From Burkholderiales bacterium (lineage in GTDB: Bacteria; Pseudomonadota; Gammaproteobacteria; Burkholderiales; Casimicrobiaceae): a stretch of 50,466 nucleotides of DNA. The DNA lies in the NCBI GenBank assembly GCA_014378555.1, contig JACMNN010000036.1, positions 1-50,466 of the forward strand, written 5' to 3'. The position numbers and the translations under genes are program-made. Below are positions 1 to 50,466 of this stretch, piece by piece. Numbering within the stretch: the first letter of the stretch is position 1; the number at the start of each line of letters is the position of its first letter. A model generated the notes under the pieces. That model did no database searches, was not told the DNA's origin, and worked only from the letters and a program-made list of their open reading frames with translations.

Positions 1-36
1 GAGCGTTGGCTCACCCAAGGCGCGTGGAAGTACTAA
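1..36 (+). CDS. 3' end of an unidentified upstream gene (partial)
   Basis: Frame 1 reads ERWLTQGAWKY followed by TAA at 34-36. Only eleven residues are visible, so the family cannot be named. It lies on the same strand and directly before the leucine-degradation genes, so it may belong to that operon; isovaleryl-CoA dehydrogenase or an acyl-CoA ligase are common there, but this C-terminus does not identify either. The stop codon touches the inverted-repeat element that starts at 37. Confidence 0.45.
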   Translation, partial: ERWLTQGAWKY

Positions 37-181
37 TGGGCACCTCTGAAAATTCATTTGTGGGGCGCATCGTGTCGTTACGGGGTGCTCGCAATCCTCA
101 CGTACCAGGCCGTACGCTCCGGTTGCTGCGCGCCCCGCGCCTAACACTGCATCCCCAAAAATAAATTTTTAGAGGTGCCCA
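37..181. repeat. 145-bp inverted-repeat, MITE-like element
   Basis: The ends are perfect 11-bp inverted repeats, TGGGCACCTCT at 37-47 and AGAGGTGCCCA at 171-181. Pairing continues inward through one G-T and four A-T pairs. Inside are nested palindromic arms: GGGGCGC at 62-68 with GCGCCCC at 130-136, and a weaker hairpin of GCAA..CGTAC (91-105) with GTACG..GTTGC (112-126). There is no open reading frame, so it resembles a miniature inverted-repeat element or large extragenic palindrome. It fills exactly the gap between the upstream stop codon and the mcc carboxyltransferase start. As RNA it could fold into one long hairpin. No second copy was found in this window. Confidence 0.75.
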
Positions 182-182
182 G
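171..182 (+). promoter_or_regulatory. Ribosome-binding site donated by the inverted-repeat end
   Basis: AGAGG at 171-175 lies seven bases before the ATG at 183 and is the only Shine-Dalgarno-like sequence there. It is also the right terminal inverted repeat of the element at 37-181. It would therefore be sequestered if the two ends paired in the mRNA, which could lower translation of the downstream carboxylase subunit. Confidence 0.55.
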
Positions 183-1790
183 ATGCCCACTATCCCCACC
201 AAACTTAATCCGCGCGGCGCCAGCGTGCTGGCCTCCACGCAGGCCATGCAGGCGCTGGTCGATGATTTGCGCGTTAAGCATGCCGCTGCGGCGTTGGGCG
301 GTGGCGATGCGCCGCGGGCTAAACACACCGGGCGTGGCAAGCTGTTGCCGCGTGATCGGGTGAAGCAACTGCTCGATCCGGGTTCGCCGTTTCTTGAACT
401 CTCGGCGCTTGCAGCGCATGAGATGTATAAAAACGAATCGCCCGGTGCCGGCATCATCACCGGCATTGGCCGCGTTAGTGGACGTGAATGCGTGATCGTT
501 GCCAACGATGCGACGGTGAAGGGCGGCACCTACTATCCGCTGACGGTGAAGAAGCATTTGCGAGCGCAGGAAATTGCGGCGCAAAACAATTTGCCATGCA
601 TTTATCTGGTGGATTCAGGCGGCGCAAATTTACCGAATCAGGACGAGGTGTTTCCGGATCGCGACCACTTCGGTCGTATCTTTTTTAATCAGGCAACGAT
701 GAGCGCGCAGGGCATTGCGCAAATTGCCGTGGTCATGGGTTCATGCACCGCAGGCGGTGCGTATGTGCCCGCGATGAGCGATGAGTCGATCATCGTAAAA
801 AATCAGGGCACCATCTTTCTTGCCGGGCCGCCGCTGGTGAAGGCCGCGACCGGAGAGGTCGTCAGCGCTGAGGATTTGGGCGGCGGGGATGTACACACGC
901 GGTTGTCGGGCGTCGCTGATCAGCTGGCGCAAAACGATGCGCATGCGCTGGGTTTGGCGCGGCAAGCCGTTGCTAATTTGAACATCGTAAAACCGGTGCA
1001 ACTTGCGCTCACCGAGAGCGTGGAACCGCTCTACGATTCGCGACAACTCTACGGCGTCATTCCAACCGATACGCGTAAGCCATTTGATGTCCGCGAAGTG
1101 ATCGCGCGCATCGTGGATGGCAGTGATTTCGACGAATTTAAACCGCGTTACGGCACCACGCTGATTACCGGATTCGCGCGCATCTACGGCATGCCGGTTG
1201 GCATTATCGCCAACAACGGCGTGCTGTTTTCTGAGTCGGCGCTGAAGGGCGCGCACTTCATTGAACTGTGCTGCCAACGCAAAATTCCGCTGGTATTTCT
1301 GCAAAATATCACCGGCTTTATGGTCGGTCGTAAGTATGAGAACGAAGGCATCGCCAGAAACGGCGCGAAGATGGTGACCGCGGTTTCCTGTGCGCAAGTG
1401 CCGAAATTCACCATCATCATCGGCGGCAGTTTCGGGGCGGGAAACTACGGCATGTGTGGTCGCGCCTTTGCACCGCGATTTCTGTGGATGTGGCCGAACG
1501 CCCGCATCAGTGTGATGGGTGGCGAACAAGCCGCAAGCGTTTTGGCAAGCGTCCGTCGCGACAATATTGAAGCGAAGCACGGGGCGTGGTCAAGCGACGA
1601 GGAGGAGGCGTTTAAAGCGCCGATCCGCGAACAATATGAACGCGAGGGACATCCGTACTACGCCACCGCACGGCTGTGGGATGATGGCATTATTGACCCA
1701 GCGGATACGCGGCGCGTGCTTGGCTTGGGGCTCTCTGCCAGCTTGAACGCACCCATTCAGGAAACCAAATTCGGCGTCTTCCGGATGTAA
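183..1790 (+). CDS. liuB: 3-methylcrotonyl-CoA carboxylase, carboxyltransferase (beta) subunit
   Basis: This 535-residue protein is the carboxyltransferase half of biotin-dependent methylcrotonyl-CoA carboxylase. It moves CO2 from carboxybiotin to 3-methylcrotonyl-CoA in cytosolic leucine breakdown. The length is typical of the family. Both carboxyltransferase halves are visible, with oxyanion-loop motifs GSCTAGGAY at residues 186-194 and [11 protein letters not shown] at 414-424, and the SGGANLPNQ motif near 145-153. Propionyl-CoA carboxylase beta is related, but the adjacent hydratase, alpha subunit and HMG-CoA lyase favour methylcrotonyl-CoA. The ATG at 183 has AGAGG seven bases upstream, contributed by the repeat element. 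The next gene starts four bases after the stop, so this is the first complete gene of a tight operon. Confidence 0.95.
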
Positions 1791-1794
1791 TGCG

Positions 1795-2583
1795 ATGAAC
1801 ACACTAAAAATTGAACGAGACTCCCGCGGTGTCGCCATGGTTGCGATGAATCGCCCGCAGGTGCACAACGCGTTTGACGAAGCCATGATCTGCGAGCTGA
1901 TCGAAGCCTTCCGCGATCTCGGTGCTGACGACACGGTGCGCGTCATCATCATCGCCGCCGAAGGCAAAAGCTTTTGTGCTGGCGCCGACCTGAACTGGAT
2001 GAAGCGCGCGGCGGAATACGACGAGGACCAAAACCGCGAAGATGCCGGTCAACTCGCACTGATGCTTAATGCCATTTACGCCTGCCCGAAACCAGTGATC
2101 GCGCGCGTGCAGGGCAACGCGTTTGGTGGCGGCGTCGGCGTGGTCGCAGCAGCCGACATTGCCATCGGTGTCGCGGACGTGCAATTCTCGTTGTCCGAGG
2201 TCAAACTGGGCATCATTCCGGCAGCGATTAGTCCGTATGTGATTGAAGCGATCGGTGCGCGCTATGCGCATCGCTATTTCATTTCAGCGGAGCGCTTCTC
2301 GGCGTCTGAAGCCTATCGCATTGGCTTGCTGCACGATCTAGCCTCATCTGTTGAAGCCATGGACGAGCAGATCGCGGTGCTGTGCAATGCCTTGCTCGCA
2401 AACGGGCCGAAAGCAATGGAGTCGGCCAAAAATCTTATTCAGGCCGTGTCACACAAATCTATTGATGACGAGTTGATGGAAGACACCATCGAGCGCATCG
2501 CGCAGATTCGCTCGACCCCTGAGGCCAAGGAAGGCATTCGTGCCTTTCTTGAAAAACGCCAGCCAAACTGGGTGAAAGGCTAG
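1795..2583 (+). CDS. liuC: Methylglutaconyl-CoA hydratase (enoyl-CoA hydratase family)
   Basis: A 262-residue crotonase-fold protein. It has the CAGADLNWM oxyanion-hole segment at residues 61-69, GNAFGGGVGV at 107-116, and the SEVKLGIIP segment with a catalytic-type glutamate at 134-142. By family and position it should hydrate 3-methylglutaconyl-CoA to HMG-CoA, the step between the carboxylase and HMG-CoA lyase. It sits between the two carboxylase subunits, the usual liu order. It starts four bases after the beta subunit stop and ends three bases before the alpha subunit start, so translational coupling is likely. Crotonases vary in substrate, and the assignment rests largely on context. Confidence 0.92.
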   Translation: MNTLKIERDSRGVAMVAMNRPQVHNAFDEAMICELIEAFRDLGADDTVRVIIIAAEGKSFCAGADLNWMKRAAEYDEDQNREDAGQLALMLNAIYACPKPVIARVQGNAFGGGVGVVAAADIAIGVADVQFSLSEVKLGIIPAAISPYVIEAIGARYAHRYFISAERFSASEAYRIGLLHDLASSVEAMDEQIAVLCNALLANGPKAMESAKNLIQAVSHKSIDDELMEDTIERIAQIRSTPEAKEGIRAFLEKRQPNWVKG

Positions 2584-2586
2584 ACC

Positions 2587-4623
2587 GTGTTCAGCAAAAT
2601 ACTCATCGCAAACCGCGGGGAGATCGCAGTGCGCGTTGCGCGCACCGCGCGGCGAATGGGCATTCAGACGGTCGCGGTGTTTTCCGATGCAGATCGCGAC
2701 GCGCTGCACGTCAGTGCCTGCGACGAGGCGCACTACCTCGGTGGCTCGGCACCGCGCGACTCCTATCTGCGCGGCGACAAAGTGCTGGAGATAGCGAAGC
2801 GTTGCGGCGCCCAGGCCATTCATCCGGGCTACGGTTTCCTTTCCGAGAACGCTGCATTCGCGCGGCAATGCGCCGACGCTGGCATCGTGTTCATTGGGCC
2901 GCCGCCAGCGGCAATTGAGGCGATGGGGCTTAAAGCCGAATCGAAGCGATTGATGGAGCGTGCCACCGTGCCGCTGGTTCCGGGCTATCACGGCACCGAT
3001 CAAAATGAGGTGCTTCTTTTTGCTGAGGCCAAGCGCATTGGCTTTCCGGTGTTGATTAAGGCCAGTGCCGGCGGTGGCGGCAAAGGCATGAAAGTCGCTG
3101 AATCGGAAAGCGAATTTGTCGCGTCGCTGGCGTCGGCGAAACGTGAGGCCACCAACTCTTTTGGTAACGACAACGTGTTGCTTGAGCGCTACTTGCAGCG
3201 TCCCCGCCACATCGAGATACAGGTGTTTGCTGATGAACTCGGGCACTGCGTGTATTTGTTCGAGCGCGATTGCTCGTTGCAACGGCGGCACCAGAAAGTG
3301 ATCGAAGAAGCACCGGCGCCCGGCATGACCGAGGCGCGTCGGCGGCAGATGGGCGAGGCGGCCGTTGCTGCTGCGCAAGCCGTCGGTTATGTCGGTGCGG
3401 GCACCGTTGAATTCATCGCAGAGCATGATTTCGCGACCTCGGGCCGCTTCTACTTTATGGAGATGAATACGCGGTTGCAGGTGGAGCATCCGGTGACCGA
3501 AATGATCACCGGGCTCGATCTGGTTGAGTGGCAACTGCGGGTGGCCTCGGGCGAACGGTTGCCGAAACTGCAGGACGAACTGCGCATCCACGGCCATGCG
3601 TTTGAGGCGCGTGTGTACGCCGAAAATCCGCGCAATCAGTTTCTTCCCGCACTCGGCCCGATCAACCTACTGCGAACACCAATGGTGAATGCGGACGTGC
3701 GCATCGACACGGGGGTGCGCGAAGGCGACGCCATCACCCCGAACTACGACCCGATGATCGCCAAGCTCATCGTGCACGGCGAAAACCGCGAACAGGCATT
3801 GCAACGACTGGCGCTTGCGCTTGACCAATATGCGGTGGTCGGTTTCAGCAACAACGTCGAATTTTTACAACGGGTGGCGCGGCATCCAGCCTTCGTTGCC
3901 GGCGACATCGACACCGGGTTTATCGCCCGACATGCGGCCGATTTGTTGCCACCGCTGTCGGTTCCGTCTGACTTGGCGTTGGCGGCTTGCGCGCTGGTTG
4001 AATGGTCTGCTGTTCGTGATGCCAGCGTCGCGCGCGCGGCCGCCGCCGGTGAGCCGTCGTCACCATGGGCTTTGGCTGATGCGTTTTGGCCCAATCAGCC
4101 CGGCAACGGCGTGGACTTTGTGTATTCGCAGGGCGGCGCGCACCTCCTCGTTAGCGTGATCCCGCAGGGCAACGGGTTTTTGCTGCAACTGCCGAACAGC
4201 GCCCCGTGCGCCGTTGCTGAGGTTAGCGGGGAGCGCATCTCTCTCACGCTCGGCGAAATGCAGTGCACGGCACGCGTGCTGCGCTCCGGCAAGCACCGCC
4301 TGGTGCTGCTTGCGGGTGAGCGTTTCGAGTTTGCTGCGGTTGACCGCTACACCCCGCCAGAACTCGACGAAGGCCACGGCGGGTACCTGACCGCCCCCAT
4401 GCCCGGCTCGATAGTGAGCGTGTTGGTCAGCGTTGGCGATATTGTGAAAAAGGGTCAGCCACTGATCATCATGGAGGCCATGAAAATGGAGCACACCATC
4501 ACAGCAATACATGATGGCACCGTTGAGGCCATCTATTTCGTTGCAAAAGAACAAGTTAAAGAAGGCGCGGAGTTGGTCGCCCTCTCCGCATCAATCACGT
4601 CCGAAAGCACAGTAAACGCATGA
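2587..4623 (+). CDS. liuD: 3-methylcrotonyl-CoA carboxylase, biotin carboxylase/carrier (alpha) subunit
   Basis: A 678-residue biotin-dependent carboxylase alpha chain. The biotin carboxylase part begins at FSKILIANRGEIA and carries the ATP-grasp glycine loop GGGGKGM at residues 162-168 and EMNTRLQVEHPVTE at 292-305. A linker domain leads to a C-terminal biotinyl domain whose EAMKMEH motif places the biotinylated lysine at about residue 633. It charges biotin with bicarbonate using ATP and hands CO2 to the beta subunit encoded two genes upstream. Translation starts at GTG 2587, with AAAGG inside the end of the previous gene as the likely ribosome-binding site. The stop overlaps the start of the next gene by four bases (ATGA). 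Confidence 0.95.
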   Translation: MFSKILIANRGEIAVRVARTARRMGIQTVAVFSDADRDALHVSACDEAHYLGGSAPRDSYLRGDKVLEIAKRCGAQAIHPGYGFLSENAAFARQCADAGIVFIGPPPAAIEAMGLKAESKRLMERATVPLVPGYHGTDQNEVLLFAEAKRIGFPVLIKASAGGGGKGMKVAESESEFVASLASAKREATNSFGNDNVLLERYLQRPRHIEIQVFADELGHCVYLFERDCSLQRRHQKVIEEAPAPGMTEARRRQMGEAAVAAAQAVGYVGAGTVEFIAEHDFATSGRFYFMEMNTRLQVEHPVTEMITGLDLVEWQLRVASGERLPKLQDELRIHGHAFEARVYAENPRNQFLPALGPINLLRTPMVNADVRIDTGVREGDAITPNYDPMIAKLIVHGENREQALQRLALALDQYAVVGFSNNVEFLQRVARHPAFVAGDIDTGFIARHAADLLPPLSVPSDLALAACALVEWSAVRDASVARAAAAGEPSSPWALADAFWPNQPGNGVDFVYSQGGAHLLVSVIPQGNGFLLQLPNSAPCAVAEVSGERISLTLGEMQCTARVLRSGKHRLVLLAGERFEFAAVDRYTPPELDEGHGGYLTAPMPGSIVSVLVSVGDIVKKGQPLIIMEAMKMEHTITAIHDGTVEAIYFVAKEQVKEGAELVALSASITSESTVNA

Positions 4624-5546
4624 AAATCCTTGTTCAATCAACCGGCCTCGACATTGTTCCCGGCATCATCAGCGAGCTTAAAACGCATCAACCCGACTGG
4701 CAATACATAGCGTGGCCGTCCGATGAGCCGTGTGACTATGTGGTGGGCTGGAAACCACCCGCAGAACTGTTTGCACGACAGCCAGCGCTGAAGGCGGTGA
4801 TCAACTACGGCGCGGGTGTTGATGCGATTTTGGCGATGAATGCAGTACCTGCGCATATGCCAATCATCCGCCTTGAAGATGCGGGCATGGCGCAGCAGAT
4901 GGCGGAATACGCGATTTATGGCGTCATCCATCATCATCGCAATATGCGGATTTATCACGCCCAACAACGCGATGTTCACTGGGAGCAACATGAAGATCGC
5001 GGCAACGTGCGCCGACCGACGGTGGGCGTAATGGGCTTGGGCGAAATGGGCGGTGCCGTGGCCACCCGGCTTGCGGCGTTTGGCTATTCGGTGCGCGGTT
5101 GGTCCCGTTCGAAGCATGAGATTGAGAATGTGCTGACCTTTGCCGGGCATGACGCGTTGCCGACGTTTTTGTCGGGTTGTGATGTGCTGATTTCCATACT
5201 GCCGCTAACCGAATCCACACGCGGAATTCTCAATGCGACCACCCTCGCGCAATTGCCGCGCGGTGCATTTCTGGTGAACGCGGGACGCGGCGGCCATCTG
5301 GTCGACGCCGACGTGGTGGCGGCGCTTAACAGCGGCCAACTTGGCGGCGCGTTGCTTGACGTGTTTCACGAAGAGCCGTTGCCGAAAGATCATGGGTACT
5401 GGTCGCATCCGAACGTAATCGTCACGCCGCACATTGCTGCGACCACGCCGATTAAAGACGCTTGCGCGCAGATTGTGGCCAAGATCACCGCCCTTTCGCG
5501 CAATGAGATGGTGTCCGGTATTGTTGATCCCAAAGTGGGTTATTGA
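4620..5546 (+). CDS. ghrA: Glyoxylate/hydroxypyruvate reductase A-like D-2-hydroxyacid dehydrogenase
   Basis: A 308-residue NAD(P)-dependent D-2-hydroxyacid dehydrogenase of the GhrA branch, which reduces glyoxylate or hydroxypyruvate. The nucleotide-binding motif is GLGEMGGAVA at residues 139-148. The catalytic Arg-Glu-His set is seen as R223 (in NAGRGG), E252 (in FHEEPLP) and H271 (in TPHIAA). The ATG overlaps the alpha carboxylase stop as ATGA, so it is co-translated with the leucine-degradation genes although it has no established role in that pathway. The true substrate may be another 2-oxo acid, perhaps one from branched-chain amino acid metabolism; that is inference. Confidence 0.85.
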   Translation: MKILVQSTGLDIVPGIISELKTHQPDWQYIAWPSDEPCDYVVGWKPPAELFARQPALKAVINYGAGVDAILAMNAVPAHMPIIRLEDAGMAQQMAEYAIYGVIHHHRNMRIYHAQQRDVHWEQHEDRGNVRRPTVGVMGLGEMGGAVATRLAAFGYSVRGWSRSKHEIENVLTFAGHDALPTFLSGCDVLISILPLTESTRGILNATTLAQLPRGAFLVNAGRGGHLVDADVVAALNSGQLGGALLDVFHEEPLPKDHGYWSHPNVIVTPHIAATTPIKDACAQIVAKITALSRNEMVSGIVDPKVGY

Positions 5547-5553
5547 GGTAATG

Positions 5554-6468
5554 ATGAAGTACCCCACGCACGTAAACATCGTAGAGGTCGGCGCGCGTGA
5601 CGGCCTGCAGAACGAGAAACAGGATGTGCCATCGTCGGTAAAGATCGAACTGGTAAACCGCCTGAGTGATGCCGGTTTTGGTAATGTCGAATCGGGCTCG
5701 TTTGTGTCGCCCAAATGGGTGCCGCAGATGGCAACCTCAGCCGACGTAATGGCGGGCATCCACCGAAAACCTGGCGTTATTTATTCGGTATTGACGCCGA
5801 ATATGCGGGGTTTTGAAGGCGCGCTTGCGGCGAGGGCTGATGAAGTGGTGATCTTTGGTTCGGCGTCTGAGGCTTTTTCACAGACCAATATCAACTGTTC
5901 GATTGCCGAGAGCATTGAGCGATTTCGTCCTGTGGCTGAAGCGGCAAAAGCGAACGGCATGCGGGTGCGTGCGGCAGTGTCCTGCGCGCTGGGTTGTCCG
6001 TTCCAGGGCGAGGTTTCAATTGCAGCGGTCGTGGATTGCGTGATGCGATTTGCCGACTTGGGGTGCGACGATATTGGCATCGCCGACACGATTGGCATTG
6101 GTACGCCGGCCCGCGTTTCAGCGGTGTTTGAAGCGGCGGCAAAAGCCTTTCCACTTAATCAGATTTCCGGCCACTTCCATGACACCTACGGGCAAGCCTG
6201 CGCCAATGTTTTGGCCTGTCTTGAACTGGGCGTGACCACGTTCGACACGTCGGTCGCGGGTTTGGGCGGATGCCCTTATGCCAAGGGCGCGACCGGCAAT
6301 GTGGCGACCGAAGATGTGCTCTACATGCTGCATGGCATGGGCATTAATACCGGCATTAATCTCGACCTAGTGTGCGAAGCGGGACAGTTTATTTCGCAGG
6401 TGCTGGGCCGTGTGCCGCATTCGCGCGTAAATCGCGCGCTGGCCGCAAAGCGGGCATTGCAGGCGTAA
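5554..6468 (+). CDS. liuE: Hydroxymethylglutaryl-CoA lyase
   Basis: A 304-residue TIM-barrel lyase that splits HMG-CoA into acetyl-CoA and acetoacetate, the last step of leucine degradation. The signature is clear: EVGARDGLQNE at residues 11-21, HFHDTYGQA at 207-215, and the catalytic-cysteine loop GGCPYAKGATGNVATED with C240. I chose ATG 5554 because GAGG at 5545-5548 lies five bases upstream; the ATG at 5551 is also in frame but only two bases from it. An in-frame start further upstream exists but would overlap ghrA by more than 100 bases. It follows ghrA by seven bases in the same operon. Confidence 0.95.
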   Translation: MKYPTHVNIVEVGARDGLQNEKQDVPSSVKIELVNRLSDAGFGNVESGSFVSPKWVPQMATSADVMAGIHRKPGVIYSVLTPNMRGFEGALAARADEVVIFGSASEAFSQTNINCSIAESIERFRPVAEAAKANGMRVRAAVSCALGCPFQGEVSIAAVVDCVMRFADLGCDDIGIADTIGIGTPARVSAVFEAAAKAFPLNQISGHFHDTYGQACANVLACLELGVTTFDTSVAGLGGCPYAKGATGNVATEDVLYMLHGMGINTGINLDLVCEAGQFISQVLGRVPHSRVNRALAAKRALQA

Positions 6469-6473
6469 ATCAC

Positions 6474-7259
6474 GTGTGGATCGATAGCCACTGTCATCTT
6501 GACGCCCCTGAATTTGACGCTGATCGCGACGAGGTGGTGTCGGATTCGCGTGCGGCCGGCGTCGAGGCCATCATCAATCTGCCTGGTCACGTCGACCACT
6601 TTGCGCAAGCCAAGGCCACGCGTGAACGCTACGGTTGCCTGACCGCTTACGGCATTCACCCAATGTGGGTGGCGGGTCCGTTGTTGCATTCAAAACGCGA
6701 AGACATTAATACGCTGCGCAGTTGGGTCGAACGCGAAAAGCCCGACTTGATTGGCGAAATTGGGCTCGATTTTTTCATTCCGAATTTCAATCTGGTCGAG
6801 CAAGAGTGGTTCTTCGCCGAGCAGTTGAAAATTGCTCGTGACTGCAATCTAGCGGTTTCGCTGCACGTGAGGCGTAGCCAAGATCATGTCCTGAAGCACC
6901 TGCGTCGAATCAAGGTGCGTGGCGGATTTGCGCACGCCTTTAATGGCAGTGCGCAACAAGCGGCCGAGTTCGTGAAACTTGGATTTTGCCTAGGCTTTGG
7001 CGGTACTGCGACGTTTCCGCAGGCGCGCCGGGTTCGCGCTTTGCTGCACGACGTACCGATCGAAAACATTGTTGTGGAAACCGACGCGCCAGACATTCCT
7101 CCGAGTTTTTTGGGAACGATGGCATCAGGTGCGCGTAACAGTCCGGTGTACCTGCCTAGAATCGGCGCGATGCTTGCGGACGCGCGTGCCATGTCGGTCG
7201 ACGCCTTCGCCGCGGCAACCAGTGCCAACGTGCGACGCGTACTGGCTAGGGAGAATTAA
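6474..7259 (+). CDS. TatD-family metal-dependent hydrolase (putative DNase)
   Basis: A 261-residue TIM-barrel amidohydrolase of the TatD/YcfH family; characterised members are metal-dependent 3'-5' exonucleases acting in the cytosol. Metal-ligand residues are in place: H6 and H8 in DSHCHLD, E95 in GEIGLDF, H131 in SLHVRR, H154 in FAHAFNG and D204 in ETDAPD. Translation most likely starts at GTG 6474, since the conserved WIDSHCHLD follows at once; it begins five bases after the HMG-CoA lyase stop. It may be co-transcribed with the catabolic operon but is probably a housekeeping gene. Confidence 0.88.
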   Translation: MWIDSHCHLDAPEFDADRDEVVSDSRAAGVEAIINLPGHVDHFAQAKATRERYGCLTAYGIHPMWVAGPLLHSKREDINTLRSWVEREKPDLIGEIGLDFFIPNFNLVEQEWFFAEQLKIARDCNLAVSLHVRRSQDHVLKHLRRIKVRGGFAHAFNGSAQQAAEFVKLGFCLGFGGTATFPQARRVRALLHDVPIENIVVETDAPDIPPSFLGTMASGARNSPVYLPRIGAMLADARAMSVDAFAAATSANVRRVLAREN

Positions 7260-7261
7260 CG

Positions 7262-7465
7262 ATGAGCTTTCGTCACCTGCACGTTGCAGGCGCCGCCGAT
7301 CGCGCGGCCACTATCGAGTCGCCCTGCGTGCAAATTTGTGTCATTGATGAAGACGGGTTGTGTGTAGGATGCGCTCGCACGCTAGACGAAATCGCGAACT
7401 GGGGGTTACTGTCGGTAGCGCAAAGACACGCGGTTATGGCCGCATTGCTTGCGCGGCGCGCTTGA
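7262..7465 (+). CDS. DUF1289 (Fe-S binding motif) small protein
   Basis: A 67-residue protein with the cysteine pattern PCVQICVIDEDGLCVGCART, in which four cysteines at residues 22, 26, 34 and 37 fit the DUF1289 family. That family is often annotated as having a possible Fe-S or zinc-binding knuckle; its function is unknown. The following TLDEIANW segment is also typical. It starts two bases after the TatD-type gene and appears to be its co-transcribed partner and the last gene of the plus-strand block. Confidence 0.85.
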   Translation: MSFRHLHVAGAADRAATIESPCVQICVIDEDGLCVGCARTLDEIANWGLLSVAQRHAVMAALLARRA

Positions 7466-7665
7466 AGACCGATCTCATTTACAGCCCGGCCTTTTTGCGT
7501 AAGTCGTCACTGCATTTGGGCTGGTTGACGCCCGATGCCGAAGGCCACAAGCTCGGCTTTTCCGCCACAGACGCCTATGCAATGTCGTAAGCGCGATAAA
7601 ACGACAATACTGAAACGGCTGCGCTCGCGCGATGCAACCCATGCATTCATTGCGCTGCTTGGCGC

Positions 7666-8283
7666 TCAAATTTTTCCGGCAAGCGTGGTCATCACGCGAG
7701 AACCAAGCCGCATCAGGCCTTGCACCGGTGGCGACAATGGACGCGCCCCCAAGCTACGTGCCGTTTGCGCATGGCTGGCTTCGTCCTGTTTCATCTGACT
7801 GACAATGGCGCGGCTTGGCAAGTCCGACGCAGGTAGGCGATCGAGATGCGTAGCAAGATGCGCTTCAACCTGCTCTTCGGTAGCTTGCAAAAATCCGAGC
7901 GACGTTTTGTCGCCCAGCGCGCCGGCGGCGGCGCCCATAACGAACGCCCCAGCGTACCAAATCGGATCAAACACGCTAGTGCGGCCGCCTAACTCGTGTA
8001 TCCGTTGGCGCGTCCAGGCCAGGTGGTCGAGCTCTTCGTCGGCCGCGTGACCTAACTTTTCGCGCAAGCGAGAAGTCCGGGATAGCAACGCTTGGCCTTG
8101 ATAAAGCGCCTGCGCGGCAACTTCTCCGGCGTGGTTCACCCGCATTAACGAAATAGACTGCCCGCGTTCCGCGTCCGTCATCGGGGGCGCTGATTGAGTT
8201 GCCGCCGGATTCACGCGACGCGCGCTGGCCGCGCCAGACAAGGTCCGCATGGCGCGGTCGACGACGAGAATAAAACGATCCAT
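7666..8283 (-). CDS. coq7: 2-nonaprenyl-3-methyl-6-methoxy-benzoquinol hydroxylase (Coq7 type)
   Basis: A 205-residue di-iron ferritin-like hydroxylase of ubiquinone biosynthesis, membrane-associated, catalysing the C6 hydroxylation step. Di-iron ligand motifs are visible: E54 in NHAGE, E84 and H87 in EELDHL, E136 in ATEEQVEAH, and E168 and H171 in DEASH. The hydrophobic helix around residues 110-125 is the usual membrane-contact region. GGAGG lies seven bases before the ATG at 8283. It sits downstream of a strong bidirectional terminator, so it is probably transcribed separately from the porin gene. Confidence 0.94.
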   Translation of the reverse strand: MDRFILVVDRAMRTLSGAASARRVNPAATQSAPPMTDAERGQSISLMRVNHAGEVAAQALYQGQALLSRTSRLREKLGHAADEELDHLAWTRQRIHELGGRTSVFDPIWYAGAFVMGAAAGALGDKTSLGFLQATEEQVEAHLATHLDRLPASDLPSRAIVSQMKQDEASHAQTARSLGARPLSPPVQGLMRLGSRVMTTLAGKI

Positions 8284-8321
8284 AAAAAACCTCCGAACTA
8301 CAGGCTTCTATTTTGCCAAAC

Positions 8322-8348
8322 AAAAAGGGCACTCACGTGCCCTTTTTT
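8322..8348. terminator. Bidirectional intrinsic terminator between porin and coq7
   Basis: A perfect hairpin: AAAAAGGGCAC (8322-8332) and GTGCCCTTTTT (8337-8347) around a four-base loop. The A and T runs give a U tract on both strands. It lies just after the stop of the porin gene read on the minus strand and before coq7, so its main role is probably to end porin mRNA. Confidence 0.85.
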
Positions 8349-8365
8349 GTTCAGCTCAAGCTCGG

Positions 8366-9544
8366 TTAGAACCTGTGGATGAAGCCGATCGCCGGGGTGT
8401 TCAACTTGCCACCGGTTTCATTTTTCATGCTTGAGTAATACGCGTAAACCTGCGTACGCTTCGAGAATGTGTAATCGTAAACCAACGAGACGTGCTTGCC
8501 GCCGCCTGCCGTCCAATTGCTGCGCAGCGTTGCGAGCGTTGGTGCGGTATAGCCGACTGGCGGGTTGTAAGCCCAAGCTGCGCCGTTGTCGCGTTGGCTG
8601 TACTGCAAACCAACGTTATGTGCGCCCAGTGGTACCTGCGCACCAACTTCCCAATATTTCATTTTTAGGCTGCCAGCAGCAAGTTTGTAACTCGTGACGT
8701 CGTAGGCACCGTCAATACGGGCAACGCCGAAGTTATAACGTCCATAACCACGAAACGCGGTTTGGTCATGCGTACCGGTCACGACACCTGCGAGGCCGCC
8801 AAAATCTTTGTGCAGCGCGTAAACTGCGCCGACGGTTATTGGACCATTCGAATAGATGGCTGCCGTATCCCAGAGGCGAGCGCGCGGTGAGACGGCTTGT
8901 TCTTGAATAAGCGAGTATTGCGAACGCACGGTGAACCCGCCCAGATTTGGCGTTGCGTAGCTGATCGAATTACCTGCGCGAGCGTCGAAGTTGCCTTGCG
9001 ATTCGCTGAATGCGGTGCCGCCACGGCCGTAGTTCGTAAACAATTGATTGAACGCAAAACCAGGGCCGCCGGAAAGACCGTTGTTACGGTTTTGCGCGCC
9101 AGTAGAGCCAATGTTTTGATGTGAAAGGCCGAGAACATCATCGTATGGTGTCAAGCCGTAGCCCAGTTTGACTTCGCCCCATGCGGCGCCGCCCAAACCG
9201 ACCCATGCTTCACGTCCCCACATGATGCCCGCGCCGTTACCCGAAGGGATCGCTGCGCTGGTACCAGGATTGGTAGCTAGTCCACCATCATCGCTGTTGA
9301 AGCTGTTTTCGAGCTGAAAGTGAGCGTAGAGTCCGCCGCCCAAGTCTTCACGACCACGGAAACCGAAGCGCGACGAGTTCGACGTCATGCGATTGACCGT
9401 AGAACTGGTCGTAGCGTTCGATCCGCGATTGCTTTCGAGCGATGTATTGATGTAGCCGTAAAGTGTTACGTTGGCGGTTTGCGCTTGGGCCGCTACTGCA
9501 GCGAGTGCGACTGCGGTCGCGAGTGCAACTTTAGTAAATTTCAT
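8366..9544 (-). CDS. Gram-negative porin (trimeric beta-barrel, betaproteobacterial type)
   Basis: A 392-residue outer-membrane porin for passive diffusion of small hydrophilic solutes. It has a Sec signal peptide (MKFTKVALATAVALAAVAAQA, positive start then hydrophobic core and AQA cleavage) and a mature start TANVTLYGYINTSLE typical of Burkholderiales porins. Later family features include SRFGFRGREDLGGG and the C-terminal phenylalanine (GFIHRF) required for barrel assembly. I chose ATG 9544 because GAGGA precedes it and the signal peptide starts there; upstream in-frame starts would spoil it. A second porin lies directly upstream with different extracellular loops, so the pair may have diverged after duplication. 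Confidence 0.93.
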   Translation of the reverse strand: MKFTKVALATAVALAAVAAQAQTANVTLYGYINTSLESNRGSNATTSSTVNRMTSNSSRFGFRGREDLGGGLYAHFQLENSFNSDDGGLATNPGTSAAIPSGNGAGIMWGREAWVGLGGAAWGEVKLGYGLTPYDDVLGLSHQNIGSTGAQNRNNGLSGGPGFAFNQLFTNYGRGGTAFSESQGNFDARAGNSISYATPNLGGFTVRSQYSLIQEQAVSPRARLWDTAAIYSNGPITVGAVYALHKDFGGLAGVVTGTHDQTAFRGYGRYNFGVARIDGAYDVTSYKLAAGSLKMKYWEVGAQVPLGAHNVGLQYSQRDNGAAWAYNPPVGYTAPTLATLRSNWTAGGGKHVSLVYDYTFSKRTQVYAYYSSMKNETGGKLNTPAIGFIHRF

Positions 9545-9595
9545 TCTGGTCCTCATTGGAATTTGTTGCTGCATTAAATAGTGCGATCTCATGCG

Positions 9596-9630
9596 AGCTG
9601 AGCCGACCGACAAAGTCGACCGGCTCAGCT
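9596..9630. terminator. Imperfect hairpin between the two porin genes
   Basis: AGCTGAGCCG (9596-9605) pairs with CGGCTCAGCT (9621-9630), with an inner CGAC-AAA-GTCG stem. It lies 26 bases after the upstream porin stop on the minus strand. There is no clear U tract, so it may be a weak terminator or an RNA-stability hairpin. Confidence 0.5.
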
Positions 9631-9656
9631 CTAGTCAGATCGCAAACGTGCCGCGA

Positions 9657-10676
9657 TTAGAACTTGTGCTTGACGCCAACACCGAGGGTGGTCGAAGACT
9701 TGTTCGGAGCGAGCAGAGCCACTGAGGCTGCAGCGTTGTTACCATCAGACGTGCAAGCCAAGCCCTTGTTTTTGCAGCCCGACCAGATTGCGTAAAGTTC
9801 TGTACGCTTGGAAAGATCGTACTCACCCAGCACAGCGTAGCTGTTAGCTTTGGCGCTGCCGCTCTTGTTCTGAGCCAATTGCAGACCGACGCGAGCTGCG
9901 CCAAACGGCACCGTTACGCTAGCAATCAACGGCTTGGTTTTGACACCAGTTGCTGATTTGTTTTCGATGTACGTTAAACCAGCGTAAGCAACGCCGAAGT
10001 TGTAGGTCGCACCAACAATGAACTGCTTGTCAGAAGCCGTGGACGTGGCGTTTTTCTGATCGCTGAAGCCCACACCCGCGTAGATTGGACCATTTTTGTA
10101 CTGCAGATTAGCAGCCAAAGTACGGTTTGCGCTGGTGCTACCAGCAACTTCACCCAGCGACCACATCATGGATGCAGTAATGCCGCCCATGTTTGGAGTT
10201 GCATAAATGATCGAGTTGTTTGGACGCAACGTATTGGCGAAGAAGCCGCCCATGTTTGCAACAGCCGACCAACCGGTCAAGCAACCACCAAACGTGTCGT
10301 CCGAGTTGCAAGCAACATAGAAGTTAGGCGAGTACTGACGACCTACCGTTACGGAACCGAAGCCACCGTTCAGGCCAACGTAGGCTTGACGACCGAAAAG
10401 CAATCCGCCCTGGCCCAAAGCACCCGTATCAACACCGAAACCGCCTTCAAGAACGAAGACAGCATTCATGCCGCCGCCCAATGACTCGGTGCCGCGCAGG
10501 CCCCAACGTGAGCCAGAAATACCGCCAGAATTTAGGGCGGTGGTTGAAACGCCGTTGGCGCGGTGTGACGCGACGTAGCTATCAATGATGCCGTAAAGCG
10601 TGACGTTTGCGGTTTGCGCCGAAGCGGCACCCGCTGCGATTGCGCTCAGTGCCAATGCAATGAGTTTCTTATTCAT
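9657..10676 (-). CDS. Gram-negative porin (trimeric beta-barrel), second copy
   Basis: A 339-residue outer-membrane porin. The signal peptide (MNKKLIALALSAIAAGAASA) is followed by QTANVTLYGIIDSYV, and the protein ends in VGVKHKF with the terminal phenylalanine used by the Bam machinery. The segment SRWGLRGTESLGGGMNAVF matches the first strands of betaproteobacterial porins. A strong ribosome-binding site GAGGAGA precedes ATG 10676. Two cysteine-rich patches (ACNSDDTFGGC, and SGCKNKGLACT near the C-terminus) are unusual for porins and may form disulfides in loops. It is followed on the same strand by the other porin. Confidence 0.93.
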   Translation of the reverse strand: MNKKLIALALSAIAAGAASAQTANVTLYGIIDSYVASHRANGVSTTALNSGGISGSRWGLRGTESLGGGMNAVFVLEGGFGVDTGALGQGGLLFGRQAYVGLNGGFGSVTVGRQYSPNFYVACNSDDTFGGCLTGWSAVANMGGFFANTLRPNNSIIYATPNMGGITASMMWSLGEVAGSTSANRTLAANLQYKNGPIYAGVGFSDQKNATSTASDKQFIVGATYNFGVAYAGLTYIENKSATGVKTKPLIASVTVPFGAARVGLQLAQNKSGSAKANSYAVLGEYDLSKRTELYAIWSGCKNKGLACTSDGNNAAASVALLAPNKSSTTLGVGVKHKF

Positions 10677-10817
10677 AACAGTCTCTCCTCAGATATAGAC
10701 GGTCGGTAAAGCCCTTAGGACGTTGAACCAACAATTTTTTCTTCCTACACAAACTCGGAAGCTGCTCTAATTCTGCCAAATTACGAGGATTCATCCAACC
10801 TTATCGGTAGTTGCACG

Positions 10818-10846
10818 TAACTAGGCGGGCGTTTGCATGTTGTCAA
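10818..10846 (-). promoter_or_regulatory. Candidate sigma-70 promoter of the upstream porin
   Basis: Read on the minus strand, a perfect -35 TTGACA (10846-10841) is followed by a 17-base spacer and TAGTTA (10823-10818), a poor -10. The resulting leader would be about 140 bases, which is usual for porin mRNAs. Support is the consensus -35 and the spacing only. Confidence 0.35.
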
Positions 10847-10937
10847 ATTGCAACAGCATGAAACGCTCCCACCGCCCTGTTCCCTTTAATTGCGTGTTGG
10901 TGGTGGTGTTCGTAACCCTTTGATTTGAATAGCGTTA

Positions 10938-13763
10938 ATGACTTCTTCTTTGATCCTGGCCACGGTTTGTTTCGCGCTTAGTCTGGTCACGTGTACCGCA
11001 GTAGCTCGTTTCTGGATCGCTTCGCCGCTATCCTTTCCTAGCGAGCGCTCACTTCATTCGACTCCAGTTCCACGAGGCGGCGGCTTGGGCGTATCGGCCG
11101 CGTTGCTGTTTGGATGGGTGTGGATAGGCGCGCCTGTTGTGCTGGTCGTTGCTGTGTTTATGGTGTGGGCGGTTTCGGCGTGGGACGATTGGATTGGCGC
11201 TTCACCGACGGTTCGACTGCTGGTACACACGCTGGCCGCCGTCAGTATTGTCCTGAGTTGGGGCGCGCTGCCGTCGTCAATCTACCTAATCGTTGCGGCT
11301 TTGTCGCTTATCTGGGGATTAAATTTATTTAACTTCATGGATGGTTCCGACGGCCTCGCCGCGTGCACCGCCGTGATCGGCGGAGTCGCACTTGCGGTCC
11401 TGGCTTGGTCGGCGCCCGATACGGCGAGCTCGCAGATGATCACCGCGATGAGCATCGTTGTGGCGGCTGCCGCCGCAGGTCTTCTTTGCTACAACTTGCC
11501 ACCAGCCAGGATTTTTATGGGTGACGGCGGGTCAACCGTGCTGGGACTCACGCTGGCCTCATTGTGCTTAGAGGGGGCGGTTATCGGCATGTGGTCACTC
11601 GCGGCGGCGGCGGCGCTTTTCGTGCCGTTTTGGGCAGATGCGACCTACACGCTATTGCGTCGTCTGGCCGCAGGTCATAGCCCGCTTCGACCGCATCGCG
11701 AGCACTTGTACCAAAGACTCGCATTGGCGGGCCTAGGGCACCGCGGCGTGCTCTTATGGATGATTGGCTGGAATTTAATTGCCGCTATTGCGGCCTACTT
11801 GTTGCGTGAAATCGTAAGTACGAACGGACTATTTACGGTCGTCGGTTTTGCGGCGTTTTATGTTGCCCTCACGGAATGGACGTTGCGTAAGCAACCCAAT
11901 CTGCTGTTGAACCCCAGAGCCATCCTCGCGCTGCTGTATGACGTAGTCGCTGCCGCAGCCGCATGGACTTTGCTGTTCTGGGCGCGCTTTAACTTCAACT
12001 TCGACACTGCTGAGTTCACTGCTCGCGATATCGCCAGAAGCCTAGCTTTCGTGGTGCCGGTTCATGCCGCAGTATTCGTCGGTCTCGGGCTCTACCAAGG
12101 GCTTTGGCGATTTGCCAGCATGGCCGACCTGCGGCGCATCGTGCTCGGTGCGTTCATCGCAGCAGCAGGTACCGCCGTGCTGTTTGTATTGGTGCGCCCG
12201 GATAGCTTTATCTGGCCGCGCTCGGTGCTGTTATTGCAACCTGCGTTACTGATTATTCTGATGGGTGGCGCGAGATTCGCTTATCGCAGTTGGCGTGAAC
12301 ATCGGCTGTATGGCTTGGCTGCGGCGAAAGGGGAGCCCGTGCTTGTGCTCGGAGCGGGTGCTGCAGGCGCTCGTTTAGTCAGCGAGCTGGCTAAGTCTGA
12401 AACTTGGCATGTCGTCGCGCTACTCGACGACGACACCACCAAGGTCGGCAGGCGCGTACACGACACGTTAGTGGTTGGCAAACTTGCTGAGGCCAAATCC
12501 GTCGCCAAACGTTTCGGCGCCCGCCACGCCATTGTCGCCATGCCGAACGCGCATCATGAAGCACGACGACGCGCGGTGGCATTGGCTGCGGAAGCAGGGC
12601 TTACCGCGCTCACCGTGCCGTCCTACGACGAGCTGCTGTCGGACGAGGCTCCATTGGCCAAGCTTCGCGCCATCGAGCTCGAAGACTTGTTGGGACGTGA
12701 TCCCATCACACTCAACAGCAGTGGGCTGCAAAATTGGATCGCGGGGCGCACGGTGCTGATCACCGGTGCGGGCGGCTCAATCGGTACCGAGCTGTGTAAT
12801 CAAGTTGCGCGGTTTCATCCGGGGCGACTCATCATGGTTGATATTTCGGAGTTTGCCTCGCACGTCATCGGCGAGCACATGGCAACGCGATTGCCATTGG
12901 CGAAACTTGAGGTCTACGTGGGTGACGCGCGATCACGAACCCGCATGAAAGAGATTTTTGATCGCGAACGGCCCGCCATCGTGTTTCATGCTGCGGCGTA
13001 CAAGCACGTGCCACTGACAGAATCGGTGAACGCCTGGGAAGCCGTGCGTAATAACGTACTCGGAACACTGGTTACGGCAGAGTGCGCCCGCAGCGTGGGG
13101 GCGGAGAAATTCGTGCTGGTGTCCACTGACAAAGCGGTCCGTGCATCGAGCATCATGGGCGCCAGTAAACGCCTTGCGGAATTGGCCATTCTGAGCTTGC
13201 CGGAAACGCCCACGCAGTTTGTTGGCGTGCGTTTCGGCAACGTACTGGGTAGCAACGGAAGTGTGATTCCCAAGTTTCGTGAGCAAATCGCTGCGGGCGG
13301 GCCCGTAACTGTCACCCATATCGAGATGACGCGCTACTTTATGTCGATCCCGGAAGCGGCACAATTGGTGGTGCAAGCGGGATTGATAGGGCAGGCGCGT
13401 TCGTTGTACGTACTGAATATGGGTGAGCCGGTTCGCATCATTGAATTGGCGCAAGAACTCATTCGACTGGCCAAGGGGGACGCCAACTCGGTGCCCATTA
13501 TTTTCACAGGATTACGTCCTGGCGAAAAAATGCATGAGGAGCTTACCGGCGATGGCGAGCACTTTGTTGAAACCGAGCATGCAAAAGTGCGCCGGGTCAT
13601 CACTGACGCCAATATCGGCATTGATTTAGCTGCGCTCAACGCATGGCTACATCAGCCAACGCCCAAGGATGTGCGTGCCGAGCTCAAGCGTTGGGTGATT
13701 GACTTCAATCCTCCTGACGCGCCAGCAGCCGAGCATAGGGCCCCGATTGCTGCGCAAGCGTAG
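10938..13763 (+). CDS. Fused lipid-carrier GlcNAc-P transferase (WbpL/WecA-like) and UDP-sugar 4,6-dehydratase (WbpM/CapD-like)
   Basis: A 941-residue membrane protein that joins two steps usually encoded separately. Residues 1-320 are a polytopic sugar-1-phosphate transferase with DD at 83-84, NFMDGSDG at 132-139, FMGDGGST at 193-200 and PHREHLYQR at 252-260, expected to load a sugar phosphate onto undecaprenyl phosphate. Residues 325-450 hold four more membrane segments, as in WbpM. A first Rossmann segment has GAGAAGARL (472-480). The catalytic dehydratase has GAGGSIGTEL (610-619) and the Ser-Met-Lys set S729, M740, K744 seen in WbpM-type enzymes rather than Ser-Tyr-Lys. It probably makes and attaches the first sugar of an O-antigen or capsule unit. 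The last 59 bases overlap the convergent msbA. Confidence 0.88.
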   Translation: MTSSLILATVCFALSLVTCTAVARFWIASPLSFPSERSLHSTPVPRGGGLGVSAALLFGWVWIGAPVVLVVAVFMVWAVSAWDDWIGASPTVRLLVHTLAAVSIVLSWGALPSSIYLIVAALSLIWGLNLFNFMDGSDGLAACTAVIGGVALAVLAWSAPDTASSQMITAMSIVVAAAAAGLLCYNLPPARIFMGDGGSTVLGLTLASLCLEGAVIGMWSLAAAAALFVPFWADATYTLLRRLAAGHSPLRPHREHLYQRLALAGLGHRGVLLWMIGWNLIAAIAAYLLREIVSTNGLFTVVGFAAFYVALTEWTLRKQPNLLLNPRAILALLYDVVAAAAAWTLLFWARFNFNFDTAEFTARDIARSLAFVVPVHAAVFVGLGLYQGLWRFASMADLRRIVLGAFIAAAGTAVLFVLVRPDSFIWPRSVLLLQPALLIILMGGARFAYRSWREHRLYGLAAAKGEPVLVLGAGAAGARLVSELAKSETWHVVALLDDDTTKVGRRVHDTLVVGKLAEAKSVAKRFGARHAIVAMPNAHHEARRRAVALAAEAGLTALTVPSYDELLSDEAPLAKLRAIELEDLLGRDPITLNSSGLQNWIAGRTVLITGAGGSIGTELCNQVARFHPGRLIMVDISEFASHVIGEHMATRLPLAKLEVYVGDARSRTRMKEIFDRERPAIVFHAAAYKHVPLTESVNAWEAVRNNVLGTLVTAECARSVGAEKFVLVSTDKAVRASSIMGASKRLAELAILSLPETPTQFVGVRFGNVLGSNGSVIPKFREQIAAGGPVTVTHIEMTRYFMSIPEAAQLVVQAGLIGQARSLYVLNMGEPVRIIELAQELIRLAKGDANSVPIIFTGLRPGEKMHEELTGDGEHFVETEHAKVRRVITDANIGIDLAALNAWLHQPTPKDVRAELKRWVIDFNPPDAPAAEHRAPIAAQA

Positions 13764-15534
13764 CGTGCACGCCGCGCTCGACGATACGCCCGGCCTCGAA
13801 TACAAAGATTTCGTCGGCGTTGCGAATGGTGCTCAAGCGATGCGCAACTTGAATCACCGTATGGGTGGGGCCAAGAATTTGTAGCGTGTCATGCACCAAC
13901 CGTTCTGATTCCGAGTCGAGCGCAGACGTCGCCTCGTCAAACAAAACAATCGGCGCCCCCTTGTAGAGCGCACGAGCAATAGAGATACGCTGCCGCTGCC
14001 CACCCGAGAGCAAGCTGCCGCCCTCGCCCACCATCGCCGCAAAGCCGCCGGGCAGCGCCTCGATAAACGCTGCTGCACCCGCCGCTTGCGCCGCCCAAAG
14101 CACGCGCGATTGATCAACCTTTCCATCGCTGCCGCCGAACGCAATATTGGCGGCAACCGAATCGTTGATCAGCAAAACGTCCTGAGCGACCAGCGAGATG
14201 TTGTCGCGCAGGGTTTGCAAGCCAATCGATTTAAGGCTTTGACCGTCGACGGTAATTTCGCCGCTTGTCGGCTCATAGAATCCGGCAAGCAAGGCAATTG
14301 CTGTCGATTTGCCGCTGCCTGACGCGCCCACCAAGGCAACGTGTTGGCCCGCCGCGATTGCAAACGACACGCCGGTGAGGGCATCCGCGTCGCGTCCTGC
14401 ATAGCGTGCGGTCACGTCGCCGAACTGTATCGCGCCTTTTAATTTGGCTGCCGCGTGGTGCGATATCACCGACTCAGCAGGCTGATCAATCACGCCAAAA
14501 ACGCTGGTTGCCGCGGCGAGTCCGCGTTGCAGCACGGAATTGATTGCCGATAGACTTTTTAACGGTGGCAACAGCGAAAGCAGCGCACTAAAAAACACGA
14601 AAAAATCCCCGGCGGTCATTGCGCCGCGCTGCCCCTCTGAGATGGCCATTAACACGATGCCGGCAATGGCCAAGGAAACCACCAAATGCATCAGCGGTGA
14701 ACTCGCCGCATTGGCTGTTTCCTGCTTCATGATGGTGCGCCGCACACCATTGGCACGCGCGGCAAACGCACGGGCTACTTGGGCGAACGCGCCATAGATT
14801 TTGATTGAGCGTTGATTGCTGAGCCCCTCATCGGTAAAGCGCGAAAGCTCACCCATTTGCGCCTGCAACGCCACACTTGCAGCGCGCAAACGTTTGGTCA
14901 GAAGGCGCACTACCACGGCAACGATGGGCGCGATGACAAATACGCCTAAGGTCAGTCGCCAACTGATCGCAGCCATCAGCACCAAAGCAACCACCAGCTT
15001 AAGCGAATCCTGAACCAGCGTGGTGAGCGCCTGACTGGTCACCGCGCCAATTTGCTGCGTATCAAACGTAATTTTTGACGTCAATTCAGCGGCTGCATTG
15101 CGATCAAAAAAACTAACCGGCAAACGCAATAAGTGTGCAAACGTAATTTGCCGCAAGTCGAACACCACCCGGCTAGACACCCAGTGCAGTGCGAGGTCGC
15201 CTAAGAAGTTGGCGGCTCCGCGCAACGCAAAAATGGCCACCAATAAAAACGGAAACCACATGATCGGCAACGCATCAAGGACGCTAGATAGCCAGGCGAA
15301 TACGGCCGATTGCGAAAGCGCGCTTTGAGCGGGCAGCATAGCTGCAGCCTGTGTCCCCGCAGAGACACTTTTTTCAGCAACAAATGCCCGGTCCAAGATG
15401 CGCGAAAAGGCAATCGTAATCACCGGCTCGGTTAACGAAACCAGCGCCAGCATCAGCATGCCTGCGGTCAGCCGCCCGCGATACGGTTTCGTGAAACCCA
15501 GCAGTCGTTTGTATCTTTGAAAGTCAGTCACCAT
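13705..15534 (-). CDS. msbA: Lipid A export ABC transporter, fused permease/ATPase
   Basis: A 609-residue half-transporter with an N-terminal six-helix domain (about residues 20-330) and a C-terminal nucleotide-binding domain. The latter has Walker A GASGSGKST (403-411), signature LSGGQ (509-513), Walker B with DEATSALD (533-540) and an H-loop in QVAHRLS. It would flip lipid A-core across the inner membrane as a homodimer. Length and the Q-R-Q-R-ISIARAL segment fit MsbA. Its 3' end overlaps the convergent glycosyltransferase-dehydratase gene by 59 bases. Both genes serve surface polysaccharide, so this looks like a small envelope locus. A general multidrug exporter is the alternative. Confidence 0.85.
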   Translation of the reverse strand: MVTDFQRYKRLLGFTKPYRGRLTAGMLMLALVSLTEPVITIAFSRILDRAFVAEKSVSAGTQAAAMLPAQSALSQSAVFAWLSSVLDALPIMWFPFLLVAIFALRGAANFLGDLALHWVSSRVVFDLRQITFAHLLRLPVSFFDRNAAAELTSKITFDTQQIGAVTSQALTTLVQDSLKLVVALVLMAAISWRLTLGVFVIAPIVAVVVRLLTKRLRAASVALQAQMGELSRFTDEGLSNQRSIKIYGAFAQVARAFAARANGVRRTIMKQETANAASSPLMHLVVSLAIAGIVLMAISEGQRGAMTAGDFFVFFSALLSLLPPLKSLSAINSVLQRGLAAATSVFGVIDQPAESVISHHAAAKLKGAIQFGDVTARYAGRDADALTGVSFAIAAGQHVALVGASGSGKSTAIALLAGFYEPTSGEITVDGQSLKSIGLQTLRDNISLVAQDVLLINDSVAANIAFGGSDGKVDQSRVLWAAQAAGAAAFIEALPGGFAAMVGEGGSLLSGGQRQRISIARALYKGAPIVLFDEATSALDSESERLVHDTLQILGPTHTVIQVAHRLSTIRNADEIFVFEAGRIVERGVHATLAQQSGPYARLLARQED

Positions 15535-15674
15535 CTACAAATTGTTGCATGCCCCCTGCTAAATCCACTTCCAACTCAGTCCGCCACGTTGTCGCTCCTC
15601 ATTGCCGTGCTCGCATATGGTCTTCGTAGTGACGCCCACCTCGAACCGAAATGAAATGAAATAAACTCACGCTT

Positions 15675-15903
15675 CAAGCAAGGTGCTCCACGCATGTTTT
15701 GGCATGCTGACGAGTGAAACGGGAAAACAGTGCGTCAATTTTTTTGGCCATTCTGTTACTGCCCCCGCAACGGTAAATCGCATTAACGCAGACTGCATTG
15801 ATCAGAGCATGAATATTTGCCCTGGTTACAGCCACTGAAACCTAGCGTTTTGGGAAGGCGCAGTCAAACGAGCGGCGAAAAGTCCGGAGACCGGCCCTGC
15901 TTG
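15675..15903 (+). promoter_or_regulatory. Adenosylcobalamin (B12) riboswitch upstream of btuB
   Basis: The leader has the conserved cobalamin aptamer segments in order: GGTGCTCC (15682-15689), GAAACGGGAAAACAGTGCG (15716-15734), GCCCCCGCAACGGTAA (15761-15776), the B12-box core AGCCACTG (15830-15837), GGGAAGGCG (15852-15860) and AGTCCGGAGACCGGCC (15881-15896). A closing P1 stem pairs CAAGCA-GG at 15675-15683 with CCTGCTTG at 15896-15903. The family lowers expression of downstream B12-uptake genes when adenosylcobalamin is plentiful. A 7-bp hairpin (CATTGCC/GGCAATG, 15906-15926) follows without a U tract, so control may act on translation. Confidence 0.93.
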
Positions 15904-16079
15904 TCCATTGCCCGCCTCAGGCAATGAAATTAATGCTGTCTGTGCGGGGATGCACGGTAAAGCGAATGTTTCCGGCCCAATTTTGTGCGGCTCACAAGGC
16001 ATTCCCTTTTCCTCATTGCTCTCAGCCATTCAGCAGCATCAGCTTGCCGAGCGGAGGGCTTGGTTTACAAAGGAATGTC

Positions 16080-17972
16080 ATGCAGTATTTACTAAGCTCG
16101 CGCGCGAGCATCCCCGTATCTTTTTCAAGCAAATTGCTGGTCACGGCAATAGCCGCAACCGGATGCGCGTTCAGTGCAACCACGATTGCACAAACCACCT
16201 CAGCCACCGCGACAGCGAAGGTCGACACGGTCATCGTCACCGCCACCCGCACGCCGACGCGAGTCGACCAAGCGTTGGGTGACGTCACCGTCATTGATCG
16301 CGGCCAGATCGAACAATCGGCCGGCAAGACATTGGCCGAGTTGCTAGGGCAGCAGGCAGGCGTGCAGTTTTGGGCCAACGGCGGTCAGGGTAAACCGAGT
16401 TCGGTGTCGCTGCGCGGTCTTGAAGCGCGACACACGCTGCTGTTGATCGACGGCGTGCGCTACAGCTCCGCCACGCTCGGCACGCCCACGTGGGAGAACA
16501 TTCCACTTGAATCCATTGAGCGCATTGAAATCGTTCGTGGCCCGCTGTCGGGCTTGTACGGCAGCGACGCCGTGGGCGGTGTCATTCAGATTTTTACGCG
16601 TCGGGGCAAAGACGGATTGCGCGGTAATGCCGTGGCCACCATCGGCTCCAAGCACTACGGGCAATTGGGCGCCGGACTGAGCTTCGGTCAAGGCGCGTTT
16701 GATGGTTCGGTTCAAGTGCAGCGTACCGAAAATCGTGGTTTCTCCGCGACCAACAGTCGTGTCCCGTTTGACCTTTACAACCCCGACAACGACGGCTTTC
16801 GGCAAAACAGTGGCAACGCCCAACTTGGCTGGAAAATCGGTGGTGGCTGGCGTGCTGACGCGCGCATTCTGCAATCCGACGGCGTCACCCAGTATGACGA
16901 CGGCCTGGGTGCCGATGCCAAAGCAAAGCTGCGCTCGCAGGTCGCCTCGGTCAATGTGGGCGGTCCGGTTACGGCCCTTTGGCAAACTAACGTGCGCGTT
17001 GCGCGCTCAACCGACGATTACGTTACGCTCGCCAGCGCATCGCCGTATAGCGATCTCGGCAAAATCGCCACCGTGCAAGATCAGTTGGCATGGGAAAACA
17101 CCATTGCTACGCCGGTTGGCGCAGCGGTAGTAATTCTTGAGCAAACTAAGCAAAAAGTCAGCCGTCCAGGCGAGCCGTTCACGTTGTCTGATCGCAACAT
17201 TATGGGCATCGCGGCAGGGCTGAATGGGGGTTTCGGCGCGCACCATTGGCAGGCCAATTTACGCCACGATAAAAACTCGCAATTCGGCTCGCAAACTACG
17301 GGCACCGCAGCCTACGGCTTTGACCTGACGTCAGCCTGGCGAATCGGTGCGGCGTACGGCACCAGCTTTGTCACGCCAACCTTTAACCAGCTCTACTACC
17401 CGGGTTATAGCAACCCGAAACTGCTGCCAGAAGAAGGCAAACAGTCTGAGGTCAACGTCCGCTGGCTCGGCAATAATCAACAAGCGCGCCTCACCTATTT
17501 TGACAGCCGAATTCGCGGCTACATCTCCAGCGGCCCGCTGCCAACTAACATTCCGCGCACGCGAATTGATGGCGTAACCGCGAGCTATGAAGCGCGTATC
17601 GCCAACGTCACCTTGGCGGCAAGCGTCGATCACGTCAATCCACGCAACGACAGCAGCGGATCATCGAGCTACGGCAAACTGTTGCCGCGACGCGTTAAAG
17701 ATTCGGCCAAACTGAGCGCTGACGTTGATCTAGGTGCTTGGCGCTTGGGTGGTTCGCTGGTCGCTTTTGGCGAGCGTTTTGAAGATGCCGCAAACAGCAC
17801 CCGGCTGCCCGGCTTTGCAACGCTTGACCTGCGCGCGGACTGGCGGCTTGCAAAGGAATGGTCGGTTGCCTTTCGCGTCAATAACGTTACCGGCAAAAAA
17901 TATGAAACCGTCTACGGCTACAACCAGCCCGGACGCGAGGGCTACCTGACGCTGCGTTACAGCGGCTTCTAG
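16080..17972 (+). CDS. btuB: TonB-dependent vitamin B12 outer-membrane receptor
   Basis: A 630-residue TonB-dependent receptor that imports cobalamin across the outer membrane. After a long signal region (about residues 1-38, ending in TTIAQT) comes a TonB box, DTVIVTA at 49-55. The plug domain begins near DVTVIDRGQIEQ, with the typical SVSLRGLEARHTLLLIDG and IERIEIVRGPLSGLYGSDAVGGV segments (none longer seen intact). The barrel closes with the C-terminal aromatic residue in LTLRYSGF. ATG 16080 has AGGA five bases upstream. The cobalamin riboswitch in its leader and btuFCD downstream make the substrate assignment strong. Upstream in-frame starts would run through the leader and are less likely. 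Confidence 0.93.
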   Translation: MQYLLSSRASIPVSFSSKLLVTAIAATGCAFSATTIAQTTSATATAKVDTVIVTATRTPTRVDQALGDVTVIDRGQIEQSAGKTLAELLGQQAGVQFWANGGQGKPSSVSLRGLEARHTLLLIDGVRYSSATLGTPTWENIPLESIERIEIVRGPLSGLYGSDAVGGVIQIFTRRGKDGLRGNAVATIGSKHYGQLGAGLSFGQGAFDGSVQVQRTENRGFSATNSRVPFDLYNPDNDGFRQNSGNAQLGWKIGGGWRADARILQSDGVTQYDDGLGADAKAKLRSQVASVNVGGPVTALWQTNVRVARSTDDYVTLASASPYSDLGKIATVQDQLAWENTIATPVGAAVVILEQTKQKVSRPGEPFTLSDRNIMGIAAGLNGGFGAHHWQANLRHDKNSQFGSQTTGTAAYGFDLTSAWRIGAAYGTSFVTPTFNQLYYPGYSNPKLLPEEGKQSEVNVRWLGNNQQARLTYFDSRIRGYISSGPLPTNIPRTRIDGVTASYEARIANVTLAASVDHVNPRNDSSGSSSYGKLLPRRVKDSAKLSADVDLGAWRLGGSLVAFGERFEDAANSTRLPGFATLDLRADWRLAKEWSVAFRVNNVTGKKYETVYGYNQPGREGYLTLRYSGF

Positions 17973-18087
17973 GCCACACGGATTCATGCGCGCGCTAATC
18001 CTCAATGATGGCAAACGTGGCAAACCAGCCGCGCCGGAAACGGCTGCGGCTGCATGTTTGCGAACCAGGGAGGTAGGGGCCGCGTTG

Positions 18088-19002
18088 ATGCGGCCGCGGG
18101 CGCTGGCGCGAATGGCTCGGGCACTAATCGCCGCTGCCAGCATCTGCGCCGTTGTCGGCAGCAACCCGGCTGCGGCACAAACTAGCGCGCCGATTGCGCT
18201 ACGAGATGATCGCGGCGTCGAGGTGCGATTTGCAGCTCCCCCGCAGCGCATCATCAGTCTGCTGCCGTCAGTTACTGAAAGCGTTTGTGCGCTGGGCGCC
18301 TGCAAGCGTCTGGTCGGCACCGACCAGTTTTCAAACACACCACCGGAAGTCATTGCGCTGCCGAAACTAGGCGGCTTGGATGATGCGCAAATCGAGCGTA
18401 TCGTTGCACTTAAACCTGATGTGGTGCTCGCCGCGAAATCAGCGCGGGTTGCTGAGCGATTAGAGTCACTCGGCGTTAAAGTCGTGGTGCTCGAATCACA
18501 AAGTCATGGCGACGTGAAGCGCACGCTGACGCTACTGGCGCAACTGCTGCGCTCGCCCGATCAGGCCGATCGGGTGTGGCGGCAAATCGAGCGCGACATC
18601 ACGCTCGCGGCGTCTCGGGTGCCGCAAGCATTGCGCGGCAAGAAAGTCTACTTCGAGATCTCGTCGGAGCCGTACGCGGCAGGCGAAAGCTCGTTCATCG
18701 GCGAAACGTTAACGCGACTGGGCATGGGCAACATTGCACCGCGCTCGCTCGGCCCGTTTCCCAAATTGAATCCCGAATTTATTGTTCGCGCCCGTCCCGA
18801 CATCATCATGGCGACCGATCGTCAAGTGCAGTCGATGGCCAGCCGTCCCGGTTGGTCGGGGTTGACAGCGATCCGGGGACGAAGCTGCGGCTTTGTAAAA
18901 GACCGCTATGAACTGCTGATTCGTCCCGGCCCGCGCATGGGCGAAGCGGCACTGGCGATCGCCGAATGTCTGGCCGGTTTGCGTGTCACACCCCCGCAAT
19001 GA
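18088..19002 (+). CDS. btuF: Periplasmic cobalamin-binding protein
   Basis: About 304 residues from ATG 18088, with a signal peptide (MRPRALARMARALIAAAS, then ending near PAAAQ) and the BtuF/FecB-type binding fold. Family features are PQRIISLLPSVTESVCALG, LVGTDQFSNTP and a DVVLAAKSAR helix. It should deliver B12 to BtuCD in the inner membrane. An in-frame ATG at 17986 exists, 14 bases after the btuB stop, but lacks a ribosome-binding site and would bury the signal peptide. GGAGGTAG at 18069-18076 supports 18088, although the spacing is rather long. Its stop overlaps the next start as ATGA. Confidence 0.88.
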   Translation: MRPRALARMARALIAAASICAVVGSNPAAAQTSAPIALRDDRGVEVRFAAPPQRIISLLPSVTESVCALGACKRLVGTDQFSNTPPEVIALPKLGGLDDAQIERIVALKPDVVLAAKSARVAERLESLGVKVVVLESQSHGDVKRTLTLLAQLLRSPDQADRVWRQIERDITLAASRVPQALRGKKVYFEISSEPYAAGESSFIGETLTRLGMGNIAPRSLGPFPKLNPEFIVRARPDIIMATDRQVQSMASRPGWSGLTAIRGRSCGFVKDRYELLIRPGPRMGEAALAIAECLAGLRVTPPQ

Positions 19003-20264
19003 ATAACAACTCGCCAACCCAATCCGTTCGCCTTGAGCGTAGCGAAGGGTCCGACAAATCCGTTCGCCCAGACAACTCCGTTCGCCCAGACACCGCCGTT
19101 CGTCCAAAAAACTCCGTTCGCCCTGAGCGTAGCGAAGGGTCTGACTTAGCGAGGCCATCAAACCCTTCGCTACGCTCAGGGCGAACAGTGACGGACACTA
19201 CGCCGGGCGATGCATCACACGTTGCGCTACACGAAGCCTCACACGAAGCATCACTCGATGCCTCACGCCGAACCACGCTAGCCATCGGCTTACTCATTGC
19301 GGCCATCGTATTCACCGCATTTGGCATCGCCGTAGGCAGCGAAGGCTTCTCGTTTACGCAGCTGCGCACCGACCTCGCCGCCGATGACGCCGCACTCATC
19401 CTCGGCCAAATTCGCGCGCCGCGAACGGTGGGCGCGTTGCTGGTTGGCGCACTGCTCGGCTTAGCGGGCGCGATTTCACAAGGATTATTTCGCAATCCGC
19501 TGGCCGACCCGTACTTGCTCGGCTCGGCCGCCGGCGCGTCGCTCGGCGTGGTGCTGGTGCTCGCCGCCGGTACAGCAAGCGGCATCATGATCTCGCTGGC
19601 AAACGTGCAGTGGATGGCGCGCATCGGCCTCGTCAGCGCCGCATTTTTAGGCGCATTAATCGGCGTGAGCCTCACGCTATTGCTTGCTCGCGGCGCGCAG
19701 CACACGTTGCGCCTGTTACTCGCGGGCGTGGTGGTGGGCGTGGTGTTGAACGCGATCACCGAATTGCTGGCCACCAGCAGCGCCGACGTACTGCGTGGCA
19801 AGCAGGCGTTTATGCTGGGCAGCACCGGGTTTCTCGGATGGCCCAGCGTTGCCGTGCTGGCTGCGGGCCTTGGCTTTGCGTTGCCGCTGGCGCGCATGTT
19901 GTCGCGAACGCTCGACGCACTCACCCTGGGCGAAGACAGCGCCGCCACGCTCGGTCTGCCGCTGGCAAAAATTCGCGCTACGCTGGTGCTGGTGCTCGCC
20001 GCCTGCACCGGGCTCGCCGTGTCGCAAGCGGGGCTGGTCGCCTTCGTGGGCCTCGCCGCACCACACCTGGTGCGCCGCTTTGCGCCGTCCACCCACGGCT
20101 ATGTGTTGATGATGAGCGCCGCGATGGGCGGCGTGCTGCTGCTCGGCGCGGACGTGCTGGCGCGCGGCGTGATCGCGCCACAAGAATTGCCGGTCGGCGT
20201 GGTCACCGCCATCCTCGGCGGCGGCTATTTGCTGTGGCTGCTGCACCGCCGGAAGTTTTCATGA
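18999..20264 (+). CDS. btuC: Vitamin B12 ABC permease with repeat-derived N-terminal extension
   Basis: An FecCD-family permease of 421 residues if started at ATG 18999, which overlaps the btuF stop. The membrane core begins near residue 93 (LAIGLLIAAIVF). It shows LVGALLGLAGAISQGLFRNPLADPYLLG and AAPHLVRRFAPSTHG regions in outline, typical of BtuC. The first roughly 90 residues are low-complexity (RPERSEGSD, SLRSGRT) and are encoded by copies of a palindromic repeat, so this BtuC is about 90 residues longer than normal. An in-frame GTG at 19188, with AGGG seven bases upstream, would give 358 residues and leave the repeats outside the protein. Which start is used is unresolved. Confidence 0.88.
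   Translation: MNNNSPTQSVRLERSEGSDKSVRPDNSVRPDTAVRPKNSVRPERSEGSDLARPSNPSLRSGRTVTDTTPGDASHVALHEASHEASLDASRRTTLAIGLLIAAIVFTAFGIAVGSEGFSFTQLRTDLAADDAALILGQIRAPRTVGALLVGALLGLAGAISQGLFRNPLADPYLLGSAAGASLGVVLVLAAGTASGIMISLANVQWMARIGLVSAAFLGALIGVSLTLLLARGAQHTLRLLLAGVVVGVVLNAITELLATSSADVLRGKQAFMLGSTGFLGWPSVAVLAAGLGFALPLARMLSRTLDALTLGEDSAATLGLPLAKIRATLVLVLAACTGLAVSQAGLVAFVGLAAPHLVRRFAPSTHGYVLMMSAAMGGVLLLGADVLARGVIAPQELPVGVVTAILGGGYLLWLLHRRKFS
19024..19189. repeat. Cluster of dispersed palindromic repeats inside the btuC 5' region
   Basis: Two full copies of the unit CGTTCGCC(C/T)TGAGCGTAGC followed by GAAGGGT occur at 19025-19051 and 19115-19141. Partial units CCGTTCGCCCAGACA lie between them, at about 19060-19100. 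An inverted copy at 19161-19187 faces the second full unit, so the two can form a long hairpin. There is no stop codon in the btuC frame across the whole cluster. Related copies lie at 21182, 22542, 22710 and 48777. Confidence 0.85.
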
Positions 20265-21031
20265 CAATTGGTGCAGAAAACCTGCGAGTCATTCTGGGTG
20301 ATCGCACCGTGTTGCACGACGTTTCATGCAGCTTTGAGCCCGGATGGACGGCGGTGGTTGGCCCCAACGGCGCAGGTAAATCAACGCTACTGAGGGCCCT
20401 CGCCGGACTGCTGAAACCGGCCAGCGGACAAGTCACGTTGCACGGCAAGCCGCTCACCGACTACGCGGCAAGCGTTCGCGGCAAAGCCATCGCATGGCTC
20501 GCGCAACAAGGCGAGACCACGGGCGAGCTGACCGCACGAGAAACCGTCCACCTCGGACGACTGCCACACATCGGTTTATTCGGCGCACCCACAGCCATTG
20601 ACGAGGCCATCGTCGACGCCGCACTCGCCGCCACCGCGAGCACCACTTGGCAGCATCGACGACTGTTTGAGCTCTCCGGCGGCGAACGGCAACGCGTGCT
20701 GCTATCGCGCGCACTCGCCACAGAATCACGGGTGCTGCTGCTCGACGAACCCACCACCCATCTCGATCCGCCGCACCAAGTAGCACTGGCCCGCCTGTTC
20801 CGCCGCCTAGCTAGCACCCACACCGTCATCACCGTGCTGCACGACTTGCCGCTAGCGGTGCAAGCGGATCGAATGCTGGTGATGCGTGACGGGGCCATTG
20901 CGGGACATGGCGAGTGCAATGATGCGGTGCTACACGCAGCATTGGCTGACGCGTTTGATCATGCAATTGTGGTCACCGCTGCTGTCGCGCCGAGTCAGCG
21001 GCCCTCGGTTACGTTGCGGCTTGACGATTGA
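20261..21031 (+). CDS. btuD: Vitamin B12 import ATPase
   Basis: A 256-residue ABC ATPase that powers B12 import with BtuC. It has Walker A GPNGAGKST near residues 35-43, LSGGERQR as signature, and LLLDEPTTHLD as Walker B with the catalytic glutamate, followed by VLHDLPLA as the switch-histidine segment. Its ATG overlaps the btuC stop as ATGA, showing translational coupling. A much longer in-frame extension exists upstream through btuC but is out-of-frame read-through of that gene. It is the last gene of the riboswitch-controlled unit btuB-F-C-D. Confidence 0.92.
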   Translation: MTIGAENLRVILGDRTVLHDVSCSFEPGWTAVVGPNGAGKSTLLRALAGLLKPASGQVTLHGKPLTDYAASVRGKAIAWLAQQGETTGELTARETVHLGRLPHIGLFGAPTAIDEAIVDAALAATASTTWQHRRLFELSGGERQRVLLSRALATESRVLLLDEPTTHLDPPHQVALARLFRRLASTHTVITVLHDLPLAVQADRMLVMRDGAIAGHGECNDAVLHAALADAFDHAIVVTAAVAPSQRPSVTLRLDD

Positions 21032-21181
21032 GTCCTCTACGGACTCAAAAAATTCAATTTGTCTGATGGTTTTAACTGTCAGCGCAGTGCGCCGCCGTGC
21101 TGCAAAAAAACAGCAACTATTGCATTATTTAAGCCTACGATTGATATCCAAGCGTATTTACGGATCGATTCACTGCCCAGT

Positions 21182-21213
21182 CAAACCCTTCGCTGCGCTC
21201 AGGGCGAACGGTT
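21182..21213 (-). repeat. Dispersed palindromic repeat, single inverted unit
   Basis: AAACCCTTCGCTGCGCTCAG followed by GGCGAACGGTT is one arm of the repeat family found in btuC and putA, here in reverse orientation. It has no partner arm nearby. The poly-G run begins three bases downstream of it. Confidence 0.85.
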
Positions 21214-21215
21214 TC

Positions 21216-21227
21216 GGGGGGGGGGGG
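21216..21227. repeat. Homopolymeric G12 tract
   Basis: Twelve consecutive G residues lie 125 bases upstream of greB. Poly-G runs of this length slip during replication and in some bacteria drive phase variation; they are also prone to sequencing error, so the exact length is uncertain. Confidence 0.8.
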
Positions 21228-21352
21228 CGTAACACTTGCTGCCGCTAACGGCAATCGGTGCGCAATAAGCCGCCCTCCTACACCCTCAAAAATCCTACTC
21301 CGTTAACATCCATCTCCCCGCCACAACAACGTCGGTCTGCGGCGCAGCACAG

Positions 21353-21985
21353 ATGAGTAAAGCCTTCACCAAAGAAAATACCGATGCGCCGGATGACGGC
21401 GAGCTTGACGTCGATGACATCGTGCTGCCCGCGTTACCCGCGGGCTCAAAAAATTACATGACGCCGGGCGGCCATGGTCGTTTAAAAGCGGAGCTGGAAC
21501 ACTTGACGGTGGTGGATCGTCCGGAGGTCACGCGCATTGTGTCGTGGGCAGCGAGCAATGGCGACCGCAGCGAAAACGGCGATTACCTTTACGGCAAACG
21601 GCGGCTGCGCGAGATTGATCGGCGCACCCGTTACTTGATCAAACGGCTCGACACGGCGGAGGTGATTGATCCCGCCAATCGCGACATCGATCAGATATTT
21701 TTTGGCGCCACGGTGACGGTGGTCAACCTTCGCGGCGAACAGCGCACTGTGTCCATCGTCGGCCTGGACGAGGTTGATCCGCAACGCGGTTACGTCAGCT
21801 GGGTGAGCCCCATTGCGCGTGTGCTGACCAAAAATAGCGAGGGCGACATCGTGATGCTGCCCACACCTGTCGGCATTGAAGAGTTGGAAATTTTGTCCGT
21901 GGCCTACCAACCGCTTGATACTCATCTCGCGCCCAGCCACACCCAGCTTTCGTCGCCGCCCGCCGAAGCGGCGCCTGGCGCTTGA
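21353..21985 (+). CDS. greB: Transcript cleavage factor GreB
   Basis: A 210-residue GreA/GreB-family protein that enters the RNA polymerase secondary channel and stimulates cleavage of backtracked transcripts. The coiled-coil tip is seen as GDRSENGDYLYGKRRLREI (about residues 69-87), which is the GreB-like form. A C-terminal FKBP-like domain follows with VSPIARVLTKNSEGD. It has an acidic N-terminal extension of about 30 residues and a Pro/Ser-rich tail not seen in E. coli GreB. It precedes the zapB-zapA pair on the same strand. Confidence 0.9.
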   Translation: MSKAFTKENTDAPDDGELDVDDIVLPALPAGSKNYMTPGGHGRLKAELEHLTVVDRPEVTRIVSWAASNGDRSENGDYLYGKRRLREIDRRTRYLIKRLDTAEVIDPANRDIDQIFFGATVTVVNLRGEQRTVSIVGLDEVDPQRGYVSWVSPIARVLTKNSEGDIVMLPTPVGIEELEILSVAYQPLDTHLAPSHTQLSSPPAEAAPGA

Positions 21986-21997
21986 TATAGTTATCGC

Positions 21998-22216
21998 ATG
22001 TCAATATCTTCAACCCAATCTCTGAACGAACTTGAAACCGTACTCAATGCAGCTGCCTCGCAGCTGCAGCGGCTGTTTGATGAAAACACGCGGCTGCGCG
22101 CTGAGCTTGCCGAGATGAACGAGCGCATGCATATTGCGGCGCAAAAACTTCGTGCTGCCGCCGAGCGTTTGCCGCAGCCTTCGGCCGTCGAAATTAGCGC
22201 AGAGGCTGCGGCATGA
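21998..22216 (+). CDS. ZapB-like small coiled-coil cell-division protein
   Basis: A 72-residue protein dominated by a predicted coiled coil (about residues 9-57, LNELETVLNAAASQLQRLF and onward with heptad leucines). In betaproteobacteria a small coiled-coil gene of this kind lies directly before zapA and is annotated as ZapB-like or DUF904. The stop overlaps the zapA start as ATGA. No good ribosome-binding site is visible. The function as a Z-ring-associated filament protein is inferred from position and shape. Confidence 0.7.
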   Translation: MSISSTQSLNELETVLNAAASQLQRLFDENTRLRAELAEMNERMHIAAQKLRAAAERLPQPSAVEISAEAAA

Positions 22217-22497
22217 TGGCCACGCTTGAAGCCACCATCCACGGCCGTAAATTCCGACTTGCCTCGCCGGAGGCGGAAAGCGCTGCTTTGGCCGAGGCCA
22301 TCGCCATCGTTGAAGCCGCATGCGAGGTCATCGCGCAGAAGCAACCGACCGCGGAAATTGAGCGCGTGTTGCTGCTCGCCGCCTTGGAATTGGCCGCGAC
22401 CAACCCGTCCAGCCCAGAAGACCCGCGCGTCGAAGCACGCCTGCTGGCGATGACTGCGAAGCTAAAGCGCACGCTAGCTGAAACGCAATCCGCTTAA
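22213..22497 (+). CDS. zapA: Cell division protein ZapA
   Basis: A 94-residue ZapA family protein that cross-links FtsZ filaments at the division site. It has the N-terminal beta segment ATLEATIHGRKFRLASPE, followed by long helices (residues 20-90) that form the ZapA dimer/tetramer stalk. It overlaps the preceding small gene by four bases. As in many proteobacteria, the 6S RNA gene lies downstream, though here two copies of a 134-base repeat separate them. Confidence 0.88.
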   Translation: MMATLEATIHGRKFRLASPEAESAALAEAIAIVEAACEVIAQKQPTAEIERVLLLAALELAATNPSSPEDPRVEARLLAMTAKLKRTLAETQSA

Positions 22498-22541
22498 ACC
22501 GCCGCACAACGATCCAGCCCGGCTCATCGTCCGCCATTAGC

Positions 22542-22675
22542 CGCTCGCCCTGAGCCAACGGCGAAGGGTTTGACCACCGGCGAGTCTCGTCAGACCCTTC
22601 GCTCTGCTCAGGGCGAACGGTAAATTTAATGGCTTTGATCCTGCGCCAAAAGCGTCGCGCCTGAACGTGATAGCG
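22542..22675. repeat. Direct-repeat unit 1 containing a palindromic repeat pair
   Basis: The unit holds two opposed palindromic arms (CTCGCCCTGAGCC..GCGAAGGGT at 22544-22569 and ACCCTTCGC..CAGGGCGAACG at 22593-22619) around a short linker, then TAAATTTAATGGCTTTG. Nearly the same 107 bases recur at 22710, and weaker similarity extends about 27 bases further. It lies between zapA and the 6S RNA gene. Confidence 0.85.
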
Positions 22676-22709
22676 CACCCAATTAGGCGGTCACACCAGA
22701 CCCCAACCC

Positions 22710-22843
22710 CGTTCACCCTGAGCCAACGGCGAAGGGTTTGACCACCGGCGAGTCTCGTCAGACCCTTCGCTTTGCTCAGGGCGAACGGTAAATTAAATGG
22801 CTTTGTTGCTGCGCCACAATCGTCTTGTCTGAGCGTGGCAGAG
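22710..22843. repeat. Direct-repeat unit 2 containing a palindromic repeat pair
   Basis: This is a near-copy of the unit at 22542, shifted by 168 bases. The first 107 bases match with only a handful of differences, including the linker ACCACCGGCGAGTCTCGTC, which points to a recent local duplication. Either unit can form a long hairpin as RNA or single-stranded DNA. Confidence 0.85.
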
Positions 22844-22881
22844 TATCCGTGCAACCGCAGCCACTAAACCAGCAACAAGCG

Positions 22882-22887
22882 TAGAAT
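22882..22887 (+). promoter_or_regulatory. Likely -10 element of the 6S RNA promoter
   Basis: TAGAAT at 22882-22887 lies seven to nine bases before the expected 5' end of 6S RNA. A good -35 was not found at the right spacing; the second repeat unit ends about 40 bases upstream. Confidence 0.4.
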
Positions 22888-22892
22888 CAATC

Positions 22893-23106
22893 CTGCTCCT
22901 GCGGTGTTTGTGGCGGTCGAATATTTCTTTGAGCCAATGCGCTTGTCGCGAGGAAGCCTGACCTTACTGTGGACGTGTGCGCGGCTCTTGATCTGGTGAC
23001 TTCGGTCGCTACCTCTCGCCAGCTGTACCTAGCGCCACGGTGCAGGCATCCACTCTTGAACCCTGGTTCAAGATGCCGGCCGCTGCGGCATACGCGGGAG
23101 TCTGAA
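22893..23106 (+). ncRNA. ssrS: 6S RNA
   Basis: A roughly 210-base RNA gene downstream of zapA. The closing stem is CTCCTGCG (22896-22903) with CGCGGGAG (23093-23100). The 5' part reads like other 6S RNAs (GGTGTTTG..CTTTGAGCC), and the 3' part has the conserved CTTGAACCCTGGTTCAAG (23055-23072) and GCCGCTGCGGCA. The mature RNA imitates an open promoter and holds RNA polymerase sigma-70 in stationary phase. The order zapA-ssrS-EVE gene is common in betaproteobacteria. Ends are estimated from the stem and the T run at 23106-23111. Confidence 0.85.
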
Positions 23107-23130
23107 TTTTTGTGTCCTACGTGTCCATCA

Positions 23131-23158
23131 ATGGGGAGTCAGTTGACTCCCCATTTTG
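23131..23158 (+). terminator. Intrinsic terminator after 6S RNA
   Basis: ATGGGGAGTCA (23131-23141) pairs with TGACTCCCCAT (23144-23154), an 11-bp perfect stem with a two-base gap, followed by TTTTG. It lies 30 bases after the 6S RNA and before the next gene, so it probably ends the 6S precursor transcript. Confidence 0.75.
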
Positions 23159-23190
23159 TTGTGGGCCTTGAAACTTTGAGGGAAGATTTC

Positions 23191-23646
23191 ATGCGCTATT
23201 GGTTGATGAAGTCAGAGCCAGGCGAATACGGCATTGACCATCTGCAACGCGATCGGCAAAGTGCGTGGTTCGGTGTCAGAAATTATCAAGCGCGGAACTT
23301 CATGCGTGACGATATGAAGGTCGGCGATCTGGTGCTTTTTTATCACTCCAGCTGCCCCGAACCGGGCATTGCCGGCATCTGCAAAATCGCCAAAGCGGCG
23401 GCGCCCGATGTGACGCAATTTGACAAAAACGATTCGCACTACGATCCCAAATCAAAGCCAGAAAATCCGCTTTGGGTTTGTGTTGAAGTCAAGTTTGTGA
23501 AGAAGCTACATCTCATTCCGCTGGCCGCGTTGCGCGACGCGCCGACACTGTCGGAAATGCGAATTTTGCAGCGTGGAAATCGACTGTCGATCACACCGGT
23601 GTCGGACGCGGAATGGGAGTTCATCACTACCCAGTTGGTGACGTGA
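23191..23646 (+). CDS. EVE domain-containing protein
   Basis: A 151-residue single-domain EVE (PUA-like) protein. It begins with the typical MRYWLMKSEPGEYGIDHL, and later shows WFGVRNYQARNFMRD and GDLVLFYHSSCPEPGIAG, segments that line the domain pocket for modified bases. EVE domains are thought to bind modified nucleotides in DNA or RNA; the exact target of this stand-alone form is not known. ATG 23191 is placed at the conserved MRYWL start and GAGGGAAG precedes it. It follows the 6S RNA terminator, a neighbourhood shared with related bacteria. Confidence 0.9.
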   Translation: MRYWLMKSEPGEYGIDHLQRDRQSAWFGVRNYQARNFMRDDMKVGDLVLFYHSSCPEPGIAGICKIAKAAAPDVTQFDKNDSHYDPKSKPENPLWVCVEVKFVKKLHLIPLAALRDAPTLSEMRILQRGNRLSITPVSDAEWEFITTQLVT

Positions 23647-23681
23647 TAAGGCGCACACGGCCGGATTTACAGCCGCCTATT

Positions 23682-23768
23682 CGTCTCCCCGGCGCAGGCC
23701 GGGGCCCACGCCCTACGCAAGCGCCCTGACCTGCAAGGGCGCATGGATGCCGGCCTACGCCGGCACAA
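23682..23768. repeat. REP-like extragenic palindromes between EVE and TauE genes
   Basis: Two different palindromes occur in the 181-base gap: CCCCGGCGCAGGCCGGGG (23686-23703) and TGCCGGCCTACGCCGGCA (23748-23765). Their style (GC-rich stem, short loop, intergenic) is that of REP-type elements common in betaproteobacteria. They are not related to the GTTCGCCC family elsewhere in the window. Confidence 0.6.
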
Positions 23769-23827
23769 CGAAATCTTTGCCGTGTGCTGCACGTCCCGTC
23801 CGATCACTCATCACCGCCTGCTAAAAA

Positions 23828-24640
23828 ATGGAATACCTCAACGCCTGGTTCTTTGGTTATCTAGCGCTCGGCGTGGTGATCGGCTTTTTTGCCGGCTTGC
23901 TGGGCGTAGGCGGTGGCGCGATGATGGTGCCGGTACTGGCCATTTTGTTTCCGGCGCAGGGGTTTCCGTTTGAGACCAAGATGCAGGTGATCCTCGCCAC
24001 GTCGATGGCGACCATCATGTTCACATCAATTTCATCGGTGCGCGCGCATCAAGCCAGGGGGGCGGTGAACTGGCCAGCACTTTGGGCGATGGTGCCGGGC
24101 ATTTTGTTGGGCAGCCTGATCGGGGCGCGTGTGGTGAAGCACATGTCCACCGCCTTTCTCGGGATCTTCTTCATCTGCTTTTTGTTCTACACCGCCACCC
24201 AGATGTTGATCAACGTCAAGCCTAAAGCCTCACGCACGCTTCCCGGAAAACTCGGCATGGTTGCCGCGGGCGCAGTGCTTGGATTTCTGTCTGCGATGGT
24301 CAGCGTCGGCGGCGCGTTTTTCACCATACCGTTCATGACATGGTGCAACGTGCCCACCATCACAGCCATCGGCACTTCTGCTGCGTTGGGGTTTCCGATT
24401 GCACTGTTTACAACCATCGCCAACATCTTCAACGGCTGGGATGTGGCGAACGTCCCGCAGCCCTCCCTCGGCTATGTTTACCTGCCGGCGCTGGTCGGCA
24501 TTTCGATCACCAGCATGCTGGTGGCACCGTTCGGCGCGCGACTGGCGCATCGGCTGCCGGTGCAAACGCTCAAGCGGATCTTTGCCGTGTTGCTCTACGC
24601 GCTGGGCGTGCGCATGCTGTGGGGATTACTGCTCGGCTAA
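23828..24640 (+). CDS. TauE/SafE family anion permease
   Basis: A 270-residue inner-membrane protein with about eight hydrophobic segments and the duplicated TauE/SafE (DUF81) pattern. The first half begins FAGLLGVGGGAMMVPVLAI and the second has LGFLSAMVSVGGAFFTIPFM, each with the glycine-rich G-x-GGG/A-x-x-x-P signature. Members export sulfite, sulfoacetate or related organic anions, but the substrate cannot be read from sequence. It follows the EVE gene after a gap of 181 bases holding palindromes, so it probably has its own promoter. Confidence 0.88.
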   Translation: MEYLNAWFFGYLALGVVIGFFAGLLGVGGGAMMVPVLAILFPAQGFPFETKMQVILATSMATIMFTSISSVRAHQARGAVNWPALWAMVPGILLGSLIGARVVKHMSTAFLGIFFICFLFYTATQMLINVKPKASRTLPGKLGMVAAGAVLGFLSAMVSVGGAFFTIPFMTWCNVPTITAIGTSAALGFPIALFTTIANIFNGWDVANVPQPSLGYVYLPALVGISITSMLVAPFGARLAHRLPVQTLKRIFAVLLYALGVRMLWGLLLG

Positions 24641-24726
24641 GGGAGCGCTTTGCAGCCAGCGGCGGGGCTTTCCGGCTCGCTTGCATCTGCTGACAGTAGC
24701 GCCAAGTTTGCGCGAGCGTCAATGCA

Positions 24727-26031
24727 TCACGGCTCCGTGGGTTTGGCGCCAAATCCCGGCTCGATCTTGATCAGCCCGGTCACCAGAAATCCCGGAATCG
24801 TTGCCACGCACACCCAGATAAAAAAGTTGGCGTAGCCCAACTGCGTTTGCAGCCAGCCGCTGACCATGCCGGGCAACATCATGCCCAGCGCCATGAAGCC
24901 GGTGCAAATCGCGTAGTGTGCCGTCTGGTGCTCGCCCTTTGCTGTCATGATCATGAACAGCACATAACCGGTGAAACCAAAACCGTAGCCGAACTGCTCG
25001 GCAGCCACCAGGGATGCGATCACGTTGACGTTGCTGGGCAGCGCGACAGCGAGGTAGACAAAGGCCAGGTTCGGCACGTGAATGGCCAGCGCCATGATCC
25101 ACAACCAGCGCTTCATACCGTGACGTGAAATGAGATACGCGCTCAACATGCCGCCGATTGAGAGCGCGATCATGCCAATGGTTCCGTAGACCACGCCGAC
25201 GGTGGCGGTGGACAGGCCGAGGCCGCCTTTCTCCGGCGAGTCGAGCATGAAAACGGGCGCAATTTTTACCAGTTGTGCTTCGGCAAATCGGTACAGCAGC
25301 AGGAACAGCAGGATGCTGACGATTTCCTTCTTTTTCAGAAACTTGGCAAAGATCAAAACAAACGTCTTGGCCACGCCGCCACTGTCGACGCGCGCAACAT
25401 CGTTTGCCGGACGCGGCAACGACAAGCTGTGATACACGAAGAGCGATAAAAACATTGCGCTGAGTAGCGAAAAAACAATGCACCAGGCAAGCGTTAAATT
25501 ACCAGTGACTTCAGTAAATTTGCCGGCGAGATACACCAATCCGCCTTGCCCGGTAATCATCGACAGCCGAAAAAATGTACTGCGAATGCCCACATAGGCG
25601 GCCTGCTCATGCGGCACCAAACCCAGCATATAAAAGCCGTCGGACGCTATGTCGTGGGTGGCTGCGGCAAACGCCAGCAACCAGAAGACAGCCAGCGTGA
25701 GCCGGAAAAAATTGTCCATGGGCAATGTCAATGCCACCAGCGCAAAAGCGGCGCCGATGACCAGCTCCAGGCACACGATCCACCACCGTTTGCTGCGGAA
25801 CATATCGACAAACGGCGACCACAACGGCTTGATCACAAACGGCAAATACAGCCAGCTGGTGTAGAGGGCAATCTCGGTATTCGACACGCCCATGTTTTTG
25901 TACAAAATCACCGACAGCAGCATGACCGCCACGTACGGAATGCCTTGCCCGAAATACAGCGTGGGGATCCACCACCAAACGCTACGGGTACGTGGGTGAG
26001 TTGAAATTTCTTGCGAAGGCGTGTCGCTCAT
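24727..26031 (-). CDS. AmpG/PAT-like major facilitator permease
   Basis: A 434-residue protein with about twelve membrane segments. The N-terminal region VWWWIPTLYFGQGIPYVAV, together with LPFVIKPLWSPFVD and the HDIASDGFYM segment, matches the AmpG/PAT family of the major facilitator superfamily. AmpG imports anhydro-muropeptides for peptidoglycan recycling and beta-lactamase induction, and other members carry acetyl-CoA or other solutes. No recycling or ampR/ampC gene is nearby, so the substrate is uncertain. It is followed downstream by the convergent TauE/SafE gene. Confidence 0.8.
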   Translation of the reverse strand: MSDTPSQEISTHPRTRSVWWWIPTLYFGQGIPYVAVMLLSVILYKNMGVSNTEIALYTSWLYLPFVIKPLWSPFVDMFRSKRWWIVCLELVIGAAFALVALTLPMDNFFRLTLAVFWLLAFAAATHDIASDGFYMLGLVPHEQAAYVGIRSTFFRLSMITGQGGLVYLAGKFTEVTGNLTLAWCIVFSLLSAMFLSLFVYHSLSLPRPANDVARVDSGGVAKTFVLIFAKFLKKKEIVSILLFLLLYRFAEAQLVKIAPVFMLDSPEKGGLGLSTATVGVVYGTIGMIALSIGGMLSAYLISRHGMKRWLWIMALAIHVPNLAFVYLAVALPSNVNVIASLVAAEQFGYGFGFTGYVLFMIMTAKGEHQTAHYAICTGFMALGMMLPGMVSGWLQTQLGYANFFIWVCVATIPGFLVTGLIKIEPGFGAKPTEP

Positions 26032-26236
26032 TGCAACCGATCAGTCCGAATTCTGCGACGCAAAAAACGTCAGTGCTGACAAGTGTGCCACCACCGGGCG
26101 CCACCGCGTTGCTTACAGCTTGAATTTTGAGCAGGCGCGACCTAGCGGCGCTCCACGCAACACTGCATTAGCGTCTTTTGAACGCGCTGATAGCGCTCGC
26201 TTGGCGCGCATCGCGCATTCCTTCTACAGCGTCGCG

Positions 26237-27787
26237 CTAGGCGAAGCTCGGTGCCTTGCTGCCGATTTGTAAGCGTGCCGACGAAACATACTCTTGGCGA
26301 TAAGTTTCGAACGGCGTGGTGTCTGCCGCTTCAATTTTGCGTTGCTCGGCAATCGAATCTCGCGTCATTGCCTCGAAACGCGCTTGCAGCTCGCCAGAGA
26401 ACGGCAGCGCAAGCAACGATTGTTGCGTTTGCGCCGACTGTGCGCGCACAAATTTAACGAATGAACTTTCGAAGTCCTGGCGGGTGACGGCGAGCACTCG
26501 GGCCGATGGCAGCGTGTCCGGTTGCTGCAGCGCCAAGCGCGCAGCGGTCACCGCGTCGCCGTAATGCGTGTGGCCGTGCGCGCCGTTCAACGCAGCGGCG
26601 ATGGGCGCACATTGCTCGATCAATTCAAGCCCCCAATCGACCAGTGAAATTTCGGCCTCGTTGCGTTCCAGCATCAGGCCGGGCTGGCGACCACTGGCGG
26701 CGGTGCGATGCTGGTTACGCGCCAGCGCGGCAATTTCGTCCGGCGTGTCGGGGGGGCTGTCGGTGAGCAGGCAATGCAGCAGAAAAACATCGAGAAAGCG
26801 CATGGTCTCGGCGGTGATACCTACCGGCACAAACGGGTCGAGATCCATCAAGCGCACTTCCACATATTCGACACCGCGTTCGCGCAGCGCATGCAACGGA
26901 CGCTCGCCCTGAAAAATCACGCGCTTGGGGCGAATGGTGCCGTAAAACTCGTTCTCAATTTGCAACAGCGTGGTGGCCAACTGGTTGTAATCGCCGCCTG
27001 GATTTTGCACGCCAACGGCCTCGTACGCTGCATAGGGCCGGGTGAGCGCGTCTTGCAACGATGCGCCGTAACCCTCCAGCGTGTTGTAGCTCACCGCGAG
27101 CGATGCTTGCGCGTCGCTCTGGTAGCCGAGTCGGCCCATGCGCAACGAGGTGCCGTGCGGCATGTACATGGTGTGCTCAGTCAGGTTTTGCAGCTGGTGC
27201 TGACGCCCCGCAACAAACGTGGAGCACACGGCCGGCGAGGCGCCAAACAGCGTTAACAACAAAAATGCGTGACGGCGAAAATTGCGAATCAGCGAAAAAT
27301 ATTGCTCACTGGTTACACCGGGCAAAGACCAGTTGTAATGAATGCCTGAGATGGTCTGCATGCGTCGACCGTAGCGATGCCCCAGCCCCATGCGATACAC
27401 GCTCTTGGCGCGGCCCACATTCGACGATCCATAACGGCCCAACGGAATCGTCTCGTCGGTCGGCAGTCCACACGGCATGCTCGACACCCACAACATTTCG
27501 TCGCCGGCATCGCGCAAACTGCGATAGGTAAACTGGTGGATTTGCGTCAGCTCGGCTAAGCAAGATTCAACATCAGCATGCACGCCGGTCACCAATTCGA
27601 CCTGCGACTCGCTGAAGTCAGTGGTGATTCTCGGGTGCGTCAGCGCCGAACCCAGCGCCACCGGGTGCGGCGTCAGCGCTAAGCCTCCGTTCGGTCGGGA
27701 GCGTAAGCTTTCTTTTTCAATGCCGCGGCGCATACCAGTGAGTTGGGTCGGGGAAAGCGCGCTTAGGCGTTGCTGCAAACTGCTCAT
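26237..27787 (-). CDS. gshA: Glutamate-cysteine ligase (E. coli type)
   Basis: A 516-residue enzyme that joins glutamate and cysteine with ATP, the first step of glutathione synthesis. The length matches E. coli GshA (518). Family features include RRGIEKESLR near the N-terminus, TTDFSESQVELVTG, SSMPCGLP and the SGIHYNWSLP segment. I chose ATG 27787, where the protein begins MSSLQQRLSAL as in the family; an upstream in-frame start would add 33 unrelated residues. The ribosome-binding site is weak. It lies on the same strand as srkA upstream and the AmpG-like gene downstream. Confidence 0.94.
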   Translation of the reverse strand: MSSLQQRLSALSPTQLTGMRRGIEKESLRSRPNGGLALTPHPVALGSALTHPRITTDFSESQVELVTGVHADVESCLAELTQIHQFTYRSLRDAGDEMLWVSSMPCGLPTDETIPLGRYGSSNVGRAKSVYRMGLGHRYGRRMQTISGIHYNWSLPGVTSEQYFSLIRNFRRHAFLLLTLFGASPAVCSTFVAGRQHQLQNLTEHTMYMPHGTSLRMGRLGYQSDAQASLAVSYNTLEGYGASLQDALTRPYAAYEAVGVQNPGGDYNQLATTLLQIENEFYGTIRPKRVIFQGERPLHALRERGVEYVEVRLMDLDPFVPVGITAETMRFLDVFLLHCLLTDSPPDTPDEIAALARNQHRTAASGRQPGLMLERNEAEISLVDWGLELIEQCAPIAAALNGAHGHTHYGDAVTAARLALQQPDTLPSARVLAVTRQDFESSFVKFVRAQSAQTQQSLLALPFSGELQARFEAMTRDSIAEQRKIEAADTTPFETYRQEYVSSARLQIGSKAPSFA

Positions 27788-27912
27788 ATCTTGTTCTTTG
27801 GGGCCGGAGTTAGCTGGTATTGAGGACGTGAGGCTATAAGTTAGCACGTCGATAGGTAGATATGGCGACTCGCCCAGTAAAGTCAACTGAGCGAAATAGC
27901 GCTTGACTGCTA

Positions 27913-28947
27913 CTAACCCGCCAGATTGAGGGACGGTTCCTGCATGACCGAAATCTGCTCACGCAACTCGAGGACGCGATCCTGCCAATAGCGCTGCGTG
28001 TTGAACCACGGAAACGCGGTCGGAAACGCTGGATCGTGCCAACGTCGTGCAATCCAGCCGGAGTAATGCAGAAGGCGCAAGGTGCGCAGCGCCTCGATCA
28101 ATCCCAACTCGTTGTCATCAAATTCGCAAAAATCTTCGTAACCCAAAATAATGCTGCGCAGTTGTTGGCCCATCGCCTCGCGGTCCCCCGACAACATCAT
28201 CCACAAATCCTGCACCGCCGGCCCCATGCGGCAATCGTCGAAATCGACAAAGTGCGGGCCACCGCCCGCGCCGGGTGCGCCTTGCGCTACCCAAAGCACA
28301 TTGCTGGCGTGGCAATCGCCGTGCAGCCGAATGTTTTTGAATGCACCCACCCGATCGAAAATCGCGCGGACACCATCGAGCGCCATTGCGCTCACGCTCG
28401 ACCATGCGGGCAATAAATCAGCGGGAACGAAATCGTTGGCCAGCAAAAATTCACGCGGTTCAACGCCGAAGGTTTGAATGTCTAAGGTGGGCCGTTCAAC
28501 AAATGGCCGCAGCTCACCAATCGCGTGAATGCGCCCGATAAACCGACCCATCCAGGTCAGCACATCATTGTTGTCCAGCTCCGGCGAGCGCCCCGACAAA
28601 CGCGGCGTGACCGAAAAGCGAAAGCCCTCGAAGTCGTGCAACGTCCGTCCGTTTAACGTGAACGGCGGTACCGCAGGAATCTCGTGTTGCACCAACTCGG
28701 CAACAAACGCATGCTCTTCCAGGATCGCCGCTGTCGTCCAGCGTTCGGGCCGATAAAACTTGGCCACCACGCTCACGCCATGCGCTTCGGGCTCTTCTAG
28801 CCACACCTGATAAACGCGGTTTTCGTAACTATTCAGCGCAATCAACCGGCCATCACCGCGCAACCCGCACGACTCCAGCGCATTGAGCACGGTGTCGGGC
28901 GTGAGATTGGCGTAGGGCTGCGGTGACGCGGGGGGCGTTAAGTTCAT
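27913..28947 (-). CDS. srkA: Stress response kinase A (YihE/SrkA)
   Basis: A 344-residue aminoglycoside-phosphotransferase-fold Ser/Thr kinase. The catalytic loop LHGDCHASNVLW places D211 and N216, and HFVDFDDCRMGP places the metal-binding aspartates at 235-238. SYENRVYQV and VVAKFYRPERW form the N-lobe with the ATP-contacting lysine. SrkA is cytosolic and protects E. coli from stress-induced death by opposing toxin pathways. It is next to gshA here; both relate loosely to stress protection, but no shared operon signal is visible over the 125-base gap. Confidence 0.92.
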   Translation of the reverse strand: MNLTPPASPQPYANLTPDTVLNALESCGLRGDGRLIALNSYENRVYQVWLEEPEAHGVSVVAKFYRPERWTTAAILEEHAFVAELVQHEIPAVPPFTLNGRTLHDFEGFRFSVTPRLSGRSPELDNNDVLTWMGRFIGRIHAIGELRPFVERPTLDIQTFGVEPREFLLANDFVPADLLPAWSSVSAMALDGVRAIFDRVGAFKNIRLHGDCHASNVLWVAQGAPGAGGGPHFVDFDDCRMGPAVQDLWMMLSGDREAMGQQLRSIILGYEDFCEFDDNELGLIEALRTLRLLHYSGWIARRWHDPAFPTAFPWFNTQRYWQDRVLELREQISVMQEPSLNLAG

Positions 28948-29159
28948 CCACGATTATCGCAAGCGCTTGCGCGTCACGGCGCTGCGCGAAGGAGGCGGCG
29001 TTAAATCGACGCCGTTCACCAACAGCTTTTCCGTCAATGCCCGATTGCAATTGCGTTTTAGCTCGTTTTTATTGAAAGTCAACTTGCCAACGCATTGACA
29101 GCTAACTCCCGTCATTTGGTGGTTTCAGCGCGAAGCTGTACACCACCATTTACGCGGGA

Positions 29160-30281
29160 TCACTTCATACGAACAAACCGCTGCGCGCGCTTTCCAGTGT
29201 CAACTTCTGTGGTGTAGACGCTGCCTTGCGAATCTACCGCGATGTTGTGTATCCAATGAAAATCGCCCGCTTGACGGCCGGGGCGACCGAAACTGCCGAT
29301 GACTTCACCCGTTTCGCGCACCGTAATTCGCACTTCATTGTTAGTGCCGTCTGCGACCAACAAATATTTCTGACTAGGGTCTTCTGACGGCACTAAATCC
29401 CACACCGAGCCCGAGCCACGCGTCGCAGTTTCAAACACGAATTGACGCACGAATTCGCCGCTCTTTTTAAACACCTGAATGCGGTTGTTCATTCGATCGC
29501 ACACGTAGACCAGATTGTCTTTGGTGATGCGCACGCAGTGCACAGGATTGCCGAACTGCGGCGACTCCGGGTTGTAGTCGGGGATCTTTGCGTCATCGGG
29601 GCGCTTGCCGTAGGCACCCCAGTGCCGTTTGTAAGCGCCGCTTGACGCATCGAACACGATCACACGCCGGTTGCCATAGCCGTCGGCCACGTACAACTCG
29701 TTTGCCGCTGCGTCCATTTCCATATGCGCAGGCCGGCCAAGTTGCACCTCGGAATTGCTGCCCAGACTGGCGCCGGGTTTGCCGATTTGCATCACGAACT
29801 TGCCGTCGGGGGTGAACTTAAGCAACATGTGGTCGGTGTTGGCATTGCCGCCGATCCAGACGTCGCCCTTGGGATCAACATAAATGCCGTGTTCGTTGGC
29901 GGGCCAGTCGAAGCCTTCGCCTTTGCCACCCCACGAACGCAACAGCTTTCCTGCGCGATCAAACTGCAATACCGGCGGCGCGGCGCTGCAGCATTTCGAG
30001 CGTTTCGGCGTAAACGTGTTGCCGCGCTCGTCTTCAGTCAAGGTGAGCGGTCGGTGGATCACCCAGATGGTGTCATCGTTTGCCGTGGCAACACCGGCGA
30101 CCTGACCAAGAATCCAGTTGTTCGGCAACGGCTTCGGCCACGTCGCGTCCACCGCGTAGCGCGGGCCACCGCTGACGACCGACGCACCCTCGACACGTTG
30201 CTCGACATCGTGCGCATAGGCGCTCACCACCGTCAACGCGGCAAAAGTAGCCGTAAAAAAAACAGTTCGAATAGAGCGCAC
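29160..30281 (-). CDS. Secreted NHL-repeat six-bladed beta-propeller protein
   Basis: A 373-residue exported protein with signal peptide (RSIRTVFFTATFAALTVVSAYA). The mature part is a beta-propeller with repeating blades such as EHGIYVDPKGDVWIGG, ELYVADGYGNRRVIVFD and LVYVCDRMNNRIQVFKKSG. The layout resembles the lyase domain of peptidylglycine amidating enzymes, and bacterial relatives are often labelled NHL or 6-bladed propeller proteins of unknown role. A CC pair (SKCCSAAPP) may form a disulfide. I chose GTG 30281 because GGAGGA lies just upstream and the signal peptide begins there. No partner gene is evident. Confidence 0.82.
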   Translation of the reverse strand: MRSIRTVFFTATFAALTVVSAYAHDVEQRVEGASVVSGGPRYAVDATWPKPLPNNWILGQVAGVATANDDTIWVIHRPLTLTEDERGNTFTPKRSKCCSAAPPVLQFDRAGKLLRSWGGKGEGFDWPANEHGIYVDPKGDVWIGGNANTDHMLLKFTPDGKFVMQIGKPGASLGSNSEVQLGRPAHMEMDAAANELYVADGYGNRRVIVFDASSGAYKRHWGAYGKRPDDAKIPDYNPESPQFGNPVHCVRITKDNLVYVCDRMNNRIQVFKKSGEFVRQFVFETATRGSGSVWDLVPSEDPSQKYLLVADGTNNEVRITVRETGEVIGSFGRPGRQAGDFHWIHNIAVDSQGSVYTTEVDTGKRAQRFVRMK

Positions 30282-30732
30282 GAATGATCCTCCTTGAGCG
30301 GGAAATAGTCCCGTTTGAGCCCAGTATGTCACTGTGATTTGGCTTTGCAGCCCCGGCTGTTCGTATTCTGCAAATCACTCACGCGTAGTACAAGACCTAC
30401 ACCCGATCGCAGGACAATCCTACCCGCCGAAGCAAGCGAAGCGTCTAGCCTTGGACATCTTAAAAAACTTGCTGTAAAAACTTCATGAACGCACCTCAAG
30501 CTGGCACCCTTGTAGCCTGGGCCAATCGCTCGCTCGGATGGGTAGCCGAACTTGTGGGCCGTGTCGCCGCCTTGCCCGCACTCGCATCGATGGGCCGCAA
30601 CCGTCAACTCCGCGCAACCGTCACGCTGCACTGTGCGAAGGTGAAAGTTGATGCCAGCAAATCTATGCGTTCATGGAAGTTGCCTGACACACGTCTTCTG
30701 AATATGCATCCGGCAGAGGACAACCGATAGCA
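30282..30732. other. Gene-poor stretch between the propeller and transglutaminase genes
   Basis: About 450 bases lie between divergent genes. A possible 81-codon reading frame (30485-30730, plus strand) has no ribosome-binding site, no recognisable family and an odd composition, so I do not call it a gene. It ends two bases before the GTG start of the transglutaminase gene and could be a short leader peptide. Promoters for both flanking genes should be here, but no clear boxes were recognised. Confidence 0.5.
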
Positions 30733-31629
30733 GTGGCTGCGAGCGCTCAACGCGACATTGCAGAAGCGGCACGACGCTTCAATGTGGACTGCAGCCTTAA
30801 ATATGAAGTGCAATCACCCGCGCATTTTGTCTTCCAAGTGGAAGCCGTGGAGTCCGGCCAAACGGTCATCGACGAATCGCTCACACTGACCCCACCGGCG
30901 AGCGTGCAACGGCACACTCACAGCCCGTCAAACAACCGGCTCATCCGATTGGATGTGATGCCCGGTTTGTTCGAATTGAACTATCGCGCAACCGTTGAGC
31001 TTGCGCCACCGCTGCCGTCAGGCGAGGGCTTGCCGGAATCGTCTGTTTCCAGCATTCCGTTTGACTACATTCACCTGCTGTCGCCAACGCGTTACTGCGA
31101 GTCTGACTTGCTATCGTCTGCCACCCTAAAGATGTTTTCGCAATCGGCGCCCGGTTGGGAGCGCGTCGAGCACATCCGGCAGTGGATTCACGACAACATT
31201 GAGTACGCCATTGGCTCGACAACCACCACCTCCACGGCGTGTGATGTGTTTCTGCAACGCAGGGGTGTGTGTCGCGATTTTGCACATCTAGGAATCGCAT
31301 TTTGTCGCGCGCTGAATATCCCGGCGCGATTTGTTGTCGGTTATGTGAAATTTCCCGAAGGCGCGCCTGATTTTCATGCGGTATTTGAAGCGTGGATAGG
31401 CACGCGCTGGGTGCTGTTTGATGCGACAGAAATGGCACCCATTGACGAGCTAATTCGCGTCGGCACCGGTCGCGACGCCAAGGACGTACCGTTTGCCACG
31501 TTTTTCGGTGAAGCACGCATGTTGAGCATGAGCCCGGCGGTCGAGCAAGTGGGTGGATCAAGACCATCCGCACCTATTCCATCGCCTGCTCCAAAGCCGC
31601 AGCTCGCGCGCCCGGCCTATGCTGTTTGA
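30733..31629 (+). CDS. Transglutaminase-like domain protein (first of a pair)
   Basis: A 298-residue cytosolic-looking protein with a transglutaminase/protease-like core. The catalytic triad is visible as C180 in QRRGVCRDFAH, H215 in DFHAVFEAW and D230 in WVLFDATE. The N-terminal 110 residues form a beta-rich domain as in related bacterial transglutaminases, and the last 30 are Pro/Ser-rich. Start GTG 30733 has GAGGAC about 12 bases upstream. The gene overlaps the next transglutaminase by 11 bases, indicating co-translation. Such proteins may act as cysteine proteases or peptide ligases; the substrate is unknown. Confidence 0.85.
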   Translation: MAASAQRDIAEAARRFNVDCSLKYEVQSPAHFVFQVEAVESGQTVIDESLTLTPPASVQRHTHSPSNNRLIRLDVMPGLFELNYRATVELAPPLPSGEGLPESSVSSIPFDYIHLLSPTRYCESDLLSSATLKMFSQSAPGWERVEHIRQWIHDNIEYAIGSTTTTSTACDVFLQRRGVCRDFAHLGIAFCRALNIPARFVVGYVKFPEGAPDFHAVFEAWIGTRWVLFDATEMAPIDELIRVGTGRDAKDVPFATFFGEARMLSMSPAVEQVGGSRPSAPIPSPAPKPQLARPAYAV

Positions 31630-32500
31630 CATCACCCACACCACCCACTATCGCTATGCGCAACCGGTTGAATTGGGCACCCATCGAGTAATGTTTCGGC
31701 CGCGTGGAAGCCACGACATGCGCGTCCTCGCGACAAGCTTAGAAGTATTGCCACAGCCTAAAGACGTTCGGCTGATCCACGACGTCTATTCAAATTCGGT
31801 CGCCATCGTTGAGCCGGCGTCACCGACAAACGAGCTGCAATTCGTTTGCAAATTCACGGTCGAGCATGTCGGCGAACGGGTGCTTGATCTGCCCGTCGAA
31901 CCCGCGTTCGTCGAATATCCCTTCGTGTACGGCGAGGAAGACGCCGTTGTGCTGCAACCGTATCTACCGCCTTGGTACACCGATCCGACCGGCGAACTAT
32001 TGCGCTGGGCGCAGACGTTTTTGAATGGCGAAGGTCCGGTGTATTCCCTTGACGTTTTGGTGCGAATGACTGCGTTCATTCGCGACACCATGACCTACCT
32101 GCCGCGAATCAACGAGGGCGTGCAAAGCCCTTATCAAACGCTGCATATCGGAAGCGGTACCTGCCGCGATTTCGCCACGCTGATGATTGAGGCGGTGCGC
32201 ACACTAGGTTACGCGGCGCGCTTCGTGTCGGGTTATCTTTACACGCCCGCACTGGACCGTGCAGACGGCGCGCATCATGGCGCTGGAGCCACGCACGCGT
32301 GGCTGCAGGTGTATTTGCCCGGTGCCGGCTGGTTGACGTTTGATCCGACCAATAACCTGGTCGGCGGCACCGATTTAATCCGCGTCGGATTTGCCCGTCA
32401 TGCCAGTGGCGCCTCTCCCATCACCGGCAACTGGCACGGTTTTCCAGGTGATTTTCTGGGCATGGATGTCGACGTTCAGGTGAGTCGCCGCGCCGATTGA
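31619..32500 (+). CDS. Transglutaminase-like domain protein (second of a pair)
   Basis: A 293-residue protein starting at ATG 31619, inside the end of the first transglutaminase gene. It begins with the N-terminal beta domain typical of bacterial transglutaminases (FDITHTTHYRYAQPVELGTH). The catalytic triad is C182 in GSGTCRDFA, H226 in ATHAWLQVY and D242 in TFDPTNN. Elsewhere, genes of this type accompany an alpha-E domain and a circularly permuted ATP-grasp; none of these is present here, so the pair stands alone. A cysteine peptidase or peptide-modifying role is an inference. Confidence 0.87.
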   Translation: MLFDITHTTHYRYAQPVELGTHRVMFRPRGSHDMRVLATSLEVLPQPKDVRLIHDVYSNSVAIVEPASPTNELQFVCKFTVEHVGERVLDLPVEPAFVEYPFVYGEEDAVVLQPYLPPWYTDPTGELLRWAQTFLNGEGPVYSLDVLVRMTAFIRDTMTYLPRINEGVQSPYQTLHIGSGTCRDFATLMIEAVRTLGYAARFVSGYLYTPALDRADGAHHGAGATHAWLQVYLPGAGWLTFDPTNNLVGGTDLIRVGFARHASGASPITGNWHGFPGDFLGMDVDVQVSRRAD

Positions 32501-32582
32501 GTGGCACGAGATGAGGTCTGCGGCGCACTGCTGCAGGCCGCCCGCTAGCGGCCTATCCAGCGCGCGGCGCAACGGCTACGCG

Positions 32583-33551
32583 TCAATCTACCGTAGCGCC
32601 CGACGAAGCAACAACCTTCGCCCACTTCTCCGTTTCGATCGCAATCACCTTAGCGAAATCCTCCGGAGTACCAGGAATCGTCGCGCCGCCCAACTGAGCC
32701 AAACGCTCGCGCATTTTTGGATCGGCCAGCGCTTTATTCACGGCAGCGTTTATCTTGTTGATGGCCTCTCGCGGCGTACCTTTGGGCATGCCGATGCCAA
32801 ACCATGCGGTCGCTTCGTAACCGGGCACGGTTTCGCCCACCGTTGGCAAATCTGGAAAGGACGGTTCCCGTGCGGCGGAAGTCACAGCCAGCGCACGAAT
32901 GCTGCCGCCCTTGATATGCCCAGCCGACGACGGCAAGTTGTCGAAGAACACCTGCACTTGGCCGCCGATCAAGTCGGACAGCACCGGGCCGGCGCCTTTG
33001 TACGGAATGTGCACCATGTTGCAACCGGTCATCGACTTAAACAACTCGCCCGACAAATGCGTGGAGGTGCCGCTGCTTGACGACGCCATGTTGACTTTGC
33101 TCGGGTTCGCCTTGCAATACGCGATGAACTCAGCGACTGTCTTTACCGGCAAGCCGTTGGTGACAACCATCACGTTCGGTGTGCGCACCAGCCCAGCGAC
33201 CGGCGCGATGTCACGAATAAAGTTAAACGGCAATTTTTTGTAAAGCGACGCATTGATGCCGTGAGCCGGATTCACCAGCAACATCGTGTATCCGTCTGCG
33301 GGCGCATTCACCACCGCTTCGGTGCCAATATTGTTGCCACCACCGGCCCGGTTCTCGACCACCACCTGCTGCCCGAGATTTTCTGACAGCCACTGCGCAA
33401 CGATTCGGGCGAGCACATCCGTGGTGCCGGCAGGCGGGTACGGCACGATCCACTTGATCGGTTTGCTCGGGTAGACCTGCGCAGATGCGTTGCCCAACAA
33501 ACTGCACGCCGCCAACGCGACAACGGCTGCACGCCGAATAAAACCTTGCAT
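32583..33551 (-). CDS. Bug-family tripartite tricarboxylate transporter substrate receptor
   Basis: A 322-residue periplasmic binding protein. The signal peptide (MQGFIRRAAVVALAACSLLG, ending NASA) precedes YPSKPIKWIVPYPPAGTTD, the standard N-terminus of Bug/TctC receptors. VVENRAGGGNNIGTE and SGTSTHLSGELF are further family segments that shape the carboxylate pocket. These proteins capture organic acids for TctAB-type importers. No tctA or tctB is nearby, as is usual for the large orphan Bug sets of Burkholderiales. ATG 33551 has AGGAG eight bases upstream. The ligand cannot be predicted. Confidence 0.92.
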   Translation of the reverse strand: MQGFIRRAAVVALAACSLLGNASAQVYPSKPIKWIVPYPPAGTTDVLARIVAQWLSENLGQQVVVENRAGGGNNIGTEAVVNAPADGYTMLLVNPAHGINASLYKKLPFNFIRDIAPVAGLVRTPNVMVVTNGLPVKTVAEFIAYCKANPSKVNMASSSSGTSTHLSGELFKSMTGCNMVHIPYKGAGPVLSDLIGGQVQVFFDNLPSSAGHIKGGSIRALAVTSAAREPSFPDLPTVGETVPGYEATAWFGIGMPKGTPREAINKINAAVNKALADPKMRERLAQLGGATIPGTPEDFAKVIAIETEKWAKVVASSGATVD

Positions 33552-33878
33552 GAAATCTCTCCTAATCACGACGCCACTGCACTATGCGCAACATCACTTC
33601 CGTCATAAATTATGAGGCTTAACAAGGCGAAAAGGAGTTAGGGATTTCAGTAGTCGGAGAACGATTTTTCTGTGCTTTGTAATGTCGAGGCAATGCTGCG
33701 CGCCGCGACGCCAGCCTCCGCCCAATCACGTCGCATGATCGGTCGTTCAGCCTCTCAGCGCGACCTGTGCACCAGACAACTAATCAGCCGCCAAGAGGGT
33801 GCGCGCAACTCAAAGGCAACTTAACCGAGCGCCTTCGCGGGTGCCTGATTCAGCGCACACGCGAAGGCGGTTTTCAAC
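33552..33878. other. Gene-free stretch with a hairpin
   Basis: No gene is supported in these 327 bases. A long hairpin is present: CGCCTTCGCG (33830-33839) pairs with CGCGAAGGCG (33860-33869), with an inner GTGC/GCAC stem, and TTTT follows on the plus strand. It lies just after the stop of the glycine-zipper gene read on the minus strand and may serve as its terminator, although the U tract faces the other way. The rest should hold the Bug gene promoter. Confidence 0.55.
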
Positions 33879-35069
33879 TTAAACGCGTCCGACGCGATTC
33901 CACGCTGCGCGTGTCGCTTCTCGCGCTTCCAACCAGCTCAAACGTGAATTAAGGCGTGCTTTTTCCCAGTTAGACGCCAGTTCCCTGTCGACCTCGTCAA
34001 AGCTGCCGCCAGGATATTGCGCATAACTCGACACACCATATTGGTACGCTGGGCCGTAGTCGTCGTAGGTGTATTGGCTGCGGTAATGAGGTGCAGTCGT
34101 GTAATTGGCACGCCAATACTCATCTTCCGCCTTAGGGTTCACCAGGCGTGCCGCGCCATGACTGCTTAAGCCGCCAATAGCACCACCGATGGCCGCGCCG
34201 GCAAGCGTGCCAACCGGACCAATGACCGAGCCGACCACCGCGCCGGCCGCAGCACCTGTGCCCGCGCCAACGCCGGTTGCAAGATTGTGCGCGTTGAGAT
34301 GATCATCCTGCTTGGGGTTGGCCACTTCAGCAACGCCGCGGGCCGCCATGGCACCCGCCACCGCACCCACGCCTGCGCCTACCAATGAGCCGACCGGGCC
34401 GCCCACCGCGCCAAGCAGCGCCCCTGACGCAGCACCCGCACCCAGACCAGTACCGGCCGCAAGATGATGCTCTTCAAGTTCATCCGAACGTTTTCGATTC
34501 GCGACTTCGGCCACCCCTTGAGCGGCGGCCCCAGCAGCGATCGCGCCCACGCCGGCGCCGATAATTGCTCCGATCGGGCCACCCACCGAGCCAAACGCAG
34601 CACCGGTTGCGGCACCTGCCGCCGCGCCCGAACCCGATGCCAAATTGTGTTCGCCAAGCTCGTCGTCGGATTTTGGATTAACCACTTCTGCGGCACCCTT
34701 GCCAGCGAGTCCGCCCGCTGCGGCACCAATAGCGGCACCCGCCATCGCGCCTAGTGGGCCGACTACGGAGCCGAGTACGCCGCCCGCCACCGCTCCGCTG
34801 GATGCGCCCAACCCTGTGCCCAGCGCATGCGCTTCAGGCGCGCCACCGAAGGTCGGATCAAAGTTTTCTGCGGTTTCTTTGCCGACCAAACCGCCGGCCA
34901 CGGCACCGATCACGCCGCCGACAATCGTTCCCAATGGACCCGCAGCCGCGGTGCCGATGAGCGCGCCAGACAATGCCCCCGCGCCCGCGCCGAGTCCCGT
35001 ACCAACTGGATGAGAGCCTGGTTCACCGGTAAACGGATCAGGATTGGTGTCTTGAAGATTACTGTCCAT
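33879..35069 (-). CDS. Glycine-zipper protein with five 60-residue tandem repeats
   Basis: A 396-residue protein. After a short polar start come five tandem repeats of 60 residues (the first is 61), about residues 11-311. Each has an acidic or polar lead (such as KSDDELGEHNLA), two glycine-zipper hairpins rich in GxxxG and GxxxA, a central GP(L/I/V)G turn, and a close like GVAEVANP. The glycine-rich helices could pack as transmembrane hairpins. The last 80 residues are aromatic and charged (YTYDDYGPAYQYG, SFDEVDRELASNWEKA); I recall this block from uncharacterised Burkholderiales glycine-zipper proteins. No signal peptide is seen. ATG 35069 has AAGGG about ten bases upstream. Function unknown; a membrane or stress role is a guess. 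Confidence 0.85.
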   Translation of the reverse strand: MDSNLQDTNPDPFTGEPGSHPVGTGLGAGAGALSGALIGTAAAGPLGTIVGGVIGAVAGGLVGKETAENFDPTFGGAPEAHALGTGLGASSGAVAGGVLGSVVGPLGAMAGAAIGAAAGGLAGKGAAEVVNPKSDDELGEHNLASGSGAAAGAATGAAFGSVGGPIGAIIGAGVGAIAAGAAAQGVAEVANRKRSDELEEHHLAAGTGLGAGAASGALLGAVGGPVGSLVGAGVGAVAGAMAARGVAEVANPKQDDHLNAHNLATGVGAGTGAAAGAVVGSVIGPVGTLAGAAIGGAIGGLSSHGAARLVNPKAEDEYWRANYTTAPHYRSQYTYDDYGPAYQYGVSSYAQYPGGSFDEVDRELASNWEKARLNSRLSWLEAREATRAAWNRVGRV

Positions 35070-35481
35070 AATTTGCTGCCCTTTAAAAATGTTGGTTGGT
35101 CGGTTTTGCGCTGTGGCGTTGTCTGGAACGCGAGTTCCGAGTCGGCCTGCGAAGCACATTCGCATCCCGGCGCGCCGCGGTGATTTGTGCGGTCAACGCA
35201 TCGGATGACAAAATTTTTAAACGGCAAACAAGCTACGCCGATCATCCAGACGCGCATCAGCGTGTAGGAAAAGATGCGCTGCGCAACGCGACCTTCGTTG
35301 GTTTTTAATATTTTCCGAATCCGGAATTTATGCTGGAAAATCCACAGAAATATTGTGTTTTGCACGTGTCGCATACGCAGCAACGACTCGCTTCGACATC
35401 TATCCGGCGACAGCCGATTGGTAACGGCAACTGCGTAGACTTTGGTTACGAGCAAAACTCCTCTGGCGAACTGAGCGCCCT
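35070..35481. other. Divergent intergenic region before glycine-zipper and VIT genes
   Basis: These 412 bases separate two divergently read genes and must hold both promoters. No reading frame here is convincing. An AT-rich patch (35303-35360) includes a small palindrome, TTCCG-AATC-CGGAA (35313-35326), which could be an operator. No consensus promoter boxes were identified with confidence. Confidence 0.5.
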
Positions 35482-36171
35482 ATGAGACACATCGAACGAC
35501 ACAGAACAAATCGAATTGGCTGGCTACGCGCGTCGGTGCTTGGCGCAAACGACGGCATTGTGTCGACTGCGAGCCTAATGGTGGGCGTAACCGCGGCGAG
35601 CGCGAGCCAAAGCAACATTTTGTTGGTCGGTATTGCCGGACTGGTCGCGGGCGCGATGTCGATGGCCGCAGGTGAGTATGTGTCGGTGCATTCGCAGGCG
35701 GATACCGAGAAGGCGGATCTCGCGCGAGAGCAGGCCGAACTCAACAAAGACCCGGAAGCGGAGCAGCGCGAGTTAGCTGGAATTTATGTCGAGCGCGGCC
35801 TCGATGTAGCTTTGGCGCAACAGGTGGCCGTTCAGTTGATGCAGCACGACGCGATTGGCGCCCACGCGCGCGACGAGCTGGGCATTTCCGAAACGATGAA
35901 TGCGCGGCCCATTCAGGCGGCGCTCTCGTCAGCCGCAAGTTTTGCTGCGGGAGCGGCGCTGCCGCTGGCGGTGACGGCCTTGGCACCAGCCGCCACGCTG
36001 ATCGTGTGGGTGACGGCGACATCGCTGGTGTTCCTCGCTGTGCTGGGCGCAATGGCCGCCCGCGCGGGCGGTGCAAATATGTGGGTAGGTGCGTGGCGCG
36101 TGACGTTCTGGGGTGCCTTAGCGATGGCCATCACCGCCGGCGTCGGCAAACTGTTCGGGGCGGTGGTTTAG
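35482..36171 (+). CDS. VIT1/CCC1-family iron/manganese transporter
   Basis: A 229-residue inner-membrane protein of the VIT/CCC1 family. The first helix contains GANDGIVSTASLMVGV, and the second contains AGAMSMAAGEYVSVHSQADTE, whose acidic residues and methionines are part of the metal path in the plant and yeast homologues. A cytosolic helical region (about residues 80-140, EQAELNKDPEAEQRELAGIY) provides the metal-binding domain. Three more helices complete the fold. Members move Fe2+ or Mn2+ out of the cytosol. It is divergent from the glycine-zipper gene and followed by an unrecognised exported protein. Confidence 0.9.
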   Translation: MRHIERHRTNRIGWLRASVLGANDGIVSTASLMVGVTAASASQSNILLVGIAGLVAGAMSMAAGEYVSVHSQADTEKADLAREQAELNKDPEAEQRELAGIYVERGLDVALAQQVAVQLMQHDAIGAHARDELGISETMNARPIQAALSSAASFAAGAALPLAVTALAPAATLIVWVTATSLVFLAVLGAMAARAGGANMWVGAWRVTFWGALAMAITAGVGKLFGAVV

Positions 36172-36367
36172 CTGCTCGTAGCGCACCTCGATTGCCTTGT
36201 TCTGTGCCGACCGCAAAGGCGGGTAAGGTCTACCGCCCGCAACGTAACCCTTCGACGCCGCCAAATTGATCGTCGCGTGGACGTTCGCGTCAAGTGCGGC
36301 ACTGCAGAGAGCGTCGGAGCGTTGCGCTACGCTACGCGCTTCAACTAATTTTTTGAGACCAATCGCG

Positions 36368-37405
36368 ATGGGTCACGCACGTATTTTTTCCACCGCCTTA
36401 CCGATGCTGTTGCTCGGCAGCATCGCCAACGCGGCACCCATCGTGGTCAACGGGGCAACCTTTGACGCGCCTTCGTTCTGCCAAGCGGCGCAGACGGCGC
36501 TGGTGTGCAAAGTCGACGCGCAACAGTTTGAACTTTGGGTGACCCGCAAGCCGATGGACGCGGCGGTCAAGCCCAGCGATTCATTCGTGCGCAAGATGGA
36601 ATATTTCACGGAGCAGCACCAGGGCGCGGTGGTGACTATTTTGCGCAGCACCTCGAACGACGGATTTACGCAGTTTTCGGGTTATGGCGGCTACTCGGCA
36701 TTGGGCGCGTCAATGGCGGGCAAGGGCGTGGTGGGCTCGCCCACAGTGCAATTTGCGTCGGTGCTGCACCACGACGAAATCTGGGACTTTATGGAGGTCG
36801 TTGCAACGCGAACGCCGCGGATCGATGAGCTTTCCGTTGCCTTGCAGCGGTCGCTGGTACTGCCCGCTCCGCCCGTAATTCAAGCAACGCTGGCAGTGGC
36901 CGCGCCCGAGGTGACGAAAAAAGCGGAAGGCAGTCCACTGGCCGCCACGTTTACCGCCAAGCTGGTCTCGCTGGAGCTTCCGGGTTATCTCGAAGCTGAC
37001 GTGCTGGAGGACACCACAGAGCGCTTGCAGGTCAGCTTCAAGCACAAGACGCGCCCCACCGCCGGGCCGAATCTAATGATCAGCTTGCGCGCGCCAAGCG
37101 ATCCGACGGCGACGACGACGAGCATCGTGAAACTGCGCAAAGACGCGATGACGGCAACGATGCGCGGCCCGATCCAATCCGTCGAAATCAACAAACTTAG
37201 CGAGCTTCAAGGAGCGGGATTCGCTCTGGTGGGCACACCGGACAAAGCGAAAGGATGGTCCGGCGTGGAGTCGCTGGAGACGACCTTTGCAGCAACCGTG
37301 GGCGAACGCGTGCTCGAAATTCGGCTAACCGCTGAGCAGCAGTATGCCCCGGATGCGCGCGCCGTGTGGTCGTCGCTCGTGAGGTCGATAACAGTGAGTA
37401 AATAG
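36368..37405 (+). CDS. Exported protein of unknown function
   Basis: I do not recognise this 345-residue protein. It has a signal peptide (MGHARIFSTALPMLLLGSIANA) and a mature region without membrane segments. Two cysteines early on (APSFCQAAQTALVCKVD) could form a disulfide. The rest is mixed alpha/beta, with an Ala/Pro linker near residues 165-185 splitting it into two halves. ATG 36368 is chosen because the signal peptide begins there; upstream in-frame codons have no such feature. The ribosome-binding site is weak (GAGA). It lies between a VIT transporter and a peptidoglycan-binding-domain gene on the same strand. Confidence 0.75.
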   Translation: MGHARIFSTALPMLLLGSIANAAPIVVNGATFDAPSFCQAAQTALVCKVDAQQFELWVTRKPMDAAVKPSDSFVRKMEYFTEQHQGAVVTILRSTSNDGFTQFSGYGGYSALGASMAGKGVVGSPTVQFASVLHHDEIWDFMEVVATRTPRIDELSVALQRSLVLPAPPVIQATLAVAAPEVTKKAEGSPLAATFTAKLVSLELPGYLEADVLEDTTERLQVSFKHKTRPTAGPNLMISLRAPSDPTATTTSIVKLRKDAMTATMRGPIQSVEINKLSELQGAGFALVGTPDKAKGWSGVESLETTFAATVGERVLEIRLTAEQQYAPDARAVWSSLVRSITVSK

Positions 37406-37583
37406 GCGCGATTTTTACGCACATTTGGATGTAGCTTGCCCGCCGCAAACGCGATCAATTTTTAAAAACCATGTAGCGCTTTAACTTCACGCGCACCGCA
37501 GCGAACTTCTGCAGCGTGCTGTCGCTAAAGCGCGCGCTTTACGTCTTTACCTATATCTGTGTCGACAAATTTAGGGCGGTCGT

Positions 37584-38363
37584 ATGCCAATGCAAAACTC
37601 GGGCTTCGGTTCGCTTCAAATGGGGAGCCGTGGACCCGGCGTTGCGGCGATTCAAACCCAATTAAACGCGCTGCTCACGCCTTCGCCAAGGTTGGTAGCC
37701 GACGGTGTTTTTGGCATGAAAACTGCCCAGGCGGTGAAAATGTTTCAGCAGCGCCGTGGCTTACCCGCGGACGGCATCGTCGGCGCCAACACTGCGGCGG
37801 CATTGGGCTTAACTAACGGCGGGCTAGGCGGTCAAGGCGGTGGAAGCGGCGGAGGTGGCGTGCTGCAGCCGCCTCGTACGCCACCCGGGCCGCCGGGTTT
37901 TGTCGACTTGTCGGCGTTCAATGTGGTGATCGAAGCGATCATCTCAGGCTTCCAAAAGGTAGCCTCAAGCTTGCTATCTTGGATCGACTCGGACTTCGTG
38001 CCGCAGGTCGTTTTTGACCGGGTGGAGGGCGAAATCAACGGCTTGGTCGGTGGGCTGGCGTCGCAACTGCGCAGCATCACAAAACAAGCCGTAGCGCTGG
38101 GTCAGGATCCAGCCACGTTTGTCACCGGCCGGATTCGTGACGCACTCGCGCGGTCGGTGTCGTCACTGGCCAACCTGCTGCAACCGTTGGTCGGCCTGCC
38201 TGTAATCGGCGGTTTTGCCGCGCGCTATCAGGGCCTCCTCCGCGGCGTCATGTCATCAGTCGATGTCACGCTGGGTACGCTGCGCGGCAATATGCAGCAC
38301 GCTCAGATAGTGGCAACGCGAATTGCCGCCATATTCGAGGAAATTGCGCGCCAGATTCGCTAG
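37584..38363 (+). CDS. Peptidoglycan-binding-domain protein with uncharacterised helical C-terminus
   Basis: A 259-residue protein. Residues 13-76 form a PG_binding_1 domain (GSRGPGVAAIQTQLNALL, DGVFGMKTAQAVKMFQQRRG, DGIVGANTAAALG). A Gly-rich then Pro-rich linker (77-104) leads to about 150 residues of predicted amphipathic helix with no family I recognise. There is no signal peptide, which is odd for a cell-wall binder and suggests export by another route or release by lysis. ATG 37584 has AGGG seven bases upstream. Possibilities include an endolysin-like or secretion-system effector protein, but no catalytic motif or secretion genes are visible. Confidence 0.8.
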   Translation: MPMQNSGFGSLQMGSRGPGVAAIQTQLNALLTPSPRLVADGVFGMKTAQAVKMFQQRRGLPADGIVGANTAAALGLTNGGLGGQGGGSGGGGVLQPPRTPPGPPGFVDLSAFNVVIEAIISGFQKVASSLLSWIDSDFVPQVVFDRVEGEINGLVGGLASQLRSITKQAVALGQDPATFVTGRIRDALARSVSSLANLLQPLVGLPVIGGFAARYQGLLRGVMSSVDVTLGTLRGNMQHAQIVATRIAAIFEEIARQIR

Positions 38364-38402
38364 CGGACGGGCCGTCGCCCGCCGCCCTCAGAGGGTTGCC
38401 GT

Positions 38403-40517
38403 TTAAGGCCGCAGCACCTGACTCGAATCAGCTTGCCCAATCAGCAAGTTTGCGTCCGCCTGCAACAGAAACCCTTGCGCCACCGCGTTCGCCGCTGCTG
38501 CTTTCACCGCTTCGACGTAACCCGCATGATCTTTGTAGCGCTCTTCCAGTGACAGGCGTGGGTCGCTGCTCGCGGTGCGCTCTGCCTTCGTTTTGGCAAA
38601 TGGGATCATGCCGCCGACGTAGTTGCAGATTTGCCCCTGATGGAACGGTCGCGCGCCGCCGGCCGTGATGTTCCAACCTAAATAAGTGCCGAGGGGTGCG
38701 TCGTGCAGCACCACGGGCACGCCGCCGACTTCATTACCGTCGGCATTGACGCGCGGCACTTTCATGTTGATGACCTGCACGATACGCGGCGGCAAGTTAG
38801 TCGGCACGCCTGCGCCGTCGTTGTAGTTGAACTTCGGTCCCCAGTCGTAATCGAGCGTAGGCATGATGAAGTTCGACGGAATGGTTGCCGGCACGCCAGG
38901 AATCGACGGGAAGCCCATAGCCGCCTTGTTCGCGTCCACCAGTTCACCTTTGGCCAGGCGCGGCCACACGCTCGCTGGCGGCGGCAATCCCTGCATCACC
39001 CAGTTGCGGAAGTGCTGACGCAGCGCGTTGACGGTATGGATATGCGGCATTACGTTCGGCGCGAGCTCGGCGCTGCCGAAATTATTACCTGGGCAATTCG
39101 GCGGCGGTAAGGTGCTGCCCGCAAGACTCGCGTTGAACATGGTGTTCGGCGTTGGCACGATGAAGCCGCCGTGATTGCTGCTGGCAAGGTAGTAGCGGCG
39201 CACATTGTCCGGCAGCGGAATGTCCGCCTTGCCATCGGTGCCGACCCACTCTGGCGTGAGTTTCAGGGCCCACACTTCTGCAGAACCAAAATGCTCGATA
39301 ATTTTCGGACAGGTTTTGCTTACTGTGCAGCGATCCAGAATACCGCGCTCAGGCAGCTTGCGCAGCGTATCTGGCCACGGCCCCCACCACTGCGGGCCCT
39401 CAGAGCCGATCTGATAGAGCTCAAGCACGCCATCGGGTTGCGCCCAGCGAATATTCAGCGAAATGCGCCGGCCCGCGATGATCGGCCATGCGCCGTCGTG
39501 CACCTGCTTGCCCGCTTCGTCTTGATTAAAACCAAGATGAATGAAGCCGCGCAGAAAATTGCCGGACTGCGAATTACCACGTGAGATGACGTGTTTAATT
39601 TTCCCTGCGAGCGGGTTGGCAGTGCCGAAATCGTCTTTTGTTTCATTGCGGAAAAACGACGCCACATCGCGGAACGCAGCGAAGCCGACGCCCAGCACGG
39701 GCGGGTTTTCTGCAGTGAAAATTACTTGATACAAAAGCTTCGGATCGAAGCCCTTTTTCAGACAAATTTGCGTGGCGTCAGGCTTGCCCGGAAACGGATT
39801 TGCAGCATCGCATTTCGCCCATGCCCAGTCGCTGCTGGCAATGCTTGAATCCACAGTCACCACGCCATCAATCGTCTCATGCTTGATCGCCGTAAGAGTC
39901 GCCTTTTTCGTATCCAGGTCGGCGGGCAGGTAAGGCAGCGGGCTCGTCTGCACCAGAATCGGCTGCGATTCCGGACCGCTGCGGTTGACGATGCGACCGA
40001 GCACTTCACCGCGAATGGGGGTGCCGTCGGCGTTCTTGGCAATCGGCACAATCACGAAGTCCTGACCGGCCTGCGTGTGCGCCGTTTGTCCCGCGTTATC
40101 GCCCTGCCAGCCGCTGCTCAGGCCAACATCGCCCACAGTGCTCTCGGCCGCAACAATGGTGACGCGGCCACCGCGATTAGGTACGTCATGCCACATCAGG
40201 CCGCTCAGTTTCGACGGGTCGGACGGCATCACGAGTTGGAAGGTCGCAACGTACTCCACCTTGCCCTTCGCGTTGCGAGGCGCAAACTCAATGTCCTGAA
40301 TGATCGCGTTGAGCGGATTGGCAGGATCGAGTTCGCCGTACGCCCGACCGCTGATGCGTTTGATCGCGCCAGTGGGGCCGGTGGCTGCCAGTGTTGCGTC
40401 GGGATCAACGGTTGATTCAACGACTATTTTGCTGACGCGGGCCTGAGTGATGCCAGCCAACGCAATTGCCGCGGCAAATCCTGCCAGCACATTGCGAGAA
40501 ACGGGTGTGAGTGTCAT
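38403..40517 (-). CDS. Large exported alpha/beta hydrolase-domain protein
   Basis: A 704-residue exported protein with signal peptide (LTPVSRNVLAGFAAAIALAG, ending TQA). It matches the alpha/beta hydrolase domain family PF20091 in general layout, with a possible nucleophile serine in SRGNSQSGNFLRG and histidines in the C-terminal half (NVMPHIHTVN). The C-terminal segment has Pro/Gly-rich loops (GGARPFHQGQICNYVGG). I chose ATG 40517 since AAGGAGG lies five bases upstream; the longer frame starting at 40550 lacks this. Family members are poorly characterised; an esterase or polyketide/steroid-degrading role is sometimes proposed. Substrate unknown. Confidence 0.8.
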   Translation of the reverse strand: MTLTPVSRNVLAGFAAAIALAGITQARVSKIVVESTVDPDATLAATGPTGAIKRISGRAYGELDPANPLNAIIQDIEFAPRNAKGKVEYVATFQLVMPSDPSKLSGLMWHDVPNRGGRVTIVAAESTVGDVGLSSGWQGDNAGQTAHTQAGQDFVIVPIAKNADGTPIRGEVLGRIVNRSGPESQPILVQTSPLPYLPADLDTKKATLTAIKHETIDGVVTVDSSIASSDWAWAKCDAANPFPGKPDATQICLKKGFDPKLLYQVIFTAENPPVLGVGFAAFRDVASFFRNETKDDFGTANPLAGKIKHVISRGNSQSGNFLRGFIHLGFNQDEAGKQVHDGAWPIIAGRRISLNIRWAQPDGVLELYQIGSEGPQWWGPWPDTLRKLPERGILDRCTVSKTCPKIIEHFGSAEVWALKLTPEWVGTDGKADIPLPDNVRRYYLASSNHGGFIVPTPNTMFNASLAGSTLPPPNCPGNNFGSAELAPNVMPHIHTVNALRQHFRNWVMQGLPPPASVWPRLAKGELVDANKAAMGFPSIPGVPATIPSNFIMPTLDYDWGPKFNYNDGAGVPTNLPPRIVQVINMKVPRVNADGNEVGGVPVVLHDAPLGTYLGWNITAGGARPFHQGQICNYVGGMIPFAKTKAERTASSDPRLSLEERYKDHAGYVEAVKAAAANAVAQGFLLQADANLLIGQADSSQVLRP

Positions 40518-40614
40518 GTGAGCCTCCTTGTTAGGAGGCATGATCACCACATTGGCGAGCCAATAGTCGCCAATGTTTCACTTTTCGAACAGCCGCGCGG
40601 GTGCTGCAGCGCGG

Positions 40615-41655
40615 TCAAGCCGCCGGGTGCAAATACCGGGCGCTGATCGCCTCGATTTCTTTGAACGCTTCGGGGTCCACTTTGGTTTGATGCGCATTGT
40701 AAATTTGTCGCAATTGCTCAACGCTGGTGGCGCCAATAATCGCGCTGCCGACGAACCATTTGTTGGTCACAAACGCAATGGACAGTTCCAGCAGGCTAAC
40801 GCCGTATTTTTTTGCGAGCGCCGCATATTCTTCCGCCGCGATCATCGACAGCGCACGCCGATAACGCACGCCAAATTCGGCGTATCCCTGAAAGCGCGAG
40901 CCTTTAGGCATTGCGCCATTTAAGTATTTGCCAGTCAACACACCCATGCCCAGTGGACTATAGGCGAGCAATGGCACTTGTTCACGGTAACTGACCTCGG
41001 CCAGATCGCCCTCAAAGACGCGGTTCAACAAGCAGTATGGATTTTGAATAGCAGCGGGCTTTGGTGCGCCGAGTTGCTCTGCCGCGCGGCAGAACATGGT
41101 GGTGCCCCACGCCGATTCATTCGACAGGCCGTAGCCGCTAATCTTGCCGTCTTTGATGAGCGTTTGCATGGCTTCAACCTGCTCAATAATCGGCACCGAC
41201 TCTCGTTCTTTACCGCTGTCGAATTGCCATGCGCCAAACGCGGCCACGTTACGATCCGGCCAGTGAATTTGATAGAGATCAATGTGATCCGTTTGCAGGC
41301 GCTTCAGCGATCCTTCACACGCATCGATGATGTTGGCTTTCGTGAGCGATGTCGCGCCATTTCGAATCCAGTCGCGACGACCGGGGCCAGCGATTTTTGT
41401 GCCCAGCACGATCTTCTGGCGATTGCCAGGAATAGCCAGCCAAGTGCCCAATATGGTCTCGGTGCGCATGCCCGTTTCGGCCTTTGGCGGCACCGGATAC
41501 ATCTCTGCGGTATCAACAAAATTGATGCCGTGCTGCATCGCCCAGTCAAGCTGCGCATGTGCTTCGGCCTCGGTGTTTTGCTCGCCCCAGGTCATGGTGC
41601 CGAGGCTGATGACGGAGACGTTAAGATTAGCGTGAAATAAGGGGCGGCGTTCCAT
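40615..41655 (-). CDS. tas: Aldo/keto reductase of the Tas type
   Basis: A 346-residue NADP(H)-dependent aldo/keto reductase, the same length as E. coli Tas. The active-site residues sit in VDTAEMYPVPP (Asp and Tyr), KIVLGTKIAG (Lys) and DLYQIHWPDR (His). The cofactor pocket is seen in AYSPLGMGVLTGKYL and IIGATSVEQL. E. coli Tas is a tyrosine-auxotrophy suppressor of unclear function. The ATG at 41655 begins MERRPLFHANLNVSVISLGTM in pieces typical of the family. It follows the SbtA-like permease on the minus strand after about 60 bases and may be read together with it. Confidence 0.9.
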   Translation of the reverse strand: MERRPLFHANLNVSVISLGTMTWGEQNTEAEAHAQLDWAMQHGINFVDTAEMYPVPPKAETGMRTETILGTWLAIPGNRQKIVLGTKIAGPGRRDWIRNGATSLTKANIIDACEGSLKRLQTDHIDLYQIHWPDRNVAAFGAWQFDSGKERESVPIIEQVEAMQTLIKDGKISGYGLSNESAWGTTMFCRAAEQLGAPKPAAIQNPYCLLNRVFEGDLAEVSYREQVPLLAYSPLGMGVLTGKYLNGAMPKGSRFQGYAEFGVRYRRALSMIAAEEYAALAKKYGVSLLELSIAFVTNKWFVGSAIIGATSVEQLRQIYNAHQTKVDPEAFKEIEAISARYLHPAA

Positions 41656-41718
41656 GGCAAGTCCGGTGATTTGATGCACAGCAGTCTATCCTGAGTGTGG
41701 CGGTCGCCCCGTAATTGC

Positions 41719-42654
41719 TCAGCCCAGCCACACCAGGACCCGGTGGTAGATCGGAATGCCGAACACGACATTGAACGGAAAGGTCACCGCCACCACCGGT
41801 GCAATGGCTAACCCAAGATTGGCATGTGGCAGCGCAACCCGCATGGCAGACGGTGCAGCGATGTAGCTGGCACTGGCAAACAGCACGGCGGTGAGCGTCT
41901 GATCGCCGGTGTTGAATCCGAGCAGCCGCGCAATGGTGGCTCCTAGCACCGCGGCGGTCAACGGAAACAGCACGCCGAATAGCGCTAAAAACTTGCCGCT
42001 TTTTCTAAGTTCCGGGAACTGCCGCGCCGTGGTGACGCCAAGCTCTAGTAGCAGAAAGCAAACCACGCCCTTAAACAGGTCGAAGAACAACGGGGCGAGT
42101 GGTTTGACGCCATCCTCACCGGCAAATGCACCAATCACCATGCCGCCCAACAGAAGCAAAACGCTTTTACCGAAAAGCAACTCGCGGGTGAACTCCGCCC
42201 AGTGGCCGGGAGACGCTTCCTCGCGTTTGCCCAACGCTGCGGCGAGGATCAGCGCCGGCACTTCGAGTACGGCCAGAAAGAACGACATCTGGGCGCTAAA
42301 TGCCTCGCCAACGCGGGTGAGATAAGCCTGCGCCACCACGAAGGTGATGACGCTGACTGAGCCATAGTGCGCCGCCGTCGCCGCCGCGTCGATGCGGCTT
42401 AATCGTCCCAAATGACGCAACGCCGCAAAGGCGACCATGGTCAGCGCCAGTGCGCCAACGATAAGCGCCATGGCTGGAGCGACGAGCGCAATCGGATCGC
42501 TTTTGGAAATCGCAACGCCACCCTTGAGTCCGAGCGACAGCAGCAAGAAAATCGTCAGCGCCTCGAGAAAGGCCTTGGGCAGCTCAAGATCACTTTTGAG
42601 CGCGCCACCGATCACGCCAAGGACGAAAAACAGTACGACAGGATCAAGCGACAT
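41719..42654 (-). CDS. SbtA-like sodium-dependent bicarbonate permease
   Basis: A 311-residue polytopic protein of about ten helices. It begins DPVVLFFVLGVIGGALKSDL and contains HYGSVSVITFVVA and ASASYIAAPSAMRVALP, segments characteristic of the SbtA family (DUF897). In cyanobacteria SbtA imports bicarbonate with sodium; in heterotrophs such homologues are unproven and may carry other anions. The start at ATG 42654 is chosen for the conserved N-terminus, though the ribosome-binding site is poor. No SbtB regulatory gene is next to it. It lies 102 bases after livF, so it may be transcribed with the amino acid transporter. Confidence 0.85.
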   Translation of the reverse strand: MSLDPVVLFFVLGVIGGALKSDLELPKAFLEALTIFLLLSLGLKGGVAISKSDPIALVAPAMALIVGALALTMVAFAALRHLGRLSRIDAAATAAHYGSVSVITFVVAQAYLTRVGEAFSAQMSFFLAVLEVPALILAAALGKREEASPGHWAEFTRELLFGKSVLLLLGGMVIGAFAGEDGVKPLAPLFFDLFKGVVCFLLLELGVTTARQFPELRKSGKFLALFGVLFPLTAAVLGATIARLLGFNTGDQTLTAVLFASASYIAAPSAMRVALPHANLGLAIAPVVAVTFPFNVVFGIPIYHRVLVWLG

Positions 42655-42756
42655 GGTGCTGAAAATCCTTTTCCAAAACAATTGATAGTGGACTCTCGCA
42701 CCGAGGGGCAAGCTGGGCTAGATGGTCTAGAGCACCCAGCATCCAAAGTAGCAGCG

Positions 42757-43470
42757 CTACCCGCCCAGATAAGCCTCCTTGACGCGCGGATCAGCGAGCA
42801 ACACTTTCGCGTCACCCTGCAATGTAATTTCGCCGGACTCGAGCACGTAGCCACGGGTGGCATTCTCAAGCGCGAGCTGTGCGTTTTGCTCGATCAGCAA
42901 AATCGTGGTGCCGCGTGACGCGATCAAACGGATGATTTCAAAGATTTTGTCGACCATCAGCGGCGCGAGGCCCATCGACGGCTCGTCGAGCATTAAAAGC
43001 TTCGGTTGTGCGAGCATGGCGCGACCGATGGCGAGCATTTGTTGCTCGCCACCGGACAGCGTGCCGGCCATTTGCAGCGTGCGCTCTTTCAGGCGTGGAA
43101 TCATGGTGTAGATCTCGTCGACCTCACGCAATATTTGCGCTTTGTCGTCGCGTGAATACGCGCCCATCAGCAAATTTTCGTGCACGTTAAGCCGCGCGAA
43201 CACGCCACGTCCTTCCGGGCACAGCGCGATGCCCAAGCCGACTAACGCGTGTGAGGGCACGCCCGTAATGTCCCGGCCCTTATAGGTGACTGTGCCGCCT
43301 GCGGGTTTGATGAGACCGGACAGCGCACGCAGCGTGCTGGATTTTCCTGCGCCGTTGGCACCAATCAGCGTGACCAGTTCACCTTCGTTGACATGAAAAT
43401 CAATGCCCTTGATCGCCTTGATACCGCCATACGCGACCTGTAATTTTTTGACGTCGAGCATCGCAGTCAT
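42757..43470 (-). CDS. livF: Branched-chain amino acid ABC transporter ATPase LivF
   Basis: A 237-residue ABC ATPase. Walker A is GANGAGKSS (37-45), the signature LSGGEQQ (138-144) and Walker B LMLDEPSMGL (159-168), the exact LivF pattern. With LivG it powers import of leucine, isoleucine and valine through LivH and LivM. It overlaps livG by four bases (ATGA) and is the last gene of the livHMGF set, so translation is coupled. The substrate could also be another amide or urea, as these families overlap, but the neighbouring leucine-use genes fit branched-chain amino acids. Confidence 0.9.
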   Translation of the reverse strand: MTAMLDVKKLQVAYGGIKAIKGIDFHVNEGELVTLIGANGAGKSSTLRALSGLIKPAGGTVTYKGRDITGVPSHALVGLGIALCPEGRGVFARLNVHENLLMGAYSRDDKAQILREVDEIYTMIPRLKERTLQMAGTLSGGEQQMLAIGRAMLAQPKLLMLDEPSMGLAPLMVDKIFEIIRLIASRGTTILLIEQNAQLALENATRGYVLESGEITLQGDAKVLLADPRVKEAYLGG

Positions 43471-44255
43471 GCTTTCGCTCCTACTTCTGCGTGCGCACCA
43501 CCGAGGTAGGCTTTGATCACTGCGGGATCTTTTTGAATTTGCGACGGAGTGCCATCAGCAATTTTTTTTCCGTAATCAAGCACCACAATGTGTTGACACA
43601 CGTTCATCACTAGGCGCATGTCGTGCTCAATGAGCATCACGGTCGTACCGTCATTCGCAATGCGCTCAATTAGGGTGCGCAAGGTCACGGTTTCAGTGGC
43701 GTTCATGCCGGCGGCCGGCTCGTCCAACGCAACCATCTTAGGGTCGGTGGCGAGCGCACGTGCGATCTCTAACCGACGCTGTTCGCCATAAGCAAGCGTG
43801 CGGCTCTTGTCGCCTGCGCGTTTCGAAAGGTCAATGTAGGCCAGCAACTCGTGTGCGCGTTGCTCAATTTCTGCCTCTTCGCGACGCGCGGACGGAGTGC
43901 GGAAAATTGCGCCAAATGCGCCTGCTTTGGTGCGCACATGGCGCCCGACCATCACGTTCTCAAGCACCGTCATTTCACCGAAAAGGCGAATGTTCTGGAA
44001 GGTGCGCGCGATGCCCACCTGCGCCACTTCGTGCGGCGCTTTCACGTTGAGCGGTTTGCCGTCAAACAGGAATTTGCCCTCGTCCACCTGATACAAACCG
44101 GTGAGCGTGTTGAAGAAGGTGGTCTTGCCTGCGCCGTTCGGCCCGATTAGGCCAAAGATGGAACCGCGCGGGATCTGCATCGACACGTTGTCGAGTGCGG
44201 TGACACCACCAAAGCGCTTGGTCACGCCTTCTGCGGTGAACAGCATGTCAGCCAT
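43467..44255 (-). CDS. livG: Branched-chain amino acid ABC transporter ATPase LivG
   Basis: A 262-residue ABC ATPase. Walker A is GPNGAGKTT (38-46), followed by GIARTFQNIRLF and the LivG-specific signature LAYGEQRRLEIARAL, in which Tyr replaces the usual Ser-Gly. Walker B is VALDEPAAGMN. The ATG at 44255 shares one base with the livM stop (TAATG), and GGAGAAG lies upstream, so livM and livG are tightly coupled. A longer in-frame start at 44279 inside livM is less likely. The C-terminus carries a short Ala-rich tail. Confidence 0.92.
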   Translation of the reverse strand: MADMLFTAEGVTKRFGGVTALDNVSMQIPRGSIFGLIGPNGAGKTTFFNTLTGLYQVDEGKFLFDGKPLNVKAPHEVAQVGIARTFQNIRLFGEMTVLENVMVGRHVRTKAGAFGAIFRTPSARREEAEIEQRAHELLAYIDLSKRAGDKSRTLAYGEQRRLEIARALATDPKMVALDEPAAGMNATETVTLRTLIERIANDGTTVMLIEHDMRLVMNVCQHIVVLDYGKKIADGTPSQIQKDPAVIKAYLGGAHAEVGAKA

Positions 44256-45349
44256 TATTTCTTCTCCGGTGACGGCCACAGGCCTTGCGGCTTGAACAGC
44301 ATGATGAGAATCAGCGCGAGCGAAAAGATGAGGTTGCGCAACACTTCGGGCGCGATCAGCACCACGCCAAATATTTTCTGTTGTACGTTTTCATCGGCTG
44401 CGTAGCGAATGACTTCAGGCATCGCCGAGAGCAATACCGCGCCCAAAATCACACCCGGAATATGGCCCATGCCGCCCAGCACCACCATGGCGAGAATCAT
44501 GATCGATTCGAGCAACCCGAACGACTCGGGGCTCACGAATCCTTGCATTGACGCGAACAGTCCGCCCGCTAAACCGCCAGTCAATGCGCCGAACCCGAAC
44601 GCTGCGAGCTTGATATTGCGGGTGTTGATGCCCATCGCTTTTGCTGCAATTTCGTCTTCGCGCAACGCCTGCCACGCGCGACCTAGGCGCGAATGCTGCA
44701 GGCGATACACGCCAATCACGGACAGTATCGCGAACGCGAGAAACACGAAATAGTAAAGCTGTAAGCCACTGACATTGAAGCCACTGACATTGAAGCCACT
44801 GACATCAAGTCCTTTTCGCAAGTCGAGGCCAAACAGATTTAAACCATCAATGCCGGTGATGCCGCGTGGGCCGTTGGTGATGTTGTAGGTTTCGTCCGAC
44901 CACGGCAAACCTACTTTGTCGAAATTGTTCATCAATATTCGCACGATTTCGCCGAAACCTAGCGTCACGATGGCGAGGTAATCGCCACGCAGCTTGAGCA
45001 CCGGCGCACCCAGCATTAGACCTGCGAGCGCCGCCAGACACGCGCCTAGCGGAAGCAACACCCAAAACGGGTAATGCAGATTAAAGTGCGCGGAGGCCAA
45101 CAGCGACCACGTATACGCGCCGACCGCATAGAAGGCGACGTAGCCCAAGTCGAGCAGCCCTGCCACGCCGACCACAACGTTTAACCCCAACGCCAGCATC
45201 ACGTAAAGCAACGTGACGTTGAGGATGCGCACCCATGCTTGACCAAGCATGCCCGCGAGGAACGGCAGGATCAGGATCAGCACGCCGAGCGCGACGAACC
45301 AGACCATTTGCGTGCGTTTATCTTGCTTCAGTTGCATGAGCTTTGCCAT
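44255..45349 (-). CDS. livM: Branched-chain amino acid ABC transporter permease LivM
   Basis: A 364-residue inner-membrane permease with about ten helices. Family features are LGLNVVVGVAGLLDLGYVAFYAVGAY in outline, LRGDYLAIVTLGFGEIVRI and AAFGFGALTGGLAGGLFA. In the periplasmic/loop region near residues 180-196, FNVSG is repeated (DVSGFNVSGFNVSG), encoded by a 15-base tandem repeat in DNA. It starts two bases after the livH stop. The N-terminal extension of about 15 residues before the first helix is charged. Confidence 0.92.
   Translation of the reverse strand: MAKLMQLKQDKRTQMVWFVALGVLILILPFLAGMLGQAWVRILNVTLLYVMLALGLNVVVGVAGLLDLGYVAFYAVGAYTWSLLASAHFNLHYPFWVLLPLGACLAALAGLMLGAPVLKLRGDYLAIVTLGFGEIVRILMNNFDKVGLPWSDETYNITNGPRGITGIDGLNLFGLDLRKGLDVSGFNVSGFNVSGLQLYYFVFLAFAILSVIGVYRLQHSRLGRAWQALREDEIAAKAMGINTRNIKLAAFGFGALTGGLAGGLFASMQGFVSPESFGLLESIMILAMVVLGGMGHIPGVILGAVLLSAMPEVIRYAADENVQQKIFGVVLIAPEVLRNLIFSLALILIMLFKPQGLWPSPEKK
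44764..44808. repeat. 15-base tandem repeat inside livM
   Basis: Three copies of AGCCACTGACATTGA lie end to end (44764-44778, 44779-44793, 44794-44808; the last ends ATCAA). The 15-base unit keeps the reading frame and encodes repeated FNVSG in a loop of the permease. This is a coding minisatellite that could vary in copy number. Confidence 0.85.
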
Positions 45350-45351
45350 GA

Positions 45352-46257
45352 TTAAGCCCGCTCCGCAACACGCTCGCCAATCAGCCCCTGCGGACGGAAA
45401 ATGAGCACCAACACCAGCACCACAAACGCAAAGATGTCTTTGTAGTCACCCCGCACGAAGATCAGTCCGACGTTTTCAACCAGCCCCAATATCAGCCCGC
45501 CGACCATCGCTCCCCACAAGTTGCCAATGCCGCCCATCACCGCAGCGGTGAAGGCTTTGAGCCCCAACATGAAGCCCATGTAGTAGTGCGCCTGGCCGTA
45601 GTTGGATGCGACCATTACACCGGCAATCGCGCCGAGGCCGGAGCCGATGGCGAAGGTGATGGCGATAATCTTGTTAACGTCGATGCCCATTAAGCCGGCA
45701 ACCTTTTGGTTCTCGGCCGTGGCGCGCATCGCGGTGCCTATTTTGGTGTTGTGTACCAGCCACAGCAGGGCTGCCATCAGCGCAACTGAAGCGAGCAAAA
45801 TCACAATTTCGTTCATCGTCACCGTGACCACTCCAATCGTAATCGGATCTCTCGATATCAATTCGGGGAAAGTGAAATAGTTGCGGCCAAACACCAAAAT
45901 GGCGAGTTGCTGCAGCAGGATAGACACCCCAATCGCGGTGATCAGCGGGGCCAGTCGCGGCGCATTACGCAGCGGTCGATACGCAACACGCTCAATGGCT
46001 ACGCCCACCACGGCGCAGACCACCATCGCCACCAAGATGGCAATCAGCAGGGCCAGCAGCGAGGGCCTGCCCATCGACAGCAACCACTTGGTCGCAAACA
46101 CCGAAGTGGGCCCACCGATCATCACAATTTCGCCGTGCGCGAAATTGATCAACTGCAAAATACCGTAAACCATCGTGTAGCCCAGAGCCACCAGCGCATA
46201 CACGCTGCCGACCACCAGACCATTGACGATTTGCTGCAGCAATACGTCGATTGACAT
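45352..46257 (-). CDS. livH: Branched-chain amino acid ABC transporter permease LivH
   Basis: A 301-residue permease and the first gene of the liv operon. It begins with the LivH start region LLQQIVNGLVVGSVYALVALG and has the family motif GILQLINFAHGEIVMIG near residues 32-48. Later, AAVMGGIGNLWGAMVGG is the conserved cytosolic coupling loop. Eight hydrophobic segments are visible. GGGGA lies a few bases upstream of ATG 46257. The 162-base gap to putA should hold the operon promoter. The matching binding protein may be the partial gene at 50289. Confidence 0.93.
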   Translation of the reverse strand: MSIDVLLQQIVNGLVVGSVYALVALGYTMVYGILQLINFAHGEIVMIGGPTSVFATKWLLSMGRPSLLALLIAILVAMVVCAVVGVAIERVAYRPLRNAPRLAPLITAIGVSILLQQLAILVFGRNYFTFPELISRDPITIGVVTVTMNEIVILLASVALMAALLWLVHNTKIGTAMRATAENQKVAGLMGIDVNKIIAITFAIGSGLGAIAGVMVASNYGQAHYYMGFMLGLKAFTAAVMGGIGNLWGAMVGGLILGLVENVGLIFVRGDYKDIFAFVVLVLVLIFRPQGLIGERVAERA

Positions 46258-46419
46258 GAAATTCCCCGCTTAAAAATTTATCGTTGAGTTTGAAATGGGC
46301 GTCCTCCCCGAAAGCCGCATTTCCACGAATGTGCAGTATTCTGCCCTTACTCAGGGTGTCTGCTTATGCTGAAAACGTTTACCTTTATACGTGACGTGAC
46401 AGCGTGAGTGATGCACAAG

Positions 46420-49400
46420 CTATGCCATTAACAAGGTGACGTTGCCACCCGCCGCCACCGTGTTGATGGTGATGGTCTGTTCAGCGCAAAACCGTGGCAG
46501 GTAGAACGGTCCACCCGCCTTCGGCCCAGTACCACTCAGGCCCTCACCGCCGAACGGCTGCACCCCGACCACCGCGCCAATAATGTTGCGGTTGACGTAC
46601 ACGTTGCCAACGCGCGCGCGATGGGCGAGGCTCTCGGCCCGGCTATCGATGCGGGTGTGAATACCAAGCGTGAGGCCATAGCCCAACGCGTTAATCTGAT
46701 CAATCACTGCATTCGGGTCGCCCGACCAGCGAACGATTTGCAGTACCGGACCGAAAATTTCTTGTTTGACGTCAGCGATGCTGCCGATCTCAAAAATATG
46801 TGGCCCGATGATGTGCCGCGCGGCGTCAACGTTCGGAGCTGCAGGTGCGGCCATGGGCGGCAGCTTGGCCGCGAGTCTTGTCACATGCGCGCTGATGCCA
46901 TCAAACGCGTCACGATCAATCAATGGGCCTACGTCGGTGGCCAAGTGTTGTGTATCGCCGATGCTGAGTTCTTTGGCAGCACCCTGCAGCATGTGAATCA
47001 CTTGGTCGGCGATTTCCTCATGCAAACATAACAGCCGCAGCGCTGAACAACGCTGGCCAGACGAACGAAATGCGGACTGCACCACAGCATCTGCCACGTG
47101 TTCTGGCAGCGCGGTAGAGTCCACCAGCATCGCGTTAATGCCGCCAGTTTCTGCGATCAACGGCACGATGGGACCGTCTTTATTAGCGAGGCTGCGCTGA
47201 ATGATTTTCGCGACCTGTGTCGAACCGGTGAACACGACACCCGCCACTTTTTCGTGCGCCACCAGCGCGGCACCGACCGTTTCGCCCAGACCTGTCACCA
47301 CTTGCAAGGCATCTACTGGCACGCCCGCGGCATGTAACAAGCGCACCGCCTCAATGGCAACTACCGGCGTTTGCTCCGCTGGTTTGGCGACCACGGTATT
47401 GCCGGTCACCAGCGCTGCTGCGACCTGCCCCATGAATATGGCGAGCGGAAAATTCCACGGGCTGATGCACACCCAGACGCCGCGACCCTGCAGACGCAAC
47501 ATATTGTCCTCACCGGTCGGGCCGGGCAGTACGATTGGCGCGCAAATACGCTCCGCCTCATCGGCGTAGTAGCGCAAAAAATCAATCGCTTCACGCACTT
47601 CTGAGACCGCATCACCCCAGGTTTTGAACGCTTCCTTGACCAGCAACGCACAGAAACGCGGGAGATCCGCCTGCATCGCGTCAGCGGCCTGTCGCAACAG
47701 CATCGCGCGGTGGGCGACGGGCACATCGCGCCATGCCGTGAACGCAATGTGCGCGGTGCGCATGGCGTCCGCTGCCTCCTGAGCCGACGCATCATCGGGT
47801 GCTGTGACGCGCACCACCTCGAACGCTGCGAGCAACGGCGCCCGCATCGCATCAACCGTCAGATCAACGCCAGCGCTATTGATGCGCGGCAACAAAATAT
47901 CTTTCGGCAGCGGCAAATCCGTCGTTTCGGCAACCACCAGCGGCGAGGCAAGCAACTCGTCGATATCAACCGAGTCGTCAGAGAGTTGATGCACGAACGA
48001 CGAGTTGGCGCCGTTCTCAAGCAACCGGCGTACGAGGTAAGCAAGCAGGTCACCGTGCGAACCCACAGGAGCATAGATGCGCACGGTTTGCTTGGATGTT
48101 TCTGCGTTGCCGCCACGAAAAATTTCGCGATAGACGCCGGTGCCCATGCCGTGCAATCGCTGCAGCTCGAAGCGCGGTCGCTCATCCAATGCCAACGGCG
48201 CAGCACACTGTTTCGCCATTTGAAAAATGGCGGCAATGGTGCCCGCATTATGGGTGGCGAACTGCGGAAAAAACACGTCACTCTGCTTGAGTAACGATGC
48301 CGCGCAGGCGAGATAGCTCGAATCTGAATGCTGCTTATGGGTGAACACCGGGTAGGCGGGCAAGCCCATCTCCTGCGCCCGCTTGATCTCGCTGTCCCAA
48401 TATGCGCCCTTAACCAGACGGCACATCAGGCGCACCTTGTACTGTCTGGCGAGCGCGCCGACGTGCTCAATCAACTCAAGACTGCGCGTTTGGTAGGCCT
48501 GCAACGCTAAGCCAAAACCTTGCCATTGCGGGCAGCTCGCCTGCACCCGTTTGAGCAGCGCTTCGAACACATCAAGCGAAAGCTCAAGACGATCCACTTC
48601 CTCCGCGTCAATGGTCAGGTTGATCTGCGCGGCAGCCGCCAATTCACAAAGTTGCCACACCCGTGGCACCAATTCGTTCATCACCCGATCATGCTGCGCA
48701 TCTTCATAGCGCGGATGCAGTGCGGAGAGCTTGATCGAGATGCCGTCGGAGTCTTCGGGCGTATTTGCAAGCCAATCCGTTCGCCCTCGCCCTCGCCCTC
48801 GCCCTCGCTCTGTTTGCAGCGAAGGGTTTGACACGTTGAGCGACGAATCGAGCCCTTCGCGTTGCTCAGGGCGAACGGGCGTCATCGCGCGAATCGCGTG
48901 TTGGTAGCTGGCGAAGTAACGATCTGCGTCCTCCATGGTGCGGGCGCCTTCGCCAAGCATGTCAAAGCTAAAGCGCAGATTGTTAGCCTCGCGGCGCTGC
49001 GACTTCGCCTCCTTGATCGCCTCTTCAATAGTCTGCCCAAGCACGAATTGCTTAGCCAGCAATTGCACCGCCCGTATCGTGGCAGCAACGACCGTTTTTG
49101 CGCCGAGCTTGGCCAGAAATCCGGGGGGATGATCGGCCTCAGGCAGCGTCTTTTTTGACAGTCCGATGACCGAGTTTGAAAGCCGCGACAGCATGCCGTC
49201 CCCGGTGCCGTCAAATTTGGCGCGGCCTAATTGGTCGGCGGTCAGCGCCATGGCGGTCGCCGAATCTGGCACCCGCAGCAAGGCCTCAGCGAGCCGCATC
49301 AGCGCGAGGCCCTCGGGCTTAGAGATGGGGTATTCCTTAAGCAAACTCTCCATTGCCCAAAACGGCGGCGGGTTGTCGCGCACCGCGGTCACCCAAGGTC

Positions 49401-49503
49401 GTGCGGCGTCGATCACCTGCGGCCAATCGAGCGTGTCGGAAGCGGCGGCGACATTACGGCGGACAATCGCCAGTTCTTCACGGTAGGGGTGGGGCAGGCG
49501 CAT
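46420..49503 (-). CDS. putA: Bifunctional proline dehydrogenase / delta-1-pyrroline-5-carboxylate dehydrogenase
   Basis: A 1027-residue bifunctional PutA that oxidises proline to glutamate. There is no N-terminal ribbon-helix-helix DNA-binding domain, so this is the short, non-regulatory type. The proline dehydrogenase barrel (about residues 120-510) shows ISIKLSALHPRYEDA, RLMCRLVKGAYWDSEIKRA and FATHNAGTIAAIF. The aldehyde dehydrogenase half has IAETGGINAML and the catalytic Cys819 in SSGQRCSALR. About 40 residues (204-243) between the arm helix and the barrel come from a palindromic DNA repeat and include four Arg-Gly pairs. The divergent Lrp-type gene probably regulates it. Confidence 0.94.
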   Translation of the reverse strand: MRLPHPYREELAIVRRNVAAASDTLDWPQVIDAARPWVTAVRDNPPPFWAMESLLKEYPISKPEGLALMRLAEALLRVPDSATAMALTADQLGRAKFDGTGDGMLSRLSNSVIGLSKKTLPEADHPPGFLAKLGAKTVVAATIRAVQLLAKQFVLGQTIEEAIKEAKSQRREANNLRFSFDMLGEGARTMEDADRYFASYQHAIRAMTPVRPEQREGLDSSLNVSNPSLQTERGRGRGRGRTDWLANTPEDSDGISIKLSALHPRYEDAQHDRVMNELVPRVWQLCELAAAAQINLTIDAEEVDRLELSLDVFEALLKRVQASCPQWQGFGLALQAYQTRSLELIEHVGALARQYKVRLMCRLVKGAYWDSEIKRAQEMGLPAYPVFTHKQHSDSSYLACAASLLKQSDVFFPQFATHNAGTIAAIFQMAKQCAAPLALDERPRFELQRLHGMGTGVYREIFRGGNAETSKQTVRIYAPVGSHGDLLAYLVRRLLENGANSSFVHQLSDDSVDIDELLASPLVVAETTDLPLPKDILLPRINSAGVDLTVDAMRAPLLAAFEVVRVTAPDDASAQEAADAMRTAHIAFTAWRDVPVAHRAMLLRQAADAMQADLPRFCALLVKEAFKTWGDAVSEVREAIDFLRYYADEAERICAPIVLPGPTGEDNMLRLQGRGVWVCISPWNFPLAIFMGQVAAALVTGNTVVAKPAEQTPVVAIEAVRLLHAAGVPVDALQVVTGLGETVGAALVAHEKVAGVVFTGSTQVAKIIQRSLANKDGPIVPLIAETGGINAMLVDSTALPEHVADAVVQSAFRSSGQRCSALRLLCLHEEIADQVIHMLQGAAKELSIGDTQHLATDVGPLIDRDAFDGISAHVTRLAAKLPPMAAPAAPNVDAARHIIGPHIFEIGSIADVKQEIFGPVLQIVRWSGDPNAVIDQINALGYGLTLGIHTRIDSRAESLAHRARVGNVYVNRNIIGAVVGVQPFGGEGLSGTGPKAGGPFYLPRFCAEQTITINTVAAGGNVTLLMA
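48777..48879. repeat. Palindromic repeat pair with expanded hexanucleotide, inside putA
   Basis: Two opposed copies of the dispersed repeat lie inside putA. The left arm has CGCCCT expanded to four perfect tandem copies (48782-48805) plus a degenerate one (48806-48811) before GCAGCGAAGGGTTTGAC; the right arm is AGCCCTTCGC..CAGGGCGAACGGG (48851-48879). The reading frame of putA stays open throughout. On the minus strand the hexamer codes for Arg-Gly. Confidence 0.87.
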
Positions 49504-49520
49504 AGTGACTCACTCTATGT

Positions 49521-49533
49521 CAGAGAAACTCTG
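49521..49533. promoter_or_regulatory. Candidate operator between putA and the Lrp-type gene
   Basis: CAGAGAAACTCTG (49521-49533) is a perfect palindrome with a three-base centre, 18 bases upstream of putA. It lies in a 119-base divergent region that is strikingly AT-rich for this genome. Lrp-family proteins bind partly palindromic AT-containing sites, so this could be the target of the adjacent regulator. That is inference from position. Confidence 0.4.
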
Positions 49534-49622
49534 TATTTTCCGAATAAGACACTATGTTATTTTCGTTTTTGTTTGTTTATTCACTAAACTTCGTCCTTAT
49601 CGCAAAATAATATTTGGTAAAT

Positions 49623-50084
49623 ATGCCTGAAATTGACGCCATTGATCGAAAAATTCTGATTGCACTGCAACTGGACGGTCGCATCAGCAATTTAAAGCTC
49701 GCTGAAGCCGTATCGTTGTCGCCTACCGCGGTGCTCGCGCGCACGCAGCGGCTGCAGCGCGACGGCTTTATCGTGGGGTACACGGCAAAGCTTGATGCGG
49801 TGAAGCTTGGCTGTGGCATGACCGTATTCGTGGAGGTGCTGTTGGATCGCACCACGCCAAACATCTTTGATGCGTTCAAGGCCGCCGTGTTGACGCATCC
49901 TGAGATCAGCGAATGCCACATGGTGGCGGGCGGATTCGATTATTTGATCAAGCTGCGGGTGCGCGACATGGAGGCGTATCGCGACTTCGCAAGCCGCAGC
50001 CTATGGCAATTTCCCGGCGTGCGCGAAACGCGGACGTATGCAGTGATTGAAGCGGTGAAGGACGGCGGACCGTTGCCGATTTAG
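49623..50084 (+). CDS. Lrp/AsnC-family transcriptional regulator (likely regulator of putA)
   Basis: A 153-residue Lrp/AsnC protein. The N-terminal winged helix-turn-helix (residues 4-60) has DAIDRKILIALQLDGR and LSPTAVLARTQRLQRDG. The C-terminal RAM domain (about 65-145) includes VFVEVLLDR, HPEISECHMVAGGFDYLIKL in outline, and FPGVRETRTYAVIE. Divergent placement beside putA is typical of PutR, which senses proline and turns on putA. ATG 49623 fits the conserved MPEIDAIDRK start; a TTG three codons upstream is possible. The AT-rich leader is very short, and TAATAT (49608-49613) lies close to the start. Confidence 0.9.
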   Translation: MPEIDAIDRKILIALQLDGRISNLKLAEAVSLSPTAVLARTQRLQRDGFIVGYTAKLDAVKLGCGMTVFVEVLLDRTTPNIFDAFKAAVLTHPEISECHMVAGGFDYLIKLRVRDMEAYRDFASRSLWQFPGVRETRTYAVIEAVKDGGPLPI

Positions 50085-50242
50085 CAGCCATGAACAGGCA
50101 CAGTACACATACAACTTTTCAGGCACAGCCCTTTTAATGCAGGCTTGGCCACGAATACCGTCTACTGTTGACTTTCAGTAAAAACAGCGTTAGACCCAAT
50201 ATTTGAAGGGCTTAAGCAAGAAAGCTGTACAGAAAACGAACC

Positions 50243-50272
50243 AAAAAAAACGGCACCCGAAGGTGCCGTTTT
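50243..50272 (-). terminator. Intrinsic terminator after the partial binding-protein gene
   Basis: CGGCACC (50251-50257) pairs with GGTGCCG (50262-50268) around a CGAA loop. The run of eight A at 50243-50250 becomes a U tract when read on the minus strand. It lies 17 bases after the stop of the partial gene. TTTT on the other side could also allow termination on the plus strand after the Lrp-type gene. Confidence 0.85.
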
Positions 50273-50288
50273 CGCGAAGCTAGAAGAA

Positions 50289-50466
50289 TTACTTCTTCTT
50301 TTCTTCTTTGGCTGGAGCTGCTGCTGGAGCGGCGGCGGCTGGTGCTGGTGCAGCTGCTGGAGCGGCTTCAGCAGGGCCACCGACGATTTGAACGGTTTCC
50401 CATTTTCCGCCTTTGACCATAAACACGGTCACAGCGCCGTCTTTGATGTCGCCCTTGTCGTCGAAC
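50289..50466 (-). CDS. C-terminus of a branched-chain amino acid binding protein (partial) with Ala/Pro/Lys tail
   Basis: The window ends inside this minus-strand gene. The visible part begins FDDKGDIKDGAVTVFMVKGG, then KWETVQIVGG, which matches the C-terminal end of LivJ/LivK-type periplasmic binding proteins. It then continues with about 28 residues of Ala and Pro (PAEAAPAAAPAPAAAAPA and onward) and ends KEEKKK. That tail is not usual in this family. The protein probably serves the livHMGF transporter encoded 4 kb downstream on the same strand. Assignment rests on some 30 residues, so it is moderately sure. Confidence 0.7.
   Translation of the reverse strand, partial: FDDKGDIKDGAVTVFMVKGGKWETVQIVGGPAEAAPAAAPAPAAAAPAAAPAKEEKKK

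Follow-up and report, generated by a model that had tools for sequence, protein, structure and literature searches.

The btuC-like gene described here opens with a cluster of palindromic repeats, and the question is whether this repeat DNA is translated as an N-terminal extension of the permease, from a start codon overlapping the end of btuF, or whether the protein starts behind the repeat, at an in-frame GTG. The window, i.e. the whole stretch of DNA analysed (50,466 nucleotides), belongs to a MAG, hereafter G000, of 3.55 Mb in 274 contigs and 87% complete.

A repeat cluster within the open frame of btuC

The gene row that holds the cluster is led by a riboswitch and includes the following features:

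15664..15913, + strand: cobalamin riboswitch aptamer (Rfam RF00174, 81.2 bits; gathering threshold 31.5), upstream of the TonB-dependent receptor, btuF, btuC and btuD genes
15924-17972: TonB-dependent receptor gene, matching TonB barrel and plug
17986..19002, + strand: btuF-like periplasmic binding protein gene (Pfam Peripla_BP_2, 117.8 bits)
18999..19002, + strand: ATGA, in which the btuC start overlaps the btuF stop (TGA 19000-19002); the same overlap is present in the related genome G005
18999..20264, + strand: btuC-like gene for a FecCD permease, 421 aa long when counted from the native start (Pfam FecCD, 240.8 bits, cut-off 26.5, residues 103-417)
20261..21031, + strand: btuD-like ABC ATPase gene (Pfam ABC_tran, 110.9 bits), with an ATGA overlap with the btuC stop

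The permease misses the NCBIfam BtuC equivalog cut-off (182.5 bits against 334), so the B12 role of the transporter is deduced from the riboswitch and the gene context. The best solved matches of its structural model in Foldseek were BhuU and BtuC chains. Over its residues 103-417, where FecCD matches, the protein resembles other BtuC/FecCD permeases, from which it differs by 83 extra residues at the N-terminus.

The beginning of btuC is organised as follows:

19003..19256, + strand: region within which the window is, on balance and in frame, 249 bp (83 codons) longer than G005 (pairwise alignment, offsets)
19026..19050, + strand: REP unit, forward (core 19034-19049)
19053..19124, + strand: half-units, GACAANTCCGTTCGCCCA-like, with 18-nt spacing
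19116..19186, + strand: REP dimer, predicted to fold as an RNA hairpin in which 25 pairs follow one another without a break, and whose 3' arm includes AGGG 19178-19181
19188..19190, + strand: GTG, alternative in-frame start giving a 358-aa protein
19209..19268, + strand: five 12-nt units, GATGCATCACAC/GTTGCGCTACAC/GAAGCCTCACAC/GAAGCATCACTC/GATGCCTCACGC, read directly as DASH/VALH/EASH/EASL/DASR

The REP-type cluster (19026-19186) thus lies between ATG 18999 and the conserved permease body, in frame and stop-free. Specifically, the frame from ATG 18999 reads MNNNSPTQSVRLERSEGSDKSVRPDNSVRPDTAVRPKNSVRPERSEGSDLARPSNPSLRSGRT-VTDTT..., continues into the permease body and meets its first stop only at 20262; 63 residues are encoded before GTG 19188 is reached. 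This is the only one of the three forward frames of the array that is open, the other two being interrupted by stops. The in-frame start codons ahead of the btuC body are ATG 18966, ATG 18999 and GTG 19188. The inverted arms of the dimer (19116-19144 and 19158-19186) are 97% complementary across 29 nt, and its predicted fold reaches -58.3 kcal/mol (z -8.7), with none of 200 shuffles equally stable. The first-pass annotation had held that the N-terminus of btuC is read from a repeat family, with the ATGA coupling to btuF kept and no stop codon, and the coordinates given above bear this out.

Further REP cores were detected in the window at 21186-21201 and 22595-22778 in a search allowing up to two mismatches; the latter pair sits shortly before a 6S RNA match at 22893-23104.

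The repeat family in G000 and its relatives

The 16-mer core TGAGCGTAGCGAAGGG has 190 matches in G000 when up to one mismatch is allowed, and the reversed pattern has 0, which identifies the btuC cluster as a genuine repeat and not a chance palindrome. Exact copies of TGAGCGNAGCGAAGGG number 176 in G000, 51 in G011, 12 in G003, 10 in G005, 7 in G007 and 2 in G012; G004 and G001 have a single copy apiece, and the other nine of the 17 genus genomes have none. Dimers and arrays are spread over many G000 contigs, and by copy number and form the family is REP. GTAG is found in the cores of the window copies, but the base after TGAGCG varies between copies (T, C, A or G); compared with the REPs in the available part of PMC3733652, the core found here (TGAGCGNAGCGAAGGG) lacks a clear invariant GTAG tag. 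G000 carries two Y1_Tnp (RAYT-like transposase) genes above cut-off, with no REP core within the approximately 1.5 kb searched on each side of either gene in this incomplete assembly.

A GGGCGAAC tail is present at 232 of 248 REP ends. Behind these tails, a GTG at the spacing seen in btuC occurs 16 times in 232, near the 1/16 that chance would give for two bases. Repeat-supplied starts are therefore not a property of the family.

An empty site in G005 identifies the inherited start

The first-pass annotation had proposed a comparison with the btuC of a close relative free of the repeat, and genome G005, from the same genus, offers it. Its BtuC is 88% identical to that of the window, and btuF ends and btuC starts at the same ATGA, followed directly by MKQDASRRKTLAIG (MKQDASRRKTLAIGLL; empty-site sequence ...CGCAATGAAGCAAGACGCATCTCGCCGC...). 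Counted from the ATG as far as the homologue of the D codon of DASR, the stretch is 258 bases long in the window and 9 in G005, which makes the window longer by 249 bases net, with the frame kept. This is an in-frame insertion into a conserved ORF as judged against a repeat-free homologue, the mark of an RPE-like, protein-coding palindromic repeat. Where the window has five 12-nt units, G005 has one DASR unit; accordingly, the 249-bp gain, whose borders rest on this one relative, would comprise the repeat cluster together with apparent short duplications in multiples of three.

The overlapping start is conserved well beyond this pair. Of 80 btuC-like loci taken from public genomes, 51 are immediately preceded by a btuF-like gene, and at 40 of those 51 the two genes share an in-frame NTGA overlap (the 40 include the G005 contig and locus L122, the protein of which would be too short). 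The REP peptide is in none of the 40 N-termini over the first 30 residues compared. Taken together, the NTGA overlap and the G005 sequence indicate that ATG 18999 is the inherited start and the insert the derived state. The residues preceding the membrane part number 16 in relatives (median; maximum 41), and in the window approximately 92 from ATG 18999 or 29 from GTG 19188.

The position of the insert, directly behind the NTGA overlap (ATGA 18999-19002), recalls the MIRUs, which according to the available part of PMC12548453 insert at the start codons of neighbouring genes with a -4 spacing and keep the coupling. They differ in that a MIRU couples its own ORF to the next gene, whereas the btuC repeat has no such ORF and lengthens the downstream gene. 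A target-site duplication, or a MIRU-like twin start, was considered and dropped: the 17 bases at ATG 18999 and GTG 19188 match at 10 positions, a score reached in 14% of trials in which the 13 bases behind NTGA were shuffled.

Translated extension or downstream GTG start

We consider it probable that the predicted extension is translated from ATG 18999, which is likelier than a start at GTG 19188. Of the two alternatives offered by the first-pass annotation, the N-terminal extension is thus the better supported one, by the empty site in G005, by the conserved NTGA overlap and by the in-frame REPs of other genes described below.

The open frame alone is weak evidence for translation: among 21,286 overlapping 189-nt segments taken from other REP arrays (42 loci), 15% lack a stop in a specified frame. 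Combined with an assumed one in three for the frame match, this nevertheless leaves a chance of about 5% for the observed arrangement if btuC started at the GTG and the DNA upstream were unconstrained.

The competing reading, which we hold possible but distinctly less likely, is that the repeat is an untranslated leader, open by luck, and that BtuC starts at GTG 19188 with the AGGG of the REP arm (19178-19181) as a Shine-Dalgarno-like site. The GTG is in frame, its 358-aa product is of normal length, and 29 residues ahead of the membrane part fall inside the range of relatives. Pairing with the anti-Shine-Dalgarno is also somewhat better there than at ATG 18999 (-3.5 versus -1.9 kcal/mol). A parallel exists in G000: in soxX, four REP dimers are followed by CAGGGCGAACGGTGG and then by a signal-like peptide, so that the GTG right behind the array is, from the sequence, a likely and sensible start even though the AGGG is again in a REP arm; a GTG behind a REP can therefore plausibly serve as a start. 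The four dimers of this soxX locus (L052, G000:C16:4078-5040) lie in frame with 120-bp spacing. In addition, most 5'-end REPs in ORFs of P. putida, C. koseri and S. maltophilia were judged possibly non-coding, as far as the available part of PMC3733652 goes.

Against this stands the hairpin. Its 25-bp stem, directly ahead of GTG 19188, holds the AGGG in its 3' arm, and the predicted cost of opening positions -18 to +12 is about 41 kcal/mol there, compared with 7-8 kcal/mol at ATG 18999 and 9 kcal/mol at the G005 ATG. Nor can an upstream ORF feed the GTG by coupling: the frame of TGA 19189 is closed by a stop at 19147, after which it has no ATG, GTG or TTG. The GTG itself occurs behind REP ends only at the chance frequency reported above (16 of 232), and the open frame from ATG 18999 would be mere luck. 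The second alternative of the first-pass annotation therefore keeps its normal-length product and the soxX parallel, but is weakened by the occluded AGGG and by a GTG that is no more frequent than expected. Long and short forms of BtuC could also both be made.

Codon composition counts against a translated extension: its GC3 is 0.54, lower than in the btuC body (0.78) and in btuF (0.64), so the extension does not look codon-adapted. The AlphaFold2 model, built with 20 relatives, gives residues 1-67 a pLDDT below 50 and helices from residue 72, with a mean pLDDT of only 68.4 for the model as a whole and low values in parts of the BtuC body too.

With ATG 18999 as the start, we propose the following course of events. 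The REP cluster would have arrived in the window lineage behind the native btuC start and would then have grown as short stretches were duplicated in multiples of three. Ribosomes finishing btuF would restart at ATG 18999 and melt the repeat hairpin during elongation, and the product would be BtuC with approximately 83 extra, disordered, cytoplasmic N-terminal residues. In the known transporter the N-terminus of BtuC is cytoplasmic, and a floppy tail there should do little harm; being outside the membrane core, the extension may be tolerated as such inserts are in interdomain linkers. It is probably ballast, under weak constraint at most and with no new function.

A possible RNA role for the hairpin, pseudogene decay or assembly error

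The hairpin might instead be mainly an RNA device that protects the btuF mRNA, lowers btuC-btuD output and thus sets the binding protein above the permease, its coding capacity being incidental. In E. coli, the malE-malF boundary between binding protein and permease carries a REP hairpin, which provides a parallel. The repeat likewise sits where a binding-protein gene meets a permease gene, in a row led by a riboswitch, and its predicted stability was matched by no shuffle. However, the same gene pair does without the hairpin in G005, ribosomes from ATG 18999 would melt it, and the REP also lies inside at least four unrelated genes, which fits tolerance better than a purpose at btuC. For these reasons we regard an RNA device as the main role of the repeat as quite improbable.

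Still less credence is given to a btuC on its way to becoming a pseudogene, or to an insert created by the assembly, and we judge these very improbable. Assemblies do fail at repeats, and G000 is a MAG of 274 contigs at 87% completeness; a false join, though, would need to have left both the ATGA and the frame intact and to have kept homology in either flank. Decay is contradicted by a btuC body that is intact, is 88% identical to that of G005 and is followed by a btuD coupled directly by ATGA.

In-frame repeats in other genes of G000

ORFs running through clusters were sought in 58 stretches around listed clusters. Among these, at least four conserved genes of G000 have REPs internally or near the C-terminus, all in frame and open; these cases were found by seeking such ORFs and are not a random sample. 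In a fusion of salicylyl-CoA 5-hydroxylase and OYE (NCBIfam PRK08255, 1380 bits, cut-off 1078), a REP array occupies the interdomain linker: 261 residues separate the anchors in G000, compared with 63 in G001, 36 in G015, 23 in G004, 63 in G005 and 63 in G011. In an SNF2 helicase the insert is flanked by GLGKTVQ and SLIIAPTSVLSNW, which in G005 are separated by four residues. An acyl-CoA dehydrogenase insert is common to G000 and G011 and absent from G014 and G006, and a HODM-like protein has its REP near the C-terminus, absent in G006 and G009 and with a possible remnant in G015. In the helicase, the dehydrogenase and the HODM-like protein no later start yields a whole protein, while the OYE fusion could still be imagined as two separate proteins.

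The SNF2 helicase site (L197-L199) is occupied in G011 and G013 by different insertions, about as long as that of G000, the G011 one being P/G/S-rich, like the second palindrome family described below.

A codon-usage classifier was applied to the clusters as well. With strict settings both edges were coding in 0 of 66 and 2 of 67 clusters. A looser version found coding up to both edges on one strand in 5 of 65; of these five, three fall within a single gene, each of them open with the frame kept, and two between different genes. With wider pads, 9 of 65 and 10 of 63 clusters were classed as "different frame", the btuF/btuC boundary among them, and 1 (of 65) and 4 (of 63) as same frame with stops; some of these clusters may therefore mark genes that the repeat has broken.

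The OYE array, with four tandem units, allows the codon changes between units to be compared. Per-site dN/dS in the reading frame was 0.65, 0.70, 0.50, 0.63, 0.37 and 1.95, the last value being that of the closest pair; the +1 frame gave 0.93-3.0 and the +2 frame 0.21-2.41, a range that overlaps that of the reading frame, and the six pairs are not independent. The pattern is a hint, short of proof, that the peptide encoded by the repeat is weakly constrained. Raw counts, with nonsynonymous exceeding synonymous codons in 6 of 6 pairs, had pointed to no constraint, a reading that the per-site values modify. As the hint concerns another gene, it leaves the odds for btuC unchanged.

REP clusters also stand shortly before five further genes, in the same open frame: glnS (L064), purA (L083), a livM-like gene (L090), a transport permease gene (L091) and a GNAT gene (L107). 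In each case a sensible ATG follows the repeat, so that annotation could make these genes too long.

A second palindrome family in the same linker

The most unusual side observation is that the palindrome family filling one and the same linker depends on the species. The linker of the OYE fusion holds the REP array in G000 (L191/L100, G000:C190) and an unrelated palindrome family in G001, G005 and G011 (L192, L195, L196), the palindromes of which, folded in isolation, give hairpins of -79 to -85 kcal/mol. A first search pattern for this second family returned few copies and a second one 38 matches in 8 of 17 genomes; as the reversed pattern is nearly the same string, the reversed control carries no information on how many of the 38 are due to chance.

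In the acyl-CoA dehydrogenase (L209-L212), a second palindrome-like repeat, giving SPNPSPPGGGE-like peptides, is found in frame within the N-terminal half of the protein in all four species aligned. The dehydrogenase query had 70 matches in G010, several of which, among those listed, cover just the SPNPSPPGGGE-like stretch.

A wider reading would combine several of these points: unrelated palindromes would be a recurrent source of linkers and tails in the genus, as where the same linker holds a REP array in one species and the other family in three, the codons would hint at a selected peptide, and the btuC hairpin would tune the ratio of permease to binding protein. In this combined form the proposal appears doubtful to us.

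Relation to known systems

The entry of repeat DNA into proteins, N-terminal REPs included, is already described. The available part of PMC3733652 reports REPs within genes, some of them N-terminal, with clusters encoding 43-82 residues (Thauera, R. conorii), and already proposes neutral insertion into flexible linkers or loops. It notes that many N-terminal REPs may fall outside the real gene, and also that N-terminal RPE-1 proteins of R. conorii are expressed in vivo. The btuC case is like these intragenic REPs (GTAG and CGTC superfamilies) in having REP units inside an ORF, in frame and at the N-terminus. With respect to the same portion of the survey, what differs is that for btuC both an empty site and the native start, with its overlap, have been located, and that one linker carries different palindrome families. 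Thus the view of the first-pass annotation that either answer would be unusual was overstated, at least in light of what that part of the survey contains.

Its comparison with the Rickettsia palindromic elements (RPE) is apt, although the REPs of PMC3733652, on the text available, are the nearer precedent. As is proposed for the btuC repeat, RPEs are palindromes translated as parts of unrelated proteins; they belong to a different repeat family and host, and the btuC extension is a prediction from sequence. Enterobacterial RU-1/2/3, small MITE-like repeats that keep reading frames in annotated genes (PMC2759123, available part), are 103-168-bp elements of another kind, likened to the btuC repeat by description only. 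In the literature searched, no paper was found for the peptides RPERSEG, RPELVEG, FALSLSKG or SLRSGRT.

In conclusion, G005 and the window form a clean before-and-after pair for a REP cluster directly behind an overlapping start, and the pair opens to direct test an old question, namely whether REPs at N-termini are truly translated or only annotated as such. For gene callers it is a caution that neither start should be chosen without evidence. Together with the other in-frame inserts of G000, the btuC cluster suggests that in this group palindromic repeats have become protein linkers or tails more than once.
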